A stretch of 33,743 nucleotides of DNA from Synergistaceae bacterium. GTDB lineage: Bacteria; Synergistota; Synergistia; Synergistales; Aminobacteriaceae. The stretch covers positions 1 through 33,743 of the forward strand of contig JAFTCP010000053.1 in assembly GCA_017454625.1 (NCBI GenBank), given 5' to 3'. Shown in pieces: positions 1 through 33,743 of this stretch. Position 1 is the first letter of the stretch; every line of letters begins with the position of its first letter. Under the pieces are notes generated by a model. It was not told the origin of the DNA. It did no database searches and saw only the letters and a program-made list of their open reading frames with translations. The position numbers and the translations under genes were made by a program.

Positions 1-27
1 AGAGTGAAAATTGAGGCATATCAACAC

Positions 28-58
28 TTGACAATATATATATATATAATGCTAAAGT
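28..58 (+). promoter_or_regulatory. Possible promoter with (TA)7 repeat
   Basis: A perfect -35 hexamer TTGACA is at 28-33. It is followed at once by a (TA)7 run at 35-48, and TATAAT is at 45-50. The spacing from TTGACA to that TATAAT is only 11 bp. A weaker -10-like GCTAAA at 51-56 has the usual 17 bp. The ACT gene starts at 94. The assignment is by motif and spacing only. Confidence 0.4.
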
Positions 59-93
59 TTTGTAATCTCAATTTAATAAAGGAGTTCTTATCT

Positions 94-582
94 ATGAAGA
101 CGAGACGTTTTGCAGTATTAACTCTTTCGTTATTAATGTTAGTTCTTGCGTGTGCATCGGCGTATGCTCTCAACGGAGAAAAAGTTTTGCAGTTGAAGCA
201 GATTGCTGTACCCAGTCCGAATGAGCCGGGCAGCGTTCAGAAGATGACACAGGTAATCGCCGACCACAATATCAACCTCAACGGTATTACAATCAGGAAC
301 GATACCGACGCTCTGTTCATGGTGGATGATGTTGAAGCGACTTCGGCAGCTTTGAAAGAGGCCGGATTTGCTCCAACAATCGAGGATGTAATTGCGGTTG
401 AGATTCCTAATGTTCCCGGTGGACTGAACACATTGCTTAAAGTTTTCTCCGACGCTGGCGTGAATATTGAGCAACTGTACCTGTTCGAACTGAACAGCAA
501 AGTGTATTTTATATTCAACATCAAAGATCTCGCGAATGCTATATCAGTGTTGAAAGAAGCCGGAGCCGAGATAGTGCAGTAA
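94..582 (+). CDS. Exported protein with two ACT domains
   Basis: A 162-aa protein. The start at 94 is chosen because AAAGGAG (78-84) lies 9 nt upstream and it gives a clean signal peptide: basic MKTRR, a hydrophobic core, then AYA before LNGEK. An upstream in-frame ATG would read through the TA repeat and is rejected. The mature part holds two ACT-like modules, about residues 35-90 and 97-160, each with the pattern of a short strand, (E)PG, then (V)(L)...(N)(I). The motifs NEPGSVQKMTQVI and NVPGGLNTLLKVF mark the two starts. Tandem-ACT proteins of this size are normally cytoplasmic small-molecule (amino-acid) sensors, so export is unusual. The cysteine at residue 19 gives a poor lipobox (V-L-A-C), so a lipoprotein is possible but less likely. 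Ligand and partner are unknown. It stands alone before a terminator. Confidence 0.8.
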   Translation: MKTRRFAVLTLSLLMLVLACASAYALNGEKVLQLKQIAVPSPNEPGSVQKMTQVIADHNINLNGITIRNDTDALFMVDDVEATSAALKEAGFAPTIEDVIAVEIPNVPGGLNTLLKVFSDAGVNIEQLYLFELNSKVYFIFNIKDLANAISVLKEAGAEIVQ

Positions 583-610
583 TAAAAGTTAGCGGAATTT
601 GAGAATTAAA

Positions 611-641
611 TCCCTTCTGAGCAATCGGGAGGGAATTTTTT
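611..641 (+). terminator. Rho-independent terminator after the ACT gene
   Basis: An 8-bp stem (611-618 with 627-634, including two G-T pairs) has an 8-nt loop and is followed by six T at 636-641. It lies 28 nt after the stop codon. Confidence 0.75.
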
Positions 642-741
642 ACGCTAATTCATGGAGTTAGTTTATTCTTTAATCTGTGAGAATGTCGAAAAATTTTTTT
701 GTGTATAAAAATATCGGATAAATTTTTGCGCTGATTTAGTA

Positions 742-747
742 TATAAT
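742..747 (+). promoter_or_regulatory. Possible -10 box of glpX
   Basis: TATAAT lies 60 bp upstream of glpX. No convincing -35 hexamer sits 17 bp upstream. The glpX ribosome-binding site GGGAGG is at 791-796. Confidence 0.4.
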
Positions 748-806
748 CTTTCACAATTACAATTCATCAATTCACATAAAATATTTCGAGGGAGGTAAAT
801 TTTCTC

Positions 807-1829
807 ATGGCATTGTTTGCTCAGGATAAAAATCTCGCTATGGAACTCGTGCGCTCCGCAGAAGCCGCCGTTATGGCATCAGGACGCTGGTTTGGACTTG
901 GCGACAAAAACGAGGTTGACCGCGCCGCTGTTGAGGCTATGCGTTACGTTCTTCACGGTGTAAAAATGAACGGCGTAGTCGTAATCGGTGAAGGCGAAAA
1001 GGACGAAGCCCCCATGCTCTACAACGGTGAGCGTGTCGGTACAGGTGAAGGCCCGGAAATGGATATTGCTGTTGACCCAATAGACGGCACACGCTTAGTT
1101 GCTCAGGGGCAGGACGGAGCTATCAGCGTAATTGCCGCCGCACCGAGAGGCTCAATGTTCAGCCCGGAAAACTTGTTCTATCTCAATAAGATTGTTACGG
1201 GCCCGGAAGCCGCAGGATATATTGACATTCAAGCTCCTGTTGAGTTCAACGTTAGAATTGTCGCGAAGGCTAAAGGCAAAAAGATTGAGGAGACAACCGT
1301 AGTAATGCTTGACCGTCCGAGAAATCATGAAATTCTCGAAAAAGTCAGGAAGATTGGCGCGAGAATAAGATTAATCGGGGACGGCGACGTTGCTGGCTCA
1401 TTAATGACGAGTTTACCCGGACACGAATCGGCTGACTTACTTTTAGGAATTGGCGGATCTCCTGAGGCCGTAATCACCGCGTGCGCTATGAAGTGTCTTG
1501 ACGCTAACATGCAGTGTATGCCCTATTTCCGAAATGAAGAGGACGAGGCACGAGCAAGAGAACGCGGCTTAACGAAAGACACGGTTTTGACGATTAACGA
1601 TTTAGTCAAGAGTGATAACGTCTTTTTTGCGGCGGCTGGAGGTTCTGACGGAGATTTGTTAAGGGGCGTTCATTATCATGGAGCTCACATTGAGACAAAT
1701 TCACTCTGCATGAGGAGCAGTTCCGGGACAATAAGATTTATCTCTGCAACTCACTCACAAAAGAAACTCGAAGAAATGGGCGGCAATATCGCTTATGATC
1801 CTACAGTGAAAGAGGAGCTCGGTTTATAA
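807..1829 (+). CDS. glpX: Fructose-1,6-bisphosphatase class II
   Basis: A 340-aa cytoplasmic enzyme, of usual GlpX length, that hydrolyses fructose-1,6-bisphosphate to fructose-6-phosphate in gluconeogenesis. Visible signatures are D33 in the GLGDKNEVD segment, [10 protein letters not shown] at 61-70 and DPIDGT at 90-95. These are the metal-binding and catalytic acidic motifs of the FBPase II/lithium-sensitive phosphatase fold. The C-terminal half carries GDGDVAGS and the conserved GSSGTIRF-like segment (SSSGTIRFI). A strong ribosome-binding site (GGGAGG) precedes the ATG. The stop codon overlaps the DedA start by one base, so the two are translationally coupled. Some GlpX proteins also use sedoheptulose-1,7-bisphosphate, and that cannot be decided here. 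A gluconeogenic phosphatase suits an organism living on amino acids (inference). Confidence 0.95.
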
Positions 1830-2440
1830 TGCATATCATCAGCGCACTCACAGAATGGCTCGTGAACACAATCGGAAGCATGGGCTACACTGGAATTATC
1901 TCGCTAATGTTCCTTGAATCCTCCTTCTTTCCGTTCCCAAGTGAAGTTGTCATGCCTCCTGCCGGTTATCTTGCGTGGAAAGGTGAAATGTCGTTATCTC
2001 TCGTCTTAATTTCCGGGATTGCCGGGAGTTTGCTGGGTGCGCTGTTCAATTACTGGGTAGCTGTGAAACTTGGCCGTCCGTTCTTGCTGAAATACGGAAA
2101 ATACTTCTTCGTCTCTCCTGAGAGCATTAACAAAGCCGATGAATTTTTCTCGCGTCATGGCCACGTCAGCACGTTAGTCGGGAGATTATTACCCGTAATT
2201 CGTCAATATATTTCGCTTCCTGCCGGAATTGCCAGAATGCCGATGAAGACTTTCATGCTTTTTACGACGATCGGAGCCGGAGCTTGGGTTTGCGTGCTGA
2301 CCTTTGCGGGATATTTGCTCGGTGAACATCAAAATTTACTGAAGGAATATTTACATGTGATAACTTTTGCATGTATAGCTCTGGCGTGTGCGATTGCCGG
2401 AGGATATTATCTTTATTGGAAGCGGCATAAAGCGAAGTAA
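1829..2440 (+). CDS. DedA family integral membrane protein
   Basis: A 203-aa polytopic membrane protein. Family marks are E30 followed by [17 protein letters not shown] (34-50), then [21 protein letters not shown] (118-138 region) with arginines R119 and R125. These are the conserved acidic and arginine residues of the DedA/VTT transporter superfamily. Hydrophobic stretches lie near 20-35, 52-80, 140-165 and 175-197. DedA proteins are implicated in recycling lipid carriers such as undecaprenyl phosphate and in envelope homeostasis; the substrate here is not known. Start and stop are joined to glpX by an ATGA-like one-base overlap (TAATG). The link with glpX is likely co-transcription only. 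A PAP2 phosphatase and an LCP ligase elsewhere in the window also serve lipid-linked glycan chemistry. Confidence 0.88.
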
Positions 2441-2459
2441 ATTTCCTGCTCTCATCTGG

Positions 2460-2502
2460 CCGGCACTTGAGCGGGGCGGGTGGGTGGGAGCGAAAGTGCC
2501 GG
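2460..2502 (+). other. Hairpin carrying a G-quadruplex motif in its loop
   Basis: A perfect 9-bp stem CCGGCACTT/AAGTGCCGG (2460-2468 with 2494-2502) encloses a 25-nt loop containing GGGGCGGGTGGGTGGG. That is four G-runs with 1-nt loops, a canonical quadruplex motif. No T tract follows, so it is not an ordinary terminator. It separates the dedA stop from the comM promoter. Confidence 0.75.
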
Positions 2503-2506
2503 TATA

Positions 2507-2515
2507 TGGTATAAT
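2507..2515 (+). promoter_or_regulatory. Extended -10 promoter of comM
   Basis: TGGTATAAT is a consensus extended -10 element, 37 bp before the comM start. There is no clear -35; the upstream side is the G-rich hairpin. Confidence 0.55.
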
Positions 2516-2551
2516 CAAAACTCACATACTATAAACAGGAGAAATAAAAAC

Positions 2552-4057
2552 TTGCGAAATATTCTCGGCGTAACATTAAGAGGCGTTGAAGCTCTTCCGG
2601 TCGAAGTTGAAGTTGAGATAACCGGAGGGCTTTTTGCAATCTCTATCATCGGAATGCCTGACGTTGCCGTCCGAGAATCCCGCGAGAGAGTTCGTGCCGC
2701 ACTTCGTTATCTCGGTTTGAACTTGAAGGGGCGAATTTCCGTAAATCTTGCGCCTGCTGACATTCCCAAAGAAGGAGCATTATTAGACTTACCAATTGCG
2801 CTCGGAATGTTACACGCTACGAGTATGATTAGTGAATGTCCAAAGGCTTTATACATGGGTGAACTCGCTCTTGACGGAAGACTGCGGCGTGTTCGTGGGG
2901 CTGTTCCGGCGGCTTTTCTCGCTCGTGAGCTGAATATTCCGCTTTACGTCCCTGTTGAGAATGCCGAAGAAGTTGCGCTTGTTAAGGGAGTAAACGCGTA
3001 TTGTGCTGACAGTTTGAGTGAACTCGTCTTAATGCTGAAGGGAGAAATTGAGCCGCGTCCAGTTCCTCCGGTTTATATCCCAGAGATGCCGGAAAACTCT
3101 GAGCCTGACTTTGCGGACGTTAAGGGCCAGACACAAGCACGACGAGCCGCAGAGATTGCCGCCGCTGGACATCATAACTTGCTGCTAGTTGGCTCACCAG
3201 GAAGCGGGAAAACTTTAATCGCTAAGGCCCTCGCTGGAATTTTGCCGCCTTTAACTGATGATGAACTCGTTGAAACTCTTTTAGTCCGGAGTACTCTGGG
3301 GATTGAGACGACAACAGGACGACAAAGGCCGTTCCGAACCGTTCATTTCACGGCAAGCACAGTATCAGTCTGCGGTGGAGGAAATAACTTGAAGCCCGGC
3401 GAAGTCTCATTAGCTCATCGAGGAGTTCTCTTTCTTGACGAATATACGGAGTTCAAGAGGGATTTAACGGAGAGTTTGCGGGGACCGATTGAGGACGGAC
3501 AAATCACGGTGAGCAGAGCGGCAGGAACTGTAACTTATCCGTCGCGCGTGCTTCTTGTCTTGGCGGCTAATCCCTGTGCGTGCGGATATTTCGGCGACCC
3601 ATTAATCCCGTGCAAATGCTCAAGTTTCGATATTGAACGTTACAGACGAAAATTATCCGGGCCAATTATCGACAGAATAGATTTGCAGATTAACGTACCG
3701 AGATTGACACCGGAAGAATTATTATCGTTCACCGACAAGAATAATCCTCCAGAATCGAGCGCCGTAATCCGTGAAAGAGTAATTAAGGCGCGAAAAATCC
3801 AACAGGAACGCTGGAAGGAATTCGGACTTGTGTGTAACGCTGAACTTCCGGAAAAACTCGTGAAGAAATTTTTGACGCTTAGCGATGAGGAACATGCTTA
3901 TCTTGTTAAAATGGCCGAAAAATTTAATTTGTCAGGAAGAGGATTAAGTCGAGTCCTGAAAGTTTCACGTACGATTGCTGACTTGGCCGGTGAGGAGAAT
4001 ATTAATACTAAGCATCTCGCCGAAGCATTAATGTATAGACAAGTTTACGGAAGATAA
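2552..4057 (+). CDS. comM: ComM/YifB family Mg-chelatase-like AAA+ ATPase
   Basis: A 501-aa protein read from TTG at 2552, with AGGAG at 2537-2541. An in-frame GTG at 2480 would put the hairpin and promoter inside the gene and is rejected. Domains in order: an N-terminal ChlI/Lon-like domain (about 1-160) with VRESRERVRAALR and VNLAPADIPKEG, then the Mg-chelatase AAA+ core with Walker A GSPGSGKT (about 214-221) and Walker B GVLFLDE (about 291-297). A cysteine cluster CACGYFGDPLIPCKC follows, and then the C-terminal lid domain. In ComM-characterised bacteria this hexameric helicase drives branch migration during natural transformation. In many non-competent species the gene is called yifB with unknown role. 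It is followed by convergent genes, so it appears monocistronic. Confidence 0.9.
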   Translation: MRNILGVTLRGVEALPVEVEVEITGGLFAISIIGMPDVAVRESRERVRAALRYLGLNLKGRISVNLAPADIPKEGALLDLPIALGMLHATSMISECPKALYMGELALDGRLRRVRGAVPAAFLARELNIPLYVPVENAEEVALVKGVNAYCADSLSELVLMLKGEIEPRPVPPVYIPEMPENSEPDFADVKGQTQARRAAEIAAAGHHNLLLVGSPGSGKTLIAKALAGILPPLTDDELVETLLVRSTLGIETTTGRQRPFRTVHFTASTVSVCGGGNNLKPGEVSLAHRGVLFLDEYTEFKRDLTESLRGPIEDGQITVSRAAGTVTYPSRVLLVLAANPCACGYFGDPLIPCKCSSFDIERYRRKLSGPIIDRIDLQINVPRLTPEELLSFTDKNNPPESSAVIRERVIKARKIQQERWKEFGLVCNAELPEKLVKKFLTLSDEEHAYLVKMAEKFNLSGRGLSRVLKVSRTIADLAGEENINTKHLAEALMYRQVYGR

Positions 4058-4087
4058 AAAATTTCCCCCCAGTGTGATCCGGAGGGA
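4056..4087 (-). terminator. Terminator of the wzz-like gene
   Basis: Read on the minus strand, a short imperfect stem (TCCCTCC pairing with GGGGGGA, one mismatch) is followed by six T (4061-4056). It sits just after the minus-strand stop and abuts the comM stop. Confidence 0.55.
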
Positions 4088-4096
4088 TTGAAAAGT

Positions 4097-5278
4097 TTAC
4101 TCGTCAAAATCTTCGTCGTATTCACGTTCTCTTCTTGCCTTACGCATTGCTCTAAAGTGTTCAGACAAGAAAGACCAGAACAAGCTCAACGCTAAGCCCA
4201 TAGCCGTCCCCATTATAACAATTCTCCCGCGCTTAGGCCCATATTTATAATCAGGCGGAGTTGCATAGTCGATAATTGAGATCGTCGATAAATCGTTAGC
4301 TTCACTCAATCTTGCATTTTCATACTGTCTGAGCATCATTTCATATTTTGCCGTTGCGAACTGTAAGGCTCTCACATAACGCTGATATTCAATTCCAAGT
4401 TCAGGGACATCTCCAATTGATGAAAGCAAATCTCCTGTCTGCGTCCTTCGTCTTCCGTCGGCTCTACTCTGCTCCTCTTCAAGTTTTCTGAGTTCCTTTG
4501 TCATTGCGTCAAGCTCGGATTGAAGCAATTTCAATCTTGGGTTATCTCGTTTTGCGTAACTGCTTAGAGTGGATATTTCTACGTTTTTCGCGGCGATACG
4601 ATTTCTCAAGCTGGCAATTGATGCGAGTAATGCGCTTGCCTGAGATTCGAGAGCTATTACACCTTTGGACTGCTGATAATTTATCATGTCCGATTCAACA
4701 TCGTTTAACTCCTGCTGAGCCTGTTTGAGCTGATTTTCAAAGAAATTTCGTCTCTGTTGGGCATCAGCTAATGAAATTTCCTGTAACTTTTTCTGAAGCT
4801 CACTGACAAAAGCATTAGCCACGTCTGCGGCAAATTTTGGCTCTTTGTCAATAAAAGCTATGCTGATAATTCCGCTCTTGTTGTCCTCAGCAGTTTCAAG
4901 GTTTCCGATAGTTGCAGCTCTTACACGTAGACGTATATCATTGCTGTAACGTTCCATCAAGTTAAATTTATCGATGATATTATCGACCACAGAATCTCCC
5001 TTAATAATTCCGATCATCATTTGACCGCTTGTTGCTGCGTTTGGAAGTCCAACGAAGTCCGCAAGCCCTCCGAACTGAGATAAAATACCGCTTGTGCCTC
5101 GTCCTTGAGGAGGAAGTATTCTGCACTCACCTCTATACGTGAAATCCCGTGTCATTGCATACCATAAGGATAAAACTGCAGATATAAACGTTATGAAGAT
5201 GATAAAAAATTTTTTGCGCCATACAATATTAAAAATGTCCAGCAATGACAGTTCGTCTTCAAATTGCTCTTCAGGCAT
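4097..5278 (-). CDS. Wzz/GNVR chain-length determinant-like protein
   Basis: A 393-aa inner-membrane protein with the classic Wzz layout. It has a short cytoplasmic N-terminus, TM1 near 23-42 (FFIIFITFISAVLSLWY), and a Wzz domain with the early strand YRGECRILPP. A long coiled-coil region lies at roughly 165-275, rich in Q, E, L and K, and a GNVR-like segment near 285-330 has YQRYVRALQFATAKYEMML. A proline-rich PPDYKYGPKR precedes TM2 near 352-371, and the cytoplasmic tail is charged. Such proteins set the length of O-antigen, capsule or exopolysaccharide chains. No tyrosine-kinase domain is fused. The racemase gene lies 50 nt upstream on the same strand, and no wzx/wzy cluster is nearby. AAAGGA precedes the ATG by about 12 nt. 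Confidence 0.88.
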   Translation of the reverse strand: MPEEQFEDELSLLDIFNIVWRKKFFIIFITFISAVLSLWYAMTRDFTYRGECRILPPQGRGTSGILSQFGGLADFVGLPNAATSGQMMIGIIKGDSVVDNIIDKFNLMERYSNDIRLRVRAATIGNLETAEDNKSGIISIAFIDKEPKFAADVANAFVSELQKKLQEISLADAQQRRNFFENQLKQAQQELNDVESDMINYQQSKGVIALESQASALLASIASLRNRIAAKNVEISTLSSYAKRDNPRLKLLQSELDAMTKELRKLEEEQSRADGRRRTQTGDLLSSIGDVPELGIEYQRYVRALQFATAKYEMMLRQYENARLSEANDLSTISIIDYATPPDYKYGPKRGRIVIMGTAMGLALSLFWSFLSEHFRAMRKARREREYDEDFDE

Positions 5279-5328
5279 AAATTATACAAATCCTTTCATG
5301 AATAAAAATTTTTCGTGTGATTATAACA

Positions 5329-6033
5329 TTACATTTCATAAAGCACACGAATACAAGCATCACTAAGAGCCTTCAAGCTCGAAACTTGACGTTCAAGCGG
5401 AAGCCCCGAAGCCTCATAGGCAAGCGGAAGTTCTGTACACCCCATTGTTACCGGGATATCACGTTCACGCCATAATTCACTTACAACTTCATTCATAATT
5501 TCTCCGGCTGTCTTCATGTCCCCAGCTTTTACATATCTTATGCATGACTGGACTTTATCCTGTTGTTCATGAGACGGACGCGCAAAATGATAACGCATTC
5601 GTTCAGCACATTCCGGGTAAATCAAGCTCTTCTGTGTCCCGTCAGTTGCTAAGAGCCACGAACAATTACCCTTGCTGAGTTCTTTTGCGGCTTCAACGGT
5701 AACTTCGACGATGTGAATTAACGGCACGGGCAATTCCTCACGAAAACGGTCAATGAAATAATGCGCGGTATTACACGGAACAGCGAGAACGTCTGCTCCC
5801 CATTCGACGAGTTGAAGCAAATTCTTACGGATTACGGGTAAAGGGTCAGGGCCAATTCCCATTAAGCCGTCGCTTCTGTCTGGTGTCTCAGGGTCAGAGA
5901 GCATAATAATTTTGGGATGTTCAGCGTCGCTTTTTGCCGGAGCATCACGAGCTAATATCCTCAGGAACTCAGCACAGGCCGCCGGGCCCATTCCTCCGAG
6001 TACTCCTAAAACTTTTTGCGGACGTGTAAGCAT
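5329..6033 (-). CDS. Aspartate/glutamate racemase family protein
   Basis: A 234-aa cytoplasmic enzyme of the PLP-independent Asp/Glu racemase superfamily. The glycine-rich start VLGVLGGMGPAA is followed by the first catalytic cysteine C87 in AVPCNTAHYF and the second, C199, in VTMGCTELPL. Both are intact, so it should be active. RacD/YgeA-type members interconvert L- and D-amino acids (Asp, Glu, or broader). The exact substrate is not visible. A strong AAGGAGG ribosome-binding site lies 9 nt before ATG. The DNA of the first codons (ATGCTTACACGTCCGCA and on) recurs in decayed form three times upstream. Wzz lies downstream on the same strand, possibly co-transcribed. Confidence 0.88.
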   Translation of the reverse strand: MLTRPQKVLGVLGGMGPAACAEFLRILARDAPAKSDAEHPKIIMLSDPETPDRSDGLMGIGPDPLPVIRKNLLQLVEWGADVLAVPCNTAHYFIDRFREELPVPLIHIVEVTVEAAKELSKGNCSWLLATDGTQKSLIYPECAERMRYHFARPSHEQQDKVQSCIRYVKAGDMKTAGEIMNEVVSELWRERDIPVTMGCTELPLAYEASGLPLERQVSSLKALSDACIRVLYEM

Positions 6034-6376
6034 AAATAAATTCCTCCTTGTGAAAGTTTTATAATAATATTCACCTGTAAATATTTCTCATATTAGCATC
6101 TTATTCGCAAGAACTCATCACAGATAATTGATACCATTATGTTGAGAATACTAAAAACTTTCTGCGGACGTGTAAGCATAAATCCCTATGAAAGTTTTAT
6201 ATTCAGTATTGTATCAGTCTATTCATGATTACTTTTCATCGTCAAGAAGTCAAGTCGAACGCCGGAATTTTTGCGATGTGTAAGCATGTGAAAATTTTAT
6301 AGCCAGTTCACGATTATTTTTCGCCGTCAAGAACTCCAGCGCCAAAGCCTGAATTTTTTTCGACGTGTAAGCAATT
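6005..6376. repeat. Decayed repeats of the racemase gene start
   Basis: Four related blocks lie near 6005-6060 (the real gene start), 6150-6200, 6221-6296 and 6306-6376. Each contains a variant of TTTTTGCGGACGTGTAAGCA. The second block keeps the first eight codons of the racemase (MLTRPQKV) on the minus strand and then diverges. Blocks three and four are more like each other: each has a shared TCATGATTA-like lead, then CGTCAAGAA, then GACGTGTAAGCA. The 6034-6526 stretch holds no gene besides these repeats and the cstA promoter region. Confidence 0.75.
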
Positions 6377-6461
6377 GCTAATAATTATGAACGAACTCAA
6401 AATTTTATGAAAGACTATGTTAGCGTATAATTGTGTTTCATAAACAAAAATTTTTCTTGCT

Positions 6462-6467
6462 TATAAT
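6462..6467 (+). promoter_or_regulatory. Possible -10 box of cstA
   Basis: TATAAT lies 60 bp before the cstA start, with TG four bases upstream. The -35 is not clear. Confidence 0.35.
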
Positions 6468-6526
6468 CACGAATGGACTAAAATTTTACGCGTATTATTA
6501 TACTTTCAGAAGGGAGAAATTTTTTC

Positions 6527-8101
6527 ATGTATTCGTTTTTAGGCGGCCTTGTAATTTTAATTCTCGGCTATATTATTTACGGCGGCATCGTTAATTACAT
6601 TTTCGGGCCTGACGACAGAGAAACACCATGCGTAAAGCATCCGGACGGCGTTGACTTTGTGCCGATTTCTGCGGGACGAGCTTTCTTAATTCAGCTTCTC
6701 AACATCGCGGGACTTGGGCCAATCTTCGGAGCATTAACCGGAGCAATCTGGGGACCTCAAGTTTATTTATGGATAGTTTTCGGAACAATTTTTGCCGGAG
6801 CTGTTCATGATTATCTCGTCGGAATGCTTTCAATCAGGAACGACGGCGCGAGCGTGAGCGAAATTACGGGAAAATATTTAGGCGGCTTCATGCTTCAGGT
6901 TATGCGTTTATTCTCGGTCGTACTGCTCGTAATGGTCGGTGTCGTCTTCATGGTCGGTCCGGCTGGACTGCTTGCATTGATGATTACTCAGGGAACAAGC
7001 GGGGCTGTCGGTGCGACTGGCGGAGCTCCTGCGATGTTCATGGGTTACAGCGCGGCTGACTGGACAAAAATTTTGACGGTCGTAATTCTCGTTTATTACT
7101 TCCTGGCTACACTTCTTCCCATTGATAAAGTTATCGGCAAAATTTACCCGGTATTTGGACTTTGCTTAATCTTCATGGCAATCGGAATTGGCGGCGTAAC
7201 TGTTTACAATCACGTTCAGGGAACGAAGCCGATGATTGAACTTTGGGAAGGACTTTACAACATGCATCCGAAAGCTGACGCAATGCCTATTTGGCCGTTA
7301 ATGTTCATCACGGTAGCTTGCGGAGCAATTTCCGGTTTCCACGCGACACAGTCCCCGATGATGGCGAGATGTTTAACGTCAGAGCGTCAGGGAAGATTTG
7401 TATTTTACGGCGCAATGGTAGCTGAAGGAATTATCGCGTTGATTTGGGCATCAGCCGGTATAGCTTTCTACAATGGAACTGACGGCGGCTTCTCAACAGC
7501 AGGACTTTTAGCGGTCGGCGGCGGTAACTCAACGAGCGTTTATCAAATTTCCGTCGGACTTTTAGGGCCCATCGGAAGTATCTTAGCTTTGCTCGGTGTC
7601 GTTGCATGCCCGATTACTTCAGGAGATACGGCATTCAGAAGCGCGCGTTTAACGTTAGCTGACTGGTTCAAGATTGACCAGAAGGGATTTTTCCCGCGTA
7701 TTGCTCTTTCGCTTCCTTTGCTTGCAATCGGCTATTTAATTTCCTTCCAGGATTACGGCATTGTCTGGCGTTATTTCTCATGGTCAAACCAGACCTTAGC
7801 AATGATAGCTTTGTGGGCAGGAGCAGTTTATCTCAGCAGGAACGTCGGAGCTGGCAAGGGCTTTATCGCGGCAATCCCGGCGGCTTTCATGTCAGCGGTC
7901 AGCATTACATATTTCTGCATTGCTAATGAGTGCTATCCTGCAGTAATTCGCGGAATTATGAGCGTATCAGGCTGGAATATTCCCGAACTTTACCGTTCAA
8001 TTCCGAGAAACGTATCTTACGGCATCGGAATAGGCTTTGCAGTGTTATTCTTCCTGATTTACTGGGTAAAAGTTTACTCACCGGCGAGCAAAGAGGCATA
8101 A
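6527..8101 (+). CDS. cstA: CstA-family carbon-starvation/peptide or pyruvate transporter, short form
   Basis: A 524-aa polytopic membrane protein with about a dozen hydrophobic segments. Family features: GPDDRETPCVKHPDGVDFVP after TM1, the AGLGPIFGALTGAIWGP loop, FAGAVHDYLVGMLSIRNDGAS, CGAISGFHATQSPMMARC and the conserved CPITSGDTAFRSARLTLAD. E. coli CstA and BtsT have about 700 residues. This one belongs to the shorter branch without the large C-terminal extension. Characterised relatives import peptides or pyruvate. AGGGAG lies 11-12 nt before ATG. Only three bases separate its stop from the small HMA gene, implying one transcript. Confidence 0.9.
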   Translation: MYSFLGGLVILILGYIIYGGIVNYIFGPDDRETPCVKHPDGVDFVPISAGRAFLIQLLNIAGLGPIFGALTGAIWGPQVYLWIVFGTIFAGAVHDYLVGMLSIRNDGASVSEITGKYLGGFMLQVMRLFSVVLLVMVGVVFMVGPAGLLALMITQGTSGAVGATGGAPAMFMGYSAADWTKILTVVILVYYFLATLLPIDKVIGKIYPVFGLCLIFMAIGIGGVTVYNHVQGTKPMIELWEGLYNMHPKADAMPIWPLMFITVACGAISGFHATQSPMMARCLTSERQGRFVFYGAMVAEGIIALIWASAGIAFYNGTDGGFSTAGLLAVGGGNSTSVYQISVGLLGPIGSILALLGVVACPITSGDTAFRSARLTLADWFKIDQKGFFPRIALSLPLLAIGYLISFQDYGIVWRYFSWSNQTLAMIALWAGAVYLSRNVGAGKGFIAAIPAAFMSAVSITYFCIANECYPAVIRGIMSVSGWNIPELYRSIPRNVSYGIGIGFAVLFFLIYWVKVYSPASKEA

Positions 8102-8104
8102 TCT

Positions 8105-8320
8105 ATGAAGAAGTTAATTCACGTTGAAGGCATGGGATGCATGAACTGTGTGCATCACGTGAAGGAAGCTCTCGAAGGTCTTGACGGAGTAAGCAGTGCT
8201 GACGTAAGTCTTGAGAAGAATACGGCGTTAATCACACTCACTCAGGACGTTTCTGACACAGCTATAATCGCGGCAATCGAAGAAGCGGGCTATGACGTAG
8301 CTAAAATTGAGGCGGCATAA
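8105..8320 (+). CDS. Small heavy-metal-associated (HMA) domain protein
   Basis: A 71-aa single-domain protein with the ferredoxin-like HMA pattern. GMGCMNC at 9-15 supplies the two metal-binding cysteines C12 and C15. GVSSADVSLEKNTALIT and IEEAGYDV complete the typical alternation. The length matches CopZ/Atx1-type metallochaperones, which bind Cu(I) and hand it to P-type ATPases. No copper ATPase is in the window. The gene is joined to cstA with a 3-nt gap, and its ribosome-binding site (AGAGG) lies inside the cstA end. The copper role is a family inference. Confidence 0.88.
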   Translation: MKKLIHVEGMGCMNCVHHVKEALEGLDGVSSADVSLEKNTALITLTQDVSDTAIIAAIEEAGYDVAKIEAA

Positions 8321-8335
8321 CTAGGAAAATTTTAC

Positions 8336-8369
8336 ACAGGTCGTTGATAATCTCGGCGGCCTGTTTTTT
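8336..8369 (+). terminator. Terminator of cstA-HMA
   Basis: An 8-bp stem ACAGGTCG/CGGCCTGT (8336-8343 with 8357-8364) is followed by a run of six T (8364-8369). Confidence 0.8.
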
Positions 8370-8392
8370 GTGTACAAGGAGAGAAAAAGTTT

Positions 8393-9334
8393 ATGGACAT
8401 AACATATTTATTATTTCTACAGGATTTCAGGATAGCCATTAACGACGCTTTGACCCCTTTCATGGAAGGAATTTCATTATTCGGGATAACTTATATTTAC
8501 CTGCTTCCGGCTCTGGTTTACTGGTGCTTTAACAAGCGTAATGGATTATACGTTGCGGCATCGTTGAGCTTGAGCCTTATGTTGAACCCTGTAATCAAGA
8601 TGACGGCTTGCGTATATCGTCCATGGATCAGGGACGCGAGAATAATTCCGGCTGGCGACGCGATTGCTACAGCAGGTGGATATTCTTTTCCGAGCGGGCA
8701 TACTATGACGGTAACGCCGATTTACGGGGGCTTAGCGGTAATTTCTGCGAAGACCAGGAAAAAGTTAGCGTGCTTAATCTGGGTTGTGTTAATCCTGCTC
8801 ACGATGTTCTCACGCAATTATCTGGGAGTTCATACGCCTCAAGATGTCCTTGTTGGTGTAACAGTTAGCTCACTCGTGCTTTACGTCGTCGCAAAAATCT
8901 TTAATTATCTCGAGGCCAATCCTGAACGTGAAAATTTATTCTTGATAATCGGCTTCTTGCTGGGAATTGCGGCGTTATGCTATACGAAGTTCAAGAGTTA
9001 CCCGATGGATTACGTTGACGGAAATTTATTAGTTGACCCGGAGAAAATGAAGATTTCGGGCGTAAATGATATGGCGTTAATGCTCGGTTTTACGGTTGGA
9101 CGTTTCATTGAGAAGAATTTTATCAAGTTTAAGCCGCTGGGCTGGAGCTTCAGAGGAATAATTTTAGGCGCGATCGGACTTGCGATTATGGCTGTGATGA
9201 TTGAGAGCTTGCAAGGATATTGTGTTGCTTACATGGGAGCTTACGCTGGACGGATTGCGACAGGATTTATAACGATGTTTTACGTTGTTGCGATATGGCC
9301 GATGGTGATAAGAATTTTCGGCGGCAAAAGGTAA
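8393..9334 (+). CDS. PAP2-family membrane phosphatase
   Basis: A 313-aa multi-pass membrane protein containing the three phosphatase motifs: K69 to R76-P77 (KMTACVYRP), PSGH at 100-103 with the catalytic histidine H103, and SRNYLGVHTPQD (140-151) with H147 and D151. Hydrophobic helices cover about 33-50, 55-70, 108-140, 152-170, 180-200 and the C-terminal 90 residues. PAP2 enzymes remove phosphate from lipid phosphates, including undecaprenyl pyrophosphate, on the outer face of the membrane. The C-terminal third (from about 215) is longer than in minimal PAP2 proteins and holds extra membrane segments. AAGGAGAG precedes ATG. Terminators flank it, so it is probably monocistronic. Confidence 0.9.
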   Translation: MDITYLLFLQDFRIAINDALTPFMEGISLFGITYIYLLPALVYWCFNKRNGLYVAASLSLSLMLNPVIKMTACVYRPWIRDARIIPAGDAIATAGGYSFPSGHTMTVTPIYGGLAVISAKTRKKLACLIWVVLILLTMFSRNYLGVHTPQDVLVGVTVSSLVLYVVAKIFNYLEANPERENLFLIIGFLLGIAALCYTKFKSYPMDYVDGNLLVDPEKMKISGVNDMALMLGFTVGRFIEKNFIKFKPLGWSFRGIILGAIGLAIMAVMIESLQGYCVAYMGAYAGRIATGFITMFYVVAIWPMVIRIFGGKR

Positions 9335-9341
9335 AATGTGA

Positions 9342-9378
9342 ATGGGCTGTGTAAAAGATTGCACGGCTCATTTTCTTT
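9342..9378 (+). terminator. Terminator after the PAP2 gene
   Basis: A 12-bp stem with three G-T pairs (9342-9353 with 9360-9371) has a 6-nt loop and is followed by TTTTCTTT. Confidence 0.8.
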
Positions 9379-9402
9379 ACTTACTAAGAAAGGGGAAATT
9401 TT

Positions 9403-10416
9403 ATGTCTATCAGAAAAATTATACTAGGAATAATGAAACTTCTTAAAAATACACCTTCATTTTATGATTTTGCGCAGAGAATTTACAGGTTTGTTATCGC
9501 GCCTGGTGAAGGCTGTGCATTGGTGTATCATTGCCGAGATTATACATCAAATCGATACATCAGGCTTCTTTTGAAGATTCTTGCAACTCCATATTGTCTT
9601 CTGAAGTACTTTCATGTTAGGGAAGTGAAGGGACGTGAAGGTCTGGCGTTAGTGTTGATAGCAAAAAATGAAGCTCCATACATTGAAGAATGGTTGAACT
9701 TTCACGTTAAACAGGGAGTTTCACACTTTATTATTTATGACAACGAAAGTATGGATAATTTTTACGAAGTATTGAAGCCTTATATCAATTCCGGCCTTGT
9801 TACTTATCACGTCATTAAGGGAAAAGTCCGGCAAGTAGATGCTTATAATATAGCCATTGCAAATTACGGCGATAAGTTCAAATATATGGGATTTATCGAC
9901 GCGGATGAATTTATGTTTATCCGTAAAAATACCGTAATGGGGGGGGGGTATGATCTTTACAAATTCGTTGATGCTTTCATGAAAAATCACCCCAATGCCG
10001 GAGGAATTGCAATTAACTGGTGTGTATTCGGTTCAAACGGACATGAAACGAAACCTGAAGGCGGGGTTCTTGAGAATTACACAATGTGTGCGGAAAAAGA
10101 TTATTCTGAAAATCATTGGGTAAAAGTAATCTGTGATCCTGTAAAAGTTTTAGCGTGCTTTATGGCACATCTACCGTTTTATCGCTTCGGCTTTCGTAAC
10201 CTAAATGAAAATGGCGAAATATCAGAAGGCCACCAATCGAGACAAGTTCATTTCGACAAGATAAGAATTAACCACTACTGCACTAAATCCAGACAGGAAT
10301 ACATAGCAAAAAGGAATCGTGGGAAAGCAGATACATTAGAGTTCAGACCAATGAGCCATTTTGAACTCCACGATAAAAACGATATTCACGATACGGAAAT
10401 ACTTTCACGCGTCTAG
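9403..10416 (+). CDS. Glycosyltransferase (family 2/92-like) with an in-frame G10 tract
   Basis: A 337-aa protein. The catalytic fold starts near residue 80 with LALVLIAKNEAPYIEEW (KNE at 88-90). It continues with HFIIYDNESMD (YDN 112-114) and reaches the metal-binding FIDADEF (D166, D168). C-terminally it has INHYCTKSRQEYIAKRNRGKA, typical of the glycosyl-transferase 2_4/GT92-like group. It probably adds a sugar to a surface glycan; donor and acceptor are unknown. There is no clear signal peptide. The run of ten G at 9939-9948 encodes G180-G182 and is in frame here. A one-base change would shift the frame soon after the catalytic DADEF. AAAGGGG precedes ATG. The codon use is more AT-rich than in the flanking genes, judged by eye. 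Confidence 0.85.
   Translation: MSIRKIILGIMKLLKNTPSFYDFAQRIYRFVIAPGEGCALVYHCRDYTSNRYIRLLLKILATPYCLLKYFHVREVKGREGLALVLIAKNEAPYIEEWLNFHVKQGVSHFIIYDNESMDNFYEVLKPYINSGLVTYHVIKGKVRQVDAYNIAIANYGDKFKYMGFIDADEFMFIRKNTVMGGGYDLYKFVDAFMKNHPNAGGIAINWCVFGSNGHETKPEGGVLENYTMCAEKDYSENHWVKVICDPVKVLACFMAHLPFYRFGFRNLNENGEISEGHQSRQVHFDKIRINHYCTKSRQEYIAKRNRGKADTLEFRPMSHFELHDKNDIHDTEILSRV
9939..9948 (+). repeat. G10 homopolymer inside the glycosyltransferase
   Basis: Ten consecutive G begin at the last base of codon 179 (ATG) and are followed by TATGATC. Nine or eleven G would frameshift the gene. Confidence 0.85.
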
Positions 10417-10421
10417 GTTTT

Positions 10422-10439
10422 GGGGGCGGGTGGGTGGGG
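10422..10439 (+). other. G-quadruplex motif after the glycosyltransferase
   Basis: GGGGGCGGGTGGGTGGGG begins 6 nt after the stop codon. It shares a 16-nt core with the loop at 2474-2489 and sits directly before a terminator hairpin. Confidence 0.75.
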
Positions 10440-10440
10440 T

Positions 10441-10466
10441 GGCCGACCTGAAAGGGCGGCCTTTTT
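10441..10466 (+). terminator. Terminator after the glycosyltransferase
   Basis: GGCCG/CGGCC (10441-10445 with 10457-10461) plus an inner CCT/AGG are followed by five T. Confidence 0.8.
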
Positions 10467-10570
10467 ACCAATAGATGCTGTTTATTATATGATTATGATT
10501 AGAATACAGATTTTTGCTCAGCCTCAAAGTATCATATTTACGGCTAAACATACAGCTTTTAACTCATTCA

Positions 10571-10579
10571 TGCTATAAT
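10571..10579 (+). promoter_or_regulatory. Extended -10 promoter of the rplU operon
   Basis: TGCTATAAT lies 84 bp before rplU. No good -35 is seen. The leader contains AAGGC...GCCTT (a 5-bp hairpin around 10606-10632) and AAGGAGG about 13 nt before ATG. An L21-type autoregulatory leader is possible but not shown. Confidence 0.55.
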
Positions 10580-10662
10580 TCAGCAATCGTATTTTCACGC
10601 ATGAAGAAGGCATTAAATCATTCTATGAGCCTTAATTCAGCGAAGGAGGAAATTTATTCACA

Positions 10663-10977
10663 ATGTATGCAATCATCGAAACAGGCGGCAAACAATATCG
10701 CGCGAGCGTCGGCGACAAGTTCAGAGTTGAGAAACTTCCCGGCGAAACCAGCACCGAGATTATATTCGACAAAGTTTTAGCGGTCGGCGGAGAAGGAACG
10801 GAAGCAAAGTTCGGAACTCCTTACATCACCGGCGCAAGAGTTACAGCCGAAATCGTCAAACAGGCTCGTGCTGATAAAGTCCTAGTCTTCAAGTACAAGA
10901 GCAAGAAGAACATTCGCAAGATGAAAGGCCACCGCCAGTATTACACCGAAGTCGTAATCAAGGAAATCGAAGCATAA
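10663..10977 (+). CDS. rplU: 50S ribosomal protein L21
   Basis: A 104-aa protein of normal L21 length. It begins with the family signature MYAIIETGGKQYRASVGDKF and ends with the basic FKYKSKKNIRKMKGHRQYYTEV segment that contacts 23S rRNA. It is the first gene of a rplU-prp-rpmA block, with only one base between its stop and the next start. Expression probably starts from the extended -10 promoter 84 bp upstream. Confidence 0.98.
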   Translation: MYAIIETGGKQYRASVGDKFRVEKLPGETSTEIIFDKVLAVGGEGTEAKFGTPYITGARVTAEIVKQARADKVLVFKYKSKKNIRKMKGHRQYYTEVVIKEIEA

Positions 10978-10978
10978 A

Positions 10979-11314
10979 TTGGTCGAAGTAACATTATTCA
11001 CTCAGGGAAAAAATTTAGTCGGCATTCAGAGCAGGGGACATTCAGGGGCAGCCGAAAAGGGCAGTGATGTAGTGTGTGCGGCTGTCAGCGTCTTAATGCA
11101 AGCGTTAGTTTTCGGTTTATCGGAAGTTGCAGGCTTGAAGTCGGCGAGTATTCACACAAACCCAAGCGTTCCGGTTATTCGCGCGAATTGGCCGGTTGAG
11201 GACTGCGCAAAAGTCTCATTGCTGACAGAAACAATCTCACAATCCCTGAAGATAATTGCTCGCGACAACCCCAAACACGTAAAAATTTATTCGGAGGTAA
11301 TTAACCAATCATGA
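10979..11314 (+). CDS. prp: Ribosomal-processing cysteine protease Prp
   Basis: A 111-aa protein (YsxB family) starting with TTG at 10979, one base after rplU. The catalytic pair is visible: H21 in [11 protein letters not shown] and C33 in [14 protein letters not shown]. In Firmicutes Prp cuts the N-terminal extension off ribosomal protein L27, which is required for ribosome function. The L27 encoded next door has exactly such an extension ([10 protein letters not shown] before AHKKG), so substrate and protease are adjacent and fit each other. The gene overlaps rpmA by 4 bases (ATGA). Confidence 0.93.
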
Positions 11315-11601
11315 AGTTCACGTTTGATTTACAATTTTTCGCCCATAAAAAAGGTCAGGGAAGTTCAACCAATGGCCGCGACAGTCAGCCGAAATATCGC
11401 GGAATTAAAGTTTTTGCCGGTCAGGTCGTCAATGCCGGAAGTATCTTAGTCAGACAATGCGGAACAAAAGTTCATCCCGGCAAGCATGTCGGATGCGGAA
11501 GAGATTTTACGCTTTTCGCTCTTGTTCCCGGAAAAGTCAATTATCACACGAAGATGAACCGCAAATTTGTCTCGGTTGAGCCTGTTGAAGCCGCCGAGTA
11601 A
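11311..11601 (+). CDS. rpmA: 50S ribosomal protein L27 with cleavable extension
   Basis: A 96-aa L27. Its body begins [15 protein letters not shown], close to the universal L27 N-terminus, and is preceded by the hydrophobic decapeptide [10 protein letters not shown], ending in FF as in Prp-processed L27 proteins. The mature N-terminus reaches the peptidyl-transferase centre. GGAGG precedes the ATG inside the end of prp. A terminator follows 17 nt after the stop, although obgE lies downstream. Confidence 0.97.
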
Positions 11602-11617
11602 TCGTAAGACATCATAT

Positions 11618-11645
11618 GCCCCTGAGATACGGGGCTAATTTTTTT
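11618..11645 (+). terminator. Terminator after rpmA
   Basis: GCCCC/GGGGC (11618-11622 with 11631-11635) is followed by TAA and seven T. It separates the ribosomal genes from obgE. A TTGACA at 11687-11692 is the only promoter-like element seen before obgE, and it has no -10 at normal spacing. Confidence 0.75.
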
Positions 11646-11725
11646 ATCAGGACATGAAAATTTGCAGAAAAAACGGAGTGTCGAGGTTGACAATAAGATT
11701 ATTATGTGATGCGTTTGACCTTTGC

Positions 11726-11778
11726 GAAATTTTATAGACACAGCAGGACGCGGAGCTTTGAGCTTTCGGCGTGAAAAA
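11726..11778 (+). repeat. Decayed duplicate of the obgE 5' end
   Basis: About 50 nt directly upstream of obgE match bases 11800-11880 of the gene. The pieces are GAAATTTTATAGACACAGCA, GGACGCGGA and GCTTTGAGCTTTCGGCGTG. Two gaps are present, each placed exactly between short direct repeats in the gene copy (AGCAG and CGGAG). The copy has no open frame. Confidence 0.8.
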
Positions 11779-11800
11779 GGAGACAAGAGAATTATCCATT

Positions 11801-13096
11801 ATGAAATTTGTAGACATAGCAGATATTTACGTTAAAGCAGGACGCGGAGGCAACGGAGCTTTGAGTTTTCGTCGTGAAAAGTTCGTTCCCAAAGGAGGCC
11901 CGGACGGCGGAGATGGAGGCAAGGGCGGAGATGTAATTCTTGAAGCTGTCGGCGGAATTGTTACGCTCGCGGATTTCGAGTATGACCGACGCTTTCAGGC
12001 TGGGCATGCAGGACACGGGGCCGGAGCATTACGAACAGGCGCAAACGGTGAAGACCTGAAAATTTTTGTGCCATGCGGAACTCTTGTGCGTGATGAGGAT
12101 GATAATATTCTCGCTGACTTGGTCGTTCCCGGCCAGAAGTTTATAGCCGCACACGGAGGACGAGGAGGCAAGGGAAACTCACACTTCGCTAATTCTTCAC
12201 GACGTGCCCCGAAATTCGCCGAAAAAGGAGACGCAGGAGAAGAACGAGCCTTGAAACTTGAGCTGAAATTAATTGCTGATGTCGGACTTGCAGGTTTTCC
12301 GAACGCCGGTAAATCAAGCATACTCTCAGCAATAAGCGGAGCCAAACCGAAAATTGCGGGTTATCCGTTCACGACACTTACACCGAATTTAGGCGTGCTT
12401 GCAGTTGATGACGCGAAAGTTGTAATTGCTGACTTGCCGGGATTAATTGAGGGAGCTCATGAGGGAAAAGGTTTAGGACTTCAATTTTTGCGCCACGTTG
12501 AGAGAACGAGAATTTTATTGCACGTCATAGACTTATCACAGACCAATCCTGTTGAGAGCTTCCACGCGTTAATCAACGAGTTCAAGGAGTACGGAGCTGA
12601 TTTAGCATCAAGGCCCTGCATCGTAATCGGTAATAAGATTGACATTGAAGGCACTCAGGAAAATTTGAAGGCTTTACGTGATGAAGCAGAAAGTTTATCG
12701 CTCCCGTTTATGGCCGTGAGTGCTTTGACAGGCGAGAATATCCCGGAGCTGATTAAAAATATCGCTGACATGGTGAGAAAAACTCCGGCGGTCGAAATCG
12801 TTCAAAGTGAAAATGAAGTTATCGAGCTTCCAAGAAAGAAATCATCCGCAAAATCTTCACGTGAACCCGTTAAAATTTTGAGATTGTCCGACGGTTCATT
12901 TAGAGTTGAACACGAAAACTTCGAGAAAGCCGTATCACGAATAAACTTTGAACACGAGGACGCTTTACAGAAATTCTCGCGGCTGTTAAAAGCTCTGAGC
13001 GTTGAAGAAGCATTAGAAGCCGCCGGAGCTCGTGAAGGCGACAAAGTTTATATCGGCGACGTTGAATTTGACTTTGAGCCGGAAATTTCATCATGA
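11801..13096 (+). CDS. obgE: GTPase Obg/CgtA
   Basis: A 431-aa essential ribosome-associated GTPase. Start ATG 11801 gives the canonical MKFVDIADIYVKAGRGGNG. A GTG at 11771 would add ten residues not seen in the family, although AAAGGAG (11776-11782) is rather far (18 nt) from the chosen ATG. Order of domains: the glycine-rich Obg fold (1-158), the G domain with GFPNAGKS (165-172), DLPG (211-214) and NKID (278-281), and the C-terminal OCT domain (about 355-425, ILRLSDGSFRVEHENFEKAV). It couples 50S maturation and the stringent response. It is followed by nadD. Confidence 0.96.
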   Translation: MKFVDIADIYVKAGRGGNGALSFRREKFVPKGGPDGGDGGKGGDVILEAVGGIVTLADFEYDRRFQAGHAGHGAGALRTGANGEDLKIFVPCGTLVRDEDDNILADLVVPGQKFIAAHGGRGGKGNSHFANSSRRAPKFAEKGDAGEERALKLELKLIADVGLAGFPNAGKSSILSAISGAKPKIAGYPFTTLTPNLGVLAVDDAKVVIADLPGLIEGAHEGKGLGLQFLRHVERTRILLHVIDLSQTNPVESFHALINEFKEYGADLASRPCIVIGNKIDIEGTQENLKALRDEAESLSLPFMAVSALTGENIPELIKNIADMVRKTPAVEIVQSENEVIELPRKKSSAKSSREPVKILRLSDGSFRVEHENFEKAVSRINFEHEDALQKFSRLLKALSVEEALEAAGAREGDKVYIGDVEFDFEPEISS

Positions 13097-13167
13097 GAAT
13101 TTTACGCGCAACAGGAGAAAAAATTATGAAGCACTTAGCAATTGAGTTTATCACCGGAATATTATAA
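13093..13167 (+). CDS. Candidate 24-codon ORF between obgE and nadD
   Basis: A short frame begins with ATG overlapping the obgE stop (ATGA) and ends with TAA two bases before the nadD ATG. Inside it, AGGAG is followed by a second ATG (at 13126). It has no recognisable family. It may serve only to couple translation from obgE to nadD, since nadD itself has a weak ribosome-binding site. Confidence 0.25.
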   Translation: MRILRATGEKIMKHLAIEFITGIL

Positions 13168-13169
13168 AT

Positions 13170-13763
13170 ATGAAGACAGGCATAATGGGCGGAACATTTG
13201 ACCCTATTCATTACGGGCATTTGTTGGCGGCAGAGGAAGCACGAAGGAATTTAGGCATTGACCGTTTAATTTTCGTACCTACCGGAGATCCTCCGCATAA
13301 ACACGATCATCACGTTACTTCGGCTGAGGACAGATACGCAATGACACTTTTAGCGACGGCTGGAGTTCTTGAATATTCAGTTTCGCGCATGGAGATTGAC
13401 AGGACAGAAGAGACACATACGGTTGACACGCTGAGAGAGTTTATCAGGTCTGGAGTTAAGCCGGAGGATTTATACTTTATTACGGGGCTTGACGCTATGC
13501 TCTCGATTACATGCTGGTTCGAGTACGAGAAAATCCCGGAGTTATGCACGCTCGTAACAGCAAGACGGCCTGGCTATCCTGTCAGCGGAATAGAAAAACT
13601 GCCTGAATTTATCCGCAATAAGTTAAAATATATAGAAATTCCCCAGTTCGCAATATCCAGCACAGAAATTCGCGAGCGGGCACGGGACGGACGAGGTATA
13701 AGATTTCTTGTGCCTCACTTAGTCGAGATTTATATAGAGTCCAATAATCTATATAGATTGTGA
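13170..13763 (+). CDS. nadD: Nicotinate-nucleotide adenylyltransferase
   Basis: A 197-aa protein of the nucleotidyltransferase superfamily. GGTFDPIHYGH at 7-17 contains the T/HxGH active-site motif, and the C-terminal ISSTEIRERARDGR is the second signature. RLIFVPTGDPPHK is the family's typical substrate loop. It adenylates nicotinate mononucleotide in NAD synthesis. It follows obgE closely (73 bp), as in many bacteria. The rsfS (ybeB) gene that often follows nadD is not present here. Confidence 0.95.
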   Translation: MKTGIMGGTFDPIHYGHLLAAEEARRNLGIDRLIFVPTGDPPHKHDHHVTSAEDRYAMTLLATAGVLEYSVSRMEIDRTEETHTVDTLREFIRSGVKPEDLYFITGLDAMLSITCWFEYEKIPELCTLVTARRPGYPVSGIEKLPEFIRNKLKYIEIPQFAISSTEIRERARDGRGIRFLVPHLVEIYIESNNLYRL

Positions 13764-13811
13764 TTTCTGAAAATTTTAATTTGAGTATTGGATGCAGGAA
13801 AAATTATAGAG

Positions 13812-13930
13812 GTTCGTAATTGCTGTAGAATTATTTGCAGTACGAAATCATGTAAAATCATGTACATCATTAGTTAATGAAATAAGCATGAAAATCGTAA
13901 TTGCTATGAGTTTTACTTGCTATATTCGTG
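13812..13930. repeat. Degenerate repeat and inverted repeat in the nadD-LCP gap
   Basis: CGTAATTGCT occurs twice, at about 13816 and 13896, each followed by similar TTTGC/TTGCT-rich sequence. The first copy lies in a stem TTCGTA/TACGAA. AATCATGTA also repeats in between. The 234-bp gap has no gene. Confidence 0.45.
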
Positions 13931-13997
13931 AAATTTTGTATGTTATTCTGAAATTAAAGATGTGAGAAAATTTTTATACAGAAGGTGATTAATTGTA

Positions 13998-15374
13998 ATG
14001 CGAGTAGTAAGAATTTTATTCATGGTATTCATGATCATAGCTTCGACGATGGGAGGAGCTTTTCTGAAATTTACGGAGGTCATGAACGATCCTAACCCGT
14101 TACCAACGCCCAAAGCCAATAATGAACTCGTCGCTCAGCCGCAAGAAAGTTCAACGACTTCCGGAGAAACTGAGCTTGTAGTAGCTGAGAAAACTGCACA
14201 GCCGGAAAATAATTCTACAAGGGGAAGTGTGAGCGTTCTTGTTGTCGGACTTGATAACGTCGAAGGAGGCTCACGAACTGACGCAATCGCTCTCGCAATT
14301 TTCGATGCTGAGAATGCCGCTTTAAGAATAGCTTCTGTTCCGAGAGATTCGCGAGTTTACATTCCTGGCAGAGGCTGGGACAAGATTAATCATGCTTATG
14401 TTTACGGCGGAATAAATTTATTGCGTGAGACGCTCGTGAACTTAACCGGAATTCCTGTTGATTATTTCGTGAAGATTAATTACCGGAGCTTCCCCAGAAT
14501 TGTTGATATTCTCGGCGGAGTTGATATTGATGTTGAGAAGAGATTATATTACACGGATTATTCGGGAAAATTATTTATTAACATTCCTAAGGGCCGCCAG
14601 CACATGGACGGAAAGACAGCGCTGGGCTACGTGAGATTTAGACATGACCCGTTAGGTGATATTGGTCGAGTTCAGAGACAGCAGAAATTCATTAATCTCA
14701 TGATGGACAAGATAAAAACTCCTGCGATACTTCCGAGAGTTCCAGCACTTTTAGGCGAGATTATGGATGCTGTTGATACTGACCTTGCGCCGTTGGAAGC
14801 CTTGAAGTTGTTACAGTTCGCTAATTCCCTCTCGAAGGACAGAATTACAATGTTCATGGCTCCGGGAAAATCCGGCTTCAGTAAAAACGTAAGCTACTGG
14901 ATACTTGACAACAAAGCGTTCTCCAAACAATTGACGGCAGAACTTCCTCCAGCGGATGATAATATTCTTGAGGCTGTCGAAGGATTTAACTTAGACCGTC
15001 CGGAAGGTGAGAATTACGCGGACTTTGACAGTGAGAAGATTGCGGAGTTACGAGACCAGATTATGAGCATAAGAATACTCAACGGCGACGGCGAAAAGGG
15101 AATAGGAAAACGAGCGGCACAAATCTTCCAGAGAATTGGCATCGAAGTCCCTTACACCGGGAATGCACGGCATTACGACTACAAGGCCAGCAGCATAATT
15201 TATCCTCCGGACGGCGACGAGAGCGTAAAACAGGGAGCTATGGCGTTGGCTGAACTCTGCGGGATTAAGAATGAGCGGTTAATTCAGCCGGACAAGCGCG
15301 CAACTTCATTAACGCTGATAATCGGACATGATAAAGAAGAATTATTCAGCAGACTTGAACCATTGAACTCGTGA
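13998..15374 (+). CDS. LytR-CpsA-Psr (LCP) family protein with LytR C-terminal domain
   Basis: A 458-aa membrane-anchored extracytoplasmic enzyme. One N-terminal TM segment (about 5-24) is followed by a low-complexity S/T/E/P linker (30-75). The LCP domain carries SRTDAI (92-97), SVPRDSRV (113-120), KINHAY and FRHDPLGDIGRVQRQQ, whose Arg and Asp residues bind the pyrophosphate of the lipid-linked donor. A LytR_C domain occupies about 350-450 (IRILNGDGEKGIGKRAAQIF). LCP enzymes transfer glycopolymers from undecaprenyl carriers to the cell wall. In diderm bacteria the acceptor is less clear. AAGGTGAT precedes ATG. Confidence 0.92.
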   Translation: MRVVRILFMVFMIIASTMGGAFLKFTEVMNDPNPLPTPKANNELVAQPQESSTTSGETELVVAEKTAQPENNSTRGSVSVLVVGLDNVEGGSRTDAIALAIFDAENAALRIASVPRDSRVYIPGRGWDKINHAYVYGGINLLRETLVNLTGIPVDYFVKINYRSFPRIVDILGGVDIDVEKRLYYTDYSGKLFINIPKGRQHMDGKTALGYVRFRHDPLGDIGRVQRQQKFINLMMDKIKTPAILPRVPALLGEIMDAVDTDLAPLEALKLLQFANSLSKDRITMFMAPGKSGFSKNVSYWILDNKAFSKQLTAELPPADDNILEAVEGFNLDRPEGENYADFDSEKIAELRDQIMSIRILNGDGEKGIGKRAAQIFQRIGIEVPYTGNARHYDYKASSIIYPPDGDESVKQGAMALAELCGIKNERLIQPDKRATSLTLIIGHDKEELFSRLEPLNS

Positions 15375-15384
15375 GAAAATTTTT

Positions 15385-15415
15385 ATTCCTCTCGTGTAAT
15401 GCGGGGGGAATTTTT
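15385..15415 (+). terminator. Terminator after the LCP gene
   Basis: A 10-bp stem ATTCCTCTCG/CGGGGGGAAT with two G-T pairs, a 7-nt loop and T5. Confidence 0.85.
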
Positions 15416-15428
15416 ATTATGCCGACCG

Positions 15429-15437
15429 TGCTATAAT
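15429..15437 (+). promoter_or_regulatory. Extended -10 promoter of argF
   Basis: TGCTATAAT lies 33 bp before argF. It is the same 9-mer as before rplU. There is no clear -35, because the upstream bases are the LCP terminator. AGGAGG lies about 11 nt before the ATG. Confidence 0.6.
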
Positions 15438-15469
15438 CGCAAAAAACTTTTCAGGAGGAATTTTCAATC

Positions 15470-16408
15470 ATGGCAGTAAATCTCAGGGGCAGAAACTTTT
15501 TGACGTTAATGGACTTTACGTCCGACGAAATAGATTATTTGCTCACACTCGCGGCAGACTTGAAGGCTAAAAAGCGTGCGGGCATTCGTGGAAACACATT
15601 AGCCGGTAAAAATATTGCGTTAATCTTCGAGAAATCATCAACACGAACACGCTGTGCATTCACGGTAGCTTGCAACGACGAAGGAGCTTTTCCCGAGTAT
15701 CTCAACAAGAACGATATTCAGCTCGGAGCAAAGGAAGATGCAAAGGATACGGCACGCGTTCTCGGCAGAATGTTTGACGGAATCGAGTTCAGGGGATTTA
15801 AACAGGAGACAGTCGAGACACTCGCGAAATATTCAGGTGTTCCCGTTTGGAATGGATTAACTGATATTGACCATCCTACACAGGTTCTTGCTGACTTCTT
15901 GACGCTTAGAGAAAATTTCGGGAAATTACGCGGCTTAAAACTCGTTTACTTAGGCGACGGAAGAAACAACATGAGCAACGCTTTAATGATCGGCTGTGCG
16001 AAAATGGGAATTGATTACGTCGTAAGCTCACCAAAAGAATTAGAGCCGGACAAAAATTTACTCGCTAAATGCCGGGAAATCGCAAAACATTCAACAATAA
16101 CTATCATTAATGACCCCAAAGAAGCCGTGAAAGGTGCCGACGCGATTTATACTGACGTTTGGGTTTCAATGGGAGAAGAGGCGTTGAAAGAGGAACGTTA
16201 TAGATTGCTGGGAAATTGGCAGGTCAACACGGAGATTATTAACGCGACGGGAAAAGACACGACGATATTTTTACATTGTCTTCCGGCTGTGAAGGGTTCA
16301 GAAGTTACGGAGGAAGTTTTCGAGAGTGAACGCTCAAAAGTTTTTGATGAGGCCGAAAACCGTATGCATACGATTAAAGCCGTAATGGTCGCAACACTCG
16401 GAGCATGA
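15470..16408 (+). CDS. argF: Ornithine carbamoyltransferase
   Basis: A 312-aa enzyme that joins carbamoyl phosphate and ornithine to citrulline, or runs in reverse in arginine fermentation. Carbamoyl-phosphate site: STRTR (57-61) within [12 protein letters not shown], and DHPTQ (134-138). Ornithine site: [11 protein letters not shown] (the SMG loop) and HCLP at 269-272, the catalytic cysteine loop. Length is normal. The sequence cannot tell anabolic ArgF from catabolic ArcB. A four-base overlap (ATGA) joins it to the following adenosyltransferase-like gene. No arcA or arcC is in the window. Confidence 0.95.
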
Positions 16409-16908
16409 CGACATCAACAAGCCTTAATGCTCACGAAAAAGTCAACAAGTCCAATCCGAGAATAGAATTTCGCGGGAAACTCGACAGCTTGAACGCGAGA
16501 ATAATTTTGTTTCAGGCCAATTCACAGGACGAAGAATATATTAGCGATTTGGAAGAATTTCGCGAAGTCGTGAGGAAGTTGCAGAGATGTGAGGCATGTG
16601 ATGAAGTTTTTGCAGAGAGATTAACTTTGTGGGGGCTTGACGAGGACGAAATTCATTCGCGTTCACATAATCCGGACAGGGGGCATATTCTCCCGCATTA
16701 TGACATGAAACGTGAGGCAGCCGAGATAAATTTTTTGAGAACGTTAACGCGTGAAGCTGAGATTTTAGCGTGTAAAGCCTTTGATGACAATGACACTCTC
16801 AGAATCATTCACGTCTTAAATAGATTAAGCAGTGCATTATACGTTCTCATATATAAATATTTGCCGGAAGATTTTAACAGGGTAATGAAATTCGGAAGGC
16901 TCTCCTGA
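16405..16908 (+). CDS. EutT-like cobalamin adenosyltransferase domain protein
   Basis: A 167-aa protein. From about residue 15 it follows the catalytic half of Eut[18 protein letters not shown], then [13 protein letters not shown] (78-90), [19 protein letters not shown] (108-126) and [13 protein letters not shown] (138-150). E. coli EutT has corresponding KSDPRLGFRAVLDS, LSDEDLHRLSHQP, LNLLRTKVRETE and LNRLSSTVYVMM. EutT proteins convert cob(I)alamin to adenosylcobalamin with ATP. The N-terminal metal-binding CCxxC region of enteric EutT is missing here, and CEAC at 62-65 is the only cysteine pair. It is translationally coupled to argF. AdoCbl is needed by aminomutases of ornithine and lysine fermentation, which would explain the pairing (inference). 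A different adenosyltransferase function cannot be excluded. Confidence 0.75.
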
Positions 16909-16926
16909 TGAAACGGGGGAGCTTGA
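16899..16926 (+). terminator. Weak terminator after the EutT-like gene
   Basis: GCTCTCC/GGGGAGC (16899-16905 with 16916-16922) overlaps the stop codon and is followed by TTGATTTT. It sits between converging genes. Confidence 0.4.
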
Positions 16927-16928
16927 TT

Positions 16929-18371
16929 TTACTTCAAGATGAATTTTTCCCCTGAAATTAACGCCCTCTTATAATCCCGAAGACTTGTATGCTGTAAAGT
17001 CATTCCGCTTGCTTCAGCGAAATTCTTTATCGTTGATACGGTTTCTTCATAGCCTTGGCCAGTCGCCGGATCAAAAGTAAATCCTCTTAAAAATGTCTGG
17101 AACTTTTCACGCTGTCTTTGCTCACAAGATGATAAATATTCGTTCATGTTCCTTCTGTAATCTTCCATGAGCTTGACAGATTGTTTCAATAGTTCTGCGG
17201 CTCTGTTATGCTGTTCGGCGTTCAATTTCGCGTTGTTGATAATCTCACGTGCCGACATAACTACCTGGCTTGCCACCATATAAACAACAACAGGAAGACA
17301 GGGATTTACGGATTTCAGCGCTATATCAAATCCCTTCATGGCGAAAATTGCTGTCGTTGATTTTATCGTCGCGTCCGTCAATTCGTCCTGAAGCTGTGAT
17401 GCGTTTATCTCGCCTTTGACGTAAGAATACACAGCCGCGCCCCCGTCAATTAATCCTCCAGCTAAAGCTGTTGATGCCGTAGCGTCCGAGATTACGGGAA
17501 TATTATTAGCACTTCCGGCAATTCGTATCCCCGCGCTTAATGCTCCGACGCTTCCGCCCCTGACTCCACTTTTAGTCGCGTCAATGCCAATATCTTTTAT
17601 TGCCTCGTCTAATTCCTTCTCATCGTTGAAAGCCGCGCATATATTACGAACTCCCGAGACAATACCGCCGACTGCCGCACCGTAAGCAGCTCCGTATCCT
17701 GCTGTCGTGCTTAATTCTCGTCCGTATTGTCTGTATCTGATTTTCCTGGTGAATTTTGCGACGGCTTCTTGTGAGATTTTCCCGTCATCGCCGCAGAGTG
17801 AATATATTTCTTGTGATGTCGTCCCGCCGGAGCTAATGCCTGTTCTTGGGTCGGTCAAGCCGTCGTAAAGATTTCTCACAGCGTCGTCATAAACAGCCCG
17901 TGAGATTTCGCCGTTGGTTAACATTCTTTCGAGTTCATAACGAATTAACGGGACTTTGTCGGACGGAGCAATCCTCTGCATTCCTGAATATTTCGGATTT
18001 GTGAAGTTGACAGCTGACTTATGAGGGGAATTGTTAAATTTCGCCTGGCCTCTGCCCGTTATTCTTCCGTCCTGAGAAAATCTGAAGTCATCAGGAGCGT
18101 GGGGTTCGTCAATGTCAGTAAGAGGCGTTCTGTCGAAAGTTATTCCCGTTTCGTTAGCGAGATTAGTTTGCAACTTCGCGGCTTCGATATACTCAAAGAG
18201 ATTGCCCTTCGCCTGTTCAAAGTCGACATTCTTTAAGCGTCCGGCCTTGTCGAGCAATAATCCCGTGCTTCTGATTGCCTCGTCTGTTCCTGTCTGGACG
18301 TTGTGAGCTTTGAAACTCGCTAAAAAATCTCCGAGCCTCTCGAAAATTTCGTGCTTAGTTCTCTTTGTCAT
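16929..18371 (-). CDS. Unknown protein: possible nuclease-like N-terminal part plus glycine-zipper and coiled-coil regions
   Basis: A 480-aa protein with no family I can name. Residues 50-130 read as a helix with acidic residues (FEYIEAAKLQTN), then HAPDDFRF (D94, D95) and GRGQAKF (Q109, K111). This spacing resembles the E...D...(E/Q)xK core of PD-(D/E)XK nucleases. KYSGMQRIAPSDKV follows. Residues about 222-315 are rich in Gly and Ala with short GxxxG/GxxxA steps (GYGAAYGAAVGG, RGGSVGALSAG, ALAGGLIDGGAA), like glycine zippers. A hydrophobic stretch lies near 358-373. A coiled coil follows at about 378-428, and then a helical tail. There is no signal peptide. G6 at 18379-18384 (minus) serves as ribosome-binding site 7 nt before ATG. 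It is the last gene of a minus-strand cassette whose upstream gene has a similar Gly/Ala core. Confidence 0.7.
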   Translation of the reverse strand: MTKRTKHEIFERLGDFLASFKAHNVQTGTDEAIRSTGLLLDKAGRLKNVDFEQAKGNLFEYIEAAKLQTNLANETGITFDRTPLTDIDEPHAPDDFRFSQDGRITGRGQAKFNNSPHKSAVNFTNPKYSGMQRIAPSDKVPLIRYELERMLTNGEISRAVYDDAVRNLYDGLTDPRTGISSGGTTSQEIYSLCGDDGKISQEAVAKFTRKIRYRQYGRELSTTAGYGAAYGAAVGGIVSGVRNICAAFNDEKELDEAIKDIGIDATKSGVRGGSVGALSAGIRIAGSANNIPVISDATASTALAGGLIDGGAAVYSYVKGEINASQLQDELTDATIKSTTAIFAMKGFDIALKSVNPCLPVVVYMVASQVVMSAREIINNAKLNAEQHNRAAELLKQSVKLMEDYRRNMNEYLSSCEQRQREKFQTFLRGFTFDPATGQGYEETVSTIKNFAEASGMTLQHTSLRDYKRALISGEKFILK

Positions 18372-18440
18372 TATTAATCCCCCCGTTTATCCCATAACAA
18401 AGCACCCGAACGCAACAGAATTAATCTCCTCAAGAGATAT

Positions 18441-18734
18441 TTAGCGCATGAAAAAGAATTCATATAAACGCCAACTCAACGGCATTTTGACTTTTTCTTT
18501 TTTCGCTTCGTTGCTGGCTGTGTTTGATGCTCCTCTTTTTGCTCCAGTCAATGCGAAAAATTTTTCCATCGTCGAATTGCTAATCTCATTCCCCGAAACG
18601 TAAGCATTATTAAACTCGTTCGTAATCTCCCTTGACGCTTCAAGAACATTCGCGGCTTTCGGCTCAATCTCAATTTCCTTCTTGGAGATGCTTTTTTCCC
18701 TCAGCAACGGTGTTTTCAGAATATTGAAGAATAT
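18441..18734 (-). pseudogene. In-frame continuation of the glycine-zipper gene after an amber codon
   Basis: Directly after the TAG at 18735-18737 the same frame stays open for 97 codons (IFFNILKTPLLREKSISKKE and on, ending in FFFMR) before TAA. A TTG at 18705-18707 could start an 88-aa product, but no ribosome-binding site is evident. The segment is charged and helical like the C-terminal part of the upstream protein. After the TAA the same frame gives 17 more sense codons. The simplest reading is one ancestral gene broken by stop codons. A separate small gene or stop readthrough are alternatives. Confidence 0.5.
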
Positions 18735-19607
18735 CTACGTCATCAGCCACGTGATATATAAAGTTTTGTCCTCCTGCTCCGTTAAGTCATTCGCTGAAGC
18801 GTTCGGTATCCTCTTGAGCCTGTCAACAATTTTTTCCATTTCACGAAGAAGCTCGTCATAAATCATCCTGAAACTTCCCAAGAAATTAATATAATCATCC
18901 GCGATAGTCTCAACATGATAATAGAAATCCCGGACCGTGTTCATCTTCTCAGCCGTGAGTTTCGCCTCTTGATAAATTTTCTTCGCTTCGGCTAAACGTT
19001 CCTGAGCCTTTGAGTGCATGATTGAGTCCGCGATTAACAGTACAGGAGCAAGCGCAATCCCGCCAAGTACGAGAGTTCCTCCGGCAACTCCCGCACCTCC
19101 TGCCGCTAATGAGCCTCCGCCGAACCACGCAAGTGTAGCACTTTTCGCCGCCGCTCCTGACAATGCCGCAATCGCCGTTCCTGTTGAAGCCGTCCCAAGC
19201 GTCGCAACTGCACCATAAGCAGCAACTCCGGCCAATGCTCCCGCGCTCAACGAAGCTGCACCACCTTGAATAATTTCTGTCGCGTTCATTGAAACCTTCT
19301 GCATCTCCCTAACGTCGAAATCAATTTTAACAGGAGCTTTCATTAATCCCTGCCCCGTGATCTTCACGTCAATTTGAGTGTCTGCAAAAAACTTGTGAAG
19401 CTCAACGAATTTTCCGATGCATTCAGATGAAATTTTCAGCTTAACTTCTCCAAGATTTTCAAGACTTCGTGTTGCGCGCTCGTGGGCACGTTCCATTTTT
19501 CGTTTAGCGTTATCATATTTGCTTTGAGCATTCTCAAGCGTCTGTTTAGCCTCTTTGTTCGTCTTGTAAGTGTCAATAATTGGAATATGCAATCTCATAG
19601 CCTCCAT
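18735..19607 (-). CDS. Glycine-zipper membrane protein flanked by coiled coils, probably truncated
   Basis: A 290-aa protein of unknown function. Residues 15-55 are a charged coiled coil (KEAKQTLENAQSKYDNAKRK and on). Residues 60-110 form a mixed domain. Residues 115-195 are an almost uninterrupted Gly/Ala/Ser-rich hydrophobic region (GGAASLSAGALAGVAAYGAV, then WFGGGSLAAGGAGVAGGTLV), enough for two or three membrane-inserting hairpins. Residues 198-265 are again coiled coil. There is no signal peptide. The layout (coil, zipper hairpins, coil) is that of helical membrane-inserting or pore-forming proteins, which is inference only. CGGGAG lies about 12 nt before ATG. It is likely co-transcribed with the 480-aa protein gene. 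A G9 tract lies 100 bp upstream. Confidence 0.65.
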   Translation of the reverse strand: MEAMRLHIPIIDTYKTNKEAKQTLENAQSKYDNAKRKMERAHERATRSLENLGEVKLKISSECIGKFVELHKFFADTQIDVKITGQGLMKAPVKIDFDVREMQKVSMNATEIIQGGAASLSAGALAGVAAYGAVATLGTASTGTAIAALSGAAAKSATLAWFGGGSLAAGGAGVAGGTLVLGGIALAPVLLIADSIMHSKAQERLAEAKKIYQEAKLTAEKMNTVRDFYYHVETIADDYINFLGSFRMIYDELLREMEKIVDRLKRIPNASANDLTEQEDKTLYITWLMT

Positions 19608-19706
19608 CTTTATTTACACTCCCGATGACTAAAACTAAGCGCATAAATCCTTTCGTCTCAATCTTTATATTACCGGGAATAAGTAATTTGCATAATGCCA
19701 TTATTT

Positions 19707-19715
19707 GGGGGGGGG
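19707..19715. repeat. G9 homopolymer between the divergent cassette and metY
   Basis: Nine G are followed by TATGTC, almost the same context as the G10 tract at 9939 (TATGATC). The 19608-19948 gap also holds the metY promoter and a 40-codon frame. I see nothing else in it. Confidence 0.85.
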
Positions 19716-19716
19716 T

Positions 19717-19839
19717 ATGTCAATCAGTGATAATACTTTCTCGGAAGACATTAATATTTTACCAGAAAATTTTTACGGCGTGATACTTGACTTTGAAAAT
19801 TTAGCGTGTAAAATCTTTCGCAATTTATTCATACTTTGA
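19717..19839 (+). CDS. Candidate 40-aa ORF adjoining the G9 tract
   Basis: ATG at 19717 opens a 40-codon frame ([19 protein letters not shown] and on) ending in TGA at 19837-19839. It has ordinary amino-acid composition and no known family. An ATG at 19695 upstream of the G tract would fuse in frame to it if the tract had eight or eleven G. With nine G that reading stops after 11 residues. It overlaps the metY promoter candidate, so it may be chance or a gene remnant. Confidence 0.25.
19787..19814 (+). promoter_or_regulatory. Promoter of metY
   Basis: TTGACT (19787-19792), a 16-bp spacer and TAAAAT (19809-19814), a good sigma-70-type pair, lie 135 bp before the metY start. Confidence 0.6.
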
Positions 19840-19948
19840 AGGTGTGCTAATGAGCTTAACAAAATTTTTAGCGAGAATATTTTTGCGCACTCAGGACAAC
19901 AACGATAAAATTATTTCGCAAGAGACGAAACGAAAGGATATAAGCATA

Positions 19949-21238
19949 ATGAGTAACAATAAATACAAGTTCGAGACTTTACAGCTTCATGTTGGACAAG
20001 AAAGCGCTGACCCTTCGACTGATGCGAGAGCTGTACCGATTTACGCGACGACTTCATACGTTTTCAAGGATTCAGCGACTGCGGCGGGGAGATTTGGCCT
20101 GACAGTTCCGGGAAATATTTATACACGGTTAATGAACCCGACTAATGACGTTTTCGAGAAAAGAATTGCGGCACTCGAGAGCGGAGCTGCAGCACTCGCT
20201 ACGGCTTCAGGTTCGGCGGCAATAACTTACGCTGTCCAGAATATCGCGACTGCTGGCTCACACGTTGTTTCATCGACAAACCTTTACGGCGGAACGTTTA
20301 ACCTTTTCGCGAACACTTTACCTGAGCAGGGAGTTACGGCAGATTTTGTTGACCCGTCAAATCCTGAGAACTTCGAGAAAGCCATTAAGCCCAACACGAA
20401 ATTACTTTACGCTGAGACGCTCGGCAATCCCAATTCTGACGTAATAGACGTTGAAGCAATCGCGAAAATCGCTCACAAACACGGTATCCCGTTAGTCATC
20501 GACAATACTTTTGCAACACCGTATTTACTCAGGCCAATTGAATACGGAGCTGATATTGTCGTTCACTCAGCTACGAAGTTCATCGGCGGTCATGGTTCAG
20601 TAATGGGCGGAGTTGTTGTTGACGGCGGCAATTTTGACTGGGCACAGAATGATAAATTTCCCGGACTTTCAAAGCCTAACCCTTCATATCACGGCGTAGT
20701 TTTCACTCAAGCTGTCGGTAACCTCGCGTATATCATCAAGCTCCGCACAACTTTAATGAGAGATCAGGGAGCCTGTTTGTCGCCGTTTAACTCGTTCTTG
20801 CTGATACAGGGCTTAGAGACTTTATCACTCAGAGTTGAGCGTCATGTTGAGAACGCGTTAAAAGTTGTCGAGTTCCTGAAAAATCATCCTCAGGTCGCGA
20901 AAGTCAATCATCCTTCGCTTGAGACAGGAAAGCAGAAAGAGTTATACGATAAATATTTCCCCAACGGTGCGGCTTCAATTTTCACGTTTGACATTAAGGG
21001 AACAGCTGAGACCGCGAAAAAATTTACGGAGAGCCTTGAACTTTTCTCGCTTCTTGCGAACGTTGCCGACGTAAAATCTCTCGTAATTCATCCGGCATCA
21101 ACGACACATTCACAGCTTGACGAGAAGGAATTATTAGCTTGCGGCATTCGTCCGACGACAATTAGGCTCTCAATCGGAACAGAACATATTGATGATATTA
21201 TCGCGGACTTGGCTCATGGCTTCGAGGCTGTGAAGTAA
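19949..21238 (+). CDS. metY: O-acetylhomoserine sulfhydrylase
   Basis: A 429-aa PLP enzyme of the Cys/Met metabolism family that makes homocysteine from O-acetylhomoserine and sulfide (or methionine from methanethiol). The start at 19949 gives the standard [17 protein letters not shown] and has AAAGGA 10 nt upstream. An earlier GTG/ATG (19844/19850) would add a basic 33-35-residue leader untypical of the family. PLP site: [10 protein letters not shown] with D185, and [11 protein letters not shown] with K210 as the Schiff-base lysine. YTRLMNPT (58-65) is the tetramer-contact phosphate loop. The rrf2 gene starts on the base after its stop codon, so the pair is translationally coupled. Confidence 0.94.
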
Positions 21239-21643
21239 ATGCTAATCTCAACGCGCGGAAGATACGCTTTAAGATTTCTCGTTGACTTGGCTGAAAATCA
21301 GGCGGGCGAAGGGTTTATCACAACTCAGGAACTTGCGGATCGTCAGCAGGTCTCTCATAAATACGCCGAACGTTTAATGGCTGTGTTATCGCGCAAAAAA
21401 TTTGTCCATACTCAGCACGGAAAAGGCGGCGGCTACAGACTTGACCGGAGTCCGGAGGATTATAAGGTCAGCGAAGTTCTCGAGGCGATGAGTGAGGAGC
21501 TTGTTCCTGTCGAGTGCTTGAAGTGTGAGCCGAACACGTGCCCAAGAGCTGAAAATTGCCGGACTCTTCCGATGTGGGAAAAACTCGGCGGGATTATTCA
21601 GAACTTTTTTGACGGAATAACTATTGCGGACTTGATGAAATAG
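21239..21643 (+). CDS. Rrf2-family transcriptional regulator
   Basis: A 134-aa winged-helix DNA-binding protein. The first 65 residues hold the Rrf2 signature (MLISTRGRYALRFLVDLAE, then HGKGGGYRL). The C-terminal part carries four cysteines (C93, C96, C101, C107), comparable to the cluster-binding region of IscR-type members but with different spacing. Fe-S or thiol sensing is possible. Its start directly follows the metY stop. By analogy with CymR, a repressor of cysteine and methionine genes, it may control metY (inference). Confidence 0.9.
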   Translation: MLISTRGRYALRFLVDLAENQAGEGFITTQELADRQQVSHKYAERLMAVLSRKKFVHTQHGKGGGYRLDRSPEDYKVSEVLEAMSEELVPVECLKCEPNTCPRAENCRTLPMWEKLGGIIQNFFDGITIADLMK

Positions 21644-21651
21644 AGTAAATT

Positions 21652-22068
21652 TTATGCTCCTTCGTGAGAAATTTGCGGAGGAGTATTTATTTCATAGCTG
21701 ATACCAACAAACGCAATTAACGCCCCTAATGAAACTTCAACGTCGGCGAGATTAAAATTATAATCAATAATTATCATCGGTATCCAGTCAATTACGTGGC
21801 CTAAAAAAATTCTCTCAAGCAAATTCGACAAAGCACCTCCGGCCATCACAGATAAGCCTATACGTGTTGACTTATTCATTTTCAGGAAAAAGCACGCAAA
21901 AATTATTAATCCACACGCAAACCCCGAAATTATAAGCACAAGTCCCGGCGCGTCTCTCATAATGTCCAAAGCAGCACCGGGATTAAATGTAAATGTCGCA
22001 AAATCGCTGAACGCATAACGCGCAAGATGTTCAATCAGAAGGCAGACGAGAATTATTACGACAGGCAA
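21652..22068 (-). CDS. lspA: Divergent signal peptidase II (LspA-like)
   Basis: A 138-aa protein with four hydrophobic helices, rather short for LspA (usually 150-170). It keeps FNPGAAL (N29), GGALSNLLER (77-86) and FNLADVEVSLGAL (105-117). These match E. coli LspA segments NYGAAF, GGALGNLFDR and FNLADTAICVGAAL. The aspartate of the GNxxDR motif, one of the two catalytic acids, is Glu85 here, and the TM1 aspartate is Glu13. The second catalytic Asp (D109) remains. LspA cleaves prolipoprotein signal peptides in the membrane. Activity of this variant is uncertain. It overlaps the HAD gene by 13 bases. Confidence 0.75.
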   Translation of the reverse strand: MPVVIILVCLLIEHLARYAFSDFATFTFNPGAALDIMRDAPGLVLIISGFACGLIIFACFFLKMNKSTRIGLSVMAGGALSNLLERIFLGHVIDWIPMIIIDYNFNLADVEVSLGALIAFVGISYEINTPPQISHEGA

Positions 22069-22886
22069 AATTTCTTTATCCCCTCAGCAATTCCGTCATC
22101 GTCGCAATCCGCAGTAACGTAATCCGCAATCGCTTTCAACTTCTCGCACGCATTCCCCATAACTACGCCAATTCCAGCGGACTTAATCATGTTAATATCG
22201 TTGAGGCCGTCGCCGAATGCCATTGTAGCGCTCACAGGAATTTTCACGTGTTCAGCAATGAATTTCAGAGCGTCGCCCTTGTTCGCATGAATATCATTAA
22301 TCTCAATGTTGTTGGGCACTGACGACGAGAAAATATTTTGCGGGAAAACAACGGGTAAAACCTCTAAAAGTTTCAGCCTTAAAGTCTGGTCGGTGAAAAA
22401 CGGTTGAATTTTTTGAACTCCGTGATTTTTTTCGCGTAAAGTCTCGAAAATATCATCGACAGGATGCCTAAAATCCGTCAACGCTTTCATTTGCCATTCT
22501 CCAATTGAGAACTCAGCGCGTTTTTCGTAATGTTCCCGCTTCATCCAGCCGAAACCGTCAACTACACAGTCAAATATACACGGCAGCTCATCAAGAACAT
22601 GTGCGATTGTCATAGCTCGTTCAACGGGAATTTCAAACTTTGCGAGAGATTTATTTTCCCGAACGTCAAAAATTTCTGCGCCGTTAATCGTTATGGCGTA
22701 ATGAATAAATTTCAGGCTTTTAACGTTCGCCGGCACAGCTTCCCAAAATCTCCCCGTTGCAGGAATAAGCTCAAACCCTTTACTCGCGGCCTCGTTCAGG
22801 GCTTCAAGTGTTGCAGGCGTGATTTCCTTTTTCCTGTTGAATAACGTATCATCAAGGTCAAACGCAATCAATTTTATATTTCCCAA
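22056..22886 (-). CDS. Cof-type HAD-IIB hydrolase
   Basis: A 276-aa cytoplasmic phosphatase. Start is TTG at 22886, with AAAGGAGG 12 nt upstream. Motif I is AFDLDDTLFN (nucleophile D10, D12), motif II is in the IPATGRF segment, and motif IV is GDGLNDINM (225-233). The middle third is the C2B cap typical of sugar-phosphate phosphatases (Cof/YidA). The substrate is unknown. Its 3' end overlaps the start of lspA. Confidence 0.9.
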   Translation of the reverse strand: MGNIKLIAFDLDDTLFNRKKEITPATLEALNEAASKGFELIPATGRFWEAVPANVKSLKFIHYAITINGAEIFDVRENKSLAKFEIPVERAMTIAHVLDELPCIFDCVVDGFGWMKREHYEKRAEFSIGEWQMKALTDFRHPVDDIFETLREKNHGVQKIQPFFTDQTLRLKLLEVLPVVFPQNIFSSSVPNNIEINDIHANKGDALKFIAEHVKIPVSATMAFGDGLNDINMIKSAGIGVVMGNACEKLKAIADYVTADCDDDGIAEGIKKFCLS

Positions 22887-22919
22887 TTTTTAACGCAGCC
22901 TCCTTTCTGAGTGAAGCAT

Positions 22920-22942
22920 AAAAATATAACGTGTTATATTTT
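22920..22942 (-). terminator. Palindromic terminator at the end of pepF
   Basis: AAAATATAAC and GTTATATTTT form a 10-bp inverted repeat with a 2-base centre, overlapping the pepF stop codon, with a short T run on the minus strand. Confidence 0.45.
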
Positions 22943-24736
22943 CCAGACGTTATAACCTTCAGTTAGTCTCTCGTCAAAAAGTTTCATCGTGCGTTCAAAA
23001 GGTTCCGAACTCGTCAAATCAACTCCGGCACGGCGTAAAATATTCAGGCTGTAATCACTTCCGCCGCTCTGCAAGAATTTCAAGTAGCGTTCGACTGCCC
23101 CGTCTTCATGGTTCAAGATTGCCGACGAGAAAGCACAAGCCGCCGTGAAGCCAGTAACATATTTATACACGTAAAAAGCCGAGTAGAAATGCGGGATCCG
23201 TGCCCATTCCGCGCAAAGTTCTTCATCAATTTTCATCTCCGGACCGTAACACTCGGCGTTAAGTTTTTCCCAGAGTTTGCACATGTAATCCGGCGTTAAA
23301 ATTCCTCCGGCTTCGGCGTAAGTGTGAGTTTCACGCTCAAAGTCCGCGAACATTGCCTGCCTGAAGAAAGTTGTGCGCACCATGTCATAATAATAGTTCA
23401 GAAGCCACTTTTTATTGTCAGAATGCTTCAGCATGTATTCAAGCAATAATGCCTCGTTCGTCGTTGAAGCGACTTCAGCGAGCAAAATTGTGTAATCCGC
23501 GTAAACTTGAGGCTGATTTTCCCGCGAATAATAGCTGTGTAAGCTGTGCCCCATCTCATGAACGAGCGTAAAAACGTCGCGCAAAGTCCCGTTGTAATTC
23601 AGCAGGACATAAGGATTAGTTCCGTATGCCCCCCATGAGTAAGCCCCCTTGCGTTTGCCCTTATTCTCGTAAATGTCGATCCAGCGTGAATTTATTCCCT
23701 TCTTGAAATTGTTCACGTAATCTTCTCCCAATGGCGCGAGAGCCTTCACAGCGAGTTCAACGGCATCTTCAAAGCTGGTTTCGTCTTTCGGCTCGTCGGA
23801 AATCGGAACGTTTAAATCATAATAATGAAATTCATCAAGTCCCAGAACTTTTTTGCGTAACGAGATTAATTTATGCATTAAACTTGATGAATAATTTCTT
23901 GCTGTGTCGACGACGTGATTATAGACATCTTCAGGGACATTCTCGCCGAATAATGCCATGTCCAAGCTGGATTTATATTTGCGTGTTCGTGAGTAAAAAA
24001 TATCGCCCTTGACTGAACCGGAATATAAAGCGGCGATTGCGTTTTTGTACTTCGCGTAAGTCCCGTAAATTCCCATGAAGGCATTTCTTCTCACATCACG
24101 ATTAAGGCTTCGGCTGAACTTGTACCAGCGTTCCTCCGTGAGTTCCGTAACATTTCCTTCTTCGTCCTGAATGTCCGGGAATTTCATATCTGCGTCAGTT
24201 AAGAGCGTAAAAGCATTCTCCGGAACGGCCTTCATCTCTCCGGCTTGAGCTAATAACACTTCCTGCTCATGAGGCAGAATATGTTCACGTTCACGCAGAA
24301 GTTTACGGAAGAAAAACTCATAACGCGTTAATTCATGCTCGGTCTTAATGCAATTGTTAATATAATCCTTAGGAAGCGCAAGAATTTCCGGCTCAAAGAA
24401 CGCCACAGCCGCCGAATATTTCACGAGCAGACTTTCAGCAAGCCCGGCCAATTCCATCGGTTTAGTCTCGCGCAAATCTTCATGGCTCTTCATGTTCGCG
24501 TAAACGTATAATTTATTCAGCTCAAGCGAAATTTCCTCGTCAAACTTTATGAACTCAAGCAAAGTCTTTGAGCCATCGCCTAATTTTCCAGAATAACTTT
24601 TCAGCTTCTCAATATTGGCCGCAGTGTCATCAAAATTTTTCTGCCAATCTTCAAATGTTGAATATATCGCATCTAAATCCCATTTGAAATTTTCGGGAAT
24701 ATCTTTTCTCTCTGGTACTTCGTTAGATTTGTTCAT
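22934..24736 (-). CDS. pepF: Oligoendopeptidase F
   Basis: A 600-aa M3-family zinc metallopeptidase, normal in length. The zinc motif HEMGH is at 393-397 with the third ligand in LLAEVASTTNEAL (E421). The N-terminal PepF domain (about 15-190) has FKWDLDAIYSTFEDW, and the C-terminal helical part ends in YNVWKI. It cleaves short peptides (about 7-17 residues) in the cytoplasm, as fits a peptide-fermenting organism. AGGAG lies about 15 nt before ATG. The coaE gene precedes it on the same strand. Confidence 0.95.
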   Translation of the reverse strand: MNKSNEVPERKDIPENFKWDLDAIYSTFEDWQKNFDDTAANIEKLKSYSGKLGDGSKTLLEFIKFDEEISLELNKLYVYANMKSHEDLRETKPMELAGLAESLLVKYSAAVAFFEPEILALPKDYINNCIKTEHELTRYEFFFRKLLREREHILPHEQEVLLAQAGEMKAVPENAFTLLTDADMKFPDIQDEEGNVTELTEERWYKFSRSLNRDVRRNAFMGIYGTYAKYKNAIAALYSGSVKGDIFYSRTRKYKSSLDMALFGENVPEDVYNHVVDTARNYSSSLMHKLISLRKKVLGLDEFHYYDLNVPISDEPKDETSFEDAVELAVKALAPLGEDYVNNFKKGINSRWIDIYENKGKRKGAYSWGAYGTNPYVLLNYNGTLRDVFTLVHEMGHSLHSYYSRENQPQVYADYTILLAEVASTTNEALLLEYMLKHSDNKKWLLNYYYDMVRTTFFRQAMFADFERETHTYAEAGGILTPDYMCKLWEKLNAECYGPEMKIDEELCAEWARIPHFYSAFYVYKYVTGFTAACAFSSAILNHEDGAVERYLKFLQSGGSDYSLNILRRAGVDLTSSEPFERTMKLFDERLTEGYNVWKI

Positions 24737-24822
24737 GTGAAAATTTTTCTCTCCTAATTTTTCTGCCTGTTTAATTTGTGGTTGTATATCATAAATTGAG
24801 AATTACTGCAAGTTTTGAAAGG

Positions 24823-25488
24823 TTAATAAAGCCGTATATCGTCAATCTGCCGCTCAAGCTCCGAAATCCCCCCGTCATTATTGATAATATAATCGCTCAT
24901 AGAAATTTTCTCATTCTGAGGCAGCAAAAATTTTTCCCTCCGTCTGAGTTCATCAAAGCTCCATCCTCGCGAAACTCTACATCTCTCAGCTCTCACGTCA
25001 AAATTGGCCGTAACATAAACGACAAAATTTATCCAGTCGAAAGAACTTCCAGCCTCGAACAATAACGGGATTTCTATAACGACATTTTCAGGTTTTGACG
25101 TAACGTGAGAAAGATTATCGGACACAATGACTTTTTCAAGTTTTCGTGCTTGTTCTGACGTAGAGGGAAATTCACGATTTATAATATTGGCCGCTCGTCT
25201 CTTAAGTTCGGACATAACGAGAGGATGAAGCATCTTGTTGCAATATTCGTGTTCGGTCTCGTCCGTGAAAATTATCCGGGCAATCTCAGGGATTAAGATT
25301 TTCCCGGAAGCGTCAAGAATTTTTTCTCCCCATCGATTTACGGCTTGAGCTTTCACGTCATCACGAAGCCACAAATTTTTAGCAACAACGTCAGCATCAA
25401 GACGCTCACAGCCTAATTTTTCAGCAAGGAGTTTTGAGACGGTCGATTTACCCGCCCCAATGTCTCCTGTGATTGCTATTGCCGCCAT
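24823..25488 (-). CDS. coaE: Dephospho-CoA kinase
   Basis: A 221-aa P-loop kinase completing coenzyme A synthesis. The start at 25488 (MAAIAITGDIGAGKST) is chosen because GGAG precedes it. A longer reading from 25608 adds 40 residues before the P-loop that are unlike the family. P-loop GDIGAGKS lies at 8-15, RLDADVVAKNLW follows, and the lid/substrate segment IEIPLLFEAG and the CRVSRGWSFDELRRRE region are present. The first 41 bases overlap the 3' end of pcrA. Confidence 0.93.
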   Translation of the reverse strand: MAAIAITGDIGAGKSTVSKLLAEKLGCERLDADVVAKNLWLRDDVKAQAVNRWGEKILDASGKILIPEIARIIFTDETEHEYCNKMLHPLVMSELKRRAANIINREFPSTSEQARKLEKVIVSDNLSHVTSKPENVVIEIPLLFEAGSSFDWINFVVYVTANFDVRAERCRVSRGWSFDELRRREKFLLPQNEKISMSDYIINNDGGISELERQIDDIRLY

Positions 25489-27499
25489 AGTTATTTTTTC
25501 TCCAGAAATAATTTTGCCCGCCTGAATTTCTCTCACGATATAACTTTCCTCTGTCGTCTGTCCTCTTGCATTCATCAGGGACTTCAAACAAGAAGCGAGA
25601 CAACTCATTTTCCTTAATTTCCCCGTAAAGCCTTCGTGAGCGTGCCGCCGATAAATACAATCTCTCTTCGGCTCTGGTCATTCCGACGTAAAAAACTCTG
25701 CGTTCTTCTTCAATAGTTTTGTCGTAATCCTCGTAATCTTTTCTGGGAGGGCTTGGAAAAATTCCTTCCTCTAATCCCACGATAAAGACGACGGGGAACT
25801 CAAGACCTTTCGAGGCGTGCAAAGTCATTAATCCTACGGCATCGCGAGCTTCCGCATCTCCTGTGTCTGCGTCCGTGAACAATGCGGCTTCAGCAAGTGC
25901 ATCAACTAAATTTCCATCTGGGACGATTGATTTTAACTCCCTCACGTTTGCGAGCCTCTCATCGGAATTTTCGGGGTATTGTGAGATTACATAGCCGATA
26001 TAATCCATCTCGTGCAAAATGTAATCTATAATTACTTTTATTCCAGTTTCAGAGAGCTTTAATATTTCACAGATGTGTTCAGCAAATTTTTTCATGGACT
26101 CTCCGGCTTTACCCTTAACTTTCCAATTTCCTTTAGCCGCGAACTCCCAAAAATTTAATGAGCTGTCAAAAAGTTCTTGGGGCTGTTCATTGAGCCATTC
26201 ATTCCATAATCCCAGAGTTTTCGGGCCAATTCCCGCTAAAATATATTTCGAGAGGTTAGCAATTCTTTCAAGCGAAATCATATCAAACGGGTTCACAGCG
26301 AGCTTCAACATTGCTAATACGTCTTTGACTTCAGCACGTTCATAAAATGACAAGCCCCGAATAATTCTGTACGGAATATTCTCCTCAAGGAAGCGCCGCT
26401 CATAAAGCCGGCTCATTGCGTTTTGACGGTATAATATCGCGATATTCCCGTAATTATAATTATAAACTCTGTGAAGCCTGTCAATTTCTTGAACGAGAAA
26501 ATCTGCCTCCTGAAAATCAGTCTGAGCAAGAAGCGTGTAAATTTTCTCTCCTGACGATTTCGCTGTGTGTAAATTCTTCTTGAGCCTGGACCTGTTATTG
26601 CGGATTAAAGCGTTCGATGCCTCTAAAATATTTTTGGTTGACCTGTAATTTTCATCGAGAATAATAGTTTTTGCGCCGGGAAAATCATTCGTGAAATTCA
26701 AGATTAATTCGACCTCCGCACCACGCCAGCCGTAAATTGATTGATCTGGATCACCGACGACGTTAATCGTGCAATTTTTCCCAGCGAGATATTTTATCAA
26801 TAAATACTGAGCCTTATTAACGTCCTGATACTCGTCAACAAGGAGCCACTGAATTTTACTTTGCTCGTATTTCTGGGTAATCATATCATTCTTCAGGATT
26901 TCAAGCGGCAGAATGATTAAATCGTCAAAGTCTACGGCGTTCAATTCCCGGAGCTTCTTCCTGTATAACTTTGCGAGATCAAGAAGCTGTTCATTCAGGA
27001 AAAACGGCTCATGAGGGATAGGCGACCATGACATATATTCGCGCGAGATAAGATCAAGAACTTCCATTACAGTCGGCTTTGAAATATTCGCTTCGGTCAT
27101 AATGTCCTTCATTAAGTTCTTGCAGTCGTCGCGGTCAAAAACTGTAAATCCATCACGGAGATTAACGATCTCTTTCGCGGCTTTCATGTTCCTGAACAAA
27201 AATTTTACCCCGAAGCTGTGAAAAGTCCCGGCACTAATCCTTGAAGCCTTTTCGCCAGGCACAAGCATATCAATTCTCGTACGCATTTCTCCGGCCGCTT
27301 TGTTCGTGAAAGTTACAGCGAGAATATTTTGCGGCTGAGTGATATTTTCGGCTGTGAGCCAGGCTATTTTGTGCGTCAAAACTCGGGTCTTTCCGCTTCC
27401 TGCTCCTGCAAGAACGAATAAAGGCCCGTCAATGTACTTCACTGCTTCCTGCTGACGTTCTGAGAGCTGAAACAGTATATTTTTTCCGTTTTCATTCAT
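25448..27499 (-). CDS. pcrA: ATP-dependent 3'-5' DNA helicase PcrA/UvrD
   Basis: A 683-aa superfamily 1 helicase for repair and removal of blocked forks. Helicase motifs are in order: LSERQQEAVKYIDGPLFVLA with Walker A AGAGSGKT (Q and P-loop motifs), FTNKAAGEM, LLVDEYQDVNKAQ (motif II), GDPDQSIYGWRGA (motif III), RYN/YRS loop LDENYRSTKNIL, VGLMTLHASKGLEFP (motif V) and RRVFYVGMTRAEERL (motif VI). It is somewhat shorter than typical PcrA (about 720-740) and lacks an obvious C-terminal Tudor-like RNAP-binding domain. It overlaps hypA by 8 bases and coaE by 41. Confidence 0.95.
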   Translation of the reverse strand: MNENGKNILFQLSERQQEAVKYIDGPLFVLAGAGSGKTRVLTHKIAWLTAENITQPQNILAVTFTNKAAGEMRTRIDMLVPGEKASRISAGTFHSFGVKFLFRNMKAAKEIVNLRDGFTVFDRDDCKNLMKDIMTEANISKPTVMEVLDLISREYMSWSPIPHEPFFLNEQLLDLAKLYRKKLRELNAVDFDDLIILPLEILKNDMITQKYEQSKIQWLLVDEYQDVNKAQYLLIKYLAGKNCTINVVGDPDQSIYGWRGAEVELILNFTNDFPGAKTIILDENYRSTKNILEASNALIRNNRSRLKKNLHTAKSSGEKIYTLLAQTDFQEADFLVQEIDRLHRVYNYNYGNIAILYRQNAMSRLYERRFLEENIPYRIIRGLSFYERAEVKDVLAMLKLAVNPFDMISLERIANLSKYILAGIGPKTLGLWNEWLNEQPQELFDSSLNFWEFAAKGNWKVKGKAGESMKKFAEHICEILKLSETGIKVIIDYILHEMDYIGYVISQYPENSDERLANVRELKSIVPDGNLVDALAEAALFTDADTGDAEARDAVGLMTLHASKGLEFPVVFIVGLEEGIFPSPPRKDYEDYDKTIEEERRVFYVGMTRAEERLYLSAARSRRLYGEIKENELSRFLFEVPDECKRTDDRGKLYRERNSGGQNYFWRKNNYGGNSNHRRHWGG

Positions 27500-27854
27500 G
27501 ATTTAACAAGCTGCTTTCGACTTCTAAGACTTCAATTGAGAGTTCTAAACCTGATAATAAATGCACGTTTCGACTTCCGCAATAAGGACACATAAACTCG
27601 CTGTCTTCACGGGTTCCGGTTCGTCCGCAAGCAAAACACTTAATCGTTACGGGAATAATCATCACCGATAAAATTGCGCCTTCGGCTGGAGTATCCTTTG
27701 AGACGGCGGCAAAAATGAAAGCCATCAACTCAGGATTAACTTTTCTCATGCCTCCGATTTTCAGCATAATTCTCCGGACTTTGCTCCAGCCTGATTCACG
27801 GCACAATCTCAGCACAGCATTATTCACGGAATTAGTCAGCGTAAATTCGTACAT
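27492..27854 (-). CDS. hypA: HypA-like hydrogenase nickel-insertion protein with Tyr2
   Basis: A 120-aa protein. The zinc site is complete: CFAC (C73, C76) and CPYC (C89, C92). Body motifs VRRIMLKIGGMRKVNPELM and ELSIEVLEVE match HypA. HypA binds Ni(II) through the N-terminal MHE sequence, with His2 essential. Here the protein begins MYE (codon TAC), so the key ligand is absent. It may not deliver nickel, or may use another site. No hypB or hydrogenase gene is nearby. It lies between cheR and pcrA in a tight minus-strand run. Confidence 0.85.
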   Translation of the reverse strand: MYEFTLTNSVNNAVLRLCRESGWSKVRRIMLKIGGMRKVNPELMAFIFAAVSKDTPAEGAILSVMIIPVTIKCFACGRTGTREDSEFMCPYCGSRNVHLLSGLELSIEVLEVESSLLNHE

Positions 27855-27860
27855 GCCTGA

Positions 27861-28664
27861 TTATTTTTTCGTGTAAAGGAACGGCCCCGCTGACTCAAAC
27901 CCGATTTTCTGATAACCGAATATCTGCTCAGTTGAACCGACAAGGAAATATCCGCCCGGTGCTAAAGCGTCAAAGAATTTGTGATAGAGCTTATCTTTGG
28001 TCTCAGCTGTGAAGTAAATTACGACGTTGCGGCATAAAATTATGTCATAGTTCGCCCCAAATGGATCCTCTATCATGTTCATACGCTTAAAACTCACTCG
28101 GCGTTTAATATCAGCGTTGACTTCATACGTTGCTCCTGCGTCTCGTGTAGTGAAATACTTCGCTAAATATTCTTTCGGAACGTTGAGAAGCTGAGTTTTC
28201 CTGTAAGTTGCCTTCTGGGCGAGTGCGATTGCTCCGGCATCAACGTCAGCGGCGAAAACGGGATTCATAGCGTCAATTCCGCATACAGCAGAGAGAATTG
28301 CGAGAGAATAAGGCTCTTCACCCGTTGCACAACCGGCGCTCCAGAGTTTTAAGCGTTTAGTCTTGCGTTTTGCGAACAACTCAGGAATAATCTTATCGCG
28401 TAACTTCCACCATTGGCTGTCATTCCTGAAAAATTCCGAGACGTTTATAGTCAGATGGTCGAGAAATTCACGTAACTTTTTCTCGTCCTTGTTAATCATG
28501 TCGAAATACTCATCGTAAGTCTTGCATCCCCAGCGGGACATTAACTCGTGAGTTCTGCGGTGAATTTGTTCTTTGTACGAGTTCAGGTCGATGCCGATTA
28601 ACTTTTTCAGCTTTATTTTGAACGTCGTGTAACCTGGATTGTTATAGTTATTTCTATCTTCCAT
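27861..28664 (-). CDS. cheR: Chemotaxis methyltransferase CheR
   Basis: A 267-aa SAM-dependent enzyme that methylates glutamates of chemoreceptors. The N-terminal helical domain includes LTINVSEFFRN (71-81). The SAM-binding WSAGCATGEEPYSLA lies at 108-122 and CRNVVIYF in the second half. The length is normal and there is no extra TPR domain. A strong AAGGAGG precedes ATG. No other che gene is visible, and its neighbours are frr and hypA. Confidence 0.94.
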   Translation of the reverse strand: MEDRNNYNNPGYTTFKIKLKKLIGIDLNSYKEQIHRRTHELMSRWGCKTYDEYFDMINKDEKKLREFLDHLTINVSEFFRNDSQWWKLRDKIIPELFAKRKTKRLKLWSAGCATGEEPYSLAILSAVCGIDAMNPVFAADVDAGAIALAQKATYRKTQLLNVPKEYLAKYFTTRDAGATYEVNADIKRRVSFKRMNMIEDPFGANYDIILCRNVVIYFTAETKDKLYHKFFDALAPGGYFLVGSTEQIFGYQKIGFESAGPFLYTKK

Positions 28665-28681
28665 TTAGCAATTACCTCCTT

Positions 28682-29239
28682 TTAATCCTCGAGAACCTCT
28701 TTTTCCTTAACTTTATAGACTTCATCAATCTTCTTGATATATTTATCCGTGATGTCCTGAACGTCTTTCGTTAATTTCTTCAGGTCATCTTCCGTAATTT
28801 CCGAAGCCTTTTCCTGTTTCTTGAGAGCCTCGATTGCGTCGCGCCTGTAATTCCTGATTACGACTTTGGACTCTTCGGCCTTACGCGCTAATAATTTCGT
28901 CAGTTCAACGCGCCTTGCTTTAGTGAGTTCGGGTAAAGTCATCCGGATAACTGTTCCGTCGCTCTGGGGTGTCATGCCGATATTGGCCGCGAGTATAGCT
29001 TTCTCCATAGCCTTCAAGCATGATTTATCGAACGGGGCAATCTGGATTACTCGGCTTTCAGGAATTGTGATATTCGCGAGCTGTTTAATCGTCGTCGGAT
29101 TTCCATAATAATCAACCTTAATATCGCTGACAAGTCCGGGATGAGCGCGGCCTGTTCTTATCGATAAATATTCGTTCTGCAAAAACGCAATGGCCTTGTC
29201 CATATTTTCCTTGAGTGCTGCTAGTTCATCTTTCGGCAT
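28682..29239 (-). CDS. frr: Ribosome recycling factor
   Basis: A 185-aa protein with the full RRF signature: IRTGRAHPGLVSDIKVDYYG, then PQSDGTVIRMTLPELTKARR, and a C-terminal coiled coil ending YKVKEKEVLED. Together with EF-G it splits the post-termination ribosome. It follows pyrH after a 188-bp gap containing interleaved inverted repeats. The ATG is preceded by a modest AGGA. Confidence 0.97.
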   Translation of the reverse strand: MPKDELAALKENMDKAIAFLQNEYLSIRTGRAHPGLVSDIKVDYYGNPTTIKQLANITIPESRVIQIAPFDKSCLKAMEKAILAANIGMTPQSDGTVIRMTLPELTKARRVELTKLLARKAEESKVVIRNYRRDAIEALKKQEKASEITEDDLKKLTKDVQDITDKYIKKIDEVYKVKEKEVLED

Positions 29240-29427
29240 GATTTTATCCTGCTGCCAGGTAAATTTATTTGGTGTGAATGACAGCTTGATATGACAGCAG
29301 GTTACGCCTCCTTTTATGATTTTACAAGCTGTTACTCATAAATAATTTCACGACTGATTTTTATCACAACAACTTGAGATTGACGGGAAAAATACGCAAT
29401 TTTCTCAAGTGTTATTCATAAATCGCT
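29240..29427 (-). other. Structured leader of frr with interleaved inverted repeats
   Basis: CCTGCTG (29248-29254) pairs with CAGCAGG (29295-29301). ACAGCTTG (29281-29288) pairs with CAAGCTGT (29325-29332). The two pairings interleave, a pseudoknot topology. Between them, on the minus strand, lies AAAAGGAGG (29307-29315) with no start codon after it. A separate ACTTGAG/CTCAAGT pair is at 29372-29410, near the pyrH end. Confidence 0.45.
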
Positions 29428-30138
29428 TTAAGCCTTAACGATCGTTCCGGTTTTGACACCTTCAATTATATTCTTCTCCCATCCGTTTTCTTGAACACTG
29501 ATTACCCAGACGGGAATTTTATTCTCACGGCAAATTGCGAAAGCCGCTGTATCCATGACTTCGATATTTCGTGTGATTGCTTCGCTGTAAGTCAACTCCG
29601 GCAAAAATTCAGCGTCAGGAAACTTCGCGGGATCCTTCGTGTAAATTCCGTTTACCTTCGTTCCCTTAACGACACAGTCAAGCCCCAATTCCGAAGCTCT
29701 TAACGCGGCGGCTGTGTCTGTCGAGAAAAAGGGATGTCCTGTTCCTGCTCCGAAGATTACGACATTTCCCGAAGCCAACAAACTTTTTGCGCGTTCACGA
29801 TTATACAACTCAGCAATCGGCGGCATTCCCACAGCTGAGAGAACTTGAGCGGGAACGTTGAGAGTTTCAAGCGAAAATTTCAGGGCTAAAGAGTTCATGA
29901 CAGTTCCGAGCATTCCGATGCTGTCTAAACTTGCGCGGTCAATCCCGTAATCGAGAGCATCACGCCCCCTTAACATATTTCCTCCGCCAATTACGATAGA
30001 TAACTCAATCCCGGCATTGCGAATTTCGGCCAATTTACGAGCGAAGTCGTTTACGGTCTTGAAGTCGATACCTGATTTTTTCTCGCCAGCTAAAACTTCA
30101 CCAGATAATTTTAATAGTATACGTTTGAAATTAGACAT
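29428..30138 (-). CDS. pyrH: Uridylate kinase
   Basis: A 236-aa UMP kinase of the amino-acid-kinase fold. The start at 30138 gives the standard MSNFKRILLKLSGEVLAG. An upstream in-frame start at 30213 would lie within the hairpin and is rejected. IGGGNMLRGRDALDYGIDRA and GTGHPFFSTDTAAALRASEL are the ATP and UMP sites. It makes UDP, which allosterically links it to pyrimidine supply. Its ribosome-binding site (GGGGA) lies in the 3' arm of a terminator-like hairpin between tsf and pyrH. Confidence 0.96.
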   Translation of the reverse strand: MSNFKRILLKLSGEVLAGEKKSGIDFKTVNDFARKLAEIRNAGIELSIVIGGGNMLRGRDALDYGIDRASLDSIGMLGTVMNSLALKFSLETLNVPAQVLSAVGMPPIAELYNRERAKSLLASGNVVIFGAGTGHPFFSTDTAAALRASELGLDCVVKGTKVNGIYTKDPAKFPDAEFLPELTYSEAITRNIEVMDTAAFAICRENKIPVWVISVQENGWEKNIIEGVKTGTIVKA

Positions 30139-30144
30139 GATGAT

Positions 30145-30176
30145 AAAAATTCCCCAGCGCAATTTAACACTGGGGA
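30145..30176 (-). terminator. Hairpin between tsf and pyrH: terminator or attenuator
   Basis: On the minus strand TCCCCAG/CTGGGGA (30176-30170 with 30157-30151) with a 12-nt loop is followed by T5. It terminates rpsB-tsf transcripts or masks the pyrH ribosome-binding site. Confidence 0.65.
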
Positions 30177-30187
30177 TAAAAATTTTC

Positions 30188-31063
30188 TTACTCGCCAATA
30201 CCGAAGCGGGCAAAACGTTTTACTTTAATCTTCGTGCCTAACTTTTTGCCGACTTCAGCAACGACATCTTTAATCTTCTTGTCGGAATCCCTGATATATT
30301 CCTGCTCAAGAAGGCATGTTGTCTCGAAATATTTTCTGAGTTTGCCCGGAATAATCTTGTCAACTTTGTCCGCAGGTTTTCCCTCATCGATTAACTGCTG
30401 ACGATAAACGGCCTTTTCACGGTCAATTACGTCTTCGGGTACGTCTTCAGGGACGAGATATGCGGGAGCGGCGGCGGCAATCTGCATGCAAATTTCGTGT
30501 CCAAGTTCAGCAAATTCGTCTGACTTCAGAGCGGCTTTGTCCTCAGCTTCAAGTTCAGCGAGAGCACCGACCTTGTAGTTGCTGTGAATGTAGCAGAAGG
30601 CTTTTCCGTCGGGAGCGTCGAAGCGTGCAAATCTCTTCAACACGATATTTTCGCCGAGCTTAGCGATTATCGCCGTAACGAGTTCATTAATCGTGCTTCC
30701 GGACTCATGAACACTCTCAAGTAAAGCGGCAACGTCAGCAAAAGTCTGCTTTCCAGCGACATGAGCAGTAATCTTGTTGCCCAAATCGTTGAACTCGTCA
30801 GTTTTCGCGACAAAGTCAGTCTCACTGTTAAGCTCAATCATAGCTCCAATCGTTGCGTCGTCGTTGAGAACGTAGAAAACTCTTCCGTCTGATGCTGTGC
30901 GTTCAGCTTTTTTCGCGGCTTTGGCTAATCCTTTTTCGCGGAGATAATCAATAGCCTTCTCCATGTCTCCGTTTGTTTCAGCGAGAGCCTTTTTGCAGTC
31001 CATCATTCCGGAGCCTGTGCGCTCGCGTAATTCCTTAACTTTTGCGGCTGTAATTTCTGCCAT
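30188..31063 (-). CDS. tsf: Elongation factor Ts
   Basis: A 291-aa EF-Ts that recharges EF-Tu with GTP. The N-terminal UBA-like KVKELRERTGSGMMDCKKAL and the core MIELNSETDFVAKTDEF (TDFV motif contacting EF-Tu) are conserved. The gene follows rpsB with only 3 bases between stop and start, the universal rpsB-tsf pair. Confidence 0.98.
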   Translation of the reverse strand: MAEITAAKVKELRERTGSGMMDCKKALAETNGDMEKAIDYLREKGLAKAAKKAERTASDGRVFYVLNDDATIGAMIELNSETDFVAKTDEFNDLGNKITAHVAGKQTFADVAALLESVHESGSTINELVTAIIAKLGENIVLKRFARFDAPDGKAFCYIHSNYKVGALAELEAEDKAALKSDEFAELGHEICMQIAAAAPAYLVPEDVPEDVIDREKAVYRQQLIDEGKPADKVDKIIPGKLRKYFETTCLLEQEYIRDSDKKIKDVVAEVGKKLGTKIKVKRFARFGIGE

Positions 31064-31066
31064 GAT

Positions 31067-31882
31067 TTAACCCTCCATTGTCTCGTCGTCAATATTGCCT
31101 TCATATTCTTCATGGAGGCGTTCACGTTCGGCCATTAATTCCTCATCGCTCAGGACATCGACAGCGCCCAAATCCTGAACAGGAATAATCACGGCATCTT
31201 CACCCTGCCGGCCTTCGATTACGGCGTTTGCCATTAAGCCGGTGATTAATTTAATTGCTCTGATTGCGTCGTCGTTGCCGGGAATTGGATAATCAATCAT
31301 TTCCGGGTCGCAGTTAGTATCGACGATTGAGACGACTGGAATATGAAGTTTACGGGCCTCAGCGATTGCGTTTTCCTCACGTCGCGGGTCAATCAGGAAG
31401 ATTGCATCGGGTGTTGAGGTCATCGCGGCAATTCCGCCTAAATATTTTTCGAGCTTGAGCTGTTCTTTCTTGAGTGCGGCTGTTTCTTTCTTCGTGAACT
31501 CTTCCCAAGTTCCTTCTTCGTCGTATTTTCTGAGTTCGAGCATGCGTGAAATTCTGCGTCTAATCGTCGGGAAGTTGGTCATTAAGCCGCCGAGCCAGCG
31601 TTGATTAATGTAGAATTGGCCGCATCGTGTTGCTTCGTCGCGGATTGTTTCCTGAGCCTGTCTCTTTGTTCCGACGAATAAGACATGTCCGCCGGCTGCT
31701 GCTGTCTCACGAATGAAATCATAAGCGCGGTCAAGACCTTTTACGGTTTTCTGAAGGTCAATGATGTAAACGCCGTTACGTTCGGTGAAAATATACGGTT
31801 TCATTTTGGGGTTCCAGCGGCGAGTTTGATGTCCGAAGTGGACTCCGCATTCGAGCAACTGTTTCATACTAGCAACTGCCAT
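31067..31882 (-). CDS. rpsB: 30S ribosomal protein S2
   Basis: A 271-aa S2. The start at 31882 gives [19 protein letters not shown] with TAGGAGG upstream. A 17-residue longer reading is rejected. [20 protein letters not shown] and [14 protein letters not shown] are typical, as is the Asp-rich [19 protein letters not shown]. The C-terminal tail from about 230 is extended and acidic. It is the first gene of rpsB-tsf, with a structured leader and an extended -10 promoter. Confidence 0.98.
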
Positions 31883-31971
31883 AAAAAAATAATACCTCCT
31901 AAAGGTTATAAACTTGCGCTCACAATTAATCATGTAAAAATTAACATGACACCTTTAATTTAATATGAGCG
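31883..31971 (-). ncRNA. Candidate S2 leader RNA with pseudoknot potential
   Basis: The rpsB untranslated leader on the minus strand forms CGCTCA/TGAGCG (31971-31966 with 31922-31917) with an inner CATGT/ACATG hairpin (31948-31944 with 31935-31931). AAAGGT (31956-31951) inside the stem-loop is complementary to ACCTTT (31906-31901), which directly abuts the AGGAGG ribosome-binding site. That is a pseudoknot that could mask translation initiation. Confidence 0.45.
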
Positions 31972-31994
31972 TATGAAATTATTAAAACTTTGCT

Positions 31995-32003
31995 AGTATA
32001 TCA
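31995..32003 (-). promoter_or_regulatory. Extended -10 promoter of rpsB
   Basis: TGATATACT on the minus strand is an extended -10 about 110 bp before rpsB, just past the FkbM-like gene's terminator. No -35 is recognisable. Confidence 0.45.
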
Positions 32004-32006
32004 CAG

Positions 32007-32044
32007 AAAAAATCAGCCCTCCGAAAAAATCTTTTCAGAGAGCC
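32007..32044 (-). terminator. Terminator of the FkbM-like gene
   Basis: A 12-bp stem (32044-32033 with 32026-32015, three G-T pairs) is followed by six T on the minus strand (32012-32007). Confidence 0.85.
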
Positions 32045-32055
32045 AGTGAGAAATT

Positions 32056-33015
32056 TTATAAATCCATTACGTTGATACTTGCTATATCATATCCCTCTAA
32101 TTCTCTATTCCAACGGCCAAGTTCTATTTCCTTTAGCTTAGAATCGTTAGGAGTATCGATACTTAAAGGGAGGTTGACATCGTAATTTTCTGTAAAATTA
32201 TATTTGCTGCGAAGTACGTATGAAGTTTCAAGCAAATTGCAAAACTTTTTGCCGCCAACTGAAATGTAATAATTCACGATCTCATTAGTGCTTGCGTGAA
32301 TGTGAACAAGTTGATGCGTTGTGTTTATTTTTCTTAAGGCAGCAAGTACCTGCTCAGGATTATTATTTGTGATTAATCCGTGAAATTCTATATTAATCTG
32401 GTCAAACTGTTTCAGAACTTCAGGATGTACAGCCGATAAAAATCCCCATTCAGCGCCCTCAACGTCCATCTTTAATATCATTCCGTGTTCATTCTCGTGA
32501 TGATTTCGAGAGATTAACTCTTCAAGCGTCTTTAAGCGTTCATCTTGGGTTTTGCCGTCAGCTATTCCCAATTTATCCCAATGAAAGCGCGGGTTTTCTT
32601 CGGGTAAATTCTCTATCGTGTGATCGTACATAAATATGTCATAACCTCGCGAGGCCATATCTTTATCCCAGCTTACATCGTTAGAAATCCCGAAAGAATA
32701 AGCGATGCTGTCTTTATGAAAATCGTTCAGCATGATATATCCTCCGTCATAGTTACGTCCCACACGAGAAAGTTCAAAGCCTTCAACTTTCTCTATACGG
32801 AGCAATTCATGAAGTTCATGATAATAATTTTCAGAAATTATTATTTCGCGGGGAGTATCAAGCCTGATTAAATTTTTTACCGGCCAAGCATAAAGCATAA
32901 ACGCAACAGCCTTAACTGGATGACCTGAATGCTGGTGAAAATTAACTATCCTATGAAACAGCCTATTCCCACGAACAATTTTACGAGCGATTTGCTTGCA
33001 GAAGTTCTGTATCAT
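32056..33015 (-). CDS. FkbM-like SAM-dependent methyltransferase
   Basis: A 319-aa protein. Family features: RVGRNYDGGYIM (84-95), IAYSFGISNDVSWDKDMA (104-121), the acidic strand end YDHTI (130-134) and LKMDVEGAEW (181-190), as in FkbM/Methyltransf_21 enzymes. The C-terminal part is less conserved. Such enzymes often methylate sugars or O-linked groups on surface or natural-product molecules. The target is unknown. AT-rich codon use and the unlinked position between terminators suggest an independently acquired unit. There is no signal peptide. Confidence 0.78.
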   Translation of the reverse strand: MIQNFCKQIARKIVRGNRLFHRIVNFHQHSGHPVKAVAFMLYAWPVKNLIRLDTPREIIISENYYHELHELLRIEKVEGFELSRVGRNYDGGYIMLNDFHKDSIAYSFGISNDVSWDKDMASRGYDIFMYDHTIENLPEENPRFHWDKLGIADGKTQDERLKTLEELISRNHHENEHGMILKMDVEGAEWGFLSAVHPEVLKQFDQINIEFHGLITNNNPEQVLAALRKINTTHQLVHIHASTNEIVNYYISVGGKKFCNLLETSYVLRSKYNFTENYDVNLPLSIDTPNDSKLKEIELGRWNRELEGYDIASINVMDL

Positions 33016-33041
33016 GACTTCACGCCCCAGTCTTCATACAC

Positions 33042-33075
33042 AAAAAACGCCCGGATAAAACTTTACCCGAACGTT
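33042..33075 (-). terminator. Terminator of the ysxC transcript
   Basis: An 11-bp stem with three G-T pairs (33075-33065 with 33056-33046) and T6 on the minus strand lies about 100 bp after the ysxC stop. The intervening bases have no gene. Confidence 0.75.
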
Positions 33076-33176
33076 GGAATTTGCTATTATCAATGAAAAC
33101 TTTACGAGTTACGAGAGAAGACAGAGCGAGCCACGAGCCACATTATACAAATTTGCGTGCATTCTTGTCAATCCTT

Positions 33177-33743
33177 TCAATTAGTGATTTCCGTAATTTT
33201 ATCACATTCACTCAGAAATTTTGCAAGAAACTCGCACAACTCATTAATTCCCTCGCGTTTCTCCGAAGAAGTTATCGCAGGAATATCATACGAATACAAG
33301 CCTTCTTTCACAAATTCTTGACGTGCTGCCCGCCATTTTCCATTAGCAATTTTATCTGCCTTAGTGAAGACGACAAAAATATTTTTCCCGTAAGAGTTCA
33401 GCCATTCTTGAAGTTCCCTGTCATTCTTCAGCAAGCCATGACGAAAATCAACAAGATGACATACCAGCTTCAAACTCTCGCGGTTCTTCATGTAAGCGGC
33501 CGTAAGTTTCTGCCAGTCGTTACGTTCATTCTGGCTTCGTTTTGCGTAACCGTAGCCGGGCAAATCTACAAGCCTGAAAGTTTTTCCGCCCCGAATATCA
33601 ACCCTGTAAAAGTTTATACTTCGTGTCTTGCCGGGTGTCTGGCCTGTGTGAGCAAGTTTCGTGTTCAACATAGCGTTGATGAGTGATGATTTCCCGACGT
33701 TCGAGCGTCCTGCAATGGCTATTTCGGGGTAATTATTATCTTC
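33177..33743 (-). CDS. engB: Ribosome biogenesis GTPase YsxC/EngB (partial)
   Basis: At least 189 codons, with the 5' end outside the window. The frame is open through the last base, so the internal ATG at 33671 is not the start. G1 is GRSNVGKSS (upstream of that ATG), then TGQTPGKTRSINFYRV (G2), DLPGYGYAKR (G3) and FTKADKIANG (G4). This TrmE-Era-EngA-like small GTPase assists 50S assembly. It is the last gene of its transcript. Confidence 0.94.
   Translation of the reverse strand, partial: EDNNYPEIAIAGRSNVGKSSLINAMLNTKLAHTGQTPGKTRSINFYRVDIRGGKTFRLVDLPGYGYAKRSQNERNDWQKLTAAYMKNRESLKLVCHLVDFRHGLLKNDRELQEWLNSYGKNIFVVFTKADKIANGKWRAARQEFVKEGLYSYDIPAITSSEKREGINELCEFLAKFLSECDKITEITN

Follow-up and report, generated by a model that had tools for sequence, protein, structure and literature searches.

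What kind of module is encoded by the two neighboring minus-strand genes that lie between a cobalamin adenosyltransferase gene and a metY-type gene in this Synergistaceae bacterium, and is the copy found there still whole? In the window (the entire stretch of 33,743 nucleotides that we analyzed), both open reading frames and both flanking genes are as a preliminary description, made from the letters of the DNA, had given them, the first flanking gene being recognized by Pfam as Cob_adeno_trans (1e-17) and as EutT-like (3e-25). We refer to the two genes as A and B, and their features are as follows.

18735..19607, minus strand: gene A, 290 aa up to its first stop, upstream of gene B; glycine-zipper coil protein of the PDC-M09A family
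18735..18737, minus strand: in-frame TAG truncating A, seen in the read-through translation; relatives run on past the same point
18441..18734, minus strand: probable severed C-terminus of A, in the same frame as A; 97 open codons that include an 88-aa ORF (18441-18707)
16929..18371, minus strand: gene B, 480 aa, an intact ORF; nuclease-like N-terminal domain, glycine-rich region and C-terminal coil and tail
18039..18194, minus strand: putative active-site stretch of B from E60 to K111 (E60, D94, G102, Q109, K111), defined by alignment-invariant columns
16932..17063, minus strand: C-terminal tail of B, about residues 437-480, corresponding in alignment to the EFDxLMxSDxxxxL tail common to B proteins

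The composition of both proteins also bears out what had been claimed for them. In A, charged coils flank a core rich in Gly, Ala and Ser (about residues 100-190), and residues 112-140 and 166-199 form hydrophobic stretches; in B, Gly/Ala-rich stretches lie at about residues 220-300, followed by a hydrophobic one at about 348-378. Neither protein begins with a hydrophobic N-terminus, in keeping with the reported lack of a signal peptide.

Comparison with the PADLOC models gave A an identity. It matched PDC-M09A at 7.3e-29 and 7.6e-28, which identifies gene A, at the level of sequence, as a PDC-M09A homologue; an hmmsearch of the window with a profile of A relatives recovered A at 2.4e-63 and nothing apart from it. 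The earlier suggestion that the cassette is an undescribed system is thus withdrawn, given this match and the fact that BnzB-type relatives are already known. PDC systems are candidates proposed through guilt-by-embedding, most of them still awaiting validation (PMC12988326), and a literature search for PDC-M09 by name found neither a paper nor a published mechanism. Relatives of A are widespread: at least 542 turned up, in many phyla, when one genome per species was scanned, and the best 80 of these loci include Synergistota, Bacillota, Bacteroidota, Spirochaetota, Actinomycetota and Pseudomonadota. The closest A among the relatives compared comes from a Ruminobacter locus (L085; 37% identity, 2.5e-36). 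Homologues of A were found in a single plasmid record, from Azospirillum, and in none of the viral contigs and phage records searched. Pfam and NCBIfam searches with A and B returned nothing useful, a PHROGs search gave matches at chance level only, and profile searches of the PDB found no relative. An ATG17-like match on A fell below the cut-off and resembles a coiled-coil artefact; we set it aside.

A preliminary concern was that the two genes might be neighbors nowhere else, or might belong to a known housekeeping family. Neither A nor B matches a housekeeping family, and when we clustered the neighbors of 78 loci with a called A gene, all from other genomes, a B-type protein adjoined A in 71, far beyond chance. 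A TerB-like protein occurs in 63 of these loci and a small CxxCxxCC-type protein in 16, while no other neighbor family exceeds 7; the rarer neighbors, named by eye, include WYL-type or helix-turn-helix regulator-like sequences and tyrosine recombinases. The commonest gene order is B, TerB-like gene, A and, in some cases, the CxxCxxCC gene, and 21 of 30 middle proteins in such B-TerB-like-A loci have a TerB Pfam match. Many copies in the window's genus consist of B followed directly by A, with no TerB gene. The order seen in the window, A before B, also occurs in the Ruminobacter locus, and since that locus has it, we rejected the idea that this order is a sign of decay. The end of A is often followed or overlapped by the gene for a small CxxCGxCC protein, as at L060:6996-7262 and loci like it.

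The B protein of the window has no PADLOC or Pfam match of its own, and a profile built from B proteins matched it at 7.9e-11. Its same-genus relatives that adjoin an A gene match PDC-M09B. A set of 64 B proteins, drawn from other loci, gave 35 matches to BnzB (best 1e-116), 21 to PDC-M09B (up to 4e-21) and 2 to PDC-M40B. What these proteins have in common is a C-terminal coil and tail, with the consensus QFxNQxEFDxLMxSDxxLxL, and what differs is the N-terminus, which may be an M48 peptidase (22 of 64), an HNH-like domain with a DH..N..N motif (HNH/PDC-M40B), the QxK domain found in the window, an LRAT domain (in a genome of the same family) or, in a short protein, no effector at all. Judged from these alignments, B is a case of domain swapping at the N-terminus over a constant C-terminal tail. 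Taken with the pairing data, this establishes B as A's conserved neighbor bearing an interchangeable predicted effector, here of the E...D...QxK type.

Several individual B loci stand apart. The LRAT form, a B-type partner at L052:9690-10535 that adjoins a PDC-M09A-type gene, carries its LRAT domain (Pfam, 1.2e-6) at the N-terminus, an effector class absent from the other loci. At L073:2742-5192 and similar loci, B is a protein of about 800 aa in which an M48 HExxH peptidase domain is combined with a BnzB-like body and the common tail. G007 has a partial copy of B that is 80% identical across residues 341-480; it is located elsewhere than the window's slot, and at L051:13250-13850 it adjoins two short genes that by eye resemble a toxin-antitoxin pair.

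The preliminary description had noted a possible nuclease-like motif in the larger protein, and the alignment strengthens this reading. E60, D94, G102, Q109 and K111 are invariant across window B and 21 QxK-type proteins (22 sequences with about 21% identity overall), and E60, D94, Q109 and K111 of window B fit the PD-(D/E)xK signature E...D...(E/Q)xK. The AlphaFold model of window B is unusable (pLDDT 45); the QxK domain of the relative at L068 was modeled with a pLDDT of 91 and has the order alpha-beta-beta-beta-alpha-beta, with E79 placed on the first core helix, D114 immediately ahead of the second strand, and Q131 and K133 of the QxK motif on the third. Such a placement of residues and order of elements is the arrangement of PD-(D/E)xK nucleases. 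Motif and predicted topology together support the QxK domain of B as a nuclease, with no fold match to confirm it: a search of the L068 domain against the PDB gave no significant match (best E 0.32, with an archaeal Holliday-junction resolvase at E 5.5), and a search of a viral library gave none either. Among 391 genomes of the class to which the L068 genome belongs, the only QxK domain found was L068's own.

Two listed systems and one more distant one invite comparison. The cassette resembles PDC-M09 in its side-by-side pair, in the match of its A to PDC-M09A and in the matches to PDC-M09B among B relatives that carry the same type of effector; it differs in that window B has diverged too far for the B model, A precedes B and is interrupted, and other loci add TerB-like and CxxCxxCC genes that match no PADLOC model. 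TerB is a listed domain of Shango and Bunzi (PMC10952713), and the likeness to Bunzi lies in the BnzB-type proteins (35 of the 64), which have the same C-terminal tail as B and adjoin a PDC-M09A-type A and a TerB-like protein. However, window B is not BnzB-type, having no BnzB match, window A has no BnzA match, and in the genomes tested the BnzA model (544 positions) marks neither A nor the TerB-like gene. Window A also shows weak similarity to Eleos LeoBC (5.8e-4), but the dynamin-like GTPase of Eleos (LeoABC) is not beside window A and is absent among the recurrent neighbors of the 78 loci.

Having placed the cassette, we turn to the condition of this copy. The 290-aa reading of A stands as far as it goes, and what the preliminary description missed is that the frame continues past a single TAG, stays open for 97 codons and takes in the 88-aa ORF. 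Beyond the stop, FNILKTPLLREK lines up with VKTILDTPILTEDG of relatives, and the segment just past the TAG lines up with KTILDTPILTEDG, the conserved C-terminus of A relatives. Joining the post-stop segment to A, with X at the stop, lifted its score against the profile by 5.9 bits, from 209.9 to 215.8, a gain that none of 200 shuffles reached; the segment alone did not match the profile significantly. The region of the 88-aa ORF is probably the severed C-terminus of A, judging from frame and alignment. At its other end, alignment to intact relatives indicates that A is without the N-terminal hydrophobic segment of about 18 residues present in them. No TerB or CxxCxxCC partner gene lies beside the cassette, and genome-wide searches found no match to the CxxCxxCC family and no TerB match above the cut-off. 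Because A carries the TAG and lacks the N-terminal hydrophobic segment, and because the TerB and CxxCxxCC partners are not adjacent, the window copy is probably impaired, and the break in A argues against its activity; the copy may be impaired in this way unless the TAG is a sequencing or assembly error. Same-genus copies of A or B with in-frame stops or frame breaks were also seen at L048 (G033), L056 (G015), L058 (G017) and L040 (G030:C2), a pattern that suggests either recurrent inactivation or assembly error.

The junction between the adenosyltransferase gene and metY (window positions 16908-19844) is itself variable in the genus. It is empty in G005, G031 and G033, where the two genes are adjacent with short gaps; it holds a different cluster of three genes in G028, G004 and G029, four small paralogues that appear to carry signal peptides in G032, and a lipoprotein-like gene in G034 and G035. 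As the junction is empty or otherwise occupied in the same-genus genomes examined, we regard it as a slot that takes cargo. A search for insertion-site repeats gave only a 25-nt inverted match of 76% near both ends, likely due to chance.

How far the damage to A should color the reading of the whole cassette is the closest call. A former PDC-M09-type system now in decay, with B an orphan or acting alone, comes just short of an even chance in our estimation: the TAG, the missing N-terminal segment and a genome lacking a CxxCxxCC match or a TerB match above the cut-off all fit such a remnant, as do the stops and frame breaks in the four same-genus genomes. Yet the frame of B is fully open with its invariant residues kept, that of A stays open for 97 codons beyond the stop, and TerB-less A-B pairs are common in the genus, while the locus with the closest A shares the A-before-B order.

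Two further readings take the module out of antiphage defense. Swappable toxin-like N-termini on a constant C-terminus recall the layouts of polymorphic toxins, and a two-gene core of patchy distribution would suit a toxin-antitoxin or inter-bacterial conflict module in which B is the toxin and A its neutralizer. We think this unlikely, as B is constant at its C-terminus and varies at its N-terminus whereas in classical polymorphic toxins it is the other way round, no secretion signal was seen, the supposed neutralizer is more conserved than the toxin, and PADLOC lists A as a defense candidate. It is quite improbable, too, that the module serves membrane stress or metal handling, with TerB, CxxCxxCC and M48 acting in membrane protein quality control and the nuclease-like domain misread; all three do occur in non-defense proteins (the CxxCxxCC type as a small protein), but HNH and QxK domains at the equivalent position, a patchy presence and the PADLOC classification are unlike a housekeeping role.

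The cassette is most likely a divergent, possibly inactivated candidate defense module of the PDC-M09 type, combining a membrane component with a nuclease. The earlier proposal of a membrane partner and a nuclease-like effector in a defense-type module fits this, backed by the PADLOC family, the positionally conserved partner and the swapped effector; the defense function itself rests on the PADLOC classification, as PDC-M09 is only a candidate system. We envisage that glycine-rich helices and coiled coils would hold A and B together at the cytoplasmic membrane or within it, the membrane part being suggested by composition. A, together with the TerB-like protein in most other loci, would restrain B or sense a membrane disturbance linked to infection; upon a trigger, the nuclease domain of B would be released or activated and cut nucleic acid, and phage growth would be stopped or the cell killed. 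As a whole, this explanation (a divergent PDC-M09 member, A and B at the membrane, a triggered B nuclease and a probably impaired copy) seems to us reasonably probable.

An unannotated pair is now placed in a widespread candidate immune family. More interesting than the cassette itself is the pattern of one scaffold with many effectors that links PDC-M09 and BnzB. We consider it slightly better than an even bet that PDC-M09 and the BnzB part of Bunzi form one large modular immune family, with a constant A and TerB-like protein and swapped B effectors, in which the constant C-terminal tail of B would serve as a docking tail and the effectors would be two kinds of nuclease, an M48 protease, an LRAT-like enzyme or none. 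This would tie together PDC-M09 and BnzB-type Bunzi, which are listed as separate systems, and the comparison suggests a design rule in which effectors are exchanged while the membrane scaffold and docking tail stay constant; in intact relatives, the mechanism could then be probed by swapping domains and by mutating the active site.
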